From: Stackebrandtia albiflava
Lineage (GTDB): Bacteria; Actinomycetota; Actinomycetes; Mycobacteriales; Micromonosporaceae
Direction of reading: 5' to 3'
DNA length: 64,000 bases
Assembly (NCBI RefSeq): GCF_007994225.1
Contig: NZ_VLLL01000006.1
Location: 1,612,001-1,676,000 of the forward strand
Each line of letters opens with the position of its first letter. Within the stretch, counting starts at the first letter, position 1. The notes beneath the pieces are model-generated. The model saw only the letters and a program-made list of their open reading frames with translations. It did not search any database and was not told the DNA's origin. The position numbers and the translations under genes were made by a program. Below are positions 1 to 64,000 of the stretch, one piece after another.

Positions 1-172
1 GCGAGTCGCCGTCGGGTTGCGCGGCCACGCCTACGCCGACCGCGGTCAGTGTCGCCAGCGCGGCGACGGACAGGATCGCCCACGGCCGGATCGGCGGCAG
101 GCGGAACGGTCGGCGGTGTGCGGTCGCCGGGGAGCCCGGATCGGGCGTCCCCTCTGATCGGGGTGTCGGCAT
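1..172 (-). CDS. N-terminal fragment of a membrane-anchored protein, cut by the left edge
   Basis: Only the first 57 codons are in the window; the gene runs off the left edge. The ATG at 172 opens a Pro/Arg-rich cytoplasmic tail (MPTPRSEGTPDPG...). A hydrophobic segment (AILSVAALATLTAVG) follows at about residues 34-52, and then QPDGDS, so a single-pass or signal-anchor protein with an outer domain is likely. The family cannot be named from this piece. A CRP-type palindrome lies about 225 bp upstream (397-412) in the same intergenic region, and this is the only gene that reads away from it. Confidence 0.55.
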   Translation of the reverse strand, partial: MPTPRSEGTPDPGSPATAHRRPFRLPPIRPWAILSVAALATLTAVGVGVAAQPDGDS

Positions 173-396
173 TCGGCCACCCTAGGCGGCGAAATCGCAG
201 GTGGGAAGCCTGTCGTCGTTGACTCCACAAGGGATGATGTGGCGAGAGCGACCCGCGGTGACTGCGCCCGGAATCTCCGGAAGGCCCCGTTGGTGTGGAT
301 TCGTCGCCGACTCGGCGCCGCCGGCCCGCTTTGGGCTCACTCGCTTCGCCGCTCGCGCCGGCCCGATCGGGTGAGTTACCCCGATGTGATTCGAGT

Positions 397-412
397 TGTG
401 ATGTGTATCACT
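397..412. promoter_or_regulatory. CRP/GlxR-type binding site
   Basis: TGTGA-N6-TCACT matches the cAMP-receptor consensus TGTGA-N6-TCACA except for the last base. The core GTGAT-GTGT-ATCAC has perfect 5-bp arms. It lies between the 3' end of the deacetylase gene and the start of the leftmost gene, so it would act on that gene. A second site of this form sits in front of whiB1 at 50562. Confidence 0.55.
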
Positions 413-421
413 TAGATGGCT

Positions 422-439
422 CCATTGTGGCCTCAATGG
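422..439. repeat. 18-bp near-perfect palindrome at the end of the deacetylase gene
   Basis: CCATTG-TGGCCT-CAATGG has perfect 6-bp arms, and the centre is itself almost symmetric. It directly follows the deacetylase stop codon (440-442, minus strand). There is no T tract, so it could be a weak terminator stem or an operator paired with the CRP-type site 10 bp away. Confidence 0.35.
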
Positions 440-1354
440 TCACGTTCCGTCGCGGTCCCCGTGCGGAGCGGCGTCGCGACCGGTCCGGGAGGTGGTCGGA
501 TACATGCCGCCGAAGTGGCCGCGCCGTTCCTCCTCCGGCGGCGGCAACGCGATCAACCGGAACCGCGCCGTCAGTTCCGGCAGGATCGATTCGAGCGCCA
601 GATGGGTCGCGCCCCTGTCGCCACCGCCGTCGTGCAACAGGACGATGCCGCCCGGCCCGGTATGCGCCACGACGTCGCGCGCGATCCGCGCGGCACCGTG
701 GCCGGCGTTCCAGTCGCCCGGGTCGACCGACCAGTGGATCGGCACCATGCCCAGCTCCCGCGCCACCCGCACCACACGATCGGTCCACGCGCCGCCCGGT
801 TGCCGGAAGTACCCGATCCGGGCGTGCGGCACCGCGGCGCGGATCGCCTCGTTCGTGCGTTCCAGGTCGGCGCGGATGGCGGACTCGCTCCGGGAACCGA
901 GGTCGTAGGAGTGCCGCCAACTGTGGTTGCACAGGGTGTGGCCGTCGGCGACGATGCTCCGCAGCAGTTCCGGATACGCCCGCGCCTGCACGCCGACGAC
1001 GCAGAACGTCGCCCGGACACCGTGGCGACGCAACGACGCCAGCACCTTGGGCGTCCAGTCGGGATGCGGACCGTCGTCGAAGGTCAACGCCACCTCCGCG
1101 ACACCGGTCTCCCGGACCGTTCCCGCCGGACCGTCCCACTCGCGCGCGGCCGGGATCACCTCGCCGATCCGGTACGGCGGTACGTCCACCACCCCGTCGC
1201 CGTGTTCCCGCCGATGCACCGGGGCCGGCGCGGCAGTCGTCGGCGCCGTGTATCCGGCCGCCCGGTCGCCGTGGGAGGAGCCGGGAGTCGTCACGACCAC
1301 CGCGGGGAACACCACGGCCACGGCGACGACCGCGGCGAACACCATCCGTCTCAT
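440..1354 (-). CDS. Secreted polysaccharide deacetylase (NodB homology, carbohydrate esterase 4)
   Basis: The protein should remove N- or O-acetyl groups from an extracellular polysaccharide such as peptidoglycan or chitin-like glucosamine polymer. All five CE4 motifs are visible in order: TFDDGP, H-S-W-R-H, R-Q-P-G-G, W-S-V-D-P-G-D-W and LLHDG, so metal-dependent activity is expected. The chosen ATG at 1354 starts MRRMVFAAVVAVAVV, a clear signal peptide or signal anchor; an in-frame ATG 18 codons upstream would put charged residues before it. No strong Shine-Dalgarno precedes the start. The last 30 residues are basic and not conserved-looking. It is transcribed alone, with the CYTH gene 58 bp upstream on the same strand. 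Confidence 0.85.
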   Translation of the reverse strand: MRRMVFAAVVAVAVVFPAVVVTTPGSSHGDRAAGYTAPTTAAPAPVHRREHGDGVVDVPPYRIGEVIPAAREWDGPAGTVRETGVAEVALTFDDGPHPDWTPKVLASLRRHGVRATFCVVGVQARAYPELLRSIVADGHTLCNHSWRHSYDLGSRSESAIRADLERTNEAIRAAVPHARIGYFRQPGGAWTDRVVRVARELGMVPIHWSVDPGDWNAGHGAARIARDVVAHTGPGGIVLLHDGGGDRGATHLALESILPELTARFRLIALPPPEEERRGHFGGMYPTTSRTGRDAAPHGDRDGT

Positions 1355-1412
1355 GTGCGCAACGTAACGGATCGACCCCCCGCGGCGACGGTTATCGCGG
1401 GGCGACACGGGC

Positions 1413-1955
1413 TCACGCGTCGGAGGGGAACCGCAACTCGGCGACCGTGGTCAGGTCGATCCCGTACCGCGCGTACACCTTCACGGTGTTCTCCGAGGTC
1501 AACACCTCGGACGTGAACCCCAGACGCGCCGCCGTCTCCACGACCTCCCGAGTGGAGGAACCCTCGATCTCCAGGTACGGCGGAATGCCCGGCCACCTGT
1601 CGAGGTCGAGCCGTACACCGTCCAACACGAACGACGTGCGGTCGTTCTCCTGATAGGACTTCGGTGAGTGGCCCGCCCTGCGCAGCAACGCCGCCGCGGT
1701 GTCGAAGTCGTCTACGACGATCTCGGTCTCGGTCGTACCGTCGATCCCGTCGTGGGCGATCTCCTTGACCGCCAACGTGACCCTGGTCCCGTCGTCCCGC
1801 AACCTGATCCAACGCGACTCGTCGCCGGGCACGATGTCGTAGACGAACCGGCGTTGCCGCGCCTCCCCGACGAGCCGGCCACCGAGCGCGCGGACGGCGT
1901 CGGTGATCGCCTCCGGATCGACCTCCAGGACCTTGGCCTCGTACTCCACCGGCAT
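1413..1955 (-). CDS. CYTH domain protein (CyaB-like adenylate cyclase / thiamine triphosphatase fold)
   Basis: This 180-residue protein starts MPVEYEAKVLEVD, which holds the family hallmark ExExK (E-Y-E-A-K). The other alternating charged residues of the triphosphate tunnel are recognisable (RLRDDG, LAVKEI, ETEIVV, LDRWPGIPPYLEIEG). CYTH proteins bind triphosphates with Mg2+ and act as class IV cyclases or triphosphatases; the substrate cannot be told from sequence. The start at 1955 is favoured by GAGGAGG placed 6 nt upstream; a longer reading frame to 2156 has no such support. Cytoplasmic. Followed on the same strand by the polysaccharide deacetylase gene, with no evident functional link. 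Confidence 0.8.
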   Translation of the reverse strand: MPVEYEAKVLEVDPEAITDAVRALGGRLVGEARQRRFVYDIVPGDESRWIRLRDDGTRVTLAVKEIAHDGIDGTTETEIVVDDFDTAAALLRRAGHSPKSYQENDRTSFVLDGVRLDLDRWPGIPPYLEIEGSSTREVVETAARLGFTSEVLTSENTVKVYARYGIDLTTVAELRFPSDA

Positions 1956-2158
1956 GGGCGACCTCCTCACGGAACGGGACCGGGCGGGGCGGTTCACGCT
2001 ACCCGGCGCGGTGAGGGCCGTCCGGTGGCGGGCGGCGGGAATCCACCGGCTGATTCCCGCCGTCAACCGATCCGATGCGCCGTCACCGTCGAGTGGTCGA
2101 TGTCCGGGCGTCCCCGCCGCCGCAGGCTGGAGACCCCCTCGTGAAACGGAGGCCACAT

Positions 2159-3340
2159 GTGGTCGACACCCGCACCCGCCCCGGCCCGATCGGCGTCTCG
2201 GAACGCTCCCGGGCCCCCGACCTCGCCCGGGGCGCGATGCTGCTCCTCATCGCACTGGCCAACATCCCGATATACCTGCACGGCCGCCCCTACGGACTGC
2301 GGCAGCACATCGTCGAAACGGGACTCGCCGACCGGTTCGTCGCCGTCGTGACGACCGTCCTGATCGACATGCGCGCGTATCCCATGTTCGCCGCGCTGTT
2401 CGCGTACGGCCTGGTGACCATCCACCGCAGACAACGCGCGGCGGGTGTCGCCGAGCGGCAGGCGCGCCGCGTACTGCGACGCCGCCACCTGCTGCTGATC
2501 GGATTCGGGGCGGTCCACGCCGTACTGCTGTTCTCCGGCGACATCCTCGGCCTGTACGGCCTTCTCGGCCTACTCGTCACCCGGCTGCTGCGGCTGTCGG
2601 ACCGGGCACTGCTGTGGCTGGCGGCGGCGTGGCTGCCGATCGCGAGTCTCCTCCAGGGCGCCGCGTTCGCCGACACCGACACCCGCCCGGACCGCACGAT
2701 GTTCTGGTCGTTCGCGATCCCCGACTACCCGACCGCGGTGGCGTTCCGCGCCATGGAGTGGCTGTTCACGCCGGTGGGACTGCTCGCGGTGTTCAGCGCC
2801 GCCCTGATCGGGGTCTGGGCCGCCCGGCACGACGTGCTCACCGACCCTCACCGTCACCGGGTGCTGCTGCGGCGCACGGCGATCGTCGGCCTGACGTCGA
2901 TGGTGCTGGGCGGCCTGCCGATCGGAACCGCCGTCGGTGGCCTGTGGACTGTCACCGACCCCGCCGTCGCGTACCTGCTGTCGGCGCTGCACGTGGCCAC
3001 CGGAGTGTGCGGTGGCATGGGTTACGCCGCCGCCATCGCGCTGTGGGCGACGCGGCGGCCCGACCGTCCCGGCCCGGTGACGCGCGCACTGACCGCCCTG
3101 GGACGGCGTTCCCTGTCGGGTTACCTGGCGCAGTCGGTGGCGTTCGCGGTGCTGCTGACGCCGCCGATGCTGGGCATGGGGCGCTGGATCGGGTCGGCGC
3201 AGGCCGCCGGTATCGCGGTGGCCGTCTGGGCGGTGACCGTGTGCGCCGCCGTGCTGGCGGAACGACGCGGCCTGCGGGGACCCGCCGAGGTCCTGCTGCG
3301 CAGGCTGGCGTACCGGCGCACCGGGCGCGTGGCAGGGTGA
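2159..3340 (+). CDS. DUF418-type multi-pass membrane protein
   Basis: The 393-residue product has about nine to ten hydrophobic segments and the layout of DUF418 proteins: an N-terminal block with L-A-R-G-AMLLLIALANIP, a central HLLLIGFGAVHAVLLFSGDIL...YGLLGLLV, and a C-terminal block of GRRSLSGYLAQSV followed by paired helices. The family is predicted to be a transporter or acyltransferase-like membrane protein; its role is unknown. GTG at 2159 is chosen because GGAGG ends 6 nt before it; a GTG at 2141 is possible. The histidine kinase gene begins 4 bp after the stop, so the three genes 2159-5203 look like one operon. Confidence 0.75.
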   Translation: MVDTRTRPGPIGVSERSRAPDLARGAMLLLIALANIPIYLHGRPYGLRQHIVETGLADRFVAVVTTVLIDMRAYPMFAALFAYGLVTIHRRQRAAGVAERQARRVLRRRHLLLIGFGAVHAVLLFSGDILGLYGLLGLLVTRLLRLSDRALLWLAAAWLPIASLLQGAAFADTDTRPDRTMFWSFAIPDYPTAVAFRAMEWLFTPVGLLAVFSAALIGVWAARHDVLTDPHRHRVLLRRTAIVGLTSMVLGGLPIGTAVGGLWTVTDPAVAYLLSALHVATGVCGGMGYAAAIALWATRRPDRPGPVTRALTALGRRSLSGYLAQSVAFAVLLTPPMLGMGRWIGSAQAAGIAVAVWAVTVCAAVLAERRGLRGPAEVLLRRLAYRRTGRVAG

Positions 3341-3344
3341 TCCG

Positions 3345-4574
3345 ATGACCGCCGACCCCCACGAACACCGGATCCGACGATGGAACCTGTGGTGGACGCT
3401 CGCCCCCTACGTCGCGCTCCTGCTCGTGGCGGTCGTCGCACTGATCACCGGCACGGAACACCCGTGGCCGGTGATCGGTCTGTCCGTGGCGGCCGCCGCG
3501 TGGCACGCGTGGTGGATCCAGTCCCACCCGCACTGGTGGGAGCGGGCCATGGTGCCCATGTCGGCGTACCTGGCGGGGATGCTGGCACTCCTGACCGTCC
3601 TGTGTGAACTGGACGGCAGGTTCGCCGTCGCGGCGGCCGCCTGCTATCCCACCGTCTTCGTCGCCCTGCGGGGCGGATGGGCGTATCCGGCGGTGTTCGC
3701 GGTCTCGCTGCTCACCGTGCCGGGCGGCCCCGTCACGGTGGTGACCGGCGGGATCACCCCGGACGCGCTGGTGATCCCGCTGCTGTGGGCGGGGGTGGTG
3801 TGCTTCATCGGCGGCATGAGCCGGAGCCTGGAACGCGAGACCGCCCGGCGCGGCGAACTCAACCGGGCGCTGGCGCGGGCGAACCGCGAGCTCACCGCGC
3901 TCGGAGCGGAGAACGCGGCACTGCAGCGGCGCCTGGTCGACCAGGCGCACCGCGCCGGCGTCACCGCCGAGCGTTACTGGATCGCCCGCGAGTTCCACGA
4001 CACCCTCGCCCAGGGACTCGCCGGGATCACCACCCAACTCGACACGGTGGACGCCGAGGTCCCCGACCTCCCCACGCGGGCCCGCCGCCGGCTCCACACC
4101 GCCCGGCGCCTCGCCCGAGACAGCCTCGTCGAGGCACGCCGGGCCGTCGAGGCGCTACCGCCCGGCCCGCTGGCGACCGCCTCACTTCCGGAGGCCGTCG
4201 AGTCGGTCGTGCGAGACTGGCGTGAGCAACACGAGGGTGAGATCGCGTTGACCGTCACCGGTGCCGTGACCGTGCTGCCCGAACCCGCGGAGGCGGCACT
4301 GCTGCGCGCCGTGCAGGAGGCGATCGGCAACGTCGCCGCGCACGCCCGCGCGAGACGCACCGTCGTCACCCTGTCTTACATGGAGGACACCGTGCTCCTG
4401 GACGTCCGCGACGACGGCCACGGCCGGCACCCCACCGCGACCACCGGTCTCGGCCTGGCGGCGATGCGGGACCGGATCCACCGCCTCGGCGGCGAGGTGG
4501 TGGTCGAGGCGATACCCGGAACCGGCACCGCGGTCGCCGTCAGCGTCCCGATCCGCGCCACGGCGGCCGCATGA
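3345..4574 (+). CDS. Two-component sensor histidine kinase, NarL/DegS (HisKA_3) class
   Basis: The kinase autophosphorylates on a histidine and passes the phosphate to the LuxR-type regulator encoded next. About five transmembrane segments fill residues 15-165, followed by a coiled-coil linker (RELTALGAENAALQRRL). The phosphoacceptor region is EFHDTLAQGLAGI, with His near residue 218. The ATPase domain shows the N box (AVQEAIGNVAAHA), the G1 box (DVRDDGHG) and TGLGLAAMRDRI. There is no large extracytoplasmic sensor domain, so a membrane or intramembrane signal is likely. The stop overlaps the regulator start (ATGA), which indicates translational coupling. Confidence 0.92.
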   Translation: MTADPHEHRIRRWNLWWTLAPYVALLLVAVVALITGTEHPWPVIGLSVAAAAWHAWWIQSHPHWWERAMVPMSAYLAGMLALLTVLCELDGRFAVAAAACYPTVFVALRGGWAYPAVFAVSLLTVPGGPVTVVTGGITPDALVIPLLWAGVVCFIGGMSRSLERETARRGELNRALARANRELTALGAENAALQRRLVDQAHRAGVTAERYWIAREFHDTLAQGLAGITTQLDTVDAEVPDLPTRARRRLHTARRLARDSLVEARRAVEALPPGPLATASLPEAVESVVRDWREQHEGEIALTVTGAVTVLPEPAEAALLRAVQEAIGNVAAHARARRTVVTLSYMEDTVLLDVRDDGHGRHPTATTGLGLAAMRDRIHRLGGEVVVEAIPGTGTAVAVSVPIRATAAA

Positions 4575-5203
4575 CCGACGGGATCACACTGGTCGTCGTG
4601 GACGACCACCCCGTCGTACGCGACGGGCTCGTCGGGATGCTGTCGACCCGGCCCGAGTTCACCGTGGTCGGGGAGGCCGCCGGAGGCGCGGAGGCGCTGA
4701 CCGTGGTGGAACGGACCCGCCCCGACGTGGTGGTCACCGACCTGCGGCTGCCGCCACCCGCCGGGGCCGACCTGGTGGCCGCCCTGTTGGCGGCCGCACC
4801 GGTGCGGGTGCTCGTGTTCACCACCTTCGACGGCGACGACGACGTCTTCCCCGCCATCGAGGTGGGCGCGTCCGGGTACCTGCTGAAGGACACGCCGCGC
4901 GAGGAACTGTTCCGGGCGGTTCACGAGGTCGCCAGGGGCGAGTCGGTACTGTCGCCCACCGTCGCCCGGCGGCTCATAGGACGGGTCCGCGACACCGCCC
5001 GCAGGCCCGAACCACTTCTGAGCGCCCGCGAGGTCGAGGTGCTGCGCCTGGTGGGGGAGGGGAACACCAACCGTGCAGTGGCCGCCGCACTGTTCGTCAG
5101 CGAGGCCACCGTCAAGACACACCTGCTGCACATCTACGCCAAACTGGACGTCAAGGACCGCGCCGCCGCCGTCGCGGCGGGATACACCCGCGGTCTACTG
5201 TGA
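4571..5203 (+). CDS. Response regulator, LuxR/NarL family
   Basis: This 210-residue regulator has an N-terminal receiver domain with acidic pocket D11-D12, phosphoacceptor D57 (VVVTDLRLP), the T of FTTFD and the K of LLKDTPREEL. A C-terminal LuxR helix-turn-helix follows (LSAREVEVLRLVGEGNTNRAVA...SEATVKTHLLHIYAKL). It is the partner of the adjacent kinase, whose stop codon it overlaps by 4 nt. The nearby DUF418 gene is the obvious candidate target or sensory accessory, which is an inference from operon structure alone. The next gene is convergent. Confidence 0.93.
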   Translation: MTDGITLVVVDDHPVVRDGLVGMLSTRPEFTVVGEAAGGAEALTVVERTRPDVVVTDLRLPPPAGADLVAALLAAAPVRVLVFTTFDGDDDVFPAIEVGASGYLLKDTPREELFRAVHEVARGESVLSPTVARRLIGRVRDTARRPEPLLSAREVEVLRLVGEGNTNRAVAAALFVSEATVKTHLLHIYAKLDVKDRAAAVAAGYTRGLL

Positions 5204-5252
5204 CCGGGCCGGCCACGGCTTCGGCGGCGATGCGTCAACCGGCGCGGTGCCT

Positions 5253-5567
5253 TCAGATCTCCGACACGTGCGGCAGGTCCTCGCGGCGGCAGTGAAGTGT
5301 CACCGTGCCGTCCTCGTCCACCTCGAAACGATCCCGGGCGGCGAAACCGGTGTTGCGGTGCAACAGATCCATCAACACGCGCAACACGAACGGCCTCGGT
5401 TGCCGCCGCCGCTCGAAGCCGAGCAGCCGCCGTGCCCGGTCGGCGACGATGACGCCCTCCACGACGAGCGTGCCCCGGTCGGGGCGGGTCCGCACGTCGA
5501 TGACGATGCCGCAGTGGGCTCCCGTCACGTCGTACACCGGCGCGGTGATCAGGTCGCTAGTGCGCAT
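5253..5567 (-). CDS. Small PRC-barrel-like protein
   Basis: This 104-residue protein looks like a PRC-barrel domain: MRTSDLITAPVYDVTGAHCGIVIDVRT opens with the usual 'R-x-S-D-L-I-G-x-P-V-x-D-x-x-G-x-x-x-G-x-V-x-D' pattern. The second half (LLGFERRRQPRPFVLRVLMDLLHRN) is like actinobacterial stand-alone copies. PRC-barrels act as adaptor or RNA/protein-binding beta-barrels; a specific role is not known here. The start overlaps the preceding gene by 11 nt, so it is the last gene of the lipoprotein-Nramp-PRC-PRC operon. Confidence 0.6.
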   Translation of the reverse strand: MRTSDLITAPVYDVTGAHCGIVIDVRTRPDRGTLVVEGVIVADRARRLLGFERRRQPRPFVLRVLMDLLHRNTGFAARDRFEVDEDGTVTLHCRREDLPHVSEI

Positions 5568-5940
5568 CGCCCGCCCCCGGTATCCGGTCGACGATCTTCC
5601 GGCGGAGCCACCGCTCGGCCGGACTCGACATCGACTCGGCGGCGGCGTGACTGATGGTGACGGTGCTGTCGAGGTTCTCGATCTCGGACAACGGGATCCG
5701 TGTCGGCGGCCGGGACCGACCGAAGAACCGGCCCGGTCGCAACCGTGACCTGGTGTCCAGCCGTCGCCGCCACGCCGACGTGCCGGTGAGGATCGCCGTC
5801 ACCTCGATGACGCCGTCGTCGCGCAGTTCCAGTTCCACGTCGTCCACCTTCCCGAAGGGCGCACCGTCGGGGTCGACGATCTGCCGGTCCAGCAGTTCCG
5901 CCGACAGGTCGATCTGATCGTGTCCGTGCCACCCGCTCAT
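5557..5940 (-). CDS. PRC-barrel-type protein with C-terminal extension
   Basis: This 127-residue product (MSGWHGHDQIDLSAELLDRQIVDPDG...GKVDDVELEL) has a PRC-barrel-like beta-rich body: 'V-D-x-x-G-x-x-x-G-K-V-D-D-V-E-L' followed by GVIEVTAILTG, and later IPLSEIENLDSTVTI. A basic tail ends with ERWLRRKIVDRIPG. ATG at 5940 overlaps the stop of the Nramp-like gene by 4 nt (ATGA). The pairing of two PRC proteins with a transporter suggests cytoplasmic partners of that transporter, but this is inference. Confidence 0.6.
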   Translation of the reverse strand: MSGWHGHDQIDLSAELLDRQIVDPDGAPFGKVDDVELELRDDGVIEVTAILTGTSAWRRRLDTRSRLRPGRFFGRSRPPTRIPLSEIENLDSTVTISHAAAESMSSPAERWLRRKIVDRIPGAGDAH

Positions 5941-7166
5941 GCGCCCATCCCCGTCCCGATCATCAAGGGGATCGCCGTGACCGCGGCCACCACCACGACC
6001 ACCAGCATCGACACCCCGACGAAGTTGCCGAACCGGCCGTTGACGTGCTCGCCCATGTAGGTGCGGTCGTTGGCGACGACCAGCACCGGAAGATACGTCA
6101 ACGGCAGTGCGACGGCCGAGAACAACAGCGAGTACTCCGTCACCAGGATGGGATCCACGCCCGTCTGTATGAACAGGACGGCGATCGCCAGGGACACCAT
6201 CAACGACACGTGGAACCGGGCGGCGCGCTCGGGCGCGACCCTCTTGCCCCACGTCCAGCCGAAATACTGTCCCAGGGCGTATCCGCACGAAAGCGCCGCC
6301 TCGAAGGTCGCGCCCAGTGTGGCGCCGAGGAAACCGAGCAGTGCCGCCGCCACGCCCACCACACCGAACGCCAACGCCACCGGGAGCATGATCTGCCCCA
6401 GCGTGGACACGTCCATGCCGGTGGGTTCCAGCGCCACCGCGGCGGCGGCCATGATGCCCAGCGACAACACGCCACCCAGTGGGAAGCCCAGCATGACGTT
6501 GAGGCGTTGCTGCCGCAGCTGGGACGGCTTCCAGCCCTCCTCGACACCACCGGAGGAGAAGAACAGCACCGTGTACGGGGTCATGGCCGAGGCAAACAAC
6601 GCGACCGCGTGGTAGAAGTAGGTCGGTACCGGCTCACCGGCGGGCGGCGCGGGCCGGGTCGCCTGGGCGAACAGTTCGCTCCAGTTCGGGTCCAGCCACC
6701 AGATCGACAGCGCGAACACCAGGATCGTCAGACCCGCGAAGCCGAACACGCTCTCGATCGTCTGGAACTTGACCCGCCACAGCACGAACCACACGACTAG
6801 GCCGATCGGTATCACCCACACCACGTGCGGGATGTCGCTGGCCAGTTCGATGACCAGCGCGATGCCGCCGATCTGCGCGCCCAGCGTCAGCAGCGTCACG
6901 AACATCGTCGCGAGCAGGTTCCACAGTGCCGCCGTCGGTCCCAGCCGTTCCCTGACCAGGTCGAACAGCGGTCGGCCGGACACCGCTACGACCCGCCCGG
7001 CCATCTCGGCGTAGCAGGCGACGCCGATGACGCCCAGGATCAGCACCCACAGCAGCGCGAGTCCGTACCGGGCGCCGATCGTGCCGCCGGCGACCACGTC
7101 GCCGATGTCGACGAACCCTCCCACCGCCGACAGGATGGCCAGGGCGAGTGTCAGCAGCTTCTTCAC
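5937..7166 (-). CDS. Nramp-related divalent-cation transporter with altered TM1 and TM6 motifs
   Basis: This 409-residue integral membrane protein has about 11 hydrophobic segments and the LeuT-like Nramp layout (AGRVVAVSGRPLFDLVRERLG..., TLGAQIGGIALVIELA, GFLGATLGATFEAALSCGYALGQYFGW). In canonical Nramp proteins TM1 carries DPGN and TM6 carries MPH. Here TM1 reads V-D-I-G-D and TM6 reads S-A-M-T-P-Y, so the Asp and Met ligands may persist while Asn becomes Asp and MPH is lost. Substrate could therefore differ from Mn/Fe (for example Mg2+). It overlaps the lipoprotein gene upstream and the PRC gene downstream by 4 nt each. Confidence 0.8.
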   Translation of the reverse strand: MKKLLTLALAILSAVGGFVDIGDVVAGGTIGARYGLALLWVLILGVIGVACYAEMAGRVVAVSGRPLFDLVRERLGPTAALWNLLATMFVTLLTLGAQIGGIALVIELASDIPHVVWVIPIGLVVWFVLWRVKFQTIESVFGFAGLTILVFALSIWWLDPNWSELFAQATRPAPPAGEPVPTYFYHAVALFASAMTPYTVLFFSSGGVEEGWKPSQLRQQRLNVMLGFPLGGVLSLGIMAAAAVALEPTGMDVSTLGQIMLPVALAFGVVGVAAALLGFLGATLGATFEAALSCGYALGQYFGWTWGKRVAPERAARFHVSLMVSLAIAVLFIQTGVDPILVTEYSLLFSAVALPLTYLPVLVVANDRTYMGEHVNGRFGNFVGVSMLVVVVVAAVTAIPLMIGTGMGA

Positions 7167-7576
7167 AGCGCCTCCGCTTCGGAGGCCAGTTCCGCGATGA
7201 CGGGCTCCAGGTCACGGAGGGCGGCGCGATCACCGGATTCGACGGCCTCGCGAAGGTCGGCGGCGGTGTCCATCGAGTCGGACACCAGTTCCAGGAGCAC
7301 GGGCCGGGCGGGGTCGTCCGTGGCGAGCCCGACCGCGGCGTCCTCGGCGTCGCCCAGCGCGGAGTCCACGTCGGACATGATTGCGCTCAGCGTGATCGTC
7401 GGCGGGTCCCGGCGTTGCGCGGCCCGGTTCACCAGGGACATCACCTGTGCCTCGCTGCCTATCGCGTCCGCGGTGCGTTGTGCCTCCGAGCCCGCCGAGG
7501 CGCTCCACGAGGAACAACCGGACAGCCCGGTCAGTGCGAGTGCGAGACCCGCCGTCAACAGCAAACGCCACACCAT
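7163..7576 (-). CDS. Small lipoprotein, first gene of the Nramp-like operon
   Basis: The start at 7576 has GAGGTG six nt upstream and gives MVWRLLLTAGLALALTGLSGCSS, a type II signal peptide with lipobox L-S-G-C. The mature ~118 residues are acidic and helical (SEAQRTADAIGSEAQVMSLVNRAAQRRD..., VDSALGDAEDAAVGLATDD, LRDLEPVIAELASEAEAL), with no Cys or His ligands after the lipidated Cys. Family unknown. Its stop overlaps the start of the transporter, so it may be an extracytoplasmic partner of the Nramp-like protein. Confidence 0.7.
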   Translation of the reverse strand: MVWRLLLTAGLALALTGLSGCSSWSASAGSEAQRTADAIGSEAQVMSLVNRAAQRRDPPTITLSAIMSDVDSALGDAEDAAVGLATDDPARPVLLELVSDSMDTAADLREAVESGDRAALRDLEPVIAELASEAEAL

Positions 7577-7730
7577 GCGAACACCTCGACCGAGATCGTA
7601 TGGCCGGAATCGGACGTTCGGGCCGGAACCGGGAAACCCGGGGGACGGGCACGGGCACCCGCGCCACCACACACGTCCGTTGTGGACTGGAGTGTGCGGC
7701 GGCGTCGTACCTCGCCGTTACGATCGCGCG

Positions 7731-8743
7731 ATGTCCCACCCCCGCGCCCGGCACGTCACCGATCTGGCCGCCCCGCCCGACGGCCGTCTGCTGTTCGCAC
7801 CCGGGCCCGCGACCGCCGCATACCGGTGGGACGGAGAAGTCCTCTGCCGGTTGGACGCCCGGCTGTCGACGGCCGGCGCGGTGCCGTGGGACGTGCCACC
7901 CGGTGAACGACTCCTCGCCGCCCTGCCCGACCTGTCCCGGGCGGTGTTCGGTTCCGGGGCGGGGCTGCGGATCACCGGCCCGGGCCGGACCGGCCGGGTC
8001 GTTTCGGTGAGACACGCCGACTCCGCGACCTTCGTCGCCCGGAACCGGCTGCTCGTGTCGGCCCCGATCATGTACCTCCCGGACGGGCGGGGGCGGGAGG
8101 AACGGGGGTGGCATCGCGTCCACCTCGTGGACACCGAAGCGGCCCGGGTCGTCGACCGGCAACTTCTCGGCGACTCCGTGGACGCCGGGGTCGACGCCCT
8201 GGCCCACCCGCACGACGGGACCGTCCTGCTCACCGCGTTCGAGGGACAGGACGGCGGAAAGGTGTTCGCGGTCAGGGTCGACGCCGACCGGATGACGGTC
8301 CGGCGGATCGCCGACGACCTCATACCGGTCGACTTCTCACCACGCGGCGACCGGTTGTTGTGCATCGGGTACCACGGAGGCCCCGTGGTGATGCTGCGGT
8401 GGCCGGACCTCACCGTCGTGCCACCCTGCACCGGCTCGACACCGGAGACGAGACGCCGGACGACGACTCGTGCTTCGCCCCGTACGGTTGCCTCGTGGCC
8501 GATCGGCGGGCGGTGCTCCTGGTGAACGGACCGGGAGTCGTGTCGTGGTTCCCGGACTCGGGCGAGACGGCTCGCGTGACGTTCCCGGAACCGTGGACCG
8601 ATGTATCGCACGAGACCCTGCACGGGCTCGGAGGCGGCCGGTTCGCCACCACGGCGTGGGCGCGAACCGGCACCGTTGCGGTGTGGCGACTGCCGGGACG
8701 TCCACCCGAACGGCCGTTGACCGTCCACAAGGCTTGGCAGTAG
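7731..8743 (+). pseudogene. Frameshifted beta-propeller (WD40/YVTN-like) gene
   Basis: Two open frames form one protein. The first runs from ATG 7731 (MSHPRARHVTDLAAPPDGRLL...) and keeps protein-like composition until about 8420 (WPDLTVVPP). The second continues from LHRLDTGDETPDDDSC to the TAG at 8741-8743. Adding one C to the CCC at 8424-8426 joins them as V-V-P-P-L-H-R-L-D, which fits a single-base loss in a C run. The whole would be about 337 residues with repeated 'V-D-x-x-x-x-x-V-V' and 'F-S-P-R-G-D-R-L-L' blades. Start is leaderless (TACGAT, 6 nt, ATG). It may be a real pseudogene or a sequencing error. Confidence 0.65.
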
Positions 8744-8782
8744 CGTCACGGCATCCGTCGCCTATCGAAGAAGGTCGATCAC

Positions 8783-9190
8783 ATGCCCACTCACGATCGC
8801 CGCCGCCTGCTTCAGACCGCCGCCGTCACGTCCGCCGCCGCACTGGCCGCCGCCGCCATGCCCGGTACCGCCGCCGCCGAAGAGGCCAAGAAGTACGAAC
8901 TCGACGGCGGTCCGGGCGACTGGACCGACGCCGAACGGCTCGACTACCGCAACATCCGCATCGCGGGGTTCACCCACGACGAGGCGATCTGCTGGCTCCT
9001 GGTCGCCCGTGCCACCCTCGCCATCTTCGACCTCCCCGAACAACATCCCTCCGACATCCCCGAAGTGGTCACCCTGGTCCACGGCATCCAGAACAAGCTG
9101 CTGGCCCGTCCCACCTACCGCGACTACATGGAGGCGTACCAGGGCGACACCGAGGCCGACGCGTTGGCGACGCCGCCGAAGACCGGCTGA
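8783..9190 (+). CDS. Tat-exported small protein of unknown function
   Basis: This 135-residue protein begins MPTHDRRRLLQTAAVTSAAALAAA, a twin-arginine signal (R-R-R-L-L-Q) with a hydrophobic stretch and likely cleavage after PGTAAA. The mature part (KKYELDGGPGDWTDAERLDYRNIRIAGFTHDEAICWLLVARA..., YMEAYQGDTEADALATPP) has a single Cys and no motif I recognise. GAAGAAGG lies about 9 nt before the ATG. Use of the Tat route suggests that it folds, perhaps with a cofactor, before export. A strong bidirectional terminator follows at 9201. Confidence 0.7.
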   Translation: MPTHDRRRLLQTAAVTSAAALAAAAMPGTAAAEEAKKYELDGGPGDWTDAERLDYRNIRIAGFTHDEAICWLLVARATLAIFDLPEQHPSDIPEVVTLVHGIQNKLLARPTYRDYMEAYQGDTEADALATPPKTG

Positions 9191-9200
9191 CCTCGCCGCA

Positions 9201-9231
9201 CGGCCCGGTGACCGGTCCGGTCACCGGGCCG
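9201..9231. terminator. Bidirectional terminator, 15-bp perfect stem
   Basis: CGGCCCGGTGACCGG, a single T, and its exact reverse complement form a 31-nt palindrome between two convergent genes (stop at 9190 on plus, stop at 9280 on minus). There is no U tract, as is common in high-GC actinobacteria. Confidence 0.6.
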
Positions 9232-9279
9232 CACCGTGACGGCGTGGCCGACTCCGGGACGTGCGGCGCGCGGCGGCCG

Positions 9280-9783
9280 TCAACCGTGCCGCGTCATGAC
9301 CTCCGCGTAGTAGCCGATCCCGGAGACGTGGTGCACCACCTCCCGGATCGTCCACGTCGTCTCGCCGGGCCGGTGGTCCAGCGTCTCCGGGGCCAGGTCG
9401 CGCAGTCGCGCCTCATAACACGCCGCCAACCTGGTCAGCCTGCTGGTCGCCTCGTCCAGGTCCGCCTCGGTGAACCTCGCCCAATCCGCGTCGGTGGTGA
9501 GTTTCCTGCCGTGCCACCGATCGGGGACGGTCGGTATCCCGGCCAACCGGCACTCGATCTCGGCGAGATGGTCGATCAGGTGATCGGCCACCCGGCGCAG
9601 GCACTTGTGCGGGGTCCACACGTTGCCGTCGGCGTGGCGGCCGATGCCGTCCCAGCCGAGCCACGACTCGGCGGTCTCCAAGACCGCGGTCACCGCCTCG
9701 GGGATCAACCGCGCCACCGGGGCCGTGGTGGTCTCCGGGCGTTCGGCGTAGGCGGCGTGATCGATCGTCAGGTATCTCGTCAT
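9280..9783 (-). CDS. DinB-like / maleylpyruvate isomerase-type metal-binding protein
   Basis: This 167-residue four-helix-bundle protein has the pattern of the DinB superfamily: a His in the second helix (VADHLIDHLAEIE) and a His pair in the last helix (WTIREVVHHVSGIGYYAEVM), which are the usual metal ligands. Many actinobacterial members are mycothiol-dependent S-transferases or isomerases; which one this is cannot be read from sequence. It stands alone, divergent from the ArsR gene, with the palindromic terminator at its 3' end. Confidence 0.65.
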   Translation of the reverse strand: MTRYLTIDHAAYAERPETTTAPVARLIPEAVTAVLETAESWLGWDGIGRHADGNVWTPHKCLRRVADHLIDHLAEIECRLAGIPTVPDRWHGRKLTTDADWARFTEADLDEATSRLTRLAACYEARLRDLAPETLDHRPGETTWTIREVVHHVSGIGYYAEVMTRHG

Positions 9784-9940
9784 GCGGCGACGCTAATCGG
9801 CGGACGGTTCGGCGCCCGCCGAAACGTGTCGGCGCCGGGCCGCGTGACCCGGTGAGAGAAGTAGGTCGGCCGCGTGTCGCACCGCACTGCCGTGCCTTAC
9901 TTCGGCGCCCGCCGCAGTGTCCCCGCGCTAGGTTCGACCG

Positions 9941-10648
9941 GTGGAGACCGTGAGCACCACCGGAGAGGTCGACGTGGCCGCCGTCGCGCGGCTCGTCGGG
10001 GAGCCCGCGCGTGCCGCCATGCTCGACGCGTTGTTGGCGGGTCGGGCGTTGGCGGCCGGAGAGCTGGCCAGGGCGGCGGGCGTGAGTCCCGCCACCGCGA
10101 GCCAGCACCTCGCCAGGCTGCGGGACGGCGGTCTCATCGAGACCGTTGCCGCCGGTCGGCACCGGTACCACCGGCTGGCGTCGCCCGAGGTGGCGGCCGC
10201 ATTGGAGGCGCTCGCGGCGGTCAGCCCGCCGAAACGGGTGACGACGCTGCGGCAGTCCCGCCGCAACGACGCGCTCGCGGTGGCCCGCACCTGTTACGAC
10301 CATCTCGCCGGAAGGATCGGGGTAGCCGTCCACCGGTCCCTGATCGAATCGGGGGCGCTGGAACTGATGCCGGACGGGTACGCACTCACCGACACGGGAA
10401 GACGCACGCTGTCGGGGTTCGGTGTCGACGTCGACGCGGCGGCGGCCCGACGCCGCGTGTTCGCGCGGCCGTGCCTCGACTTCACCGAACGGGTCCCCCA
10501 CCTTGCCGGGGCGCTCGGCGCGGCGCTGTGCACCCGCACGCTCGACCTGGGTTGGCTGGTCCGCCGGGCCTCCGGCGACCGGTCGCTACGCCTCACGGAA
10601 GCGGGGACGGCCGGATTCGCGGAGGTGTTCGGCGTCAGGCTCACCTGA
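9941..10648 (+). CDS. ArsR-family transcriptional regulator with extended C-terminus
   Basis: Residues 10-75 form a winged helix typical of ArsR/SmtB proteins (LVGEPARAAMLDALLAGRALAAGELARAAGVSPATASQHLARLRDGGLI). The C-terminal 150 residues (HLAGRIGVAVHRSLIESGAL..., RPCLDFTERVPHLAGALGAALC) match the longer, metal-independent group with a second domain seen in actinobacteria. No CxC metal site is present in the recognition helix. The GTG start at 9941 follows TAGGTT by 6 nt, so the transcript is probably leaderless. No obvious target gene is adjacent. Confidence 0.85.
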   Translation: METVSTTGEVDVAAVARLVGEPARAAMLDALLAGRALAAGELARAAGVSPATASQHLARLRDGGLIETVAAGRHRYHRLASPEVAAALEALAAVSPPKRVTTLRQSRRNDALAVARTCYDHLAGRIGVAVHRSLIESGALELMPDGYALTDTGRRTLSGFGVDVDAAAARRRVFARPCLDFTERVPHLAGALGAALCTRTLDLGWLVRRASGDRSLRLTEAGTAGFAEVFGVRLT

Positions 10649-10911
10649 CCGGTACCGGCGGATGCCGCAGGTCCGGCGTGGCCGATGACCAGGACCGTCC
10701 GCGGTCGTCCGTCCGGTTCCGCCGGGGCGAAGTCGGTGACCAGGCCGCGCCGCAACAGGACCACCCGGTCCGCATCGTCCATGCGCGACATCCGACCGCA
10801 CCGGTACCGGAGTGACCATCCGCCGGTCACCGGAGGCGGGCCGTCTCCGGGCGGCGCCACGCGGTGCGCGGCACCGATCGCTAGACGGGATGAGGGCCGT
10901 GCGCCTCACCG

Positions 10912-13161
10912 TCAGGCCGCCGTCCTCTCGGCGTCCAGCACCCGGGAGGTCGGGGTGTCCCGTCCCGTGTAGTCGGCGACGTGCCCCTCGAACAGCACCG
11001 CGCCGCCGTGCCTGCCCGGTCCGGGACCGAGGTCGATCAACCAGTCGGCCCGCCGGACGACGTCCAGATCGTGCTCGATGACCACGACCGTGTGACCCCG
11101 ATCGACGAGCGCGTCCAACACCCCCAGCAGCGTCCCCACGTCGTTCATGTGGAGACCGGTGGTCGGTTCGTCCAGTACGTACAGTGTGGAGTCGGCGGCC
11201 CGCCGGAGTTCTCTGGCGATCTTGACGCGCTGGGCCTCACCGCCCGACAGCGTGTTCAGCGACTGGCCGAGCCGCAGATACCCCAGGCCCACCTCCGCCA
11301 GGTGCCGGAGTCCCGCCACGATCTTCGCGTCGGACAGCCGGGTCATCGCCTGGGAGACCGTCAGGTCGTCCACGTCGGCGATCGACAGCCCGTCCACCGT
11401 GTGGGCGAGCACTTCCGGGGTGAACCGGCGGCCCCGGCAGGTCTCACAGACGACCTCCTGACCGTCCATGAACGCCAGGTCCGTGTAGACGACGCCGAGC
11501 CCGTCGCAGTCGGGGCAGGCGCCCTCGGAGTTCGCGCTGAACAGCGAGGCCGGTACGTCGTTGTGCCGCGCGAACAGTCTGCGGATCGCCGGTGCCAGCC
11601 CGGTGTAGGTGACCGGGGTGGACCTGCGGTTGGCGCTGACCGGGCGCTGGTCGATGACGGTGGCACCGTGGCGGGCGACGATCTCGTCGGCGAGACTCGA
11701 CTTCCCGGACCCCGCGACCCCGGTCAGCACGGTCATCACACCGGTCGGGAGCGTCACCGTGACGTCCCGCAGGTTGTTGCGGGTGGCGTTCTCGACCGTG
11801 AGCCGGCCGGTCGGGGTACGTGGCGCCGGTACTGCCGCCGTGGTCCCGTCGAGCGCGCGACCGGTCGGGGTGCCGGAGCGCCGCAACGTGTCGAAGTCAC
11901 CGTCGAACACGATCCTGCCGCCCGCGCCACCGGCACCCGGGCCGACCTCCACGATCCGGTCGGCGTGCGCCATGACGGCGGGATCGTGTTCGACGACGAG
12001 CACGTTGTTCCCCTCGTCGCGGAGCCGCGTCAACAGCGCCACCACCGCCTCCACGTCGGTGGGGTGGAGGCCGACGGTCGGTTCGTCGATGACGTAGGTC
12101 ATCTCGGTGAGGCTGGAACCGAGATGGGTGACCATCTTGATCCGCTGCGACTCGCCGCCCGACAGGGTCGGTGTCGCGCGCGACAGCGTCAGGTAGCCGA
12201 GGCCCACCGTGACCATCGCGTCGAGTCGCTCGGTCAACGCGCGTACGGCCGGTGCGACGGCGGGGGAGTCCAGGCCGGCCACGAACCGGACCAGTTCGGT
12301 GATCTCCATACGGGACAGTTCCCCGATGGTGTGCCCGTCGACGGTGGCGGTCCGGGCCGCCTCGTGCAACCGGTCGCCCGCGCACTCGGGGCAGACGGCG
12401 GCACGGGTGAACCGGCGGATCACCTCCTGTTTACGGTCCGACAGGTTGTCCGAGGTGCGCAGGTAGATGCGTTCGAACCGTTCCACGACGCCCTCGTACT
12501 CGCGGGGTGGCCGTCGCCCGAGCGAGGCCGCCGCCTCCCCGCCGTACAGCAGCGCGTTCCGCTGTTCCGCCGTCCACTGCGACAGCGGCGTGTCGGCGTC
12601 GAACACCCCGATGTCGGCGTACTGCGAGTACCAGTACCCGCCGTTGCCGAAACCCGGCAGCAGGATCGCGCCCCCGGCGAGTGACCTGTCCGGGTCCAGG
12701 AACCGGTCGACCGCGCTCACCACCACCTCGCCCAGGCCGGAGCAGGCCGGGCACATCCCGGCCGGGTCGTTGAACGAGAACCGGTTCGACTCGCCGACGT
12801 GGGGCCGGCTCGCCCGCGAGTACAGCAACCTCAGGTACGTCCAGGCGTCGGTGATCGTGCCGACCGTGGAACGGGCGTTGCCACCGATGCGGCGCTGATC
12901 GACGACGATGACGGGCGTCAACCCGCCGATGTGGTCGGCGTCGGGACGGTTCCACTTCGGCAGCCGGTTGCGCGCGAACGGTGGGAAGGTCTCGTTGAGC
13001 AGGTAACCGGCCTCGGCGGCGATCGTGTCGAACACCAGCGACGACTTGCCCGAGCCCGACACGCCCGCGAAGACCACCAACCGGTTGCGCGGGATGTCCA
13101 GGTCGACTCCGGCCAGGTTGTGTGTCCGTACGCCGCGTAGGCGGATGGTGCGCTGCGTCAT
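10912..13161 (-). CDS. UvrA-like ABC ATPase (class II UvrA / drug-resistance type)
   Basis: This 749-residue protein has two UvrA-type ATPase halves: Walker A GVSGSGKSSL and GVAGSGKSSL, signatures LSGGESQRIK and LSGGEAQRVK, and Walker B YVIDEPTVGLH and YVLDEPTTGLH. Zinc-finger cysteines are kept (C-P-A-C-S-G-L-G, C-P-D-C-D-G-L-G, C-E-T-C-R-G). It is about 200 residues shorter than UvrA and lacks the UvrB-binding insert, as in the UvrA2/DrrC group linked to export of or protection from DNA-binding drugs. Start at 13161 is preceded by TAGCGT and 7 nt, a leaderless arrangement. It faces the WYL regulator gene, a likely regulator. Confidence 0.88.
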   Translation of the reverse strand: MTQRTIRLRGVRTHNLAGVDLDIPRNRLVVFAGVSGSGKSSLVFDTIAAEAGYLLNETFPPFARNRLPKWNRPDADHIGGLTPVIVVDQRRIGGNARSTVGTITDAWTYLRLLYSRASRPHVGESNRFSFNDPAGMCPACSGLGEVVVSAVDRFLDPDRSLAGGAILLPGFGNGGYWYSQYADIGVFDADTPLSQWTAEQRNALLYGGEAAASLGRRPPREYEGVVERFERIYLRTSDNLSDRKQEVIRRFTRAAVCPECAGDRLHEAARTATVDGHTIGELSRMEITELVRFVAGLDSPAVAPAVRALTERLDAMVTVGLGYLTLSRATPTLSGGESQRIKMVTHLGSSLTEMTYVIDEPTVGLHPTDVEAVVALLTRLRDEGNNVLVVEHDPAVMAHADRIVEVGPGAGGAGGRIVFDGDFDTLRRSGTPTGRALDGTTAAVPAPRTPTGRLTVENATRNNLRDVTVTLPTGVMTVLTGVAGSGKSSLADEIVARHGATVIDQRPVSANRRSTPVTYTGLAPAIRRLFARHNDVPASLFSANSEGACPDCDGLGVVYTDLAFMDGQEVVCETCRGRRFTPEVLAHTVDGLSIADVDDLTVSQAMTRLSDAKIVAGLRHLAEVGLGYLRLGQSLNTLSGGEAQRVKIARELRRAADSTLYVLDEPTTGLHMNDVGTLLGVLDALVDRGHTVVVIEHDLDVVRRADWLIDLGPGPGRHGGAVLFEGHVADYTGRDTPTSRVLDAERTAA

Positions 13162-13223
13162 GATCACCACGCTAGGTGCGGATGCGGCCGGATCCTGGCC
13201 GCGTCTGCTGGGAACATCGGGGC

Positions 13224-14189
13224 ATGGCCGATGTCACCGAACGGATGCTCGCGCTGCTGTCCACGCTTCAGACCGGCCGCGCGTTCAGCGGTGCGGAACT
13301 GAGTCGCCGCCTCCACGTCAGCCCTCGCACCCTCCGCCGCGACGTCGACCGGTTGCGCGGCTACGGATACCCCGTGGAGACCCGGCCTGGCCCGGGCGGG
13401 CACTACCGGTTGGCGGCGGGCAGGACCATGCCGCCGTTGGTGCTCGACGACGACGAGGCGGTCGCGGTCCTGTTGGCGCTCGCGGCGTTCGGTGCGGTGG
13501 GGTCGGCGGTCGAGGGCGGCGTCGACGAGGCGGCCACCCGCGCCCTCGGGAAACTGGACCAGTTCCTGCCGCGCCGGTTGCGTCCCCGGATGGCGGCGGT
13601 CCGCGCGAGCCTGGAAGCCGGTCACACGCCCGCGCCGCCGGTGACCGCCGGACTGTTCGACCTGGTCGCCGGTGCCGTCGCCGACCACGACGTCGTCTCG
13701 TTCGGTTACGTCGACGCACACGGCGGACGATCGGTCCGGCGCGTGGAGCCGTACCGCCAGGTGCATCACCTGCTGCGCTGGTACCTACTGGGTTGGGACC
13801 TGGACCGCCGGGACTGGCGGGTGTTCCGCGCCGACCGCGTCGAGGATCCACTGCGGACCGGCGAACGGTTCACGCCCCGCGCGCTGCCCGCGTCCTCGGC
13901 GGCGGAGTTCGTCCGGCGGGCGGTCGGCCGGGACCGCCGGACGGTGACGTTGCGTGTGGCGGCACCGGTCACCGCCGTCGCCGACGCCCTCAGGTTCCAG
14001 GACGCGCGCATCCGGCCCGTGGACGACACGACCACCGAGGTCCGATTGGCTCCGGAGTCCTGGCAGTGGCTCGTGCTGAACCTGGCGTTCCTGGAGGCCG
14101 ACTTCACCCTCACCGACGACGACCGGTTCGCGGCCGACTGCCGGGCGTTCGCCGAACGGCTCCTCGCCGGGACGGCGGGGCCGAAGTGA
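13224..14189 (+). CDS. YafY/WYL-domain transcriptional regulator
   Basis: The 321-residue protein starts MADVTERMLALLSTLQTGRAFSG with an N-terminal HTH_11 winged helix (ELSRRLHVSPRTLRRDVDRLRGYGYPVE, then the wing GGHYRLAAG). A WYL domain begins near residue 150 (VSFGYVDAHGGRSVRRVEPYRQVHHLLRWYLLGWD) and a WCX-type C-terminus follows. WYL proteins respond to small ligands or nucleic acids. The start at 13224 is preferred over an in-frame ATG 16 codons earlier, which would add a basic stretch. It is divergent from the UvrA-like gene with about 60 bp between starts. Confidence 0.87.
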   Translation: MADVTERMLALLSTLQTGRAFSGAELSRRLHVSPRTLRRDVDRLRGYGYPVETRPGPGGHYRLAAGRTMPPLVLDDDEAVAVLLALAAFGAVGSAVEGGVDEAATRALGKLDQFLPRRLRPRMAAVRASLEAGHTPAPPVTAGLFDLVAGAVADHDVVSFGYVDAHGGRSVRRVEPYRQVHHLLRWYLLGWDLDRRDWRVFRADRVEDPLRTGERFTPRALPASSAAEFVRRAVGRDRRTVTLRVAAPVTAVADALRFQDARIRPVDDTTTEVRLAPESWQWLVLNLAFLEADFTLTDDDRFAADCRAFAERLLAGTAGPK

Positions 14190-14218
14190 CCGCGCCGAGC
14201 AGCGGGCCGGATCCGGGG

Positions 14219-14250
14219 TTGCATCCGGTGCCGGGGTACGGGTTTACAGT
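14219..14250 (+). promoter_or_regulatory. MerR-type promoter with 20-bp spacer and dyad
   Basis: TTGCAT (-35, 14219-14224) and TACAGT (-10, 14245-14250) are separated by 20 bp, the over-long spacing typical of promoters that MerR proteins untwist. Inside the spacer is the dyad CCGgtgCC-G-GGgtaCGG. The -10 lies 6 nt before the ATG at 14257, so the transcript is leaderless. Confidence 0.6.
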
Positions 14251-14256
14251 CGATTC

Positions 14257-14586
14257 ATGACCGACGTGACCGACTGGACACCCGAGGCCTGCACGCTGCC
14301 CACCGCGGCGCGACCCCTTCGCCACGCGGAGTTCGGTGCGCTGTTCGCGACCGCCCTCCGTGACGTGACCGCTGTTTCGCCGACCCGGCTACGGATGCGA
14401 TTCGACGCCACCGCCGGCACCGAGATCACCCGGCTGACCGAAGCCGAATCGGCCTGTTGCTCCTTCTTCGCCTTCACGATCGGGAAACCGACCAACGGGC
14501 TGATCACCGTGGACGTGGACGTTCCGCAGTCGCGGGCCGACGGGCTCGACGGCCTCGCCGCCCACGCCCGGGCGGCCCGGCGGTGA
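14257..14586 (+). CDS. Conserved small protein with ESACCSFF motif, linked to MerR
   Basis: This 109-residue soluble protein contains L-T-E-A-E-S-A-C-C-S-F-F-A-F near its centre, with adjacent cysteines that could bind a soft metal or form a redox pair. The rest (VSPTRLRMRFDATAGTEI, NGLITVDVDVPQSRAD) looks like one alpha/beta domain. I do not recognise a characterised family. It is the first gene of a MerR-controlled unit: its stop overlaps the GTG of the MerR gene, and a YnfA-family membrane protein follows. Together these suggest a response to a metal or electrophile. Confidence 0.6.
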   Translation: MTDVTDWTPEACTLPTAARPLRHAEFGALFATALRDVTAVSPTRLRMRFDATAGTEITRLTEAESACCSFFAFTIGKPTNGLITVDVDVPQSRADGLDGLAAHARAARR

Positions 14587-15002
14587 ACGAGGGTCTGCGG
14601 GTGGGTGAGGTCGTGACCGCCGCCGGTGTGGGCCGCGAGACGCTGCGGTACTACGAACGGCGCGGCCTGATCGCGCGCCCACCACGCAGCCTCGGCGGGC
14701 ACCGGCGCTATCCGGCCGAGACGGTCGAACGGCTGCGGATCATCAAGGGCGCACAACGGCTCGGCTTCACGCTGGACGAGATCGCCGCCCTGCTCGCCCG
14801 GCGAGGTGGAGCGGGCGGCCTGCACGCCACCGCCCGGGACAAGCTCGCACAGATCCACCGCCACATCGCGCAGTGGCAGCACAACGCCGAGGTGCTGCAC
14901 GCCGCGTTGGCGGCCGGCTGTGACGACCTCCACGACTGCGCCGCCACCCCGGAGTGCCCGCTGCCGTTCCCCACGGTTTCCGGTGGGGTGACGAACCGCT
15001 AG
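14583..15002 (+). CDS. MerR-family transcriptional regulator with C-terminal cysteine cluster
   Basis: The 139-residue regulator has a MerR winged helix ([60 protein letters not shown]), a dimerisation helix ([26 protein letters not shown]), and a C-terminal loop with three cysteines ([14 protein letters not shown]), as in metal-sensing members. GTG at 14583 overlaps the stop of the upstream gene (GTGA). It probably controls its own operon through the 20-bp-spacer promoter at 14219. Ligand not identifiable; a thiophilic metal is a reasonable guess. Confidence 0.85.
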
Positions 15003-15012
15003 ATTGCCCACG

Positions 15013-15345
15013 GTGAACCTCCTGCGTTCGATCGTCCTGTTCCTGCTGGCCGCCCTCGCCGAGATCAGCGGTGCCTGGCTCATCTGGCAGGGCTGGCGGG
15101 AGAACCGCGGTGTCGTCTGGATCGCCGGGGGAATACTGGCTCTGGGGGTGTACGGATTCGTCGCCACCTTCCAACCCGACCCGAACTTCGGGCGGATCCT
15201 CGCCGCGTACGGCGGCATCTTCGTGGCCGGATCACTGGCGTGGGGAGTCCTCGTGGACGGTTTCCGGCCGGACCGCTGGGACCTCGTCGGCGCCGGAATC
15301 TGCCTGATCGGCGTCGCCGTGATCATGTACGCGCCACGCACCTGA
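15013..15345 (+). CDS. YnfA / UPF0060 family four-TM membrane protein
   Basis: This 110-residue protein has four hydrophobic helices and the conserved YnfA pattern: [15 protein letters not shown], then [23 protein letters not shown] and a final helix ending IMYAPRT. YnfA proteins resemble small multidrug resistance exporters. GTG at 15013 gives the usual family length; a TTG at 15004 would add three residues. It follows the MerR stop by 10 nt and so is the third gene of the MerR unit, where export of the inducer is a plausible role (inference). Confidence 0.85.
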
Positions 15346-15385
15346 CCAGGTCCCCGGCCGGGTGGTCCCGCCGTCGCGTCGCGGA

Positions 15386-16564
15386 TCAGCCGCCCGCCAT
15401 GCCGTCCCGCACCGCCGCAAGCAGCGACTCCGCCCTGCGGTCCACCACTCCCTCGCGTACGTGATTGGTCACGTAACCGAACGCCAGCCCGGTCGCCGGA
15501 TCGGCGAAACCGAGTGAGCCACCCAGTCCCGGGAAGCCGAAGGCGGCCGGGGTGTACCAGAACGTGTCCGGTGTCGGGAGCCCGAAACCGGTGGCGATCC
15601 GTACCGGGACCTTGAGGACCCGGTCCACTCCGGACACGCGTTCGGCGGTGGCGTCGGCGAGCGTGTCGGCGGACAGGATCCGGCGACCGCCGACCTCACC
15701 GATGAGGGCGGCGTAGAACCCGGCGAGGGCACGAGCGGTGCAGGCACCGTTCGTCGAGGGCATCTCGGCGGCCAGCTCCTCCGGCCGGTTGTGATCGAGC
15801 GGCGGGGTGACGACCTTCATCGTCCGCATCGTGAGGGAGTCCGGGTCGGCGTAGGCGGCCATCATGTCCCGCAGCGGCTCGGGATGGTCCGCGGGATCGA
15901 TCAGGGTCAGGGAGTCGAAGTCCGGGGCGGCCGCGACGATGCGGCTGACCCGCTCCCGCTGTGCCTCGGGTAGTCCGATCCACAGGTCCAGGTCGTGCGG
16001 GACGGCGATCTCCCGGCGCAGGAAGACTCCGGGTCCCACCCCGGACACCCGGCGGATCACCTCACCGACCAGCCAGCCGTAGGTCAGCCCGTGGTAACCG
16101 TGAGCGGTACCGGGTTCCCACTCGGGCCGCTGCGCGGCGAGCGCGGATACCACCGGTTCCCACCGCACGGCCTCGTCCGGCGTGACCGGACTGTCGATCG
16201 CCGACAGTCCCGCCTGGTGGGTCAACAACCACCGCACCGGGATGTGCTCCTTGCCGGCGGCGGCGAACTCGGGCCAGTAGCGGGCCACCGGGGCGTCCAG
16301 GTCGAGCGTGCCGCGCTGTGCGAGCAGGTGGGCACAGGCGGCGGTGAACGCCTTCGTCACCGAGTACACGACCTGGAGCGTGTCGTGCCGCCACGCGCGG
16401 CCGGTGTCGGGGTCGGCGCTGCCGCCCCACAGATCGACCACCTCGCGGCCGTCGACGTAGGCGGCGACCGCCCCGCCGATCTCACCGTGATCCCGCAGGT
16501 TGGCGGCGAACGCGTCGCGTACCGCCTCGTATCCCGGTGCGGTGGTCCCGCCGATTTCGGGCAT
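15386..16564 (-). CDS. Serine hydrolase of the beta-lactamase / class C (EstB-like) family
   Basis: This 392-residue enzyme has the class C fold. The nucleophile motif is S68-V-T-K71 (YSVTKAFTA), then HQAGL, YHGLTYGWLVGEVIRRVSG for the Tyr region, and G-G-S-L-G-F-A near the C-terminus in place of KTG. This combination is typical of esterases or D-amino-acid peptidases rather than true beta-lactamases. No signal peptide is seen, so it is probably cytoplasmic. The ATG at 16564 is chosen because it starts MPEIGGTTAPGYEAVRDAF, with AGAGAGG-like purines upstream; the reading frame extends further without support. Confidence 0.82.
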   Translation of the reverse strand: MPEIGGTTAPGYEAVRDAFAANLRDHGEIGGAVAAYVDGREVVDLWGGSADPDTGRAWRHDTLQVVYSVTKAFTAACAHLLAQRGTLDLDAPVARYWPEFAAAGKEHIPVRWLLTHQAGLSAIDSPVTPDEAVRWEPVVSALAAQRPEWEPGTAHGYHGLTYGWLVGEVIRRVSGVGPGVFLRREIAVPHDLDLWIGLPEAQRERVSRIVAAAPDFDSLTLIDPADHPEPLRDMMAAYADPDSLTMRTMKVVTPPLDHNRPEELAAEMPSTNGACTARALAGFYAALIGEVGGRRILSADTLADATAERVSGVDRVLKVPVRIATGFGLPTPDTFWYTPAAFGFPGLGGSLGFADPATGLAFGYVTNHVREGVVDRRAESLLAAVRDGMAGG

Positions 16565-16605
16565 GGTGTATCGCCTCTCTGAGCGTGGTGTCTGTGGAGG
16601 CGGGT

Positions 16606-16983
16606 TCAGGCCCGCCACTTCTCGATGAGCCAGGCGCACAGTTCCGGCTCGGTCATCTCGGGGAACTCCTCGGCGAAGACGTCCAGTGCGCGCAACGCCT
16701 CGTCCCGGTTCAGGTCGTGCTTCGCGGCCTCGCGCAGGTACGCCTGGCGGGTCGCGGAGGGGCGGCCGCCGCCGGTTCCCCGTCCGGGCAGTCCCTCACG
16801 CCATCCGGTGACCTCGGACAGCCGTTCCGGGAGCCAGCCGGGTACGCCGTCGATCTCGACGTCCGGTTCGGGGAAGGGGTGCCGGGATCCGGCGGGGTGG
16901 CGGGACCGCCACTTGTGTACCGCGTGCCGGGTGACGCCCAGTGCCTCGGCGATGCCGAGGATGCCGAGGTACCGCTTGGTCAT
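16606..16983 (-). CDS. Small helix-turn-helix DNA-binding protein
   Basis: The 125-residue protein starts MTKRYLGILGIAEALGVTRHAVHKWRSRHP, a MerR/excisionase-like or phage-type helix-turn-helix. A middle segment (PDVEIDGVPGWLPERL) resembles the substrate or tyrosine region of AlpA-type proteins, and the C-terminus is helical (AYLREAAKHDLNRDEALRALDVFAEEFPEMTEPELCAWLIEKWRA). A strong promoter with a dyad over its -35 lies about 100 bp upstream (17083-17113). Autoregulation is therefore plausible. Function otherwise unknown. Confidence 0.65.
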   Translation of the reverse strand: MTKRYLGILGIAEALGVTRHAVHKWRSRHPAGSRHPFPEPDVEIDGVPGWLPERLSEVTGWREGLPGRGTGGGRPSATRQAYLREAAKHDLNRDEALRALDVFAEEFPEMTEPELCAWLIEKWRA

Positions 16984-17082
16984 GGTGTTCCACTTCGCTG
17001 TGATGGGCCTCCTGTGGACGTCATGACTATCAGGCCGGCACCTCGGGGGCACGCCAACCCGTCTTCGTCTCTTGCCGAGACG

Positions 17083-17113
17083 ATGTTATGCCCTCGGCGT
17101 TACGTTGTCAACG
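17083..17113 (-). promoter_or_regulatory. Sigma70-type promoter with overlapping dyad
   Basis: Read on the minus strand: TTGACA (17111-17106), a 17-bp spacer and TAACAT (17088-17083). The -35 hexamer lies inside the dyad CGTTG-T-CAACG (17103-17113). This drives the HTH gene at 16983 with a leader of about 90 nt. Confidence 0.65.
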
Positions 17114-17140
17114 ACGGAGACGAGGTTTACGGGCCGGTTC

Positions 17141-17707
17141 TCATCGCCGATGCCGATACGCCCAGGCCCGCCACTTCGACTGGAGCACCGTCTCCTCGTA
17201 CAGGCGGCGACAGGTGAGCTGCCCCAGCCGGGACGCCGTCGCGGACACGGCCGCGCGGGGCACCGCCGCCATGCCGCCGACCCTCAGATGGCCCCGGATC
17301 GGATCGTCCTCCGTCAACGGCACCCCGAACGCCCCACCGGACGACATGACCGGGATCAACAACGCCTCCACACCCGGCCGCCAGGTGGGCGGCATGGCCG
17401 CCGCGTCCTCGTACACGACGACATCCCCGGGCCAACCGTCCACCGTGCACACCGTCCCGCGCGGCATCGGCCCCGGGCCGCCGGGGACCTCCGTCCGTGC
17501 CCCCTCCCGACCCGCCCGCGACACGAACTCGTTCCACCGCCGCAGCTCCACGTCGTCGCGCTCCGCCTCGACCGCCGCCCCCAGCGCCGCATCCAGCAGC
17601 GCGTGGGCAGCCCAGGTCCGCAGGTCGAGACCGGATGTCGCGGCGGCCCGCTCCACATGACGCCGCACCGCCGGGCTGAGCCACACCTTCACACGGTTGC
17701 CGGGCAT
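17141..17707 (-). CDS. Uncharacterised protein with ribbon-helix-helix-like N-terminus
   Basis: The 188-residue product begins MPGNRVKVWLSPAVRRHVERAAATSG.DLRTWAAHALLDAALG, the strand-helix-helix pattern of Arc/MetJ DNA-binding proteins. The remainder (GTVCTVDGWPGDVVVYEDAAAMPP..., GVEALLIPVMSSGGAFGVPLTEDDPIRGHLRVGGMAA) is unfamiliar and may be a second, globular domain. Start at 17707 has GAGGGG upstream. It precedes the small HTH gene on the same strand with 157 bp between them, in which that gene has its own promoter. Confidence 0.55.
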   Translation of the reverse strand: MPGNRVKVWLSPAVRRHVERAAATSGLDLRTWAAHALLDAALGAAVEAERDDVELRRWNEFVSRAGREGARTEVPGGPGPMPRGTVCTVDGWPGDVVVYEDAAAMPPTWRPGVEALLIPVMSSGGAFGVPLTEDDPIRGHLRVGGMAAVPRAAVSATASRLGQLTCRRLYEETVLQSKWRAWAYRHRR

Positions 17708-17976
17708 CCGAAAAGCCCCTCTCGTCACATGCGAAACGCCGGGACGACCATACCGGTACACGTCCGAACGCCGCCACGCCAACGGAAACCGGGGACCTCC
17801 AGAACATCGGGCACCGTGCCGCCGGCCGGGGCGGGGCAGGTCCGGCGGCCTCCGCCGTACCGTGGTCGGCGGCGCACCCGACACGACACCGGCCCCCTCT
17901 GCCGCCCGTCGCGCGGACCCGAACGACGGGCGACCGCCGGTCTCCCGGCGGTCGCCCGTGTGGCCGGCCGTGTCGG

Positions 17977-18618
17977 TCACCGATCGGCGACCCCACTGGA
18001 CTTCCCGGCGGCGTGTGACGTCGAGGACCCGGCCTCGTCCTTCACGTTCGAGGCCGCGTCCTTCGCCGTGGACTTGACGTTGTCGGCGGCCTCCCGCACC
18101 GCCTCGCCGGTGTCCTCCTTCACATGCCGCACCGCCTCGGTCACGGGCTCGCGCACCTGCTCGACCAGTCCTCCCGACCGGTCCTTCAACTCGCGGCCGA
18201 GCCGTTCCTCCCGGCTGCTCTCCGGAATGACCGCCGCCGCCACGAGCCCGGCACCGAACGCGATCAGTCCCATCCGGACGGGGCTGTCCTCGGTCTGGCG
18301 GCGCATCATCCCGGGAACCTCCTTGGCGCGGTGCGCCACGTCGGAGGCGGCGGCACCGGCCCTGTCACCGGCCTTGTGCGCCATGCCCTGCGCGGACCCG
18401 GCCGCGGACTTCAGCCCGGACTTCGTGTTCGACGCGCCCGACTTCGACGACCCCTTGAACTTCTCGTTCATGGCGCCGATCTTGTCGCGCATCGACCCCC
18501 ACGTCCGCTCCGCGACCCGCTTCGGGTTGGCCTGATCGGCCAACAGGTCGACGTCCCGGGTCAGCCGGGATCGCGTCGACTCGATGTCGCTCCTGATCCG
18601 GTCGGATTCCTGAACCAT
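17977..18618 (-). CDS. DUF3618/YtxH-like membrane-associated stress protein
   Basis: Residues 1-45 (VQESDRIRSDIESTRSRLTRDVDLLADQANPKRVAERTW) match the DUF3618 pattern. A long low-complexity helical region rich in Ala, Lys, Ser and Gly follows, with one hydrophobic segment (MGLIAFGAGLVAAAVIP) near residue 120. The C-terminus resembles LEA/ElaB-type repeats (VKSTAKDAASNVKDEAG). Such proteins are thought to coat the membrane during stress. It is the last of three overlapping genes: its start lies 58 nt inside the upstream gene. Confidence 0.7.
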   Translation of the reverse strand: MVQESDRIRSDIESTRSRLTRDVDLLADQANPKRVAERTWGSMRDKIGAMNEKFKGSSKSGASNTKSGLKSAAGSAQGMAHKAGDRAGAAASDVAHRAKEVPGMMRRQTEDSPVRMGLIAFGAGLVAAAVIPESSREERLGRELKDRSGGLVEQVREPVTEAVRHVKEDTGEAVREAADNVKSTAKDAASNVKDEAGSSTSHAAGKSSGVADR

Positions 18619-19025
18619 CGCGCATCCTCCTTCAGCGTCTCGACGGTTTGACGGGGCACGGGTGAGACGTCGCGTAGCCGCTTACGTCCGCTCAGGTAGG
18701 CGATGAGACCGACGACACCCCACAGGACGGCCACGATCAACACCGCCCAGATCGCCGGCATCACATACGACAGCGCCAGCACGACCGCTCCGGTCAGCAG
18801 GATCGCCACCATGTAACCGGCGAAACCGGCCGTACCGAGCATCCCGGCGGCCTTCCCGGCCTTCCCGGCCTCCTCACGCACCTCCGCCTTGGCCAGTTCC
18901 ACCTCCTGGCGGAACAACTGCGACACGTCGTCGCTGATGTCACCGATCAGTCGACCGATGGACGTCTCCGAATGGTCGGCACCGGGTGGACGCGTGGTCG
19001 TCGGTGCCTCGCGATAAGTCGTCAC
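18561..19025 (-). CDS. Phage-holin-like (Holin-X / DUF1469) membrane protein
   Basis: This 154-residue protein has an amphipathic region SIGRLIGDISDDVSQLFRQEVELAKAEVREE, the signature of the actinobacterial Holin-X/YqjE group. Two hydrophobic helices (FAGYMVAILLTGAVVLALSYVM, AIWAVLIVAVLWGVVGLIAYL) and a cytoplasmic tail (RQTVETLKEDARWFRN) follow. Despite the name these are not lytic holins; they travel with DUF3618 proteins in envelope-stress operons. Its start overlaps the stop of the upstream gene (ATGA). Confidence 0.78.
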   Translation of the reverse strand: MTTYREAPTTTRPPGADHSETSIGRLIGDISDDVSQLFRQEVELAKAEVREEAGKAGKAAGMLGTAGFAGYMVAILLTGAVVLALSYVMPAIWAVLIVAVLWGVVGLIAYLSGRKRLRDVSPVPRQTVETLKEDARWFRNPTGSGATSSRRDPG

Positions 19026-19816
19026 GTCGGCTCCTTTCGATTCCAGTCGTGCACGGGCGGCGGTCCGCTCGGCGGCGACAGGTCCGGGTCGGTCACCGGC
19101 CGTTCCACGACCGGTATGGGGCCGCCCCGAGACGGTGTATCGGTGGCGCCGGCCGAGCCGGAACCGGTGGTCGTACCGGCGGACCCGGTCCGCGCCCCCG
19201 ACACCCCGGTGGACACCGTCGCGGTGCCGCCCGTTCCGGCGGTCCCGGTGGTCTCGGCCCCGGCGGTCCGGGTGGTCTCCGAACCCGTCGCGGCGGACTC
19301 CGACGTCTCGGCCCCGCCGTCGGAGGCCATGTCCTTCGCTCCGGCCTTCACGACCGCCTTGCCCAGCCGTCCCACGACGAACCCGCTAGCCGCCGCCGCC
19401 AACACGAACGCCCCCGGCTTGCGGCGCGCGAAGTCCTGGACCTCGTCCAGAACCCCCTCCGGCCCCTTCTCGGAGAGGTCGTCCGCCAGGCGGCGCCCGG
19501 CGGCGGCGACCTTCGACACGATGGTGCGCGCGGGAGACTCCTCCCGGTTCGCGACCATGTCGTCGAACTCGTCGGCCATGTGGCGGATGCCCTCGGCGAG
19601 CCGGTCACTCTGCCGGTGTGCCTCGCCGGTGACACTGTCACGCATCTCCGCGCCGACGTGCCGGGTCTGTGCCGCCGTCTCACCGGCGACCTCACGGGCC
19701 TGGTCGGCCACCTTCCGCCCGGCGTCCTTCCCGGTGCTCGAGCTCTCGGTCCCGGTATCGGCGTCCCGTGCCCGGTGTCCCTCGGAAGTCCGGGCCTCAC
19801 TGAGTGTTCTGCTCAT
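19022..19816 (-). CDS. Ala/Thr-rich envelope protein, first gene of a three-gene operon
   Basis: This 264-residue product starts MSRTLSEARTSEGHRARDADTG, with AAGGAGG seven nt before the ATG. Residues 35-130 are helical and charged (KVADQAREVAGETAAQTRHVGAEMRDSV...). A short hydrophobic stretch (GAFVLAAAASGFVVGRLGKAVV) is followed by about 110 residues of Gly/Thr/Ser/Ala low complexity and Pro-rich ends. It resembles ORFs found with Holin-X and DUF3618 genes in actinobacteria. A GGGTAAC sequence lies about 40 nt upstream, like a SigB/SigF -10, but I find no matching -35. Confidence 0.65.
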   Translation of the reverse strand: MSRTLSEARTSEGHRARDADTGTESSSTGKDAGRKVADQAREVAGETAAQTRHVGAEMRDSVTGEAHRQSDRLAEGIRHMADEFDDMVANREESPARTIVSKVAAAGRRLADDLSEKGPEGVLDEVQDFARRKPGAFVLAAAASGFVVGRLGKAVVKAGAKDMASDGGAETSESAATGSETTRTAGAETTGTAGTGGTATVSTGVSGARTGSAGTTTGSGSAGATDTPSRGGPIPVVERPVTDPDLSPPSGPPPVHDWNRKEPT

Positions 19817-20087
19817 GTTCCAACCTCCTTGGAAAGAGCTCCCCGGAGGATCGTTACCCGTGACACGCCACGCCATGCCTTCCATTTCGGCGCCCCGAGG
19901 GCGATCACCATGCCGCTGACCAGCGAAGACACCGCCCATACGGACAACAGGCAGCACAGTGAAATCCGGTAACCCCGGCCTCGCGCGGCCACGGCCCGAC
20001 ACGATCGCCACAGCCGTACCGCCCCGAGACCCGATCCGCGGCTCTCGGACGCCGGCCGCCGACACTCGCGGCCGCCATGCCGCCCGG

Positions 20088-20378
20088 TCAGCCGGTCTGG
20101 TGCCGGTCGACGGTTGCGTGGCCGGCGACGGTGAGAACGCAGCCGTCGCCGGTGCAGGAGCGGCGCAGCCGCCCGCGGGAGATCGTCTGCGCCAACCCGA
20201 TCGCCCAGCACATCGGGCAGCCCCGCAGGAAGACCAGCCCCACGGGCGCCAACAGCAGGGTGACGGGCCCGAACACCGGTATCGATCCGACCGAGGCGAT
20301 CAGGGCGCCGATGCCCAGTACGCCCCGGATCAGATGCCGAGGCAGCGAACGGCTCGCGAAGTCCGGTCGGTCAGTCAT
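20088..20378 (-). CDS. DUF2892-like small membrane protein
   Basis: The 96-residue protein has two hydrophobic helices (HLIRGVLGIGALIASVGSIPVFGPVTLLLAPVGLVFL) followed by R-G-C-P-M-C-W-A-I-G-L, the end motif of YgaP-type DUF2892 membrane domains. A short Cys-containing tail (S-C-T-G-D-G-C-V-L) comes next. ATG at 20378 has GGGAGG five nt upstream; the start lies 8 nt inside the end of the sigma factor gene, so the two are co-translated. Possible role: membrane partner or target of the sigma factor (inference). Confidence 0.65.
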   Translation of the reverse strand: MTDRPDFASRSLPRHLIRGVLGIGALIASVGSIPVFGPVTLLLAPVGLVFLRGCPMCWAIGLAQTISRGRLRRSCTGDGCVLTVAGHATVDRHQTG

Positions 20379-20919
20379 CACTGCCTCCCGCCGGTTCGGT
20401 CAATGCCTCATGGACCGCCGCCCGCGCCCGATGCAGCCGCGACTTCATCGCCGCGACGCTGAGCCCGAGCGCGTCGGCGACCGTCCGCCCGGGACGGCCC
20501 TGCACATCCCGCATGATCAACACCCGGCGCTGGTCGAGGGGGAGTGCGGCGATCGCCGCAGCCACCCGCTCGGCCTCCAGCCGCGCCAACACCTGCTCCT
20601 CGGCCGATTCGGCCGCCACCTCCCGAGCCGGCGCGACGGGGCGGCGCACCAGGCGGGCCCGGCGAAGACACTCGTTGCGGACGATGCGGAACAGCCATGA
20701 CGCGAGCGCCGCGGACGCCCGCAACAACCCGATCTTGCGGTACAGGATGATCAGCGCCTCCTGTGCGGCGTCCTCGGCGTCCTGCGGCGAGGCGCAGAGC
20801 GTGTGCGCGAACCGCCACACATGCGGGTGCGCCCCGGAGACGACCGCGCTGATCGCCGCCACGTCACCACGTTGCGCCGCGCCGATCAGCGCACCGTCGG
20901 GCCAGGTGGTGCGGCTCAT
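20371..20919 (-). CDS. ECF-subfamily RNA polymerase sigma factor
   Basis: The 182-residue protein has region 2 (LIGAAQRGDVAAISAVVSGAHPHVWRFAHTLCASPQDAEDAAQEALIILYRKI, then ASWLFRIVRNECLRR) and region 4 (AAIAALPLDQRRVLIMRDVQGRPGRTVADALGLSVAAMKSRLHRARAAVHEAL). No anti-sigma gene with a zinc motif is adjacent. Instead a 29-residue membrane peptide is encoded just upstream with an overlapping stop/start, and a DUF2892 membrane protein overlaps the 3' end. The ATG at 20919 is fixed by that coupling. Confidence 0.88.
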   Translation of the reverse strand: MSRTTWPDGALIGAAQRGDVAAISAVVSGAHPHVWRFAHTLCASPQDAEDAAQEALIILYRKIGLLRASAALASWLFRIVRNECLRRARLVRRPVAPAREVAAESAEEQVLARLEAERVAAAIAALPLDQRRVLIMRDVQGRPGRTVADALGLSVAAMKSRLHRARAAVHEALTEPAGGSDD

Positions 20920-21005
20920 TCGGCACGACTCCGGCGACGCAGCAGCAGCGCGGTACAGGTGCAGATCAGCAGCGCAGCACCGGCGACGATTCCCGCGATG
21001 AGCAT
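20916..21005 (-). CDS. 29-residue single-TM peptide upstream of the sigma factor
   Basis: The ATG at 21005 is preceded by GGAGG with 5 nt spacing. The peptide MLIAGIVAGAALLICTCTALLLRRR is one hydrophobic helix with a C-T-C pair near its cytoplasmic side and a basic stop-transfer end (RRRSRAE). Its stop TGA overlaps the ATG of the sigma gene (ATGA), so the sigma factor is translated by coupling. The gene is too short for most predictors. It could be a membrane tether or a mini anti-sigma; nothing in the sequence proves this. Confidence 0.6.
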   Translation of the reverse strand: MLIAGIVAGAALLICTCTALLLRRRSRAE

Positions 21006-21186
21006 TTCGGCCTCCGATTCCTCCCGGCACGGTACCGGGACAGGTATAAGAGGCATCCCACCCCGAAAAGGATTCACCCACACCCCGAAAGCAACCCGTG
21101 TTCAATCAGGCCGGCTGTCGGTATGAAACTTCCGTCGGTGCCCGGGGGTGCGTGGCCGCCTGTTGACGGGGCGGCCACCGAACGCA

Positions 21187-21225
21187 CGAAAAGGGCCTCC
21201 GACATTTGCCTGTCGGAGGCCCTTT
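21187..21225 (-). terminator. Strong intrinsic terminator of the tRNA gene
   Basis: A 15-bp stem (21190-21204 with 21211-21225, core GGGCCTCCGACA) has a 6-nt loop and is followed on the minus strand by TTTT. It starts 4 nt after the tRNA CCA end. Confidence 0.85.
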
Positions 21226-21229
21226 CACC

Positions 21230-21306
21230 TGGTAGCGGGGACAGGATTTGAACCTGTGACCTCTGGGTTATGAGCCCAGCGAGCTACCGAACTGCTCCAC
21301 CCCGCG
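21230..21306 (-). tRNA. Initiator tRNA-Met (CAT anticodon)
   Basis: The 77-nt cloverleaf has anticodon CAT in the loop GGGCTCATAACCC, with the three G:C pairs at the base of the anticodon stem that mark initiator tRNAs. Base 1 is C and faces U72, a mismatch in place of a normal first pair, again an initiator trait. T loop TTCAAAT is flanked by ACAGG/CCTGT. The 3' ACCA is encoded. Promoter and terminator flank it, so it is a single-gene transcription unit. Confidence 0.93.
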
Positions 21307-21320
21307 TCGAGTGCTTGTTA

Positions 21321-21349
21321 ACAATAGCCCACCCCTGGAAGGGTGCCAA
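21321..21349 (-). promoter_or_regulatory. Promoter of the initiator tRNA
   Basis: On the minus strand TTGGCA (21349-21344), a 17-bp spacer and TATTGT (21326-21321) lie 15-43 bp upstream of the tRNA 5' end, a near-consensus sigma70-type promoter. Confidence 0.7.
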
Positions 21350-21489
21350 ATGGGGGGTATGTGATCCATGTGACCCGGTTTGTCCCGATGGGATTCCCGC
21401 AGGTCAGCGCCGTATCGGCCCCCGACGGGGGCGCCACTGGCGACTTCCGGGTGACAGAATCCGGTTCTCCCCGACGCTAGGAGCCAAAG

Positions 21490-23928
21490 GTGGTCGACTC
21501 CCTTCCCCTGCACACCGGCTGGACCTGTCACCCCGTCGCGGGTCCCGCACGTGACCGGGACATCCCCGCGTCGATTCCCGCGACGGTGCCCGGCTGCGTT
21601 CACACCGACCTCCTCGCCGCCGGGCTCATCGACGACCCGTACCGCGACGCCAACGAGGAAACGCAGCGCTGGATCGGGCGCAGCGACTGGGAGTACCGCT
21701 GCGAGTTCGACTGGCCGGGCACCACTCACGAATACGCCGAGTTGGCGTGCGACGGCCTCGACACCGTCGCGGAACTGTGGCTCAACGGTGAACCACTCGG
21801 CCGGACCGCCGACATGCACCGCCGCCACCGGTTCGACGTGCGCCGGCTCCTGACCCCGGGCCGCAACCGGCTCGTCATCCGGTTCACCTCCGCGTACACG
21901 TACGCCGAGGCGCAGCGCGATCGGCTCGGCGACCTCTCCAACGCGTACGACGAACCGTTCCAGTTCATCCGGAAGATGGCCAGCAGCTTCGGGTGGGACT
22001 GGGGCCCCACGACGGTGACCGCAGGGATCTGGCGGCCGATCCGTATCGAGTCCTGGACGGGTCCCCGGCTCGCCGAGGTGCGTCCCGCCACCACCATGGA
22101 CGGTGACACCGGTGTAGCCCGGATCGTCGTGACCCTCGCCGGCGACACCGGCCGCCCCAGGACCGTCACCGCCGAACTCGCCGGCCGCCGCGCCGCCGTG
22201 GAGGTCGGTCCCGGCACGACCGAGGCGACACTGGAGCTGCGACTGCCCGGTGCGACCCCCTGGTTCCCGCACGGCCACGGCGAACCACACCGCTACACGC
22301 TCGGTGTCCGGTGCGGCGACGACTCGTGGCGACGTGAGATCGGTTTCCGGACCGTGGACCTCGACACCACGCCCGACGACACCGGCCGGGCCTTCAACCT
22401 GCGGATCAACGACCGGCCGATCTTCGTCAAGGGCGTCAACTGGATCCCCGACGACGCGCTCGTCACCCGGGTCGACGCCGACCGGTACCGTCGACGGCTC
22501 CGCCAGGCCAGGGACGCCGGAGCCAACCTCATCCGGGTGTGGGGCGGCGGACTCTACGAGTCCGACGAGTTCTACACCGCCGCCGACGAACTCGGGCTAC
22601 TCGTCGAACAGGACTTCCCGTTCGCCTGCGCCGCCTACCCCGAGGCGGCGCCCTTCCGTGACGAGGTCGAGGCGGAGGCGCGCGACAACATCGCCAGGCT
22701 CGCCCACCACCCCAGCCTGGTCATGTGGTTCGGCAACAACGAGAACATCTGGGGCGAACAGGACTGGGGTTGGCGTGCCGCCCACCCGGGGAGACCGTGG
22801 GGCGCCGACTACTACTTCCGGCTGCTTCCGGACCTGGTGGCGCGGCTCGATCCGAGCCGCCCGTACTGGCCGGGCAGCCCCTACTCCGGTGACCCCGCCG
22901 TCCACCCGAACGACCCCGCCCACGGCAGTTGCCACATCTGGGACGTCTGGAACACCCACGACTACCTGCACTATCGGCAGTGGCGGCCGCGTTTCGCGGC
23001 GGAGTTCGGTTACCAGGCGCCCGCCACGTACGCCACGCTCACCGCGGCGCTCTCGGACACGCCGTTGGCGGCCGACTCGCCCGGGATGCGCCACCATCAG
23101 AAGGCGGTCGACGGTGACGTGAAACTGGCGCGCGGCCTTGCGGCGCATTTCGGGGAACCGGCCGACTTCGACGACTGGCACTTCCTGACGCAGGTGAACC
23201 AGGCCCGGGCGATCCAGGTCGCCCTGGGGCACTTCCGTTCGCTGCACCCCGAATGCGGTGGCGCGATCGTATGGCAGCTCAACGACTGTTGGCCCGTCAC
23301 CTCATGGTCTGCGGTGGATGCGGCGGGCCGGCTGAAACCCGTGTACTTCACGCTGCGGGCCGGATTCGCCGACCGCCTGGTCACAGTGCAGCCCCGTGGC
23401 ACCGGCCTGGTCGCCGTCCTTCACAACGACACCGACGAGACGTGGCGTCCCCGGTTGTGTGCCGCCAGGCGTGACTTCACCGGCCGGGTCGTGGCCGACG
23501 ACGCCGAGGACGTCACCGTGCCGCCTCGCACGGCGACGACGGTCCCGTTGCCGGAGCGGGTCGCCACCACCGGGTGCGGACGGACCGAACTCGTGACGGT
23601 GGACGCCGACACCGACCGGGCGTGGTGGTTCTTCGACGTGGACCGGCGGCTCGACCTGCCCGAGGCGGAGTACGTGGCCGAGGTGGTCGACACCGTCGAC
23701 GGACACGACGTCACTGTCGCCGCCCGGACTCTGCTGCGGGACCTGTGCCTCTTCCCCGACCGCCTGCACCCGGACGCGACGGTGGACGAGGGCATGGTCA
23801 CGCTGCTGCCGGGCGAGTCCACCCGGTTCCGGGTGCGCGGTGCCACCGGCCTGGACGCGGCGGCCCTGGCCGCGGCGCCGGTGCTCAGGTGCGTCAACGA
23901 CCGGCCGCTACCGCGCCGTGTCGAGTGA
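21490..23928 (+). CDS. Beta-mannosidase, glycoside hydrolase family 2
   Basis: The 812-residue enzyme should cleave terminal beta-1,4-linked mannose from manno-oligosaccharides. Family marks: W-I-G-R-S-D-W-E-Y near residue 60, ASSFGWDWGPT near 160, and FVKGVNWIPDDAL with IRVWGGGLYESDEFY at the barrel start. The acid/base Glu lies in MWFGNNENIWGEQ and the nucleophile Glu in FAAEFGYQ. No signal peptide, so it is intracellular and acts on imported sugars. GTG at 21490 has GGAG upstream. No sugar transporter is adjacent. A 9-bp direct repeat (ATGTGATCC / ATGTGACCC) about 120 bp upstream could be an operator. Confidence 0.92.
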   Translation: MVDSLPLHTGWTCHPVAGPARDRDIPASIPATVPGCVHTDLLAAGLIDDPYRDANEETQRWIGRSDWEYRCEFDWPGTTHEYAELACDGLDTVAELWLNGEPLGRTADMHRRHRFDVRRLLTPGRNRLVIRFTSAYTYAEAQRDRLGDLSNAYDEPFQFIRKMASSFGWDWGPTTVTAGIWRPIRIESWTGPRLAEVRPATTMDGDTGVARIVVTLAGDTGRPRTVTAELAGRRAAVEVGPGTTEATLELRLPGATPWFPHGHGEPHRYTLGVRCGDDSWRREIGFRTVDLDTTPDDTGRAFNLRINDRPIFVKGVNWIPDDALVTRVDADRYRRRLRQARDAGANLIRVWGGGLYESDEFYTAADELGLLVEQDFPFACAAYPEAAPFRDEVEAEARDNIARLAHHPSLVMWFGNNENIWGEQDWGWRAAHPGRPWGADYYFRLLPDLVARLDPSRPYWPGSPYSGDPAVHPNDPAHGSCHIWDVWNTHDYLHYRQWRPRFAAEFGYQAPATYATLTAALSDTPLAADSPGMRHHQKAVDGDVKLARGLAAHFGEPADFDDWHFLTQVNQARAIQVALGHFRSLHPECGGAIVWQLNDCWPVTSWSAVDAAGRLKPVYFTLRAGFADRLVTVQPRGTGLVAVLHNDTDETWRPRLCAARRDFTGRVVADDAEDVTVPPRTATTVPLPERVATTGCGRTELVTVDADTDRAWWFFDVDRRLDLPEAEYVAEVVDTVDGHDVTVAARTLLRDLCLFPDRLHPDATVDEGMVTLLPGESTRFRVRGATGLDAAALAAAPVLRCVNDRPLPRRVE

Positions 23929-24301
23929 CCGGACGCGCCCGGCCACCTCGTGCGGCTTCGGTCCGCGCCTGCGCGGTCGGCTACGGCCGGCGACCGGGGC
24001 GACGCGCCCGCCCCCATCGGGACGCCGGCGCGCGAGTCGGGTGCCGTCCGGTGTGGACGGCGTCACGTCATCCGAGCGAACCCCACCCCGACCGGGGGCA
24101 GACCACCCCGGCACTCGAAGTCTCGCAATGCCGGACGAACCGTGTCAAACGGTATTCAGCGGGGCTTAAGGCGCGGTGCGGTGCGACGGCCACGCCCGGC
24201 GACGACATACCGCGCACCCGGCGCGGGCGGAACCGTTTCGCGGTCGGTGGGCACGTGCCCACGGCGCGACGCCGTTCACCGCCCCGGGATCGCGACGGCC
24301 G
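23929..24301. other. Intergenic stretch with no feature recognised
   Basis: 373 bp between the beta-mannosidase stop and the stop of the convergent transporter gene. It is GC-rich with several short reading frames, none with a Shine-Dalgarno, a -10 box and protein-like composition together. No clear terminator stem seen. Confidence 0.4.
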
Positions 24302-25348
24302 TCACCTGATCCGAGGCTGCACCGATCGGATGCCGTTGCCACCGGTTTCGCGGCCGGTCCTGCGGCCCGCCGGGGGACGGGGCTGCCCCGCCGGGCGCGT
24401 GTTGTCGTCCGAGGGGGAGACCGGAGCGATCCTGGGCCTGCGCCGCGCCGTCTCCTGGTTCTCCTGCGGTGGTGGTCTCCGCTCCACCGGCACGGGGGCC
24501 GGCACCGGCGGCAACGCCGCCGCCTGCTGTGGTTCGGCGAACCGGGTCAACGCCAACACCGTGCCGAGCGTGACCAGGAAACCCACCGCGGCTAGCCATT
24601 CCAGTCCCGGCCGGATCTGGTCACCCAGCAGGACGAGCCCCACCGCGGCGGCCGGGGCCGCGAACGCCGCGTCCATGGCGGCCACCGCCGCCGTCGTACT
24701 GCCGCGCTGCATCGCCAGCGCCAGCAACAGTTGACCCGTCAACGACTGCACGATGATCAGGTACAGCAGCGGATCCGCCAGCAGGTCCGTGACACCGGCC
24801 GACGCCAGGGGCCGGGACGCCACCGCGGCCACTCCGAAGGCCAGGCCGGCCAGGGCGCCGAGCGCGACCGAGCCCGGTACCCCGTGGACCTTCTGCGCGG
24901 TGATCCATCCGGCCGCCGCGATGACGAGCCAACTGGCGCCGAGGATCACCACGGCCAGGGTGTCGAGGTCCTTGGACGCGGAGGGCTGCGCCGACACCAC
25001 GAGAGCGGCGATGCCCAGCGTCAGGCCCGCCAGCAGCGCGATCTCCGATCGTGGGAGCTGCCACTTCAGCACGATGACGCCCAGGATCGCCGTGACGCCG
25101 AGCCCCGCGGCGACGGCCGCCTGCACCAGGAACAGCGGCAGGTCGGCGCGCGCGACGATGGCGAGCAGGAATCCCAGCACCTGGCAGGCGATTCCGGTCA
25201 GATAGGTCTTCTGCGAGGCGAGCTTGAAAAGCAGCCTCGGATGGAAGCTCTCGTGTTTGCGTTCTCGGCTCGCGGCGACGGCTTGCAGGAAGTTCGCGAC
25301 CCCATAAGCGATGATCATCGCCGCGAGGAAAAACCATCCCGCGGTCAC
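24302..25348 (-). CDS. DMT/EamA-type membrane transporter with a proline-rich tail
   Basis: This 348-residue protein has 9-10 hydrophobic helices in two halves (FFLAAMIIAYGVANFLQAVAA..., ILGVIVLKWQLPRSEIALLAGLTLGIAALVV, and AMDAAFAAPAAAVGLVLLGDQIRPGLEWLAAVGFLVTLGTVLAL), as in the drug/metabolite transporter superfamily. The last 60 residues are Pro/Arg-rich and cytoplasmic. Substrate unknown. GTG at 25348 is the first start that keeps the first helix intact. It is convergent with beta-mannosidase and shares strand, but probably not a transcript, with hisN upstream. Confidence 0.75.
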   Translation of the reverse strand: MTAGWFFLAAMIIAYGVANFLQAVAASRERKHESFHPRLLFKLASQKTYLTGIACQVLGFLLAIVARADLPLFLVQAAVAAGLGVTAILGVIVLKWQLPRSEIALLAGLTLGIAALVVSAQPSASKDLDTLAVVILGASWLVIAAAGWITAQKVHGVPGSVALGALAGLAFGVAAVASRPLASAGVTDLLADPLLYLIIVQSLTGQLLLALAMQRGSTTAAVAAMDAAFAAPAAAVGLVLLGDQIRPGLEWLAAVGFLVTLGTVLALTRFAEPQQAAALPPVPAPVPVERRPPPQENQETARRRPRIAPVSPSDDNTRPAGQPRPPAGRRTGRETGGNGIRSVQPRIR

Positions 25349-25442
25349 CCAGTGAGACTAGTCGCCGGGCGGGTCCCGCACCAGGCGGGCGGTATGACCA
25401 TCGGTGGTTTCCGGTCGAAACGGGCGTATCGGGTGAGACGGT

Positions 25443-26225
25443 TCACGCTTCGAGAGCGGTCAACACCTCATCGTGCAGGACGCCGTTGCTGGCGACCGCC
25501 GAACCGCCGTCCGGCCCGGGCCGTCCGCCGAGATCGGTGAACCGGCCTCCTGCCTCGGTCACGATCACCGACGGCGCCGCCAGGTCCCACAACGCCACCT
25601 CGGGTTCGAGCGCGGCGTCGACCGCGCCCTCGGCGACCAGCATGTAACTGTAGAAGTCGCCGTAGGCGCGGCTGCGCCACGACCGCCGCAGCAGCTCCAC
25701 CATCTGCGGGCCGCGGCCGTGATCGAACCAGCTCGGCAGGCTGGAGTAGCTGATTGAGCAGTTCGGCACCCGGCGGACCCCGGACACCTCGATGCGTTCG
25801 GCACGGGTGCGGTGGCGCCCGGCGAACGCCCCGGCGCCCTTGGCGGCCCACCAGCGGCGGCCCAGCGCGGGCGCCGACACCACGCCCACGACCGGCTCGG
25901 TGCCGTCGAACAACGCGATCAGCGTCGCCCACACCGGGACCCCGCGGATGAAGTTCTTGGTGCCGTCGATCGGATCGATCACCCAACGTCGCGACCCGGC
26001 GCCCGGCTCGTCCCCGAACTCCTCGCCCATGACGCCGTCGCGGGGGCGGGCCCGCGCCAAGGTCGAACGGAGCGCCTTCTCGGTGGCGGTGTCGGCGTCG
26101 CTGACCGGCGTCATGTCGGGCTTGGTGTCGATCTTCAGGTCCAGCGACCGGAACCTGTCCGTGGTGACGGAGTCGGCCGAGTCGGCGAGCAGATGGGCCA
26201 ACCCCAGATCGTCGCTGTATGGCAT
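25443..26225 (-). CDS. hisN: Histidinol-phosphate phosphatase HisN, inositol monophosphatase family
   Basis: HisN removes phosphate from L-histidinol phosphate in histidine synthesis. The 260-residue protein carries the Mg2+ motifs GEEFGDE, D-P-I-D-G-T-K-N-F-I-R-G and W-D-L-A-A. The sequence NFIRGVPVWATLIAL after DPIDGT is characteristic of the actinobacterial HisN branch rather than of general inositol phosphatases. It follows rsgA by about 60 bp on the same strand; the order aroA-rsgA-hisN is common in actinobacteria. Confidence 0.88.
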   Translation of the reverse strand: MPYSDDLGLAHLLADSADSVTTDRFRSLDLKIDTKPDMTPVSDADTATEKALRSTLARARPRDGVMGEEFGDEPGAGSRRWVIDPIDGTKNFIRGVPVWATLIALFDGTEPVVGVVSAPALGRRWWAAKGAGAFAGRHRTRAERIEVSGVRRVPNCSISYSSLPSWFDHGRGPQMVELLRRSWRSRAYGDFYSYMLVAEGAVDAALEPEVALWDLAAPSVIVTEAGGRFTDLGGRPGPDGGSAVASNGVLHDEVLTALEA

Positions 26226-26286
26226 GGCGGTGAGTCTAGAGGTGCCCGGCGACGGGACGGACCGCGGCGAACGGGTCGCCGGCCCC

Positions 26287-27309
26287 TCAACCCGTCAACG
26301 ACTGCAGGAGCCGGCGGTAGGACACCAGCCGTTGCGGCGGGGCGCCGTCGACGTCGCGGAGGGTGTCGAGCGCGCAGTCGCCCCCCGCGCCGGTGTGGTC
26401 GCAACCGCGTGGGCAGTCGGTGGCGACCTGCGCGAGGTCACCGAACGCCAGCAGCAGCGAGTCGGGGGACACGTGCGCCAGCCCGAACGACCGCACGCCC
26501 GGTGTGTCGACGATCCATCCACCGCCGGGCAGCGCGAGCGCCACCGCGCTGGTGGAGGTGTGCCGTCCCTTGCCGATCGCCGAGACGGCACCGGTGGAGC
26601 GGCCGGCTCCCGGTACGAGCCGGTTCACCAGGGTGGACTTCCCCACACCCGAGTGGCCGATGAAGACCGACACCTTGTCGCGCAACGTGTCGGCGAGCGC
26701 GGTCAACGGCCGGTCCGGGGCGCAGGTGACGAGGTTCAACTCCAGGTCGGCGTAGTAGGACTCCACCTCGGGGATGGCGGCGGAACCGATGTCGGCCTTG
26801 GTCAGGCACAACAACACGTCGATGTCGGCGTCGAACCCGGCGACGATGCACCGGTCGATGAAACCGGTGCTGGGCGGTGGATCCACCAGCGCCGACACCA
26901 CGACGAGCTGGTCGACGTTGGCGACGATCACCCGCTCGGTGGGATCGTCGTCGTCGGCGGTGCGGCGCAGTTCACCGTGCCGCGGCCCGACCTTCACGAT
27001 CCGGGCCAGCGTGCCCGGCCTGCCGGACACGTCCCCGACCAGGCCCACCCGGTCGCCCAGGATCACCGACTTACGGGCCAGTTCCCGGGCCGACATCGCG
27101 ACCACGTCGACCGGGCCGTCCCCGTCGGCGACCCGCACCTGGTAGCGGCCCCGGTCGACACCGAAGACGAAACCCTCCACCGCCCCGGCGTGCTTGGGGC
27201 GGACCTTGGTGCGGGGACGGGAGCCACGTCCGGGCCTGATCCGGACGTCCTCCTCGTCGTAGTTCCTGCGCCGCCGGTTCAGGACGAGGTCCCCAGCAGC
27301 TCGTCCCAC
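26287..27309 (-). CDS. rsgA: Ribosome small-subunit GTPase RsgA
   Basis: RsgA assists 30S maturation. The circularly permuted GTPase order is visible: G4 (LCLTKADIG), then G1 (GHSGVGKSTLVNRL), switch region (KGRHTSTSAVAL) and G3 (VDTPGVRSF). An OB fold precedes it (GVDRGRYQVRV...DRVGLVGD). The C-terminal zinc site is C-P-R-G-C-D-H...C-A-L. Start is uncertain: GTG 27309, inside the 3' end of aroA, is in frame and used here; CTG 27282, which overlaps the aroA stop, would give MNRRRRNYDEEDVRIRP, closer to family N-termini. Confidence 0.9.
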   Translation of the reverse strand: MGRAAGDLVLNRRRRNYDEEDVRIRPGRGSRPRTKVRPKHAGAVEGFVFGVDRGRYQVRVADGDGPVDVVAMSARELARKSVILGDRVGLVGDVSGRPGTLARIVKVGPRHGELRRTADDDDPTERVIVANVDQLVVVSALVDPPPSTGFIDRCIVAGFDADIDVLLCLTKADIGSAAIPEVESYYADLELNLVTCAPDRPLTALADTLRDKVSVFIGHSGVGKSTLVNRLVPGAGRSTGAVSAIGKGRHTSTSAVALALPGGGWIVDTPGVRSFGLAHVSPDSLLLAFGDLAQVATDCPRGCDHTGAGGDCALDTLRDVDGAPPQRLVSYRRLLQSLTG

Positions 27310-28583
27310 ATGTGCGGGAAGTCGGGGAGCGTCTTGGACGTACACGCCACATCGGACAGTTCGACGTCCGGGACCGACAGGCCGATGACGGCCGCCGCCT
27401 GGGCCATCCGGTGATCGTCGTAGGTGTCGAACAGGCCGCCGCGCAGCGTCCGGGGCCGGATGCGCAGGCCGTCGTCGGTCTCGGTGACGTCGCCGCCCAG
27501 CTTGTTGATCTCGGCCGCGAGCGCGGCCAACCGGTCCGTCTCGTGGCCCCGCAGGTGCGCGATGCCCCGAAGCGTCGACGGTGTCTCGGCGAGCGCGCAC
27601 ACCGCCGCGATCACCGGGGTGAGCTCACCCGCCTCGGACAGATCGATGTCGATGCCCTTGATCCGGCCGGTGCCCCGCACGGTCAGGCCCTCGTCGGTGA
27701 GCGCGATACGTCCCCCGAACTCCACCAACACGTCCCGCAGCAGGTCGCCGGGCTGACTGGTGTGGTACGGCCAACCGGGAACCACGGTCGTCCCGCCGGT
27801 CAACAGGGCCGCCGCCAGGAACGGCGCGGCGTTGGACAGGTCCGGTTCGATGTGCCAGGCGCGGCCGGTGAGACGCCCAGGTTCCACCTCCCACACGTCC
27901 CGGCGGGAGTCGTCGACCGCCGCACCGGCGGCCCGGAGCATGTCCACGGTCATCCGTACGTGCGGCGCGGAGGGCACCGGCGGACCCTCGTGCCGGACCA
28001 CGATCCCCCGGTCGAACTCCGGCGCCGCCAGCAGCAGCCCGGAGATGAACTGGCTCGACCGTGACGCGTCGAGCGTGACCTCGCCGCCGGTCACTCTTCC
28101 CACACCGGTGACGGTGAACGGGAGTCCCTGACCGCCGTCACGTTCCACCGAGACCCCCAGGTCCTCCAGGGCGCCCAGCAGCGGCGCCATCGGCCGGGTC
28201 CGGGCGTGCGGGTCGCCGTCGAAGGTGATCGCGCCGGTACCGGTGGCCGCCAACGGCGGCAGGAACCGCATCACCGTTCCCGCCAGCCCGCAGTCGATCT
28301 GCGCGGGTCCCCGCAGCGGACGCGGATGGACGAGCCACAGCGCGTCGTCGGCGGTGACGACCCTGGTGCCCATGGCCTGCAACGCGGCGACCATGAGACG
28401 GGTGTCGCGGGCGTGGAGGGGGGACGCCAGTGAGCTCGCGCCGACACTGGCGGCGGTCAGCACCAGCGCGCGGGACATCATGGACTTGGAGCCGGGGAGC
28501 GCGACACTGGCGTTCACCGGGTCGGAGGCGACGGGGGCGCGCCAGCGCTGCGCCGCAGGGGCACGGGTATCAGTCACGTCCAT
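27279..28583 (-). CDS. aroA: 3-phosphoshikimate 1-carboxyvinyltransferase (EPSP synthase)
   Basis: AroA joins phosphoenolpyruvate to shikimate-3-phosphate in aromatic amino acid synthesis. The 434-residue protein has LPGSKSMMSRALVLTA, the PEP-binding loop CGLAGTVMRFLPPLA, DASRSSQFISGLLLAAP, EPDLSNAAPFLAAALL, and GHETDRLAALAAEINKLGG. In the loop the residue after M-R is Phe where the E. coli enzyme has Pro101, as I recall for actinobacterial forms. ATG at 28583 gives MDVTDTRAP. Its 3' end overlaps rsgA. It is divergent from the YedK gene with 43 bp between starts. Confidence 0.95.
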   Translation of the reverse strand: MDVTDTRAPAAQRWRAPVASDPVNASVALPGSKSMMSRALVLTAASVGASSLASPLHARDTRLMVAALQAMGTRVVTADDALWLVHPRPLRGPAQIDCGLAGTVMRFLPPLAATGTGAITFDGDPHARTRPMAPLLGALEDLGVSVERDGGQGLPFTVTGVGRVTGGEVTLDASRSSQFISGLLLAAPEFDRGIVVRHEGPPVPSAPHVRMTVDMLRAAGAAVDDSRRDVWEVEPGRLTGRAWHIEPDLSNAAPFLAAALLTGGTTVVPGWPYHTSQPGDLLRDVLVEFGGRIALTDEGLTVRGTGRIKGIDIDLSEAGELTPVIAAVCALAETPSTLRGIAHLRGHETDRLAALAAEINKLGGDVTETDDGLRIRPRTLRGGLFDTYDDHRMAQAAAVIGLSVPDVELSDVACTSKTLPDFPHMWDELLGTSS

Positions 28584-28626
28584 CAGCGTATCGGGGATTG
28601 TCGGTGGCGCGGCGTAATGTGGCCGC

Positions 28627-29340
28627 ATGTGCGGACGTTATGCCTCCACCCGGTCGACGGCCGATCTGGCGACCCTGTTCGACGCCGTGGACGTGACCGG
28701 CGGCGACACCGACATCGGGTTCAACATGGCGCCCACGCAACGGATCCCGGTGGTCCGGATGTCCCGCTCCGCCGAGGGCCGCGTCGTGTCGGCGGCCCGG
28801 TGGGGGCTGGTGCCGCCGTGGGCGAAGGACCCGGCCGTCGGTGTCAGGATGATCAACGCCCGCGCCGAGACGGTCACCACGTCGCGGGCGTACCGGGCGC
28901 CGTTCGCGCGCCGCCGCTGCCTGGTGCCGGCCGACGGCTGGTACGAGTGGCAGAAACTCCCCGGCGGGAAGCAGCCGTACTACACCACCGGTGTCGACGA
29001 GGCGCCACTGGTGTTCGCGGGTCTGTGGGAGACCTGGGGTGGCGACTCCGACCGCCTGATGACCTGCACGATCCTCACCGTGAACGCGGTCGGAGGGCTG
29101 CGCGACGTCCACGAACGGATGCCGTTGGTGTTGCCCGTCGACTCCTACCGGGACTGGCTGGAGGATCCCGACGCCGCCGAGCACCTGTTGCGGCAACCGG
29201 GGGAGGAGTTGTTGTCCCGGTTGCGTTTCCACCCGGTGGACCGGGCGGTCGGCAACGTCCGCAACGACAGTCCGAAGTTGATAGAACCGGTCGAGGTGGC
29301 CGGTGGCGCGACGGTGCCGTCACAGGACACTTTGTTCTGA
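28627..29340 (+). CDS. SOS response-associated peptidase YedK (HMCES family)
   Basis: YedK/HMCES proteins form a thiazolidine crosslink with abasic sites in single-stranded DNA to shield them. Catalytic Cys2 is present after Met removal (M-C-G-R-Y-A). Further motifs are NMAPTQRIPVVR, RWGLVPPWAKD, INARAETV, R-R-C-L-V-P-A-D-G-W-Y-E-W and the His of DVHERMPLVL. Length 237 is normal. It is divergent from aroA. The gene pair also lies together in mycobacteria, from memory (Rv3226c/Rv3227). Confidence 0.93.
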   Translation: MCGRYASTRSTADLATLFDAVDVTGGDTDIGFNMAPTQRIPVVRMSRSAEGRVVSAARWGLVPPWAKDPAVGVRMINARAETVTTSRAYRAPFARRRCLVPADGWYEWQKLPGGKQPYYTTGVDEAPLVFAGLWETWGGDSDRLMTCTILTVNAVGGLRDVHERMPLVLPVDSYRDWLEDPDAAEHLLRQPGEELLSRLRFHPVDRAVGNVRNDSPKLIEPVEVAGGATVPSQDTLF

Positions 29341-29372
29341 CCCGTTCGGTGGGGCACCGGCGTGACGTGCCG

Positions 29373-29396
29373 GTTCACCTGTCGTGAACGGTTTTT
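29373..29396 (+). terminator. Intrinsic terminator after the YedK gene
   Basis: GTTCAC-CTGTC-GTGAAC forms a 6-bp stem and is followed by GG and TTTTT, 33 bp after the stop codon. Confidence 0.6.
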
Positions 29397-29585
29397 GACG
29401 CCGGGGGGTCGTCGTGTCGATCCGGGTTTCCCGCCGGTCACCGACGGCTGGCCGTTCGGGCCGAATCGGAATGCGGCTATTGCGCTCCGTCGGACATGTG
29501 GGGTAAAACACAACACTACGCGCGTTGCGATGTCGGTCCGTCGGCAACGTTTCCCTCGACGATTCTGTACGGGAGGCTGGGTAGT

Positions 29586-29921
29586 GTGAGCCGGAGCAAG
29601 AAGAACCCGAGCCCGGAGGAAGTCGACGCCGCGCGGCGGGACCCCCGGCTCAGGCGTGCCATGGACGTCGGGCGGCGCGATCCCGAATGGCGGCTGCGGG
29701 GCCGGTGCCTGTCGGTGGACCCGGAGACCTTCTTCCCCGAACCCCAGTTGAAGGAGACCCCCAACGCGGCGCTGGCGTTGTGCTCCGGATGCGGTGTGCA
29801 GGCGGCGTGCCTGGCGTGGGCGTTGGACGCCGGCGACCGCAACGGCGTGTGGGGCGGCACCACGCCCCGGGAGCGCCAGGTGATGCTGGTGGCGTGGCGG
29901 GACACCGTCGCCGCGGCGTGA
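29586..29921 (+). CDS. WhiB-family iron-sulfur protein
   Basis: The 111-residue protein carries the four Wbl cysteines C41, C66, C69 and C75 ([13 protein letters not shown] ... [11 protein letters not shown]) and the turn GVWGG followed by TTPRERQ. It should bind a [4Fe-4S] cluster and contact a sigma factor. The N-terminal 40 residues are highly basic ([30 protein letters not shown]), which I cannot match to a named Wbl class. GTG at 29586 has GGAGG nine nt upstream. It sits just before sigR. Confidence 0.88.
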
Positions 29922-30163
29922 CCGCTCGGACGGCTGGTCGGATAGCGGAGGCGGCCGGCCCCGGAGCGTCTGGATCTGCCGTCCCGGACCCGGCGGTGGT
30001 GTCTCACCGCCGGGCCCGGGCAGGGCCTGGGAGATTGGCACGGGCCCGAAGGCCCGCTGTGGGAGATCCCTTATGGGTTCACACTGGTAAACGAGCCCGA
30101 TGTCGTGAGGTAACGGGTCGGTCACGCGAAGCGGTGATCCGTCTCACGAGCGGGGCCGTGGCC

Positions 30164-30190
30164 GGGAATGTTCCGGGCGGGGCCGCTGTT
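30164..30190 (+). promoter_or_regulatory. SigR/SigH-type promoter
   Basis: GGGAAT (30164-30169), exactly 18 bp, then GTT (30188-30190) matches the thiol-stress sigma consensus GGAAT-N18-GTT. Transcription would start near 30198, ahead of the ATG at 30242, giving positive autoregulation of sigR and the long isoform. The 320-bp gap also holds a CGGGCC-CGAA-GGCCCG hairpin at 30041-30056. Confidence 0.75.
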
Positions 30191-30241
30191 GCATCGGGTC
30201 GTGGCGGCGGGTACCCCTCGCCGTGGAAGGAGTGGCCCGTG

Positions 30242-31054
30242 ATGACGTCTCTACGGGAACGTGTCGCCAATCGCGACACCGAGCGGCTGCAACGCCTGCT
30301 CAACGCCCCTGCCTGGCCGGTCGACGCGCCGGGGGCGGAGGGCGCGGGCGGCGCCGTGCACCCGGCGATTCCGGTTTCGGAGGCCCCTTCGGTTGCCGTA
30401 CCCTCGGCGCAACAGCCGTGGAGAGGGGAGCCGGTGACCGACGCCGATCAGGCCGATCAGGAGGAGACCGCGCAGCAGCAGCGTGACCGTTTCGAACGTG
30501 ACGCGATGCCGCTGGTCGATCAGCTTTACGGGGCGGCGCTGCGGATGACCCGCAACCCTCAGGACGCCGAGGACCTGGTCCAGGAGACCTACCTGAAGGC
30601 CTTCAGCGCGTTCCACCAGTTCAAGGCGGGAACGAACCTGCGGGCGTGGATGTACCGCATCCTCACCAACACGTACATCAACTCCTATCGCAAGCGCAAG
30701 CGTCAGCCGGTGCAGGCGCCGACCGACGAGATCACCGACTGGCAGTTGGTGGAGGCCGAGTCGCACACCTCCTCGGGGTTGCGTTCGGCGGAGACCGAGG
30801 CACTGGACCGGTTGCCCGATTCGGACGTCAAGGACGCGTTGGCCCGGCTGCCGGAGGAGTTCCGGTTGGCGGTCTACCTCGCCGACGTCGAGGGTTTCGC
30901 GTACAAGGAGATCGCCGACATCATGGGGACGCCGATCGGCACCGTGATGTCGCGTCTGCACCGTGGCCGGCGTCAGTTGCGCGACATGTTGACCGAGTAC
31001 GCGGCGGAGCGGGGCTTCTCCGCCTCGTCGGGTAATGAGGAGGTATCACGGTGA
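30242..31054 (+). CDS. sigR: Redox-responsive ECF sigma factor SigR (SigH), long and short forms
   Basis: SigR directs the thiol-oxidative stress regulon and is held by RsrA. Core motifs: region 2 ([38 protein letters not shown]...[25 protein letters not shown]) and region 4 ([45 protein letters not shown]). Two starts are supported: ATG 30242 (GGAAGGAG upstream) for a 270-residue form with a 64-residue Pro/Ala-rich extension, and GTG 30434 (GAGGGGAG, 3 nt) for the core form beginning [11 protein letters not shown]. The Streptomyces gene has the same arrangement, with an unstable long isoform. The stop overlaps the rsrA start. Confidence 0.93.
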
Positions 31055-31332
31055 GCGGTGGTGAACCGCACGACGTGGACTGCCGGGAGGTTCTCTCGGA
31101 GGTCTACTTCTATCTGGATGCCGAGTGCGCCGACGCGAGGCGGGACATCATAAAGAAGCACCTGTCGGAGTGCTCGCCGTGCCTCGCCGAGTACGGCATC
31201 GAGCAGGACGTGCGCGCACTCGTCCACCGGTGCTGCTCCAACGAGGTGGCCCCGGACGAGGTCAAGGCCCGGCTCCGCGCGAAGCTGGCGATCCTGACCT
31301 CACCGGAACAGCTCGACCGGCCCTCGGGCTGA
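31051..31332 (+). CDS. rsrA: Zinc-binding anti-sigma factor RsrA
   Basis: RsrA holds SigR inactive and releases it when its thiols oxidise to disulfides. The 93-residue protein has the ZAS motif H37-L-S-E-C41-S-P-C44 plus C11. These are the same positions as the key residues of Streptomyces coelicolor RsrA. Further cysteines are C26 and a C-C pair near residue 61 (VHRCCSNEV). The GTG start overlaps the sigR stop (GTGA), so synthesis of both is coupled. Confidence 0.94.
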
Positions 31333-31340
31333 AGACGGCC

Positions 31341-31913
31341 TCACGCCGGAGGCCGACCGCCTTCGGCATTCCGTTCCAACAGTTCCACCGATATCCGCAC
31401 CGTCGCATCCCGCAGCTCGTCGTGGTCCGCGTCGAGGCCGATCGGCAGGAACCACGCCGAGTGCATCGTCATGATGGCGTCGTGGGCGCGTAGCCGCTCG
31501 ATGAGTGGGGCGTCCGGATCGACGAGGAAACCGTGCAGCCGGTGCATCCGCTGTTTGAAGATCGACTCCTTGTCCTGCTTGCGAAGCACCGGCGGGTTCT
31601 GGTGCATGAATCGCAAGAGCGTGTGGTGCCTCATCAGCAGGTCGGCGTAGCGGTTGACGAGTTCCCTGCGTGCCTCCAGATTCGGCGTCCGCTCCTCACT
31701 CCACGCCACCAGCGCGTCGACGTCGGCGCCGAAGCCCTCGAAGAAGCTCGCCGCGATCTCCTCCTTGGTCTTGAAGTGGTAGTAGAGTGCCGCCTTGGTG
31801 ACCCCGAGCCGTTCGGCTATCTCCCGCAGCGAAGTCTGCTCGTATCCCTGTTCGGTGAACAGATCCATCGCCACCTGCTGGATCCGTTCCCTGGTGTTAC
31901 CCGGCTCACGCAT
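31341..31913 (-). CDS. TetR-family repressor of the adjacent efflux pump
   Basis: The 190-residue regulator has an N-terminal TetR helix-turn-helix (TRERIQQVAMDLFTEQGYEQTSLREIAERLGVTKAALYYHFKTKEEI). An all-helical ligand domain with LLMRHHTLLRFMHQNPPVLRKQ follows. It is divergent from a DHA2 drug efflux gene; two similar palindromes, 50 bp apart, lie between them and are the likely operators. Expected to derepress the pump and itself when it binds a drug or lipid-like ligand. Confidence 0.9.
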   Translation of the reverse strand: MREPGNTRERIQQVAMDLFTEQGYEQTSLREIAERLGVTKAALYYHFKTKEEIAASFFEGFGADVDALVAWSEERTPNLEARRELVNRYADLLMRHHTLLRFMHQNPPVLRKQDKESIFKQRMHRLHGFLVDPDAPLIERLRAHDAIMTMHSAWFLPIGLDADHDELRDATVRISVELLERNAEGGRPPA

Positions 31914-31928
31914 GGACGTCCTCTACTT

Positions 31929-31946
31929 ACTTGCCGACCGGCTAGT
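31929..31946. promoter_or_regulatory. TetR operator, copy 1
   Basis: ACTTGCCGACCGGCTAGT is symmetric at 14 of 18 positions (ACTnGCCG..CGGCnAGT) and begins 16 bp upstream of the tetR start. Confidence 0.65.
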
Positions 31947-31978
31947 TCCGGTCTACGTTTCAACGGTAACGCACACTT

Positions 31979-31996
31979 ACTTGCCGGCTGGCAAGC
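31979..31996. promoter_or_regulatory. TetR operator, copy 2
   Basis: ACTTGCCGGCTGGCAAGC contains CTTGCC-GGCT-GGCAAG with perfect arms. It lies exactly 50 bp (about five helix turns) from copy 1 and shares ACTTGCCG; it ends 20 bp before the pump ATG. Confidence 0.7.
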
Positions 31997-32016
31997 TTCC
32001 GGAGGGAGTCCAGCCC

Positions 32017-33597
32017 ATGTCTCAGGCCGAACGGCCGACGGCCGCACCGCCGAAGATGCGACGTGAAGTCCTCATCGTGCTGCCCGGTCTGATGCTCGCC
32101 ATCCTCCTCGCGATGCTCGACAACACCATCATCGGCACCGCGATGCCGACCATCGTCGGCGAGTTCGGCGGCTACGCCCACATGTCGTGGGTCGTCACCG
32201 CCTACATCCTGGCGGCCACCGTCTCCACCCCCCTCTACGGCAAACTCGGCGACATCTACGGCCGCAAACGCCTGTTCATGTTCGCCATCGGGTTGTTCCT
32301 CATCGGCTCCGCCGCCTCGGGAGCCGCACAGAGCATGGCCCAGCTCATCGCCTTCCGGGGAGTGCAGGGGCTCGGCGCCGGCGGCCTCATGGTCGGCGCG
32401 ATGGCCATCCTCGGCGACCTCGTCTCACCCCGCGAACGCGGACGCTACCAGGGATTCATGGCGGCGGTCATGATGCTGTCCACCATCGGCGGACCCCTCG
32501 TCGGCGGATTCCTCACCGACCAGTTCACCTGGCGCTGGGCCTTCTACATCAACCTGCCCCTTGGCGCCATCGCGCTAATCGTCATCGCCTTGACGCTGAA
32601 ACTGCCCCGCCACCGCGCCAGGGTCCGCATCGACTACGCGGGCATCGCACTGCTGTCCCTCGCCGCGGCCGGACTCGTACTGTTCACCACCTGGGGCGGC
32701 ACCGAATACGCCTGGGACTCCCCACAGATCATCGGACTCGGCATGGTGTCCGTACTGGCCCTCGTCGGACTCGTCGTGGTCGAACGCCGCGCCGCCGAAC
32801 CCGTCCTGCCGTTGCGGCTGTTCACCGACCGCAACTTCGTCGTCATCAACGTCATCGGATTCCTCCAGGGTTTCGCGATGATGGGCGCGATGACGTTCAT
32901 CCCGATGTACCAGCAGATCGTCCAGGGCCAGACCCCCACCGAATCCGGACTCTGGTTCATCCCGATGATGCTCGCCGCCATGACCTGCTCACTGGCCGCG
33001 GGCTCCTACGTCACCCGCACCGGTCGCTACAAGATCTTCCCGATCGTGGGCGGCGCGATCCTCATCGTCGGCATGGTGCTGCTCACCGGCCTGAGCGTCG
33101 ACACCTCACTGATCCAGACGGCCATCTACCTCGTGGTGTTCGGGGCCGGCCTCGGCCTGCTCATGCAGATCACCATGCTCGTCGCACAGAACAGCGCCCC
33201 GCAACGCGACATCGGCGTCGCCAGCAGCACCGCCACCTTCCTGCGCAACATCGGCGGCTCCTTCGGCGTCGCACTGTTCGGCGCGGTCTTCGCCGACCGG
33301 CTCGCCGCCTCCGTCCAGGGCCGGCTTCCCGCCGAGATCGCCGCGAACTTCAACGGCGGCGGGGAGGGCGCCGGGCTCGACCCCGAGAAGGTCGCCCTGC
33401 TTCCGGAGTGGATGCGCGCCATCGTCACCGGCGGCGTCACCGACGGGCTCACGACCGTGTTCGTCTGGACGATCCCGTTCGCGGCCGTGGCGTTCCTGCT
33501 CGCCTGGTTCGTCAAGGAGGTGCCGTTGCGCGGCAGCCCGAGCGCGGAGTCGACCCCCGCCGCCGTGGAGGACGCACACGTCAAGGCCCCGGTCTGA
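32017..33597 (+). CDS. DHA2-family MFS multidrug efflux transporter (14 TM)
   Basis: This 526-residue proton antiporter probably exports drugs or amphipathic compounds. It shows 14 hydrophobic helices and DHA2 motifs: LDNTIIGTAMPTIVGEFGG (motif D1), GKLGDIYGRKRLFM (motif A), LIAFRGVQGLGAGGLMVGAMAILGDLVSPRERGRYQG (motif B and after), and IGGPLVGGFLTDQFTWRWAFYINLPLG (motif C region). ATG at 32017 has GGAGGGAG upstream. It is divergent from its likely TetR repressor with two operators between. Confidence 0.93.
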   Translation: MSQAERPTAAPPKMRREVLIVLPGLMLAILLAMLDNTIIGTAMPTIVGEFGGYAHMSWVVTAYILAATVSTPLYGKLGDIYGRKRLFMFAIGLFLIGSAASGAAQSMAQLIAFRGVQGLGAGGLMVGAMAILGDLVSPRERGRYQGFMAAVMMLSTIGGPLVGGFLTDQFTWRWAFYINLPLGAIALIVIALTLKLPRHRARVRIDYAGIALLSLAAAGLVLFTTWGGTEYAWDSPQIIGLGMVSVLALVGLVVVERRAAEPVLPLRLFTDRNFVVINVIGFLQGFAMMGAMTFIPMYQQIVQGQTPTESGLWFIPMMLAAMTCSLAAGSYVTRTGRYKIFPIVGGAILIVGMVLLTGLSVDTSLIQTAIYLVVFGAGLGLLMQITMLVAQNSAPQRDIGVASSTATFLRNIGGSFGVALFGAVFADRLAASVQGRLPAEIAANFNGGGEGAGLDPEKVALLPEWMRAIVTGGVTDGLTTVFVWTIPFAAVAFLLAWFVKEVPLRGSPSAESTPAAVEDAHVKAPV

Positions 33598-33610
33598 CCG
33601 CCGACACGAC

Positions 33611-33655
33611 ACGGCCGCCGGTGTGAACGGGTTCACCCGTCGCACCGGCGGCCGT
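33611..33655. terminator. Bidirectional terminator
   Basis: ACGGCCGCCGGTG pairs with CACCGGCGGCCGT (13 bp, 19-nt loop that itself holds GGGTTCACCC). It lies between the convergent efflux gene and the bL37 gene. Confidence 0.65.
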
Positions 33656-33663
33656 CGCCCTGT

Positions 33664-33738
33664 TCAGGCGTTGGGGCGCTTGCCGTGGTTGGCGCCCTTC
33701 TTCTTGCGCGCGCGGCGCTTACGGGCCCGCTTGGCCAT
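33664..33738 (-). CDS. 50S ribosomal protein bL37
   Basis: The 24-codon gene starts at ATG 33738 with GGAGG five nt upstream and encodes MAKRARKRRARKKKGANHGKRPNA. This is nearly the mycobacterial bL37 found in 50S structures: same length, MAKR start and ANHGKRPNA end. It binds 23S rRNA as a tiny basic peptide. It is transcribed alone, with a terminator stem at its 3' side shared with the efflux gene. It is too short for standard gene finders. Confidence 0.88.
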   Translation of the reverse strand: MAKRARKRRARKKKGANHGKRPNA

Positions 33739-33852
33739 GGTTTCCTCCTGAAACGTGTGGCGATCGACGCTTTAGGATACGCATCGCCTGGCCGAGTCCC
33801 TTCCGCCCGGCGTTCTAGTGTGTGTGCAACCGAATAGAAACTGGAGGCGGCC

Positions 33853-34068
33853 ATGGCCGAGGAGATCCGCGCCGAGATGGTGGCGAACGTCTGGAAGATC
33901 GTCGCCAAGCCCGGTGACGAGGTGAGCGACGCCGACCCCATCGTCATCCTGGAGTCCATGAAGATGGAGATCCCGGTCCACTCGGAGGACGGCGGAGTGG
34001 TCGCCGAACTGCACGTCACCGAGGGCCAGGTCGTCCAAGAGGGCGACCTGATTGCGACCGTCGAATAG
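33853..34068 (+). CDS. Stand-alone biotin/lipoyl attachment protein, TB7.3-like
   Basis: The 71-residue protein is a single biotinyl domain with the attachment motif E34-S-M-K37-M and the supporting VWKIVAKPGDEV and GGVVAELHVTEGQVVQEGDLIATVE strands. K37 is the biotinylated lysine. Start ATG has GGAGG nine nt upstream. It is equivalent to the small biotinylated protein TB7.3 of M. tuberculosis, which also lies between rshA and pdtaS (from memory). Its carboxylase partners are not encoded here. A GNAT gene follows within 5 nt of the stop. Confidence 0.9.
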   Translation: MAEEIRAEMVANVWKIVAKPGDEVSDADPIVILESMKMEIPVHSEDGGVVAELHVTEGQVVQEGDLIATVE

Positions 34069-34072
34069 CGTC

Positions 34073-34624
34073 GTGCCGACTTCGACCACGGACGAGCGGC
34101 CCGTCGGTGTCCAGATCCGGGCCGCCACCGCACACGACCTCGCCGAAGTGGGCAGGATCGCGGTGGACGCCTACCGCGCCGACGGGCAGCTCGACGAGTC
34201 CGGCTACGAGGCCGCGCTGCGTGACGCCGCCGGACGCGCCCGGGACGCGGAACTGCTGGTGGCGGTGATCGACGAACGGGTGGTGGGCGCCGTGGCGTTG
34301 TGCCCACCCGGCAGCCGGTACGCCGAGATCTGCCGAGCCGACGAACTCGAATTCCGCATGTTGTCGGTCGACCCGGCGGCACAGGGCCGCGGCGTCGGAC
34401 GGCTACTGGTCACCGCCTGCCTCGAACGCGCCCGGGAACTCGGCTGCCGTGCCGTGGTCATCTGCACCCGCGCCGAGCACGGCGACACCGCGAAACGCCT
34501 TTATCAACGGCTCGGCTTCACCCGGCTGCCCGACCGCGACTGGGCCCCCGTCCCCGGCATCTCACTGTGGGCTTGGCAACGTCTACTGGATTCCACCCCA
34601 CCGGAGGCCGCCGCGCGAAACTGA
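34073..34624 (+). CDS. GNAT-family N-acetyltransferase
   Basis: The 183-residue protein has the acetyl-CoA binding region with LEFRMLSVDPAAQGRGVGRLLV (the Q-x-x-G-x-G loop as QGRGVG) and a C-terminal KRLYQRLGFTRLP. The N-terminus begins VQIRAATAHDLAEVGRIAVDAY. The substrate is unknown. GTG at 34073 is chosen; it lies 5 nt after the biotinyl gene stop, suggesting coupling. A TTG at 34052 would overlap that gene. Confidence 0.85.
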   Translation: MPTSTTDERPVGVQIRAATAHDLAEVGRIAVDAYRADGQLDESGYEAALRDAAGRARDAELLVAVIDERVVGAVALCPPGSRYAEICRADELEFRMLSVDPAAQGRGVGRLLVTACLERARELGCRAVVICTRAEHGDTAKRLYQRLGFTRLPDRDWAPVPGISLWAWQRLLDSTPPEAAARN

Positions 34625-34632
34625 GCGGAATA

Positions 34633-34668
34633 TGCTTGCGCTGCGCAACAGCGCGCAGAGAGCAAGCA
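34633..34668 (+). promoter_or_regulatory. Stem-loop directly before the SIS gene ribosome-binding site
   Basis: Nested arms TGCTTGC/GCAAGCA (34633-34639 with 34662-34668) and CTGCGC/GCGCAG (34641-34646 with 34653-34658) form a 13-bp interrupted hairpin. It ends 2 nt before GGGAG. No U tract, so it is more likely a regulatory hairpin or operator than a terminator. Confidence 0.45.
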
Positions 34669-34680
34669 GTGGGAGTAGTG

Positions 34681-35787
34681 ATGAGTCAGCAGCAGTCGGC
34701 GACCTCGGCCGGGCGTACCGAGACCGAAGGGCTCGCGGCGGCACCCGGCGCGGGCATGACCGGCGACATCGCCGAGCAACCGGAGGTCTTCGCCCGGCTG
34801 GCCGACAGCCGGGCCGACGAGATCGCGCAGGTCGCGGCCGAGATCGCCCGCCGCCGACCCAAGTTCGTCATGTACACCGCCCGCGGAACCTCCGACCACG
34901 CGGCGCTGTACGCGGCGTACCTCACCGAGATCCGGTTGGGCATCCCCGCCGGGCTCGCCTCACCCAGCGCCATCACCGTCTACGGCGCGCGTCCCGACCT
35001 CTCCGAGGCCCTGGTGGTGGGCGTGTCGCAGTCGGGAGGGTCCCCGGACATCTCCGAGGTGCTGCGGGTGGCCGCCGAGTCGGGCGCGGCGACCCTGGCC
35101 GTGACCAACAACCCCGGCTCGCCACTGGCCGCGCAGGCGCAACGCCACATCGACGTGTCCGCCGGGCACGAACGCGCCGTCGCCGCCACCAAGACCTACA
35201 CCGCGGAACTACTGGCGTTGTTCATGCTCATCGAGGGGATCCGCACCGGCGACGGCCGGTTGGGCGAGGAGGAGTCGGCTCTCGTGGCGGAGCTTCCGGA
35301 ACTGGCCCGGACCGTCCTGGACGACGACACGGCCGTCCAGTTGGCGCCCCGTTACCGCTTCGCGGAACGGCTAGTCACGACCGGACGCGGGTACGCGTAC
35401 CCGACCGCCCGGGAGACCGCGTTGAAGCTCATGGAGACCTCCTACCTCTCCGCGTTGGCGTTCTCCGGCGCCGACCTGCTGCACGGTCCGCTGGCGATGG
35501 CCGACCCCGACGTGCCGGTACTGGCCATCGTCGGTGACGGCCCCGGGGGAGGCGCCATGCGCGACGTGATCGGCAGGCTCGGTGAACGGCGGGCCGACGT
35601 GGTCGCCGTCGCCTCGCAGGACGTTCCCGGCGCGCCGCTGCGAATCCCGTCGCCGCGCGTGGACGAACGGCTGGCACCCATGCTCGACATCCTGCCGCTG
35701 CAGCGGTTGGCGCTGGCCCTGGCGCTGACGCGCGGGGAGAACCCGGACGCGCCCCGCGGGCTCCGCAAGGTGACCGAGACGATGTAG
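34681..35787 (+). CDS. SIS-domain sugar-phosphate isomerase/deaminase (GlmS C-terminal-like)
   Basis: This 368-residue protein holds two SIS domains like the isomerase half of GlmS but lacks the glutaminase half: ARGTSDHAALYAAYLTEIRLGIP, VVGVSQSGGSPDISEVLRVA, VTNNPGSPLA, HERAVAATKTYTAELLAL, ETALKLMETSYLSALAFSGADLLHGPLAM. It resembles glucosamine/galactosamine-6-phosphate deaminases of the NagB-II/AgaS type. ATG at 34681 with GGGAG upstream. A hairpin lies right before the RBS. Confidence 0.88.
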   Translation: MSQQQSATSAGRTETEGLAAAPGAGMTGDIAEQPEVFARLADSRADEIAQVAAEIARRRPKFVMYTARGTSDHAALYAAYLTEIRLGIPAGLASPSAITVYGARPDLSEALVVGVSQSGGSPDISEVLRVAAESGAATLAVTNNPGSPLAAQAQRHIDVSAGHERAVAATKTYTAELLALFMLIEGIRTGDGRLGEEESALVAELPELARTVLDDDTAVQLAPRYRFAERLVTTGRGYAYPTARETALKLMETSYLSALAFSGADLLHGPLAMADPDVPVLAIVGDGPGGGAMRDVIGRLGERRADVVAVASQDVPGAPLRIPSPRVDERLAPMLDILPLQRLALALALTRGENPDAPRGLRKVTETM

Positions 35788-35940
35788 GCGCGACCGCCGG
35801 CGCGGAGCGGGGACGACCGCACCGCGCCGGCGGCTGCGCGTTCCTGCGCGGTTCCGCGCGGCTTTCCGCGCCGCCGGTGGAGCCGCCGGTGGAGCTGCGG
35901 AGCTCCCGACGTCCACCCGGTGAGCCGGATCCGTCGCCCG

Positions 35941-36044
35941 TCCACAATCGCGGGGTTATCCACAGGCGAGGTCCGCCGCGCTGGACCGGACCGGCCTCCC
36001 CGCCATAGGCTCGACGCCATGGGGAGGAGGAGTGGCGGCCCCCG
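35941..36044 (+). repeat. 104-bp leader element, copy A
   Basis: Order on the plus strand: TCCACAA, 10 bp, ATCCACAGGC (within TTATCCACA, a perfect DnaA-box sequence at 35956-35964), 35 bp, then a 42-bp block (36003-36044) identical to copy B at 40195-40298. The block holds TAGGCT as a possible -10, 7 bp, ATG (36019) and a GGGGAGGAGGAG purine run. It ends 72 bp before the pdtaS start. The rest of the 35788-36116 gap shows nothing else I recognise. Confidence 0.7.
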
Positions 36045-36116
36045 CACCGGTCGGGAGGGCGTCACGCCCGTCGTGAAGCGGGCGGTGGGGCGTGCCGCCG
36101 GGCTAGAGTTGCCCCG

Positions 36117-37619
36117 ATGTCGACCCTTCGTGACCTTGTCGAGGCCCGGACCGATCTGTCCCGCGCGACCAGTGAACACCTGCACCGGCTCGCCGCCGAG
36201 TGGCAGTTGCTCGCCGACCTGTCGTTCGCCGACCTTCTACTGTGGGCGCCCGTTCGCGACGACCAGCCCGGCGGCGCCTCCGACGGCACAGGCGCGTTCA
36301 TCTGCCTGGCGCAGGTCCGGCCCACCACCGGCCCCACCGCGTACGACGACGACCAGGTCGGTCAGGTCATCGACGGTCCCGCCGCCGAACATCTGCGGGT
36401 GGCGTTCACCGAGGGCCGCATCTACCGCGAGGGCGACCCGGTGTGGCACGGCGAGACCCCGGCCCGTCACGAGGCGGTACCGGTGCGCCGCAGGGACCGG
36501 CAGAAGGTGGTCGCGGTGGTCGCCCGCGACACCAACCTCTCGGACACCCGCAGCCCGAGTCACCTCGAACTCAACTACCTGAAGACCGCCGACTACCTGG
36601 TGCAGATGCTCACCGACGGCGGGTTCCCGCCGCCGCTGCTTCCGGGCGAACCGACGACCGCCCCCCGGGTGGGCGACGGCCTGGTCCGGCTCGGGGCCGA
36701 CGGCCTGGTCCGTTACGCCTCGCCCAACGCGTTGTCGGCGTACCGGAGGATGGGCGTGACCGGGATCCTTTCCGGTGAGGAGTTGGCGTCACTGACCCGC
36801 AAGCTCGTCAACGACCCCGGCCAGGGCGAGGACGCCGCCCGGCGCATCACGACCGCGCTCGCGGGCGGCACGCCCCGCCGCAAGGAGTTGGAGGCGCGGG
36901 GCGCGGTCGTGTTGATGCGGGCGTTGCCGCTGCGTCCCGACGGGAGGGGCGCGGGGGCGCTGGTACTGGTCCGTGACGTGACGGAGGTGCGGCGGCTCGA
37001 CCGGGAACTCGTCACCAAGGAGGCGACGATCCGGGAGATCCACCACCGCGTCAAGAACAACCTCCAGACCGTCGCCGCCCTGTTGCGTCTGCAGGCGCGC
37101 CGGGTGGGCGTGCCGCAGGCGCGTGCCGCCTTGGAGGAGTCGGTGCGCCGGGTGGCCTCGATAGCGCTGGTCCACGAGACCCTGTCGTTGTCGAGTGACG
37201 AGTCCGTGGCGTTCGACGCGATCGTGGACCGGGTCGCGTCGATGGCCACCGAGGTGGCGGCCGCGGAGTCCGACGTGCGGCTCCGGCGGGACGGCAGTTT
37301 CGGGGTGTTGCCCTCCGAGGTCGCGACACCGCTGGTGATGGTGTTGAACGAGCTGGTGCAGAACGCAGTGGAGCACGCCTACCTGCCGGGGCAGGGCGGT
37401 GAGGTGGTCATCGGAGTACTACGGGAGGGCGATCGGTTGCGGGTGACGGTGTCCGACACCGGCCGCGGCCTACCCGAGTCGTTCCGGGTGGACGCGACGC
37501 ACCGGTTGGGGCTCCAGATCGTCCGCACCCTGGCGACGGGGGAGTTGCGCGGCCAGATCGAGTTGCGGAACCGGGACGGTGGCGGGACCGAGGCGGTGCT
37601 GGAGTTCACGATCGGATGA
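36117..37619 (+). CDS. pdtaS: Sensor histidine kinase PdtaS
   Basis: PdtaS phosphorylates the RNA-binding antiterminator PdtaR. The 500-residue soluble kinase has an N-terminal GAF-like domain (residues about 5-140), a PAS-like domain (about 195-295), then HisKA_2 with REIHHRVKNNLQTVAALLRLQARR (His309/His310) and an HATPase domain (LNELVQNAVEHAY, VSDTGRGLP, LGLQIVRTLATGELRG). No TM segment, so it is cytosolic. PdtaR is not in the window. The repeat element A is immediately upstream. The 3' end overlaps the convergent membrane gene by 14 bp. Confidence 0.93.
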   Translation: MSTLRDLVEARTDLSRATSEHLHRLAAEWQLLADLSFADLLLWAPVRDDQPGGASDGTGAFICLAQVRPTTGPTAYDDDQVGQVIDGPAAEHLRVAFTEGRIYREGDPVWHGETPARHEAVPVRRRDRQKVVAVVARDTNLSDTRSPSHLELNYLKTADYLVQMLTDGGFPPPLLPGEPTTAPRVGDGLVRLGADGLVRYASPNALSAYRRMGVTGILSGEELASLTRKLVNDPGQGEDAARRITTALAGGTPRRKELEARGAVVLMRALPLRPDGRGAGALVLVRDVTEVRRLDRELVTKEATIREIHHRVKNNLQTVAALLRLQARRVGVPQARAALEESVRRVASIALVHETLSLSSDESVAFDAIVDRVASMATEVAAAESDVRLRRDGSFGVLPSEVATPLVMVLNELVQNAVEHAYLPGQGGEVVIGVLREGDRLRVTVSDTGRGLPESFRVDATHRLGLQIVRTLATGELRGQIELRNRDGGGTEAVLEFTIG

Positions 37620-38028
37620 GCCGTGGCGCGCGGGCCGGTGCGGCACCGCGCCGTGCGGCGGCGGCGCAGCAGGCGGCGGCCAGCCATATGAGTGGTGCGA
37701 CGACGCCCTCGGCCCAACCGACGTGTCCGGGGACGAGCATGACGGCGATGAAGGCGGCGTCGACGGCGCCCAGGACGGTGAGGTTGAGCCAGTGGCCGAC
37801 GCGGTCGTTGCGGCGGTTGAGTGTCACCGCGACCATGACGGCCTGGGCGCCGAACACCACGGCGCTGACGAAGAACATGGTGCTCTCCGCCGCGAGTTCG
37901 GATTGATATATATCGATCCCGAGGTTTCGGCTGAGCATGGCCGCGCCGAGGCCGATGTGCAGCACGCCCCAGAGGGTGTAGCCGGCGGTGGCGACGAGGG
38001 TCAGTGTGCGGAGGGTGCGTGGTGGCAT
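37606..38028 (-). CDS. Four-TM membrane protein divergent from MarR regulator
   Basis: The 140-residue protein has four hydrophobic helices (LVATAGYTLWGVLHIGLGAAML, STMFFVSAVVFGAQAVMVAVTL, WLNLTVLGAVDAAFIAVMLVP, VVAPLIWLAAACCAAAA). No family I recognise. Its promoter region holds a perfect MarR-type palindrome shared with the divergent MarR gene, so it is the likely target of that regulator. The codons around 37905-37915 include the rare ATA (D-I-Y), unusual for this genome. The 3' end overlaps pdtaS by 14 bp. Confidence 0.65.
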   Translation of the reverse strand: MPPRTLRTLTLVATAGYTLWGVLHIGLGAAMLSRNLGIDIYQSELAAESTMFFVSAVVFGAQAVMVAVTLNRRNDRVGHWLNLTVLGAVDAAFIAVMLVPGHVGWAEGVVAPLIWLAAACCAAAARRGAAPARAPRLIRS

Positions 38029-38058
38029 GGTCGCTCGATTCTGGAAATCAATACGGCT

Positions 38059-38073
38059 CGTGTATATTACACG
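38059..38073. promoter_or_regulatory. MarR-type operator
   Basis: CGTGTA-TAT-TACACG is a perfect palindrome midway between two divergent starts (38028 and 38096). TATATT inside it can serve as a -10 on the plus strand, so binding would block transcription. Confidence 0.75.
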
Positions 38074-38095
38074 TCGTGAATTAATTGGAGGATCC

Positions 38096-38572
38096 ATGAC
38101 CGGCGATGCCCTCGAGGTGCTGAAACGCCTGCGGCGGTTGCATTCCCAGACCGACCTGTTGCTCGACCAGGTCGCCGCCGGGTACGGCGTCAACCGCAAC
38201 GACCTGCGCTGTCTGGAGATCATCGAACGCGACGGCCCACTCAACGCCCGTGCCCTGGCGGAGGCCGCCCGACTCAGTCCCGCCGCCGTCACCAAGGTCA
38301 CCGACCGACTGGTCGCCGCCGGCTACGTCGTCCGCGCAGTGGACGAACGCGACCGGCGGGCGCAGTCGCTGACTGTCTCGTCCCACCACGCGGCACTACG
38401 CGCCGCGACGTGGAATCCGCTCGTCGCCGACCTGCTCACCGCATTGGACGACGGGACCGTCGATCTGTCCGGACTCGCCGCACTACTCGACCGGCTGAAC
38501 ACGGTGATATCCGCACACGGCGCCCGGCTCGCCACCGAACCGCCGGCGGCCTCGAACCCGGCTCCTCAGTGA
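38096..38572 (+). CDS. MarR-family transcriptional regulator
   Basis: The 158-residue regulator has a winged helix typical of MarR (YGVNRNDLRCLEIIERDGPLNARALAEAARLSPAAVTKVTDRLVAAGYVVRAVDERDRRAQSLTV) with the D-E-R-D-R-R wing. Start ATG has GGAGG six nt upstream. It probably represses itself and the divergent membrane gene through the 15-bp palindrome between them. The 3' end overlaps the convergent YhhN gene by 7 bp. Confidence 0.9.
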   Translation: MTGDALEVLKRLRRLHSQTDLLLDQVAAGYGVNRNDLRCLEIIERDGPLNARALAEAARLSPAAVTKVTDRLVAAGYVVRAVDERDRRAQSLTVSSHHAALRAATWNPLVADLLTALDDGTVDLSGLAALLDRLNTVISAHGARLATEPPAASNPAPQ

Positions 38573-39234
38573 CCGGTACCGGGATGCCGTGACAGGGTCA
38601 GCCAACCGGAGACGATGAGGTACTGGGCGGCGATGTAGGTCGCCATGATGATCAGGCCACGTCCGGTGAAGTCCACTCCCGCCACGCCGACACCGATCAA
38701 CAGGTCGGAGATCAGGAACAGCACCCCACCCAGCCCCAACCGGTTCGACAGGCCCACCGCGAACATCGCCATGGTCGCCAGGGCCGTGCCGTAACCCGCG
38801 ATCGGCACCGCCATGTCCCCGAGCTGATTCCACAACGGCACGAGGAACGCGGCCAGGACCAGGGCGAACACCGACACCAGCCACGGGAAGCGGCGAATCC
38901 GGTTCCAGGCGCCCATCCGGAGGAAGACCGTGATGTAGCAGACCTGCATCACCAGGAAGAAGCCCATGCCGACCAGGAACGCCGTGTCGCCCTCGATCAG
39001 CAACGCGACGTCGGCGACGGTGGCGGCCGCCAGGCCGGTCACCATGGTGACGCCGTGCCGGAGTCGCAGCCCGCCTGATGTCAGCAGCAGCACCGCCAGC
39101 ATCGGCATGAGCAACGGCTTGGTCGCCCATTCCACCGCCGGCAGGTCGAAACCGACGCCGACGAGGTTTCCGGCGGTGAGCAGGGCATAGCCCGCCAGGG
39201 GGAGTACGGGGCTCAACGGTGGTCCGCCGTCCAT
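38566..39234 (-). CDS. YhhN family membrane protein (TMEM86/lysoplasmalogenase-like)
   Basis: This 222-residue protein has about eight helices and YhhN marks: ATKPLLMPMLAVLLL near the N-terminus, then LIEGDTAFLVGMGFFLVMQVCYI and LFLISDLLIGV. Animal homologues (TMEM86) hydrolyse the vinyl ether of lysoplasmalogens; bacterial YhhN proteins are less well studied. The start lies 22 nt inside the end of the monooxygenase-like gene, so the two are co-expressed. Shared ether-lipid chemistry in that pair supports a lipid role. Confidence 0.8.
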   Translation of the reverse strand: MDGGPPLSPVLPLAGYALLTAGNLVGVGFDLPAVEWATKPLLMPMLAVLLLTSGGLRLRHGVTMVTGLAAATVADVALLIEGDTAFLVGMGFFLVMQVCYITVFLRMGAWNRIRRFPWLVSVFALVLAAFLVPLWNQLGDMAVPIAGYGTALATMAMFAVGLSNRLGLGGVLFLISDLLIGVGVAGVDFTGRGLIIMATYIAAQYLIVSGWLTLSRHPGTGH

Positions 39235-40079
39235 CCGGGCGGACCGAACAGGTAACCGAGCCTGGTCCGCAGTCCACGGTGGGCCCGCACGTCACGCCAG
39301 ATGTCGGCGTACTCGTGGAAGGCCACCTTGATCGGGTTGTGTGTGTCGATGTCGCGGGTCAGGCCGTAGACGACCCGCACGTCCTCGGGCTGGAACGTCC
39401 GGAACAGCCGGTCCCACACGATCAGGATGCCCCCGTAGTTGCGGTCGAGGTACATCTCGTTGGAGCCGTGATGCACCCGGTGGTGTGACGGGGTGTTCAT
39501 CACGAACTCCACCGGACGCCAGAGGGTGCCGATCCGCTCGGTGTGCAGGAAGAACTGGTAGATGAGGCTGATCGACTGCTGAAGGAAGATCATCCACGGT
39601 GGGAAGCCGATCAGCGCCAGCGGCAGCCAGAACGGCAGGCCGCTCATCGGCGTCCAACTCTGCCGCAACGCCGTGGTGAAGTTGTAGTAACGGCTGGAGT
39701 GGTGGACGACGTGGCTCGCCCACAGGAGCCGGACACGGTGGTGCGAGCGATGGAACCAGTAGTACGCGAGGTCGTCCGCGACGAACAACCCGAACAGGGT
39801 CACCGTCACCGCGACGGCGCTGCCCGCGATCACCGGGTTCCCCACGATGTCCAGGTTCCACGGGGCGAGGTACTCGAACGCCGCGGCGTAGACCAGGATC
39901 GTGGCGAACTTCCAGAAGAAGCCGACGACCTGGGACCCGGCCCCCATCGTCAGTGAGGTCGCGGAGTCGCGAAGGTCGTACCCGCGTTCCTCCTCGTCCG
40001 GTGCGAAGTGGAACGACAACGCCTCGATGACGACGAACAGCACGAACGCGGGGATCGCGTAGACGACGGCTTGGATCAT
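39213..40079 (-). CDS. Fatty acid hydroxylase superfamily protein, alkylglycerol monooxygenase-like
   Basis: The 288-residue membrane enzyme has the diiron His clusters Y-Y-W-F-H-R-S-H-H, S-H-V-V-H-H-S-S-R-Y-Y-N and S-H-H-R-V-H-H. The passages HHSSRYYNFTTALRQSW and NEMYLDRNYGGILIVWDRLF resemble alkylglycerol monooxygenase (AGMO/TMEM195), which cleaves the O-alkyl bond of ether lipids, more than C5 sterol desaturases. Four to five TM helices. A TetR-type palindrome and repeat copy B are upstream; the YhhN gene overlaps its end. Confidence 0.85.
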   Translation of the reverse strand: MIQAVVYAIPAFVLFVVIEALSFHFAPDEEERGYDLRDSATSLTMGAGSQVVGFFWKFATILVYAAAFEYLAPWNLDIVGNPVIAGSAVAVTVTLFGLFVADDLAYYWFHRSHHRVRLLWASHVVHHSSRYYNFTTALRQSWTPMSGLPFWLPLALIGFPPWMIFLQQSISLIYQFFLHTERIGTLWRPVEFVMNTPSHHRVHHGSNEMYLDRNYGGILIVWDRLFRTFQPEDVRVVYGLTRDIDTHNPIKVAFHEYADIWRDVRAHRGLRTRLGYLFGPPGWTADHR

Positions 40080-40121
40080 GGCGGGCGGTTCCGTTCGGGA
40101 TGGGGTGCCGTCGAGTCTCGT

Positions 40122-40135
40122 CTACCGGTCGGTAG
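40122..40135. promoter_or_regulatory. TetR-type operator before the monooxygenase-like gene
   Basis: CTACCG-GT-CGGTAG has perfect 6-bp arms, centred about 50 bp upstream of the start at 40079. No TetR gene is adjacent, so the regulator would be encoded elsewhere. Confidence 0.55.
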
Positions 40136-40194
40136 CTGTCAAGTCGGCGCGTGGCCGTGACGGTACCGGTGCCCCGCCCCGGCACCGACCGTCT

Positions 40195-40298
40195 CGGGGG
40201 CCGCCACTCCTCCTCCCCATGGCGTCGAGCCTATGGGCGGCGGCGCGGGTGGGGCAAGGCGTTCCGGACGTGCCTGTGGATGACCGGGGTGTTGTGGA
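40195..40298 (-). repeat. 104-bp leader element, copy B
   Basis: The minus-strand counterpart of 35941-36044: TCCACAA (40298), 10 bp, ATCCACAGGC, 35 bp, then the identical 42-bp block (40236-40195). The ATG at 40220 opens a 32-codon frame (MGRRSGGPRDGRC...) that ends in the operator at 40122, about 40 bp before the monooxygenase-like start. Confidence 0.7.
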
Positions 40299-40420
40299 GA
40301 ATCGCGTGTGGAACCCGGTTCCGTGGCGCGTCGGCCGGGCGGCGAACAGGCGTATCCCCGGGCACCAGCGGGGTGGGGACCAGGCGCCACCTGGCGCCGA
40401 ACCCCCGCTCACTCCCCGCC

Positions 40421-40460
40421 GAACCCGGGCGAACCGGCCCGAACCGGTCCGAACCGGCCC
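40421..40460. repeat. 10-bp tandem repeat array upstream of aspT
   Basis: Three contiguous units GAACCGGYCC (40431-40460), preceded by a degenerate fourth (GAACCCGGGC). The 10-bp period puts every unit on nearly the same DNA face, 76 bp upstream of the transporter start. Confidence 0.6.
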
Positions 40461-40535
40461 GGAAGGCCGTAGCCTCCGATGTGGTGCGTTCGCGTGACCG
40501 GCGCGGACCGGGGGCGAGCCGACTTGGGGGGTCGC

Positions 40536-42233
40536 GTGTGGCACTGGTTCACCACCACGCTGGGCGAACACCCGGAGATCGCGATCTTCCTGGCGTTGGC
40601 GGGTGGCTTCTTCATCGGCCGGTTGCGGTACCGTTCCCTCACTCTCGGCCCGGTCACCGGAACGCTGTTGGCGGGCGTCCTGGTCGGGTTGACGGCGGAC
40701 ATCGAGATCCCCGACCTGGTGAAGACCGTCGCGTTCGTGGGGTTCCTATTCGCGTTGGGTTACAACGTCGGTCCGCAGTTCTTCGCGGGTCTGCGCGGCG
40801 ACGGCGTGAAGCAGCTGGTGCTCGGTGTCGTGAACTGTGTGATCGGGCTCGGCGTCGTGTACCTGGCGGCGCGTCTGCTGGGTTACGGGCCGGGTTGGGG
40901 TGCGGGTCTGTTGGCGGGCGGCCTGACGCAGTCCTCCGTCATCGGTGTGGCCTCGGCGGCGATCCAGGAGCTTCCCGGCGTGTCGGCGTCGCAGGTGAAG
41001 GAGCTGGAGTCACAGATAGCCGTCGGGTACGCCGTCTGCTACCTGTTCGGCACGGCTGCCGCCGCCTACTTCCTGTCGAGTCTGGCGCCACGGATGATGG
41101 GCACCCGTGACCTGGCCGCGGCCGCTCATCGTCTGGAACGGCGGTTGGGTGTCTCCAAGGATCCCGACACCGCTCCCGCGTACTACTCGGTGGTGCGGAG
41201 GACGTACCGGTTGACGGGTGACGCGGTGATCGGCAGGACGGTGTCACAGGTCGAGTCGGACAGTGTGGAGTCCGGTCACCGGTTGTTGTTCCTGCGCATC
41301 CGGCGGGACGGTGAGGTGGTCGACGCCACGCCCGGGGAGGTCCTGCGGGACGGCGACGTGGTGACCTTGGCGGGCCGCCGTGCGGATCTGATCGCGCTCG
41401 GAGTGCCCGGCGGTTGGGGTGAGGAGGTCGACGACCCGGGACTGTTGGACTACCGGGTGGAGACCCTGTCGATCGTGGTGACCCGGCGGGAGCTGGTCGG
41501 CATGACGATCGGTGACGCCTTCGCCGCCTACGCCCCCGACCTGTTCGTGAACCGGTTGGTCCGGGGCGGGAAGGAGGTGCCGTGGAGTGACCGGGTGGTG
41601 CTGCATCGCGGTGACGAGCTGGAGGTGCAGGGCGACCGGGCGCACATGGAGGACTCGTTGCCTCGGTTGGGTTACGCCAACCGGAACAGGGACGAGACGG
41701 ACATGGGCTACGTCGGTTCGGGGATCGTGATCGGTGCGCTGGTGGGTGTCCCCACGGTCGCCGTCGCCGGTGCCGACATCGGGTTGACGACCTCCGGTGG
41801 CGCGTTGATCCTCGGCCTGGTGTTCGGGTGGCTGCGGGCTAGGTATCCGGTGTTCGGAAGATTCCCGCCGGCGGCGAACTGGTTGATGAACACCGGCGGC
41901 CTGTGCACGTTCGTCGGGATCGTGGGGATCACCGCCGGGCCGGGCTTCGTGTCGGGAATCGGGCAGGAGGGCTTGAGCCTGGTCGTGGCGGGGCTGGTCG
42001 TGACGCTGCTTCCGATGGTGGTCTCGCTGTACCTGGGGCGGTACCTGTTCGGTTTCTCGACGCCGATCCTGCTCGGGGTGGTGGCGGGCGCCAACACGAC
42101 GACCGCGTCGATCGGGGCGATCACCGAGGCCGCACGCAGCCAGACCCCGGTGCTGGGTTACACGGTTCCGTACGCGATCGGGAACACGCTGTTGACGATC
42201 TGGGGCGCGATCATCGTCGCGCTCCTCGCATGA
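40536..42233 (+). CDS. Aspartate:alanine exchanger AspT family transporter, copy 1
   Basis: The 565-residue protein has two membrane halves (five to six helices each) flanking cytoplasmic RCK/TrkA_C-like domains: G-D-A-V-I-G-R-T-V-S-Q-V..., LRDGDVVTLAGRRADLIALG, and VVLHRGDELEVQGDRAHMEDSLPRLGYA. The duplicated membrane motif LAGGLTQSSVIGVASAA / LLGVVAGANTTTASIGAITEAA marks the AspT/YbjL-YidE family. With AspD encoded next, it probably swaps aspartate in and alanine out. GTG at 40536 has GGGGGG upstream. It is the first gene of a three-gene unit. Confidence 0.88.
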   Translation: MWHWFTTTLGEHPEIAIFLALAGGFFIGRLRYRSLTLGPVTGTLLAGVLVGLTADIEIPDLVKTVAFVGFLFALGYNVGPQFFAGLRGDGVKQLVLGVVNCVIGLGVVYLAARLLGYGPGWGAGLLAGGLTQSSVIGVASAAIQELPGVSASQVKELESQIAVGYAVCYLFGTAAAAYFLSSLAPRMMGTRDLAAAAHRLERRLGVSKDPDTAPAYYSVVRRTYRLTGDAVIGRTVSQVESDSVESGHRLLFLRIRRDGEVVDATPGEVLRDGDVVTLAGRRADLIALGVPGGWGEEVDDPGLLDYRVETLSIVVTRRELVGMTIGDAFAAYAPDLFVNRLVRGGKEVPWSDRVVLHRGDELEVQGDRAHMEDSLPRLGYANRNRDETDMGYVGSGIVIGALVGVPTVAVAGADIGLTTSGGALILGLVFGWLRARYPVFGRFPPAANWLMNTGGLCTFVGIVGITAGPGFVSGIGQEGLSLVVAGLVVTLLPMVVSLYLGRYLFGFSTPILLGVVAGANTTTASIGAITEAARSQTPVLGYTVPYAIGNTLLTIWGAIIVALLA

Positions 42234-42246
42234 TGGGGGATGACGC

Positions 42247-43890
42247 ATGACGGTGACCGGTCCCCGGCACACCGGCCGGGACAGGCAGCGGGAACTGGAG
42301 GGGCTCAGCCCCTTCGAGTTGAAGAACACGCTGATCGGTTTGGCCGACGCGCAGCACGAACGCACCGCGAAGGCGATGATCAACGCCGGTCGCGGTAACC
42401 CGAACTGGGTGGCGACGACGCCCAGGGAGGCGTTCTTCCTGTTGGGCGCGTTCGGGATGGAGGAGAGCCGCCGGACCTGGGACGAGTGGGACGGCCTGGG
42501 TGGGATGCCGCGCGCCGACGGCATCGCCGGACGTTTCGACGACTTCATCGGCCGCAACGGCGACCGTCCCGGCGCGGACATGTTGAAGGCGGCCGTCGCG
42601 TACGGGGTCGACCGTCTCGGTTTCGACGCCGACGCGTGGGTGCACGAGCTGGCCGACTCCGTGGTGGGCGACCAGTACCCGGTGCCGGACCGGATGCTCA
42701 CCCACATCGAGAAGGTGGTCCACGAGTACCTGGTGCGGGAGATGTGCGCGGGGAGTCCGCCGGAGGGCGGGTACGACCTGTTCGCCACCGAGGGCGGTAC
42801 CGCCGCGATGTGTTACATCTTCGATTCGGCGGTGACGAACGGCCTGCTGAACCCGGGCGACAGGATCGCGATCATGACGCCGATCTTCACGCCCTACCTG
42901 GAGATACCGCGGCTGGAGCGTTACCACTTCGACGTCGTGGAGGTGCGGGCCGACATGCGGACCGAGGAGGGCGTCCACACCTGGCAGTACCCGGATTCGG
43001 AGATCGACAAGTTGGCGGATCCGTCGGTGAAGGCGCTGTTCTGTGTGAACCCGTCCAATCCGCCGTCGGTGAAGCTGTCCGATCCGACGCTGGACCGGAT
43101 CGCGCGGATCGTATCCGAGGACAATCCGGGCCTGGTCGTCATCACCGACGACGTGTACGGCACCTTCGTGGACGGTTTCCGCTCGTTGATGTCGATCGTG
43201 CCCCGCAACACGATCGGGGTGTACTCGTTCTCGAAGTACTTCGGCTGCACCGGTTGGCGGTTGGGGGTCATCGCGGTGGCCCGGGACAACGTCTTCGAGG
43301 AACGGTTGGCGGCGCTTCCCGACGAGTTCCGCGACAGGTTGCACGAGCGGTACTCCAGCATCACGCTGGAACCGGAGAAGTTGCGGTTCATCGACCGGAT
43401 GGTCGCGGACTCCCGGCAGGTCGCGCTCAACCACACCTCGGGGTTGTCGCTGCCGCAGCAGACCCAGATGGCGCTGTTCGCGTTGTCGAGCCTCCTCGAC
43501 GAGCGGCAACGGTACAGGCGGATCTGCCAGGCGATCATCGCGCGGCGCAAGCACGCGCTGGTGAAGGGGCTGGGGCTGCCGATTCCGCAGGACGACGAGG
43601 CCGCCGACTACTACCTCGAACTGGACCTGTTGTCGTGGGCGGAACGTCACCTCGGCCGGGACTTCGCCGAGTGGATGACCCGCAACTACGAACCGGTGGA
43701 CCCGATCTTCCGGTTGGCGGAGCAGGGCAGTGTGGTGCTGCTCAACGGCGGCGGCTTCGACGGTCCGCAGTGGTCGATCAGGATCTCGCTGGCGAACCTG
43801 GAGATGTCGGCGTACGAACAGATCGGCAAGTGGCTGCGCGAGATCGGCCGCGAGTACCAGGCGGAGTTCGCCGAACAGTCCGGGAGCTGA
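42247..43890 (+). CDS. aspD: Aspartate 4-decarboxylase, PLP-dependent
   Basis: AspD converts L-aspartate to L-alanine and CO2, using a proton in the cytoplasm. The 547-residue length fits AspD rather than ordinary aminotransferases. Motifs: AMINAGRGNPNWVATTPREAFFLLG, LFATEGGTAAMCYIFDS, CVNPSNPPSVKL, VITDDVYGTFVDGFRS and the PLP lysine in SFSKYFGCTGWRLGV. Flanked on both sides by AspT-type transporters with 13-bp and 3-bp gaps. Together they form an electrogenic decarboxylation cycle that can generate proton motive force, as known from Tetragenococcus. Confidence 0.93.
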   Translation: MTVTGPRHTGRDRQRELEGLSPFELKNTLIGLADAQHERTAKAMINAGRGNPNWVATTPREAFFLLGAFGMEESRRTWDEWDGLGGMPRADGIAGRFDDFIGRNGDRPGADMLKAAVAYGVDRLGFDADAWVHELADSVVGDQYPVPDRMLTHIEKVVHEYLVREMCAGSPPEGGYDLFATEGGTAAMCYIFDSAVTNGLLNPGDRIAIMTPIFTPYLEIPRLERYHFDVVEVRADMRTEEGVHTWQYPDSEIDKLADPSVKALFCVNPSNPPSVKLSDPTLDRIARIVSEDNPGLVVITDDVYGTFVDGFRSLMSIVPRNTIGVYSFSKYFGCTGWRLGVIAVARDNVFEERLAALPDEFRDRLHERYSSITLEPEKLRFIDRMVADSRQVALNHTSGLSLPQQTQMALFALSSLLDERQRYRRICQAIIARRKHALVKGLGLPIPQDDEAADYYLELDLLSWAERHLGRDFAEWMTRNYEPVDPIFRLAEQGSVVLLNGGGFDGPQWSIRISLANLEMSAYEQIGKWLREIGREYQAEFAEQSGS

Positions 43891-43893
43891 CCG

Positions 43894-45585
43894 ATGGAGT
43901 GGGTCAAGGATCTGCTCCAGTCCACACCCGAGCTGGCGTTGTTCCTGTGCCTGGCGGTCGGGTTCGGCATCGGCCGGGTCAAGGTGTGGAAGCTGTCGCT
44001 GGGTGGCGTCGCCGGGACCCTGATCGTGGCGATCCTGGTGGGCATGGTCGGGGGCATCACGCTCAACTCGCAGGTGCAGAACATCGCGTTCGCCCTGTTC
44101 ATATTCACGCTCGGTTACATGAGCGGGCCGTCGTTCTTCGCGAGCCTGAACCGCCGGAGCCTGCGGTACGGGGTGTTCACCGCCGTGGAGGTGGTGACGG
44201 TACTGGCGGTCACCGCCGCCGCGACGCTCCTTCTGGGGCTGGACCAGGGGACGGCGGCGGGCCTGATGGCCGGTGGCGCGACCGAGTCGGCGGTGGTGGG
44301 TACGGCCACCGACGCGATCGGGCGGCTCCCGTTGTCGGACGACCGGATAGCCACGCTCCAGGCCAACGTGGGGACCGCCTACTCGATCTCCTACATCTGC
44401 GGCCTGATCACGATCGTGTTGTTGACCAGTCAGTTCGCGCCGATGCTGATGGGCGTGAACCTGCGCGACGAGGCCGCGAAGCTGTGGCGGAAGCTGGGCG
44501 GCGGTGCCGGTGACGAGACGGCCGCGCCGGCGCTTCCGGGCCTGGTGGGCCGGGCGCACCGTGTGTCGACGGCGGCGGGTTCCCGGATCCGCGACGTCGA
44601 GGCGGGACTGGGTGAGGGCGCGACGGTGGAACGGTTGCGTCGCGACGGGGAGACCGTCGCGATGTCGCCCGACACGGCCCTGGAGGCGGGCGACGTCCTG
44701 TTGCTGGTGGGTCGGCGCGACGCGTTGATCGACGCCGAACGGTCGGTAGGGCCGGAGGTGGCGCCGCAGACCGGGATGGACCTGGAACTGGACGCGGTGG
44801 ACGTGGTGGTGCACAACACCGAGTACATGCCCGCCACCGTCGCCCAGTTGCGGGAGCGGATCCCGCCGCGGCAGCGGCACGGCGTGTTCCTGGCGGGTAT
44901 CACCAGAATGGACCACGCGCTGCCGGTGCGGCCGGCCACCGAGGTCCACAACGGTGACACGGTCCGGTTGACGGGTGTGAAGTCCGACCTGGCGTCGTTC
45001 GCGCCGAAGGTCGGGTTCCGTATCGACCGGGGTGTCAAGGCCGACTTCGTGTTCATCGCCCTGGGCGTGATCGTGGGGATGCTCATCGGCAAGTTGACGC
45101 TGACCGTGGGTACCGTGCCGTTGTCCCTGGGGACCGGCGGCGGATGCCTGTTGTCGGGCATGGTGTTCGGGTGGCTCAGGGCACGCAACCCGCGGTTCGG
45201 GCAGTACGATCCGGCGGCGGCCTCGGTGGTGAAGGACCTGGGCCTGGCGACGTTCATCTGCGCGGTGGGCCTGTCGTCGGGTCCGCAGGCGGTGGCGTTG
45301 ATCGGGGACTACGGTTTCGCGCTGCCGGTGGCGGGTGTGCTCATGACCCTGTTGCCCGCGTCCATTTCACTGTTCGTGGCGTGGAAGGTGATGAGGTTGC
45401 CGGCGCCGCTGGCGCTGGGTTCGGTGGCGGGCCAGCAGTGCAGTACGCCCGCCATCACCGCGATCCAGCAGGCGGCGGGCAACACGACGCCGCTCATGGC
45501 GTACACGGTCGTCTACGCCCTGTCCAATGTGGTGTTGCCGTTGCTGGGGCCGGTGGTGGTCGCCATGGCGGGCGCGCTGGGTTGA
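43894..45585 (+). CDS. Aspartate:alanine exchanger AspT family transporter, copy 2
   Basis: The 563-residue paralogue of the first transporter has the same plan: membrane half 1 with GYMSGPSFFASLNRRSLRYGV and LMAGGATESAVVGTATDAI, two RCK-like domains (ALEAGDVLLLVGRRDALIDAE, EVHNGDTVRLTGVKSDLASFAP), and membrane half 2 with GSVAGQQCSTPAITAIQQAAGNTTPLM. The ATG lies 3 bp after the aspD stop. AspT often works as a dimer, so the two copies may form a heterodimer or differ in substrate (inference). Confidence 0.88.
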   Translation: MEWVKDLLQSTPELALFLCLAVGFGIGRVKVWKLSLGGVAGTLIVAILVGMVGGITLNSQVQNIAFALFIFTLGYMSGPSFFASLNRRSLRYGVFTAVEVVTVLAVTAAATLLLGLDQGTAAGLMAGGATESAVVGTATDAIGRLPLSDDRIATLQANVGTAYSISYICGLITIVLLTSQFAPMLMGVNLRDEAAKLWRKLGGGAGDETAAPALPGLVGRAHRVSTAAGSRIRDVEAGLGEGATVERLRRDGETVAMSPDTALEAGDVLLLVGRRDALIDAERSVGPEVAPQTGMDLELDAVDVVVHNTEYMPATVAQLRERIPPRQRHGVFLAGITRMDHALPVRPATEVHNGDTVRLTGVKSDLASFAPKVGFRIDRGVKADFVFIALGVIVGMLIGKLTLTVGTVPLSLGTGGGCLLSGMVFGWLRARNPRFGQYDPAAASVVKDLGLATFICAVGLSSGPQAVALIGDYGFALPVAGVLMTLLPASISLFVAWKVMRLPAPLALGSVAGQQCSTPAITAIQQAAGNTTPLMAYTVVYALSNVVLPLLGPVVVAMAGALG

Positions 45586-45678
45586 GTCGACCCGTGCGGC
45601 GGTGTCGTCGTCCTGCGAGTCGGGACGGCGCCGCCGCCGCACTGGCGTCACCGGCCGGGATGTGGCATTCTTGGGCGC

Positions 45679-45765
45679 ATGTCATCCGCACTGCGCCTTC
45701 GACTGGTGGTCCGCCGCCACGTCGACTTCGGGCGCGTGCGCAGTGCGCTGTGTCGGGCCGTCTGA
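45679..45765 (+). CDS. Cysteine-containing leader peptide of the sulfate reduction operon
   Basis: The 28-codon frame encodes MSSALRLRLVVRRHVDFGRVRSALCRAV. The RRHVD...R..SALC pattern is that of the short leader peptides found upstream of sulfur-assimilation genes in Streptomyces and mycobacteria. The ATG follows CATTCT by 7 nt, so it is leaderless. It ends 115 nt before the sulfite reductase start, with a GC hairpin between. Ribosome pausing at the single Cys codon (TGT) could sense cysteine. Confidence 0.75.
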   Translation: MSSALRLRLVVRRHVDFGRVRSALCRAV

Positions 45766-45804
45766 GCCTCCCGCCCGCACGTCTCCTCCCTGTTCCCACA
45801 CAGT

Positions 45805-45823
45805 CCGGGCGCGTGGTGCCCGG
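45805..45823 (+). promoter_or_regulatory. GC hairpin in the sulfate operon leader
   Basis: CCGGGC-GCGTGGT-GCCCGG lies 40 nt after the leader peptide stop and about 58 nt before the sulfite reductase start. It is a candidate attenuator arm; no U tract follows. Confidence 0.45.
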
Positions 45824-45880
45824 CCGTCGCAGTCCGTGCTCCCCGCGTCACACGCCACCTGACATTCCGCTAGGAGCGCC

Positions 45881-47533
45881 GTGCCGACCGTCACCCGAGG
45901 ACGCGCGAAGGGCCAGGGCCAGTGGGCCCTGGGCCACCGCGAACCGTTGAACGCCAACGAACAGCAGAAGAAGGACGACAACCCGCTCAACGTCCGCGCC
46001 CGCATCGAGAACGTCTACGCGCACCGCGGGTTCGCCTCCATCGACCCGGCGGACCTGCGCGGCCGGTTCCGTTGGTGGGGCCTGTACACGCAGCGGCGCC
46101 CCGGCGTCGACGGCGGGAAGACCGCCGTCCTGGAACCACACGAGCTCGAAGACGAGTACTTCATGCTGCGGGTGCGGATGGACGGTGGACAGTTGACACT
46201 GCCGCAGTTGCGCGCGGTCGCCGACGTGTCGACCCGGTTCGGCAGGGACACCGCCGACGTCACCGACCGGCAGAACGTGCAACTGCACTGGGTGCGGGTC
46301 GAGGACGTCCCGGAGATCTGGCGGATCCTGGAGTCGGTGGGCCTGTCGACGCAGGAGGCGTGCGGCGACTGCCCGCGGGTGATACTGGGCAGCCCCGTGG
46401 CGGGAGTGTCCGCCGAGGAGGCCGTCGACGCCCGGCCGCTCATCGAGGAGATAACCCGGCGCTACATCGGTGATCCCGCGTTCTCCAACCTTCCGAGGAA
46501 GTTCAAGTCCGCGATCTCGTGGTTGCCCGACATCCCGTACGAGTGCAACGACATCTCGTTCCTGGGCGCGGTGCATCCCGAGCTCGGTGCCGGATACGAC
46601 CTGTGGGTGGGCGGTGGCCTGTCCACGAATCCGATGCTGGCGCAGCGGACCGGTACGTTCGTGTCGCCGGAGCGGGTGCCGGAGGTGTGGGAGGCGGTCG
46701 TCTCGGTGTTCCGCGACTACGGCTACCGGCGGCTGCGCAACCGGGCGAGACTGAAGTACCTGGTGAAGGACTGGGGGATCGCGCGGTTCCGCGAGGTGCT
46801 GGAGACCGAGTACCTGGGTTACCGGCTCCCGGATCTTCCGCGTCCGCCGGTGCCGGAGCGGTTGACCGACCACATAGGTGTCCACCGGCAGCGCGACGGC
46901 CGCTACTACATCGGGGTCGCGCCGGTCGTGGGCCGGGTCTCGGGTGGGTTGTTGGCGTCGCTGGCCGACGTCGCGGAGCGGCACGGTTCCGGCAGGGTCA
47001 GTGCCACACCGATGCAGAAGCTGTTGGTCCTGGACGTCCCCGCCGACGCGATCGACGCGGCCGTGGCCGACCTGGCCGCGATCGGCCTGTCGGCGTCGCC
47101 GTCGCCGTGGCGCCGGTCCACCATGGCCTGCACCGGAATCGAGTTCTGCAAGTTGGCCATAGTGGACACCAAGGACCGCGCGACGGCACTGGTGGCCGAA
47201 CTGGAGCGGCGGGTCCCGGAACTGGACACGCCCATATCGATCCACGTGAACGGCTGCCCGAACGCGTGCGCCCGCACCCAGACCGCCGACATCGGGTTGA
47301 AGGGGCAACTGGTCACGCACGAGGGCAGGCAGGTGCCCGGTTTCCAGGTGCACCTGGGCGGCGGGCACGGCGTCCACGCCGGATTCGGCCGCAAGCTCCG
47401 GGGCCTGAAGGTGACCTCCGACGAACTCGACGACTACGTGGAACGACTCACCCGGCGGTACCTGGCCGGGCGCAAGGAGTCGGAGCCGTTCGCCGAGTGG
47501 GTGGTGCGGGTCGACGAGGAGGAGTTGCGATGA
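45881..47533 (+). CDS. Ferredoxin-dependent assimilatory sulfite reductase (SirA/NirA type)
   Basis: The enzyme reduces sulfite to sulfide with ferredoxin, using coupled siroheme and [4Fe-4S]. The cluster cysteines are in S-T-M-A-C-T-G-I-E-F-C-K and V-N-G-C-P-N-A-C-A. GLYTQRRPG and EACGDCPRV hold the Tyr and Cys that crosslink in the mycobacterial enzyme. 550 residues is normal. The neighbours (APS reductase, sirohydrochlorin chelatase) support sulfite over nitrite as substrate. GTG at 45881 has TAGGAG upstream. First structural gene of the operon behind the Cys leader. Confidence 0.93.
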   Translation: MPTVTRGRAKGQGQWALGHREPLNANEQQKKDDNPLNVRARIENVYAHRGFASIDPADLRGRFRWWGLYTQRRPGVDGGKTAVLEPHELEDEYFMLRVRMDGGQLTLPQLRAVADVSTRFGRDTADVTDRQNVQLHWVRVEDVPEIWRILESVGLSTQEACGDCPRVILGSPVAGVSAEEAVDARPLIEEITRRYIGDPAFSNLPRKFKSAISWLPDIPYECNDISFLGAVHPELGAGYDLWVGGGLSTNPMLAQRTGTFVSPERVPEVWEAVVSVFRDYGYRRLRNRARLKYLVKDWGIARFREVLETEYLGYRLPDLPRPPVPERLTDHIGVHRQRDGRYYIGVAPVVGRVSGGLLASLADVAERHGSGRVSATPMQKLLVLDVPADAIDAAVADLAAIGLSASPSPWRRSTMACTGIEFCKLAIVDTKDRATALVAELERRVPELDTPISIHVNGCPNACARTQTADIGLKGQLVTHEGRQVPGFQVHLGGGHGVHAGFGRKLRGLKVTSDELDDYVERLTRRYLAGRKESEPFAEWVVRVDEEELR

Positions 47534-47670
47534 CCACCCGCGCCGTCCCCTACTTCTGCCCCTACTGCGGAGACGAGGACCTGCGTCCACATCCCGACGG
47601 CGGATGGCACTGCCGGGCGTGCACCCGGGTGTTCTCCGTCACCCTGAAAGGACTGGTGATCGAGTCGTGA
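47530..47670 (+). CDS. 46-residue zinc-ribbon protein in the sulfate operon
   Basis: The small gene (MTTRAVPYFCPYCGDEDLRPHPDGGWHCRACTRVFSVTL) encodes one zinc ribbon, C-P-Y-C-G ... C-R-A-C. It overlaps sulfite reductase upstream (ATGA) and cysH downstream (GTGA) by 4 nt each, so it belongs to the pathway operon. Small ribbons of this kind recur between sirA and cysH in actinobacteria; the role is not known to me. Confidence 0.8.
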   Translation: MTTRAVPYFCPYCGDEDLRPHPDGGWHCRACTRVFSVTLKGLVIES

Positions 47671-48362
47671 ACCGAGACCCCTTCGCACTTCGAGACCTCG
47701 CCCGGCGCGCCGACCGGGAGCTCGAAGGCGCCACCGCCCACCGGATAGTGGAGTGGGCCGCGACCGAGTTCGGAGAGGCGTTCTGCGTCACCTCGTCGTT
47801 CGCCGACGCGGTGCTGGTACACCTGGTGTCACAGGTCGCGCCGGGCGTCGACGTCGTGTTCCTCGACACGGGGCTTCACTTCGCCGAGACCCTGGGCGTC
47901 CGGGAACACGTGACCCGGCGGCTGCCGGTGACGGTGCGGTCCGTCACGCCCGCGATGACCGTCCGGCGCCAGGACGGCGAGTTCGGGCCACGGTTGTGGG
48001 AACGCGACCCCGACGAGTGCTGCGCCATGCGCAAGGTCGCGCCGCTGGCCGACGCCCTGGAACGGTACGACGCCTGGGCGACCGGACTGCGCCGCGACGA
48101 GTCACCGACCCGCGCCGACACCCGGGTCGTCGACTTCGACGCGTCCCGCAGGAAGGTGAAGATCTCACCGATCGCGGCGTGGACGCAACGCGACGTCGAC
48201 GAGTACGTGGCGGCGCACGACATCCCGGTCAACCCGTTGCTGGACCAGGGCTACGGCTCCGTCGGCTGCTGGCCGTGCACCAGGCGCACGGCCCCCGGCG
48301 AGGACCCCAGGGCGGGACGCTGGGCGATGTTCGAGAAGACCGAATGCGGCATCCACGGCTGA
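47667..48362 (+). CDS. cysH: Adenylyl-sulfate reductase CysH, [4Fe-4S] type
   Basis: CysH reduces activated sulfate (APS) to sulfite with thioredoxin. The 231-residue protein has the substrate loop VTSSFADAVLVHL, VVFLDTGLHFAETL, the iron-sulfur cysteine pairs D-E-C-C-A-M-R-K and G-C-W-P-C-T-R-R that separate APS from PAPS reductases, and the catalytic tail T-E-C-G-I-H-G at the very end. GTG at 47667 overlaps the zinc-ribbon gene. No cysD/cysN genes are in the window. Confidence 0.95.
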   Translation: MNRDPFALRDLARRADRELEGATAHRIVEWAATEFGEAFCVTSSFADAVLVHLVSQVAPGVDVVFLDTGLHFAETLGVREHVTRRLPVTVRSVTPAMTVRRQDGEFGPRLWERDPDECCAMRKVAPLADALERYDAWATGLRRDESPTRADTRVVDFDASRRKVKISPIAAWTQRDVDEYVAAHDIPVNPLLDQGYGSVGCWPCTRRTAPGEDPRAGRWAMFEKTECGIHG

Positions 48363-49108
48363 GCCGGCCGACGGTCCTGGTGGCCCACGGCAGTCCCGAC
48401 CCCCGCCACGCGGCGGCCGTGCGGGAACTGGCCACCGCCACCGGGACCGTCGCGGCCTTCCTCGAATTCGACGCACCGCATCCGGTGACGGTGTTCACGG
48501 CGCTGAGCGACGCGGGCCACCGGTGCGCCGACCTGGTGCCGCTGCTGCTCACCGACGCCTATCACGGCCGGGTGGACGTGCCCAGGGTGGCGCGTGAGGC
48601 GCGGGAGGCCACCGGTGCCGACATCCGGGTCAGGCCGACGGTGGGCGGCACCTTCCTGGTGCCCGCGTTGCGGCGGACGCTGCCGCCATGCGACGCGGTG
48701 GTGCTGGCGGCCGCCGGTTCACGCGACGCCGGTGCGCTGCGTGCCGTGCGGGAGGTGGCCTCGGCGCTGGAGGCCGAGGCGGGTGTCCCGGTCACCGCGG
48801 CCTTCGCCACGGCCGCCGATCCGGACGTGGCCGCCGCGGTCCGCGCGCTGTCGGGGTACGGCAGGGTGGCGGTCGCCTCGTACTTCATCGCTCCGGGGCG
48901 GCTCCACGACCAGGTGGTGAGTCGTGCCACGGCCGCCGGTGCGGTGGGGGTCGGGCCGGTACTGGCCGGATGTCCGGAGCTGGCGGCGGCGGTGACCGGC
49001 GGTCACTCCACGCCGAGCGCGGCGCGGCTGGAGGGCACGATCAGCAGCGCGGCGGTACCGATTCCCAACGCCCACGCGGTGGCGGCGTACCAGCCGAGTC
49101 CGGCCTGA
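48344..49108 (+). CDS. Sirohydrochlorin chelatase (CbiX/SirB family)
   Basis: The product should insert Fe2+ into sirohydrochlorin for the siroheme of sulfite reductase. Two CbiX-like repeats are seen: VLVAHGSPDPRHAAAVREL with LLLTDAYHGRVDVP (metal His in both), and VVLAAAGSRDAGALRAVREVA with ASYFIAPGRLHDQVV. The ATG at 48344 overlaps cysH by 19 nt and keeps the first beta strand (RPTVLVAHGS); a GTG at 48380 would cut it. The last 35 codons overlap the convergent membrane gene by 106 bp and look less conserved. Confidence 0.85.
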   Translation: MRHPRLSRPTVLVAHGSPDPRHAAAVRELATATGTVAAFLEFDAPHPVTVFTALSDAGHRCADLVPLLLTDAYHGRVDVPRVAREAREATGADIRVRPTVGGTFLVPALRRTLPPCDAVVLAAAGSRDAGALRAVREVASALEAEAGVPVTAAFATAADPDVAAAVRALSGYGRVAVASYFIAPGRLHDQVVSRATAAGAVGVGPVLAGCPELAAAVTGGHSTPSAARLEGTISSAAVPIPNAHAVAAYQPSPA

Positions 49109-49407
49109 GCCATGAAGTAGCCCAGCGGCAGGTACAGCAGTTGCGAGAACACGGCGATTCCCCGCATCCCCGGCCTGCCCCTGCCCATGGAGACCGCGGC
49201 GCCCGCCATGAGGGCTCCCACACCCAGGGCGATGACGGCCTCGGCGATGCCGGCTCCGGCGGAGGTCTCCTCGGCGGTGAGGCTCAGCCACACCAGCCAT
49301 ACCGCGACCGCGGCGAGCCCGAGGCTTTGCAGCAGCAGGGATCCCAGGGCGACACGAAGGGGTGTCGGTGTGGTGACTGCTGACACGGCTTGGGGAGAAT
49401 CGTCCAC
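49003..49407 (-). CDS. Four-TM membrane protein of unknown function
   Basis: The 134-residue protein has four hydrophobic helices (LGSLLLQSLGLAAVAVWLVWLSL, GIAEAVIALGVGALMAGAAV, GIAVFSQLLYLPLGYFMAQAGLGW, AWALGIGTAALLIVP). It resembles small integral membrane proteins often found beside metabolic genes in actinobacteria. Its 3' end overlaps that of the sirohydrochlorin chelatase gene by 106 bp in antisense, so the two mRNAs can pair. Confidence 0.7.
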   Translation of the reverse strand: MDDSPQAVSAVTTPTPLRVALGSLLLQSLGLAAVAVWLVWLSLTAEETSAGAGIAEAVIALGVGALMAGAAVSMGRGRPGMRGIAVFSQLLYLPLGYFMAQAGLGWYAATAWALGIGTAALLIVPSSRAALGVE

Positions 49408-49441
49408 CGTTCCAACCTACCTGGCAGTACAGTCGCAGAGC

Positions 49442-50368
49442 GTGAGAGCGCTCCTGATCGTCAACCCCAAGGCCACCACCACGAGTGAGCGGGCCCGCGA
49501 TGTGCTGGTGCGGGCGTTGCGCAGTGAGGTGGATCTCGACATCGCGCACACGTCCCGCAGGGGGCACGCCGCGGAACTGGCGGGCCGTGCGGCGGTGGAG
49601 GGCCTGGACCTGGTGGTGACGTTGGGCGGTGACGGCACCGTCAACGAGGTGGTCAACGGCCTGTTGGCGCAGGAGCGGACGGCGGAGTCGGCACCGGCGT
49701 TGGCGGTGGTGCCGGGTGGTTCCACGAACGTGTTCGCCCGGGCGCTCGGCCTGCCGATGGATTGGGCGGACGGTACGGGCGTGATCCTGGAGGCGTTGCG
49801 CGACAAACGGTTCCGTCGTATCAGCCTCGGCAGGGCCAACGGCCGGTTCTTCACCTTCTGTGCCGGATTCGGGCTCGACGCGGCGATCATCAAACGGGTC
49901 GAGGACGCGCGCAAGCGTGGTTTCTCCGCCACACCGGCGTTGTACATGCGATCGATGGCGGCGCACTTCCTGGACCGGGAGGTCCGGCGGCACCCGGTGA
50001 TCTCGCTCGAGATCCCGGGGCGACCCGCCCGAACGGGTCTGTCGATGGCGATTGTGCAGAACACCTCACCCTGGACCTACCTGGGGGGACGGCCGATGAG
50101 TCCCAGTCCGGCCGCGTCCTTCGACGCGGGGCTGGATGTGTTCCTGCTCAAGCGTTTGACGGCTTCGGCGATGGTCCGGACGGCGGGCCAGTTGCTCGCC
50201 GGACGTGGCGCTCCGCACGGTAGGCAGATTGTCGCTCACCACGATTTGGCGAAATTTCGGCTGCAATCGGCCAGAGCGCAAGCATTTCAGCTCGATGGCG
50301 ACTATCTTGGTGAATGCGATGAAGTCGAGCTGGATTCAGTCCCCGACGCCCTCCGCGTGGCGTGCTGA
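49442..50368 (+). CDS. Diacylglycerol kinase-family lipid kinase
   Basis: The 308-residue enzyme has the DAGK catalytic domain: LLIVNPKATTTSERA at the start, the ATP motif VVTLGGDGTVNEVVNGLL, LAVVPGGSTNVFARALGLP, and CAGFGLDAAIIKRVE with HPVISLEI later. It probably phosphorylates diacylglycerol or a related lipid (YegS/BmrU-like). GTG at 49442 follows TACAGT by 8 nt, so it is likely leaderless. It lies just before whiB1; a terminator at 50500 ends its transcript. Confidence 0.9.
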   Translation: MRALLIVNPKATTTSERARDVLVRALRSEVDLDIAHTSRRGHAAELAGRAAVEGLDLVVTLGGDGTVNEVVNGLLAQERTAESAPALAVVPGGSTNVFARALGLPMDWADGTGVILEALRDKRFRRISLGRANGRFFTFCAGFGLDAAIIKRVEDARKRGFSATPALYMRSMAAHFLDREVRRHPVISLEIPGRPARTGLSMAIVQNTSPWTYLGGRPMSPSPAASFDAGLDVFLLKRLTASAMVRTAGQLLAGRGAPHGRQIVAHHDLAKFRLQSARAQAFQLDGDYLGECDEVELDSVPDALRVAC

Positions 50369-50430
50369 TCCGTGAATCCATCAACACGACATCTCAAGAA
50401 AACTTGCCAAAACACCGCAACACTGGGACC

Positions 50431-50487
50431 ATGCGTATTACATTCGCTACGGGTCTTTCGCGTGTTGAGCCGAGAGCTACCGAATGA
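50431..50487 (+). CDS. Possible 18-codon leader ORF before the whiB1 terminator
   Basis: ATG 50431 opens MRITFATGLSRVEPRATE, stopping 12 nt before a terminator hairpin at 50500. No Shine-Dalgarno. It is included because the arrangement short ORF - hairpin - U tract - gene is that of attenuators; coding is not proven. Confidence 0.25.
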   Translation: MRITFATGLSRVEPRATE

Positions 50488-50499
50488 ATCTGGAATCAT

Positions 50500-50534
50500 G
50501 TCCGTGAGCTTCCTCACGGGACCGAGATTTTTTT
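50500..50534 (+). terminator. Intrinsic terminator with T7 tract upstream of whiB1
   Basis: GTCCGTGAG-CTTC-CTCACGGGAC (one-base bulge) is followed by CGAGATTTTTTT. It ends transcription from the lipid kinase gene or from a promoter inside the 50369-50500 AT-rich stretch. Confidence 0.8.
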
Positions 50535-50544
50535 GGCTAGCCCC

Positions 50545-50577
50545 TTGACATTGCGCCAGTTCGTGAAAGTATTCACA
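50545..50577 (+). promoter_or_regulatory. whiB1 promoter with overlapping CRP-type site
   Basis: TTGACA (50545-50550) and TATTCA (50570-50575) with a 19-bp gap. The sequence CGTGA-AAGTAT-TCACA (50562-50577) matches TGTGA-N6-TCACA except for the first base, with perfect GTGAA/TTCAC arms. A CRP site is also known in the M. tuberculosis whiB1 promoter. Confidence 0.65.
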
Positions 50578-50638
50578 AGGTTGCTGGTGATGAGGCCCGC
50601 CAACTGATGTATCGATCCGATCAAGGAGTGTCGCACTA

Positions 50639-50896
50639 ATGGACTGGCGCCACCACGCCATCTGCCGGGACGAGGACCCGGAGCTGTTCTTCCCCATTGG
50701 AGACAGTGGTCCCGCCTTGGTGCAGATCGAGCAGGCCAAGGGAGTCTGCCGGCGCTGCCCCGTAACCGAAGAATGCCTCAAGTGGGCGTTGGACTCCGGC
50801 CAGGATGCCGGGGTGTGGGGCGGAATGAGCGAAGAAGAACGGCGCTCTCTCAAACGCCGTGGCGGTCTGCGCAGGCTGACCGTTCAATCGGCCTAA
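50639..50896 (+). CDS. whiB1: WhiB1/WblE transcription factor
   Basis: This 85-residue [4Fe-4S] protein binds the primary sigma factor and reacts with nitric oxide. Cysteines C9, C37, C40 and C46 are at the same positions as in M. tuberculosis WhiB1 (H-A-I-C-R-D-E-D-P-E-L-F-F-P, V-C-R-R-C-P-V-T-E-E-C). GVWGGMSEEERRSLKRR gives the turn and the basic DNA-binding segment. Own promoter with CRP-type site upstream; terminator downstream. The region is less GC-rich than its neighbours. Confidence 0.95.
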   Translation: MDWRHHAICRDEDPELFFPIGDSGPALVQIEQAKGVCRRCPVTEECLKWALDSGQDAGVWGGMSEEERRSLKRRGGLRRLTVQSA

Positions 50897-50907
50897 GAAT
50901 GCGTTTA

Positions 50908-50949
50908 CGAGGGAGAGGTATGGCTCCGGCCATGTCTCTCCCTCGTTTT
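50908..50949 (+). terminator. Intrinsic terminator after whiB1
   Basis: CGAGGGAGAG pairs with CTCTCCCTCG (10 bp). The loop holds a second small hairpin ATGGC-TCCG-GCCAT. TTTT follows. Distance to the stop is 12 bp. Confidence 0.8.
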
Positions 50950-51099
50950 GTGCCCTCGGTAGCCTTGTGTGGCTAACGGCGTACCAACCGTGGCCGTGAC
51001 AATCAGAGAATTAACCCGCACTCGTTGTGCGACATGTATTCCCGTCGAATCGGTTAGCATCCGCCGCCAATAATGGGCGGGTGAGGGCAATGATCGGTG

Positions 51100-51492
51100 T
51101 CAATCCGTATCCGAGGGGAGCCGCTGCGTCAACCGCATCGTGGTGACCCCGTCGCCTACTTCCGTGACCACACTGCCCGCCAGGGCGTCCAGCACCCTCC
51201 AGTCGAACGACTGCCGGTCCGGCAAAGGCCGGATCCCGGTGGCGCCGATCGTGATGAGCAGGTCCGCCTCCGTCACGTCGAAGCGGCAGCGCAGCACCGT
51301 CTGTTCACCGGGGGCCGCCGCGAGCATCAGGCCCGCCGCCTCGTCCACCGCCACCCGCAGGTCCTCGATGGCGTCGAGCCCGAAACCCAGCCGGGTGGCC
51401 AACCCGGCCGTCGCGGTCCGCAGCACCGGGAGGAATCCGGTGCCCGCCGGAATGTCCAACAGCAGGACGTCTCCCTCGACCGCGTGTGACAC
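51100..51492 (-). CDS. RsbW-like ATP-binding regulator (anti-sigma factor kinase fold)
   Basis: The 130-residue protein resembles the GHKL domain of actinobacterial anti-sigma factors: LLLDIPAGTGFLPVLRTATAGLATRLGFGLDAIEDLRVAVDEAAGLML (N box as E-D-L-R-V-A-V-D-E-A), then LITIGATG. The C-terminal part is short and the usual G-G-R-G-L-x-L loop is not obvious, so kinase activity is doubtful. GTG at 51492 has GGAG six nt upstream; longer frames lack support. No sigma gene is adjacent; a STAS protein is encoded at the right edge of the window. Confidence 0.72.
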   Translation of the reverse strand: MSHAVEGDVLLLDIPAGTGFLPVLRTATAGLATRLGFGLDAIEDLRVAVDEAAGLMLAAAPGEQTVLRCRFDVTEADLLITIGATGIRPLPDRQSFDWRVLDALAGSVVTEVGDGVTTMRLTQRLPSDTD

Positions 51493-51817
51493 AACAGACT
51501 CCGTCTGGATCGTTCGGGCAAATGTGACGGCGACCCCAGGCCGCCCGGTTGTAGACGATAACCGTTGAGGTCCGGCGGGGTGTGACAGCCCGCTCATCCG
51601 GTGTGCGACACGTTCGAGAAGCATGGAGAAGGACCGGGGTACCGCGCGTACGTGGCGCCGCCTGCCCGTGGCGGGACGGGCCGGGGCCGTGCCGCCCGTG
51701 AGGCGACGCGCGTCTCCTGTGACGTCGGACGCGGTCCCCACCGACACGGCGACGCCCGGCCACGGACGGGTCCGTGACCGGGCGCGGGATCGGCCTGGGC
51801 CGTACGCCACCGGGGCG
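51493..51817. other. Intergenic stretch between the RsbW-like gene and sodN
   Basis: 325 bp. The open minus frame that continues upstream of 51492 has no ribosome-binding site and random-looking composition. No terminator with a T tract is seen. In particular no sodX (Ni-SOD maturation peptidase) is present here, where it would be expected. Confidence 0.45.
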
Positions 51818-52237
51818 TCAGGCCTTCTTGGTCTCCCAGAAGATCTTGGCGATCTCGTCGATCTTGCCGAGCAGTTCGTCGGCGACCGACGGGTCCGCCG
51901 AGCCCTTGGCGCCGGAGGCGCCGGCCAGCTTGGTGGCCTCGTTGACCAGTTGGTGCAGCTGCGGGTACTTCTCGAAGTGCGGCGGCTTGAAGTAGTCGGT
52001 CCACAGCACCCACAGGTGGTGCTTGACCAGTTCGGAGCGCTGCTCCTTGATGATCAACGCACGGGTCCGGAACTCCGGGTCCTCATTGTCCTGGTACTTC
52101 TGGCAGATCGCCTTCACCGACTCCGCCTCGATCCGGGCCTGAGCCGGGTCGTACACGCCGCACGGCAGGTCACAGTGTGCGGAAGCGGTGGCCTGCGGCA
52201 TGAACAGGCGGGACGACAACAGATGCGAAAGGCGCAT
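51818..52237 (-). CDS. sodN: Nickel-containing superoxide dismutase
   Basis: SodN converts superoxide to oxygen and hydrogen peroxide in the cytoplasm. The 139-residue precursor has a 20-residue propeptide (MRLSHLLSSRLFMPQATASA) that must be removed to expose H21-C22-D-L-P-C26-G-V-Y, the nickel hook. The rest is the four-helix bundle (VKAICQKYQDNEDPEF..., LWTDYFKPPHFEKYPQLHQLVNEATKLAG). ATG at 52237 has GGAGGG five nt upstream. The protease SodX is usually next door but is absent here. Confidence 0.95.
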   Translation of the reverse strand: MRLSHLLSSRLFMPQATASAHCDLPCGVYDPAQARIEAESVKAICQKYQDNEDPEFRTRALIIKEQRSELVKHHLWVLWTDYFKPPHFEKYPQLHQLVNEATKLAGASGAKGSADPSVADELLGKIDEIAKIFWETKKA

Positions 52238-52551
52238 CAAAACCCTCCAGCGTTATGCGAACGAGATGATCTTTTCGTCGCGACCATACTCCGGTCACCG
52301 GCTCCGGCGAGGACGGACCCGACACCTCGGCATGGCGGATCCGGAACCTGAGGCGCCCGTCACCTCGCGCGGACACCGTGCCGCCTCCTCCGGCGGTGCC
52401 TGTGGGAGCCGTCTCGCACGATCCCGTGCCGGGGCCGACCTCTAGACTCGGTGACGCACCGTCGGCGATCCCGCGGTTCGGCCCCTCACCTCCCGGTTCA
52501 CCATCGGCCGGAGCCCGTGACCATGCGTTATCTATGTGGAGTGAGGACTTC
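52238..52551. other. Divergent control region of sodN and the malic enzyme gene
   Basis: 314 bp. It should hold both promoters. On the plus side TTATCT lies 20 bp before the malic enzyme ATG and may be a -10. On the sodN side CATAAC is about 15 bp before the ATG's RBS. No clear nickel-regulator (Nur) palindrome recognised. Confidence 0.4.
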
Positions 52552-53742
<1,191 letters not shown>

Positions 53743-53843
53743 GGAGACCACGATCCGCAATGGAGCGACGTCCACCCCTTCACATCCGGCGCCGGGGCTG
53801 GCATCCTGGAGAGCTCACCAACGGTCGACCGGCCGCCCGGTGA

Positions 53844-53895
53844 CACACCGGCCGGGTGTGCCCCACACCGGATGGGGAGTATGGGGCACACCCGG
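53844..53895 (+). repeat. Two overlapping, mutually exclusive hairpins
   Basis: Hairpin 1 is CACACC-GGCCG-GGTGTG (53844-53860). Hairpin 2 is the perfect 14-bp stem CCGGGTGTGCCCCA / TGGGGCACACCCGG (53852-53865 with 53882-53895). They share 53852-53860. Probably the malic enzyme terminator; no U tract follows. Confidence 0.5.
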
Positions 53896-53918
53896 TCGGC
53901 GCCTGAGAGAATGGCCGC

Positions 53919-54170
53919 GTGATCACGAGGATGTGGGAGGTCCGGGCCGAACCCGCCGGATTCGACGCGCTGGTGGAATGGGTGCGGCACACCGGGGTAC
54001 CCGCCGTGGCGGCCCGGCCGGGATTCCGGGGGAGTGAGGTGTACCGCTCCGAGGACCACCGTCTGGTGGTGATATCCCACTGGGACACCGAATCCGCCGA
54101 CCTGCCGGAACCACCCGAGGGCCTGGCGGCCCGTCCACCGCACGCCTGGGACTTCACCCGGATCGGCTGA
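53919..54170 (+). CDS. Small ABM-like (dimeric alpha/beta barrel) protein
   Basis: The 83-residue protein (VITRMWEVRAEPAGFDALVEWVRHTGVPAVAARPGFRGSEVYRSEDHRLVVISHWDT) has the pattern of antibiotic-biosynthesis-monooxygenase-type domains: strand, helix, 'P-G-F-x-G-S-E-V-Y', strand, 'V-x-x-S-H-W-D'. Such proteins are small oxygenases or heme-binding folds; function open. GTG at 53919 follows GAGAAT by 6 nt, so it is probably leaderless. Confidence 0.7.
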   Translation: MITRMWEVRAEPAGFDALVEWVRHTGVPAVAARPGFRGSEVYRSEDHRLVVISHWDTESADLPEPPEGLAARPPHAWDFTRIG

Positions 54171-54223
54171 CCCGGATCCGAAACCCGGTGGCGCGTGAGG
54201 CGACGCCACGCGACACTGTGGCC

Positions 54224-54712
54224 ATGCCGATCACCGTACGACCGTTGGCCGCGACGGACTGGCCGTCGCTGTGGCGACTGTGGCACCACACCGACGACCC
54301 GGAACCGGTGGCACGCGACAGGTTCCGGGATCTGCTCACCGACGGCCGGTGGGGCATGTTCGGTTCCGTGACCGACGCCGGGCGGCTCACCGGTTACGCC
54401 GCCGTGCAGGATCACGGTCCGCACTGGCGCACCGGCGATCACCATCGGGTCGCGCGGTTCCACGACCTGTACGTGGCCGAGGCCGACCGGCGTACCGGAG
54501 CCGGCCGGGCGCTGGTCGCCGCAGTCGTCGAATGGGCCGCCACCCGGGTGCGATACCTGGAATGGCAGGCGCACCACGCCCGGGCGGCCCCGTTCTACGA
54601 ACGCCTCGGGTACCGGGGCGACCCCTGTCCGCAACCGGACTACCCGCACTTCGAGATCGACTTCCGCGCCGGCGGCGGGCACCCGACCACACCGGATACG
54701 GCCTCGCGATGA
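54224..54712 (+). CDS. GNAT-family N-acetyltransferase
   Basis: The 162-residue protein starts MPITVRPLAATDWPSLWRLW and has the acetyl-CoA loop R-T-G-A-G-R-A-L-V-A-A-V-V-E-W within HDLYVAEADRRTGAGRALV, then HHARAAPFYERLGYRGDP. It belongs to the GNAT group with unknown substrates. ATG at 54224 is chosen over an in-frame start at 54188; GACACT lies 6 nt upstream, consistent with a leaderless start. Confidence 0.83.
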   Translation: MPITVRPLAATDWPSLWRLWHHTDDPEPVARDRFRDLLTDGRWGMFGSVTDAGRLTGYAAVQDHGPHWRTGDHHRVARFHDLYVAEADRRTGAGRALVAAVVEWAATRVRYLEWQAHHARAAPFYERLGYRGDPCPQPDYPHFEIDFRAGGGHPTTPDTASR

Positions 54713-54775
54713 CCGGGCGGCCTCGCCGCCGTGAGACCGTGTGGACCGGGTGGGACGACCGATAGGGTCGGGGCC

Positions 54776-55741
54776 ATGCTTTCCGCCTTCGCAGAGACCG
54801 TCGACTCCACCGATCCACTGTCCGCGTTGCGGGTCGGTGAGCGCCCCGAGCCGCGACCGGGCCCCGACCGGGTGGTCGTCACCGTCAAGGCCGCCGCCCT
54901 CAACCGGCACGACCTGTGGTCACTCGCCGGTGTCGGCCTGACCGCCGAACAGTGCCCGATGATCCTGGGCTGCGACGCTTCCGGCGTCGACGAGGACGGC
55001 AACGAGGTCATCGTCCACTCCGTCATCGGCGACCCCGCCGCCGGCGGTGGTGACGAGACCCTCGACCCCCGTCGCCACCTGTTGTCGGAGGACCTGCAGG
55101 GCACTCTGGCGACCCGGGTCGCGGTGCCACGGCGCAACCTGCTCCCCAAACCGCCGGAACTCGACTTCGCGCAGGCGGCCTGCCTTCCGACCGCCTACCT
55201 GACCGCGTACCGGATGCTCACCACCCGGGGCAGGCTCCCGGCCGGCGGTGCGGTGCTGGTGCAGGGCGTGGGTGGTGGCGTCGCCACGGCGGCGATCCTG
55301 CTGGCCGTCGCCATGGGTGCCCGCGTGTACGCGACCGGGCGCGACGGTGCCCGCCGTGCGGCGGCCGAGGCACTGGGGGCGATCGCGGTGGAACCGGGCG
55401 CGCGGCTGCCCGAACGGGTGGACGTCGTCGTGGAGAGCGTCGGGGCGCCGACCATCGCGCATTCGATGAAGTGCGCCAAGCCGGGCGGCCGGATCGTGGT
55501 GTGCGGTTCCACGGCCGGTCATCTCGCCGAGGTGGACCTGCGGCGGCTGTTCTTCCTCCAGTTGGAGCTGGTGGGATCCACCATGGGCACCCGGGACGAG
55601 CTGGCGCGACTGATCGCGCTGTGCGTCGACAAGGGCGTCGCGCCGGTCGTCGACGGCAGGTACCCGTTGTCGCGGGCCGCCGACGCGTTCGCCCGGTTGG
55701 CGTCCGGTGCCGCGTTCGGCAAGATCGTCGTCGAACCCTGA
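54776..55741 (+). CDS. Medium-chain dehydrogenase/reductase, quinone-oxidoreductase-like
   Basis: The 321-residue protein has a GroES-like N-terminus (VVVTVKAAALNRHDLWSLAG, ILGCDASG) and a Rossmann domain (LVQGVGGGVATAAILLAVAMGARVYATGRDGARR, VDVVVESVGAPTIAHSMKCAKPGGRIVVCG). The catalytic zinc ligands are absent, so it is a zinc-free NADPH reductase of the MDR family. TAGGGT lies 7 nt before the ATG, a leaderless arrangement. Confidence 0.87.
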   Translation: MLSAFAETVDSTDPLSALRVGERPEPRPGPDRVVVTVKAAALNRHDLWSLAGVGLTAEQCPMILGCDASGVDEDGNEVIVHSVIGDPAAGGGDETLDPRRHLLSEDLQGTLATRVAVPRRNLLPKPPELDFAQAACLPTAYLTAYRMLTTRGRLPAGGAVLVQGVGGGVATAAILLAVAMGARVYATGRDGARRAAAEALGAIAVEPGARLPERVDVVVESVGAPTIAHSMKCAKPGGRIVVCGSTAGHLAEVDLRRLFFLQLELVGSTMGTRDELARLIALCVDKGVAPVVDGRYPLSRAADAFARLASGAAFGKIVVEP

Positions 55742-55824
55742 CCCCGACGCGCCCGCGTGTGCCTGTCACCGCCGGGCCGGCCACGGGGGCGGCGTGGCCG
55801 GTCGCGGCGGGCCCGTGATCGGAT

Positions 55825-56817
55825 ATGGCCATGACCGAGCAGATCCGTTGGGGAATCCTGGCCACCGGCGGCATCGCCGCCACCTTCACCGAAGACCTCA
55901 AGACGCTGCCCGGCGCCGTGGTCGGCGCGGTCGGGTCCCGTTCGACGGAGTCGGCGCGCCGGTTCGCCGACCGTTACGACATCCCCCGCGCGCACGGCTC
56001 CTGGGCGGAGCTGGCCGCCGACGAGGAGGTGGACGTGGTGTACGTGGCCACTCCCCACCACGCCCATCACGAGGCGGCGAAGCTGTGCCTGGAGGCGGGC
56101 AAGGCCGTCCTGTGCGAGAAGGCGTTCACCGTGAACCACGCGCAGGCGCGGGAACTGGTGGACATCGCCCGCGATCGTGGCGTGTTCCTGATGGAGGCCA
56201 TGTGGATGCGGTGCGTACCGGCGATCCGGCGACTCGCGGAACTGCTGGACGACGGCGTCATCGGAGAGGTCGCCAGGGTGAACGCCGATTTCGGCCTGTC
56301 CGGTCCCTTCCCGCCGGAGCACCGGTTGCGTGACCCGGAACTGGCGGGTGGGGCCCTCCTGGACCTGGGGGTCTACCCGGTCTCGTTGGCGCACCTGGTG
56401 CTCGGAAGGCCGGAGACGGTTCACGCGACGGGGCGGTTGACCGCCGAGGGTGTCGACGAGGTCACCGGGATGCTGTTCGGGTACCGGTCCGGGGCGGTCG
56501 CGACGCTGTCGTGCGGCCTGACCGGCGGAAGCCCGGTCACCGCCATGATCACCGGTTCGCTGGGGCGGGTCACCATACCGTCGCCGTTCTTCCGCCCGGA
56601 CGGCTTCACCGTGCACCGTGCCGACAGCGACGAGGTGTTCCGGGTGGGGTACACCGGTCACGGCATGGTCCACGAGGCCGCCGAGGTCATGCGTTGCCTG
56701 TCGGAGGGCCTGACGCAGAGCCCGCTGGTGCCGTGGGAGGCGACATTGGACGTCATGTCCGTCATGGACGACGTCCGGCGGTCGTTGGGTGTGGTCTACC
56801 CGGGCGAGAGTCGTTGA
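55825..56817 (+). CDS. Gfo/Idh/MocA-family oxidoreductase
   Basis: The 330-residue NAD(P)-dependent enzyme has an N-terminal Rossmann fold (WGILATGGIAATFTEDLKTLPGAVVGAVGSRSTESARRFADRY), the family motif VLCEKAFTVNHAQARELVDIA (C-E-K as in EKP), MWMRCVPAIRRLAELLDDGVIGEV and ALLDLGVYPVSLAHLVLG with the conserved Asp/Tyr/His positions. It resembles dihydrodiol dehydrogenase or glucose-fructose oxidoreductase types. Start could be 55825 or 55831. Confidence 0.9.
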   Translation: MAMTEQIRWGILATGGIAATFTEDLKTLPGAVVGAVGSRSTESARRFADRYDIPRAHGSWAELAADEEVDVVYVATPHHAHHEAAKLCLEAGKAVLCEKAFTVNHAQARELVDIARDRGVFLMEAMWMRCVPAIRRLAELLDDGVIGEVARVNADFGLSGPFPPEHRLRDPELAGGALLDLGVYPVSLAHLVLGRPETVHATGRLTAEGVDEVTGMLFGYRSGAVATLSCGLTGGSPVTAMITGSLGRVTIPSPFFRPDGFTVHRADSDEVFRVGYTGHGMVHEAAEVMRCLSEGLTQSPLVPWEATLDVMSVMDDVRRSLGVVYPGESR

Positions 56818-56879
56818 GCCGGTTGATATCGGCCGATCCGATGGTGACACGGGGGGCGACGGTGGGGCACGATTCGTAC

Positions 56880-57485
56880 ATGCCGGAAACCGATTCGCCG
56901 CCACCGGCGGCCGTCATCGATCTGGGATCCACCTTCACGAAGGATCCGCCCGAGTCCGTGGAGCCGGGCGGCTCGGACACCCCGCCGGCCGAACCGGCCG
57001 CTCCGGGGCTGTGGCGTTACGTCGTGGTGGCCGCGGTCGCCGTCGTGGTGGCCGCCGCGCTGACGTTGTGGGGAACCATGCGGTTGCTGACTCCGGAGAC
57101 GGTGACACCGCCGAGCAACTCGGCCGAGTTGCTGGCGGAGATGGAGGGCCGGGTGCTGGCCGCGCTCGACGGCGAACCCGAGCTGATGATCACCGTCCCG
57201 GCGGCCATCAACGCGTCCGAACTCGTGGTGGTGTCCCCGGGCGACTACCGGCTGGGACTGATGTGCGGTGTCCTGAGTGTCTACCGTGAGGCCGTACCGG
57301 AGATCATCGTCAACGTGCAGGCCGACACCACCCGCGGATACCGGATGCCGTGCCCGTCCACACTGGTGTGGGCGCCCGACACCTGGCACTTCACGGAGGA
57401 CGCCGCGATGGAGTTCACCGTCTACAACGAGTCCGGGGTTCACGGCTACGTGATCTACGCGGTACTGACCCGGATCGAGGAGTGA
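56880..57485 (+). CDS. Single-TM protein, type A of a duplicated pair, copy 1
   Basis: The 201-residue protein has a Pro-rich cytoplasmic part starting MPETDSPPPAAVIDLGST, then GLWRYVVVAAVAVVVAAAL as the membrane helix, and an extracytoplasmic domain. That domain holds SAELLAEMEGRVLAAL, EPELMITV, VSPGDYRLGLMCGVLSVY and RMPCPSTLVWAPD, with two cysteines about 30 residues apart that can form a disulfide. No family recognised. It pairs with the next gene (5-bp gap), and the pair is repeated at 58181-59352. Confidence 0.7.
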   Translation: MPETDSPPPAAVIDLGSTFTKDPPESVEPGGSDTPPAEPAAPGLWRYVVVAAVAVVVAAALTLWGTMRLLTPETVTPPSNSAELLAEMEGRVLAALDGEPELMITVPAAINASELVVVSPGDYRLGLMCGVLSVYREAVPEIIVNVQADTTRGYRMPCPSTLVWAPDTWHFTEDAAMEFTVYNESGVHGYVIYAVLTRIEE

Positions 57486-57489
57486 ACGG

Positions 57490-58065
57490 ATGAGGAGCAG
57501 GCTGCTGCGGCCCTGGCCGCGCACCACGCTGGTCGCCGTCACCGCGATCGTCGCCGGATTGACCGCCTATCTCGTGGCGGAGGCCCGGCTCGGCCTGGAC
57601 GCCGTCGTCGACGCGCAGCCCGCGGCGGTCACCCCGGAGAGCTGGATCGATCCGCTGAGCGAGGAGGACCCGTTCAGCACGCCGGAACTGCGAGAGCTGG
57701 CCGCCGAGGTGTCCGACACCGAGCCGTCCGGTGATCCCGTGGTGGTGGTACAGGCGGAGGCGATGAGCCCCTCGCTCGCCGTGCTCCCGCCGGGGGACTA
57801 CTCGGTGTGGGGGGTGTGCCGGTCACTGGATCAGCCGGAGAACACCGCCTTCACGGTGGACGTCTCGGTGGACGGCGTGGAACCGCCTACCGGGTTCGAC
57901 GTCATCTGTGACCTGCCGGTGGAGGACACCGGGCTACGGGTGACGGTGTCCGAGCCCACGCCGATCCGGGTGTCGGCGTACATGTCCGACATGGACACCT
58001 CGCTCCCTGAAGAGGGCTGGGGCGCCTTCGAACTCGTCGCGGCGGTCCACTTCCTACCGGGGTGA
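57490..58065 (+). CDS. Single-TM protein, type B of the duplicated pair, copy 1
   Basis: The 191-residue protein begins MRSRLLRPWPRTTLVAVTAIVAGLTAYLV (short basic tail and signal anchor). The outer domain has V-T-P-E-S-W-I-D-P-L, LPPGDYSVWGVCRSL and G-F-D-V-I-C-D-L-P followed by DTGLRVTVSEPTPIRVSAYM. The 'P-x-G-x-Y-x(4)-C ... C' plan matches type A, so the four proteins share one fold. It lies 5 bp after type A copy 1. Confidence 0.7.
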   Translation: MRSRLLRPWPRTTLVAVTAIVAGLTAYLVAEARLGLDAVVDAQPAAVTPESWIDPLSEEDPFSTPELRELAAEVSDTEPSGDPVVVVQAEAMSPSLAVLPPGDYSVWGVCRSLDQPENTAFTVDVSVDGVEPPTGFDVICDLPVEDTGLRVTVSEPTPIRVSAYMSDMDTSLPEEGWGAFELVAAVHFLPG

Positions 58066-58180
58066 CGACCGGCCCCGGTCGCCGTGGATCGTCCCCGTCT
58101 CTCACCGTGTGACGACTCGTCCCGCTTCCGCCCCTCCGACGTGGTGAGGGTGGATCCGCCGGGTGCGAAAGGATACTTGA

Positions 58181-58765
58181 ATGCCGATGCCTGAATCCGC
58201 GCCCGTCGCGGTCATCGACCTGGACGCCGAAACGGCCCGCGAGCCGGTCTCGGAGGACCGGTCAACGCCGGACCCGTCGTCGCGGGGTCTGTGGCGCTAC
58301 GCCGCCGTGGCGCTCGCGTCGGCGGTGCTGGCGGCCGCCGTCACCTTCTGGGGGGTGCAACGGTGGCTCACACCGGAGGCGGCCGATCCGATCCGGGACT
58401 CCGCCGAGTTGGCTCGGGTGATGGAGGACGAGCTGTCGGCGGAGCTGGGAGCCGAACCCGAACTGATGGTCACACTCGGCGTCGACGGGGTGCGTTCCTC
58501 GCTCGAGGTGATTCCGGCCGGGCGATATCGTGTCGGCCTCCTGTGTGGAGTCCTGAACGTCTACGGTGACGCGCCCGAACGGGTGGAGGTGTACATCCCG
58601 ATGGCGGAGTCACCCGGCTTCCTGATGCCCTGTCCGTCCACACTGGTGTGGGCGGAGGAGGAGCCGTCGTACACCGAGGACACCGCGATGGAGCTGTCCG
58701 TCGACGATCCCGAGGGCTTCGGCGCCTACGTCGTCCACATCGTCTTCATGGCGGTGGACGCGTGA
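58181..58765 (+). CDS. Single-TM protein, type A of a duplicated pair, copy 2
   Basis: The 194-residue paralogue of 56880-57485 shares AVIDL, GLWRY, LTPEA, SAEL, EPELM, P-x-G-x-Y-R-V-G-L-L-C-G-V-L-N-V-Y, M-P-C-P-S-T-L-V-W-A and the T-E-D-T-A-M-E-L stretch near the end. The membrane helix is AAVALASAVLAAAVTFWG. Divergence is large elsewhere, so the duplication is old or the domains evolve fast. The stop overlaps the start of type B copy 2 (TGATG). Confidence 0.7.
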   Translation: MPMPESAPVAVIDLDAETAREPVSEDRSTPDPSSRGLWRYAAVALASAVLAAAVTFWGVQRWLTPEAADPIRDSAELARVMEDELSAELGAEPELMVTLGVDGVRSSLEVIPAGRYRVGLLCGVLNVYGDAPERVEVYIPMAESPGFLMPCPSTLVWAEEEPSYTEDTAMELSVDDPEGFGAYVVHIVFMAVDA

Positions 58766-59352
58766 TGCGGCGGAACGACGCGCTCCTCCGGCCGTGGCCG
58801 CGCACCAGGATCTTCGTGACGACCGCCGCCCTGGCGCTCCTCACCGGATTCCTACTCGCCGACGCGCGGTACGACGCGACCGGGACGGCCGACCGGCTGC
58901 CGGAGGTGGTGGCACCGGAGGGCTGGCTGGAACCGTTGCCCGACGATCGGTCGGTCGTGACGGAGGAACAGGGCCGGGCACTGGAGACCGTGGCGGCGGC
59001 GGAACCGGAGGTCACGGTCGTGCCGTTGCTGGTGGACGTCGTGGCCACGGCGGCGCTGCTGCCGGCGGGTGAGTACACGATCCGGGTGGTGTGCGTCTTC
59101 GTGGACACCGATGACGAGGAGACGTCGGGAGAGGGCCAGATCGAGGTGCGGGGCGATGACGGCCGGCGGCATCAGGTGCCGTTCTCCTGTCCGCAGACGG
59201 GCCGGGACACCGGAGTCACCGTCGTCTCGGACGGCGGCGCGATCAGCGTCAGCGCGTATCTGCGTTCCCTGGTCGTCGGTGGCGACGGAACGCTGCCGTC
59301 CACGGATGGAAACCCGCAGATGGCGGTCGGAGTCCACTTCGTCCCGGAGTGA
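58765..59352 (+). CDS. Single-TM protein, type B of the duplicated pair, copy 2
   Basis: The 195-residue paralogue of 57490-58065 starts MRRNDALLRPWPRTRIFVTTAALALLTGFLL. It shares LLRPWPRT, A-P-E-G-W-L-E-P-L, LPAGEYTIRVVCVFVD, the second Cys in V-P-F-S-C-P-Q and DTGVTVVSDGGAISVSAYLRSL, ending AVGVHFVPE as copy 1 ends AAVHFLPG. ATG at 58765 overlaps the upstream stop; a GTG three nt earlier is possible. Confidence 0.7.
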   Translation: MRRNDALLRPWPRTRIFVTTAALALLTGFLLADARYDATGTADRLPEVVAPEGWLEPLPDDRSVVTEEQGRALETVAAAEPEVTVVPLLVDVVATAALLPAGEYTIRVVCVFVDTDDEETSGEGQIEVRGDDGRRHQVPFSCPQTGRDTGVTVVSDGGAISVSAYLRSLVVGGDGTLPSTDGNPQMAVGVHFVPE

Positions 59353-59364
59353 CGGGGCGGCGCC

Positions 59365-59562
59365 TCACTCGTCGAAGCCGTCGGGTTCGTCCGCCTCGTC
59401 GTCGAGGCGGGCCAGCCAGGTCGCGAGCCGTTCGACGGCCGTCTCGAACTCCGGGTTGTCGTCTACGAACTCCCGAAGCCGGGAGGCCAGCCACTCCAAA
59501 GTGACCTCCTCCTCGCCGCGACGCTGTTCCAGTTCCTCGATGCCACGGTCGGTGTAGTACAT
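59365..59562 (-). CDS. DUF6104-type small acidic protein
   Basis: The 65-residue protein (MYYTDRGIEELEQRRGEEEVTLEWLASRLREFVDDNPEFETAVERLATWLARLDDE) is helical and acidic. It matches a short actinobacterial family that is regularly encoded directly downstream of kgd, as here (138 bp after the kgd stop, same strand). Function unknown; its constant position suggests a link to 2-oxoglutarate metabolism, which is inference. Confidence 0.82.
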   Translation of the reverse strand: MYYTDRGIEELEQRRGEEEVTLEWLASRLREFVDDNPEFETAVERLATWLARLDDEADEPDGFDE

Positions 59563-59699
59563 CGGTGTCTCCTGTGGACTTTCGCTTCAGGGCTCTGCGA
59601 CGGACGACGCCGCCGGGCCGTGATGGGCACCGCCTCGGCGGCGGAGAGAGCCGGACGGGCCGGGCGATGGACATCCACCGCCCGGCCCGTCCGGGTGGA

Positions 59700-62600
59700 T
59701 CAGGACTTGGCCGGCATGGCCACGTCGATCAGCGCCTGCTGCTCGACGTCGTGGATCTTCTGCGAACCGACCGACGGGGCGGCGGCGGCCGGACGCGAGA
59801 TCCGGCGCAGGCTGACACCGTCGAGGTGTTCCAGCAGGTTGAGCGCGATGTGCGACCAGGCGCCCTGGTTCGCCGGCTCCTCCTGCACCCAGGCGTGCTC
59901 CTCCGCGTTGCCGAACCGGGCCAGCTCCGCCTTGATCTCCTCGGCGGGCAGCGGGTACAGCATCTCCACCCGGATCAACGCGGTGTCGGTGATCCCGTGC
60001 TTCTCGCGGGCCGCGGCGAGGTCGTAGTACACCTTGCCGGAGCACAGCAGGACCCGCTTCACCCGCGACGGATCGACCGTGCCGTCGGCGACCGCGGGGT
60101 CGCCCAACACCGGCTGGAACCGGCCGGAGGTGAAGTCCGACACCGCCGACACGCAGTGCTTGTTGCGCAGCAGCGACTTCGGTGTGAAGACGACGAGCGG
60201 CTTCTTCTTCGGCGACAACGCCTGGCGGCGCAGCAGGTGGAAGTAGTTCGCCGGGGTGGTGCAGTTGGCGACCCGCATGTTGTCCTCCGCGCACAGCTGG
60301 AGGTACCGTTCCGGGCGCCCGGAGGTGTGGTCCGGACCGGCTCCCTCGTGGCCGTGCGGCAGGAGCAGGACCACGCCGGAACGCTGGCCCCACTTGGCCT
60401 CACTGGAGGAGATGAACTCGTCCACGATGGACTGGGCGCCGTTGGCGAAGTCGCCGAACTGGGCCTCCCAGCACACCAGCGCGTCCGGGTTCTCCACCGA
60501 GTAGCCGTACTCGAAGCCCATCGCGGCGAACTCGCTCAGCAGCGAGTCGTACACCCAGAAGCGGGCGCCGTCCGAGGCCAACGAGGCGATCGGAGTGTAC
60601 TCCGCGGCGGTGTCGTGGTCCACGACGACCGAGTGCCGCTGCACGAAGGTGCCGCGACGGGAGTCCTGACCGGCGAGCCGGACCGAGACACCCTGCGACA
60701 GCAGCGAACCGAACGCCAGGATCTCCCCGAACGCCCAGTCGACGTCGCCCTCCACGGCGGCCTTGGCGCGACGCTGCAACACCTGGTTCACCCGCTTGTG
60801 CGGCGTGAAGCCCTCCGGCAGCGAGGTCTGCACCTCGCCGATCCGTTTGAGGACCGAGGCGTCCACGGCGGTGTCGACCTCGACCTCCGGTTCCACGGTA
60901 CGGGTGCGGGTCGGCTGGCCGATCCCCGCGATCGCCTTCTTGGTCGAGGTGAAGACCCGTTCCAGTTGGGACTGGTAGTCCTTCAGCGCCTCCTCCGCGT
61001 CGGCGACCGAGATGTCACCGCGCCCGATCAGCGCCTCGGTGTACAGCTTGCGGACCGAGCGCTTGGCGTCGATGATCTGGTACATCAACGGGTTGGTCAT
61101 CGACGGGTCGTCGCCCTCGTTGTGGCCGCGGCGGCGGTAGCACAGCATGTCGATGACGACGTCCTTGTTGAACGTCTGCCGGTACTCGAACGCCAGCTTG
61201 GCGACCCGGACGACCGCCTCGGGGTCGTCGCCGTTCACGTGGAAGATCGGCGCCTGGATCATGCGGGCGACGTCGGTGGAGTACAGCGACGAACGCGAGT
61301 ACTCCGGTGCGGTGGTGAAACCGACCTGGTTGTTGACGATGACGTGGACCGTCCCGCCGGTGCGGTAGCCCCGCAGCTGCGACAGGTTCAGCGTCTCGGC
61401 GACCACGCCCTGCCCGGCGAAGGCGGCGTCACCGTGCACCAGCAGCGGCAGGACGGTGTAGCCCTCCAGGCCGAGGTCGAGCCGGTCCTGCTTGGCGCGG
61501 ACGATGCCCTCCAGCACCGGGTCCACCGCCTCCAGGTGGCTCGGGTTCGCCACCACCGACACCGTCGTGGCGTACTCGCCGTCGGGGGTGGTGAACTTCC
61601 CGGTCATGCCCAGGTGGTACTTGACGTCGCCGGAGCCCTGGACCGTCTTCGGGTCCATCGAACCCTCGAACTCGGAGAAGATCTTCTCCGGCGGCTTTCC
61701 GACGATGTTGGACAGTACGTTCAACCGTCCACGGTGGGACATGCCGATGACGACCTCGTCGAGCGACTCGCGCGCGGCGTGCGACAGCACCTCGTCCAAC
61801 AGCGGGATGAGCGACTCGCCGCCCTCCAGCGAGAACCGCTTCTGGCCGACGTACTTGGTGCCCAGGAAGGTCTCGAACGCCTCCGCGACGTTCAGCCGGC
61901 CCAGGATGTGCTTCTGGTGGTCGGTCTCGGGCTTCTCGTACGGCCGCTCGACGCGCGCCTGGATCCAGGCCCGCTCTTCCGGTTCCTGGATGTGCATGTA
62001 CTCGATGCCGACACGGCGGCAGTACGACTCGCGCAGCACACCGAGGATGTCGCGCAGCCGCATCTTGCGCTGCCCGGCGAACCCGCCGACCGGGAAGAAC
62101 CGGTCCAGGTCCCACAGGGTCAACCCGTGTTCGAGGATGTCCAGGTCGGGGTGGCGACGGATCTCGTACTCCAACGGGTCGGTGTCGGCCATCAGGTGGC
62201 CGCGGACCCGGTAGGCGTGGATCAGCTCGATGACCCGCGCGGTCTTGTCGATCTGGCCCTCGGAGGTGTGGGCGACGTCGCGGACCCAGCGGACCGGCTC
62301 GTACGGGATCCGCAGCGAGGTGAAGATCTCGTCGTAGAAGCCGTCGGTGCCCAACAGCAGTTCGTGCATCCGCTTCAGGAACTCGCCGGACTGGGCGCCC
62401 TGGATGACACGGTGGTCGTAAGTGGACGTGACCGTGATCGTCTTGGACACGCCCAACTCGGTGATCGTGTCGTCGGAGGCGCCGGCGAACTGCGCCGGGT
62501 ACTCCATCGCGCCGACACCGATGATGGTGCTCTGCCCCGCCATCAGCCTCGGTACCGAGTGGACGGTGCCGATTCCGCCGGGGTTGGTCAGCGTCAGCGT

Positions 62601-63476
62601 CGCCCCGGTGTGGTCCTCCAGGGTCAGCTTGTTGTTGCGCGCCTTGCGCACGATCTCCTCGTACGCCTGCCAGAACTGCGCGAAGTCCATCTCCTGGCAG
62701 TTCTTTATGCTCGGGACCACCAGGGTGCGGGAGCCGTCGTCCTTCTTCAGGTCGATCGCCAGGCCCAGGTTGACCGCGCCGGGCACCACCAGGTGCGGCT
62801 TCCCGTCCACCTCCGCGTAGGAGTGGTTCATCTCCGGGTGGGTCGCGAGCGCCTTCACCAGGGCGTAGCCGATGAGGTGCGTGAAGCTGACCTTGCCGCC
62901 GCGTCCCCGCTTGAGGTGGTTGTTGATGACGATGCGGTTGTCGGAGATCAGCTTGGCGGGAACGTCCCGGACGCTCGTGGCGGTCGGGATCTCCAGGGAC
63001 TTCTCCATGTTGGCGGCGACCTTGCCGGCGACGCCGCGCAACGGGGTGCGCCGCGTCTCACCGGCCGGTTCCGAGGCCACCGGCTTGGCGGGAGTCGGCT
63101 TCTTGCCCGGCTCGGCGGACTTGCCGGTCGTGGTGCCGGGCTTGGGCGGGGCGTCGGTCTGCTTCGTCGGTGCCGCCTTCGCCCGTGGGCGCTCCCCGGC
63201 GGTCGCGGTCTCGGCGGGCCGGTTGCCGTTCCCGGTGGACGCGGGGGTGCTCGGGGTCACCGAACCGCGGGTGGCGGTGGCGACCGGGGCGTTGGCGGGC
63301 GCGGCGGCGGGTTCGCCGCCCTGGGACGGCTGGTAATCGGCGAAGAACTCGTGCCAGGTCGGCTCGACGCTGGCGGGATCGGTGAGGTAGCGCTGATACA
63401 TCTCCTCGACGATCCACTCGTTGGGACCGAACTCGGTGAGTGAGTGTGCACCTGAGGTGTTGTCTTGACTCGACAC
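59700..63476 (-). CDS. kgd: Multifunctional 2-oxoglutarate dehydrogenase/decarboxylase Kgd
   Basis: Kgd is the fused E1 and E2-like component of the TCA-cycle 2-oxoglutarate dehydrogenase. The 1258-residue protein has an N-terminal helix ([33 protein letters not shown]), a 90-residue Pro/Ala/Thr linker, an acyltransferase domain ([11 protein letters not shown]..., with [10 protein letters not shown] as the active site) and the ThDP-dependent E1 ([69 protein letters not shown]). No lipoyl domain, as usual. GTG start at 63476. Confidence 0.97.
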
Positions 63477-63654
63477 GGCCTTTGATCGCCTCTTCTGATG
63501 GGACCTGGTGGACGTTATTTCCCGACCGATAAGACTACGCGCTCGCCTCGGCGATCGTGAAGCCGGTTACCCGGCTAGCTGGGCAGTTGTCGCCGGGGGT
63601 GGTGAGGATTACCCGCCGGTAGTGGCCCGCGCCGCTGCGGGCCGTGAGACGACG

Positions 63655-63691
63655 AACGGCCCCGGGCGGCGGCTTCGCGCCCGGGGCCGTT
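63655..63691. terminator. GC-rich terminator between the STAS gene and kgd
   Basis: AACGGCCCCGGGC pairs exactly with GCCCGGGGCCGTT (13 bp, 11-nt loop), 28 bp after the STAS gene stop on the minus strand. It ends that transcript before kgd. Confidence 0.75.
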
Positions 63692-63718
63692 CCACGTCGT
63701 GTCCGTACGCCTTCCGAA

Positions 63719-64000
63719 TCAGCGTTCCTTGACCGCGGCGGCGAACGCGCTGGTCTGCTCCTCGAGCAGTTCCTGCGCACCCACCACGGTGAAGAGCCTG
63801 GTGATGAACTTGTTCGGATTGGTGACCGTCACCGGGATCCCCATGTCCCGGGCGATGCGGTAGGCGACCACCAGGGTGCCGATGCCGGTGGAGTCCAGTA
63901 CCGTCACGTGAGCGACGTCGACCTGGATAGATGTCACATTCTCACCGCGGAGGACCGCCGTGATGGTTTCGCGAATCTTGGGAGCGGTGGCGTAGTCCAC
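63719..64000 (-). CDS. STAS-domain anti-sigma factor antagonist, cut by the right edge
   Basis: The visible 93 residues form most of a STAS domain: YATAPKIRETITAVLRGENVTSIQVDVAHVTVLDSTGIGTLVVAYRIARDMG, then VTVTNPNKFITRLFTVVGAQELL. The D-S-T-G-I-G loop carries the phosphorylatable serine of SpoIIAA/RsbV proteins. The N-terminal strand lies outside the window. Such antagonists bind RsbW-like kinases; an RsbW-like gene is at 51100, but a functional link is not shown. Confidence 0.88.
   Translation of the reverse strand: MDYATAPKIRETITAVLRGENVTSIQVDVAHVTVLDSTGIGTLVVAYRIARDMGIPVTVTNPNKFITRLFTVVGAQELLEEQTSAFAAAVKER

Follow-up and report, generated by a model that had tools for sequence, protein, structure and literature searches.

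We tentatively interpret the two tandem A-B gene pairs of the window (the whole 64,000-nucleotide stretch of DNA that was analysed) as encoding a two-chain, signal-anchored envelope module, plausibly a transmembrane sensor in which the tail of the A chain would dock a partner. Computation showed A and B to be homologous, strictly paired and each equipped with a two-cysteine domain that is probably remote kin to Pfam DUF6023 (PF19487), and identified relatives that are fused in one chain or coupled to ECF sigma genes. From these features we infer heterodimerization, a disulfide, ligand binding, sensing and tail docking as possible properties of the module. The genes of the locus are:

55825–56817, + strand: Gfo/Idh/MocA-type oxidoreductase (Pfam match, E 1.7e-21), upstream neighbour of A1
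56880–57485, + strand: A1, 201 aa, signal-anchored; cytoplasmic tail with AVIDLG, transmembrane segment, outer domain with SPGDYRLGLMC and MPCPST
57490–58065, + strand: B1, 191 aa, signal-anchored; LLRPWPRT tail, transmembrane segment, outer domain with PPGDYSVWGVC and VICDLP
58181–58765, + strand: A2, 194 aa, paralogue of A1; tail with AVIDLD
58765–59352, + strand: B2, 195 aa, paralogue of B1; LLRPWPRT tail; begins within the A2 stop
59365–59562, − strand: conserved 65-aa gene, convergent with B2, presumably DUF6104
59700–63476: a gene that we take to be kgd

All four genes called in the first-pass annotation proved real, with these coordinates and on the + strand throughout. A1 and B1 are separated by 4 bases, and A2 and B2 overlap by one. 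A hydrophobic N-terminal stretch is present in each protein, in agreement with the signal anchors proposed earlier, and in B2 a stretch within the outer domain scores slightly higher. The A1 and A2 sequences share 44% identity over 194 aligned residues (z 28.9, 200 shuffles), and B1 and B2 share 36% over 185 (z 16.9, 200 shuffles). In each of the four there are just two cysteines, at a distance of 29 to 32 residues, and the outer-domain motif reads G-x-Y-x(5)-C with the second cysteine that far on. The common outer-domain plan with two cysteines put forward from the sequence therefore stands, whereas some of its details required correction: the spacing is x(5) rather than x(4), A1 reads S-P-G so that P-x-G fails there, and the second cysteine of B2 lies in S-C-P, covered by neither of the proposed contexts, P-C-P and I-C-D. 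The tails were described accurately, with AVIDL exact in A1 and A2 and LLRPWPRT exact in B1 and B2. Comparison of the outer domains of A and B by HHalign gave 97.2%, establishing their homology, and the outer part of A2 was modelled as a helix plus a seven-strand sandwich (pLDDT 83, pTM 0.79).

The pairing of A with B is well supported. We searched 61 genomes with A2 and B1, and profiles of A and of B were run over 300 genomes from the GTDB family. The profile searches identified eight full-length A genes in 5 of the 300 genomes and 3 of 44 genera: three in the source genome (G000; 5.55 Mb, 13 contigs), two in G003 and one each in G002, G010 and G029. The A profile matched 56 of the 300 genomes, but only these eight full-length genes in five genomes were counted; the other matches were partial, covering the tail and transmembrane region at E 8e-5 to 0.01. 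We inspected 27 loci from the profile searches, several of which were read from the wrong strand. A B gene follows directly in all eight cases, one of them cut short (G002), which bears out the strict pairing and repetition claimed for the window. A and B genes lying apart in most genomes, which would speak against such pairing, were looked for and not seen; there was one lone B-like gene. The third pair of G000, recovered with a profile of the four window proteins, lies on another contig, away from the oxidoreductase. Among the A tails, seven of eight carry the IDL motif, the third A of G000 being the one without it, and R-P-W is present in all eight pair-B tails. Across 394 genomes of the class, an outer-domain profile matched G000 and, over 65 of 123 positions (E 5e-5), part of a protein in G430 that contains LEPGDYQVRGEC and may be related.

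Two of these loci warrant separate description. The lone B-like gene (L032 6990–7583, in G029) codes for an RPWPR tail and for an acidic N-terminus of greater length, and follows what is presumably a GntR-like regulator. The B frame of G002 stops prematurely close to the contig end (right end of L029).

The locus has a recognisable chromosomal setting. In all five genomes with a pair at this locus, the oxidoreductase gene directly precedes one A gene. The pairs lie between the oxidoreductase and the 65-aa gene and kgd in G000, G003 and G029; the oxidoreductase side and the 65-aa gene side are on different contigs in G002, and in G010 the oxidoreductase occupies the intermediate position and the pair lies beyond it. 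Two tandem pairs are present at the locus in G000 and G003 and a single one in G010, G029 and G002. G004, a member of the same genus grouping as G000, lacks the A-B pair and has another gene at the corresponding place, and the G001 site has neither the pair nor the oxidoreductase. The occupant in G004 (L126 4776–5381) is an unrelated-looking gene of 201 aa, and the G002 contig with the 65-aa gene also carries what we take to be a transposase gene (L128 5219–5554). The A tree places the three G000 genes together (93/93), the joint tree unites those of G003 and G002 (95/95), and the B tree was without resolution. Based on these groupings, tandem pairs arose more than once or their copies were homogenised.

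The B profile also retrieved a second pair type, X and Y, at another site in G010 and G029. In G010 the X/Y chains combine an IDL-like tail with [RK]PWPR, and a common ancestor of both types of tail is therefore possible.

Direct searches gave no family assignment for either protein. Neither A nor B matched a Pfam or NCBIfam model, MmpS family included, over the curated cut-off, and no PDB relative was found by sequence. The DUF6023 model (cut-off 26.8 bits) was matched by neither the A nor the B family, X/Y and the lone B-like gene gave no match to it at E 0.1, and G000 contained none. The earlier statement that the proteins belong to no described family thus holds for direct searches; in profile-profile comparison, however, the outer domain is linked to DUF6023 by way of sigma-coupled proteins. 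We know of no function for this Pfam family. Our literature search found no paper naming DUF6023 or TIGR02983, and none on single-transmembrane hypothetical proteins of Glycomycetaceae.

The HHalign comparisons were restricted to outer domains and used a set of 37 DUF6023-type domains; 18 reversed profiles served as controls and gave 0.1 to 6.6%, and an LpqE-like control of two sequences gave 0.1 to 0.2%. Scores to domain 1 of the ECF-coupled proteins were 95.2% for B, 87.5% for A and 97.0% for X/Y, and those to domain 2 were 19.6%, 21.6% and 93.4%, respectively. Compared directly with the DUF6023 set, X/Y scored 83.0%, B 66.9% and A 21.3%, and against the two fused-gene domains A reached 12.9 and 16.5% and B 67.9 and 0.7%. 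A and B thus join the superfamily via a chain of comparisons rather than a direct Pfam match, and we regard their outer domain as a probable divergent, remote relative of DUF6023. A correspondence of A with domain 1 and of B with domain 2 was sought but not found: both prefer ECF domain 1. DUF6023 proteins resemble A and B in having a signal anchor and one outer domain, in which G-x-Y-x(5)-C is followed some 25 to 40 residues on by another cysteine; unlike them, A and B form obligate adjacent pairs with IDL or RPW tails, occupy another locus and give no match to the Pfam model.

A profile of 12 outer domains matched 13 of 354 family genomes. Outside the five A-B genomes it marked nine places in eight genomes, seven of them after an ECF sigma gene and two at the X/Y neighbourhood. 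Two-domain members have four cysteines and single-domain members two. A Pfam scan for DUF6023 covered L187, L191, L181, L180, L186, L184 and L185: L187 is a full DUF6023 protein (E 7.2e-60), L191, L181, L180 and L186 passed the cut-off, and L184 and L185 fell below it. DUF6023 itself is present in 80 of the 354 genomes and 7 of 44 genera, and in none of 14 control genomes. We read 49 of its 82 places (L187, L199–L228 and 18 places in L229–L244), most of which share a single neighbourhood containing genes that we take to be KAS, ACAD, UbiA, LpqE-like, RadA and CarD-type. In this same neighbourhood, five genomes of one genus (G019, G111, G152, G156 and G159) have a fused four-cysteine gene, and in G031 two single-domain genes stand side by side, as X and Y do in G010 and G029. 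That some genomes have two genes where others have a single fused one is Rosetta-stone evidence for joint function. The single-domain form is common, which argues against a strict need for two domains: it stands beside a KAS-like gene in 30 of the 30 best DUF6023 loci and occurs in one of the nine ECF-coupled proteins. A lone lipoprotein-like protein of 174 aa with one DUF6023-like domain is encoded in G010 (L230 2439–2963).

The nine proteins whose genes immediately follow an ECF sigma gene (L180 to L186, L236 and L241) comprise eight two-domain members and one single-domain member, and all are signal-anchored with a common cytoplasmic segment ending in RRRR. The sigma genes scanned (three of nine) matched the SigE-family model TIGR02983 at E 1e-38 to 1e-41, slightly below its cut-off of 141.55 bits. 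The two-domain proteins, from Actinoplanes-like genomes, carry the same outer domain as A and B twice in one signal-anchored chain; they differ from A-B in being fused, in the adjacent sigma gene, in a cytoplasmic V-x-P-G ... T-V-[RK]-R-R-R segment and in having no IDL tail. They could be regulators of their sigma factor, being anti-sigma-like by position only.

Based on this, we hypothesise that A and B are two chains of one module, each contributing one two-cysteine beta-sandwich domain, and that their outer domains would most likely act as one unit, as the tandem copies within one chain may in the relatives. The outer pair would bind an envelope ligand or report the state of the envelope, and the long A tail with [VA]IDL[GD] would pass the signal to a cytoplasmic partner encoded elsewhere, in parallel to the fused relatives right after SigE-type ECF genes, which would control that sigma factor. 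The ECF-coupled relatives lend indirect support to envelope sensing and suggest sensing across the membrane. For adhesion and recognition, the other roles proposed earlier, the analysis yielded no relevant finding. Against the sensor reading, no ECF sigma gene was identified by eye among the called neighbours of the window pairs or of the third pair, and the A tail has no ECF-type cytoplasmic segment. We also counted against it the common single-domain members, the low scores of A to the DUF6023 set and of A and B to ECF domain 2, the IDL-less third A of G000 and the patchy presence of the pair. Class I anti-sigma factors of ECF sigma factors share with A and B a single transmembrane segment, an outer domain and a cytoplasmic tail; A and B differ in having no adjacent sigma gene, and their only match to an anti-sigma model was that of A2 residues 17–82, transmembrane region included, to NF052375 (20.7 bits; cut-off 100). 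No other anti-sigma match of A or B was obtained, including in Pfam.

The main rival to the sensor reading, which we consider possible but doubtful, would give the module a binding or accessory role and no part in signalling, either as a binder of envelope glycan or lipid or as a helper of another membrane machine, as MmpS is for MmpL. Mycobacterial MmpS4 combines an N-terminal transmembrane segment with a small outer beta-sandwich (PMC3561183), as A and B do. Unlike MmpS, A and B are homologous two-gene pairs with no Pfam match to a transporter-accessory family, and no transporter or MmpL-type gene was seen by eye at their locus in the window gene list from 40 kb on. The occurrence of the same domain in ECF-coupled relatives also speaks against an accessory role, as does the generic nature of the fold matches.

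The repetition of the pairs allows two further explanations. A fast-evolving surface recognition module, whose pairs diversify for self/non-self discrimination or against phages or competitors, would account for the separate tandem expansions (the G000 copies group together and the G003 and G002 copies apart from them), the low identity between copies and the patchy presence. We consider it improbable, given that the pair sits at a constant chromosomal position behind the oxidoreductase in five of five genomes, that no defence family was matched over E 0.001 and that no mobile gene lies beside the window copy. Ordinary tandem duplication, with the second pair a redundant copy being lost, agrees with one pair being enough in G010, G029 and G002, but appears very unlikely, since the four window frames are intact and, unlike in decaying copies, the cysteines, motifs and near-overlap are kept at 44 and 36% identity.

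The pattern of separate and fused forms, together with SigE-type ECF coupling, provides the anonymous domain DUF6023 with a sensor hypothesis that can be tested; the A-B pairs would then represent a second way of using this outer pair, one with no sigma gene beside it. A broader and unlikely proposal is that DUF6023-like domains serve Micromonospora- and Stackebrandtia-type actinobacteria as a modular envelope sensor with ECF-coupled, free (single or fused) and split two-chain (A-B and X-Y) forms, the split form signalling via a short cytoplasmic [VA]IDL[GD] docking motif that also occurs in PQQ-repeat signal-anchored proteins and would point to a single cytoplasmic hub for both. A shared cytoplasmic receptor is conceivable from the VIDL tail common to A and those proteins, and docking of a shared partner would link the pairs to a set of PQQ-repeat membrane proteins.

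The PQQ-repeat signal-anchored proteins were encountered at L043, L045, L058 and L155 (PQQ_2, E 1e-9 to 1e-13), and their N-termini start with VIDL[GD], like the A tails. Further upstream in the window, positions 40494–45585 hold what we take to be an aspartate 4-decarboxylase-like gene between two AspT-like transporters.
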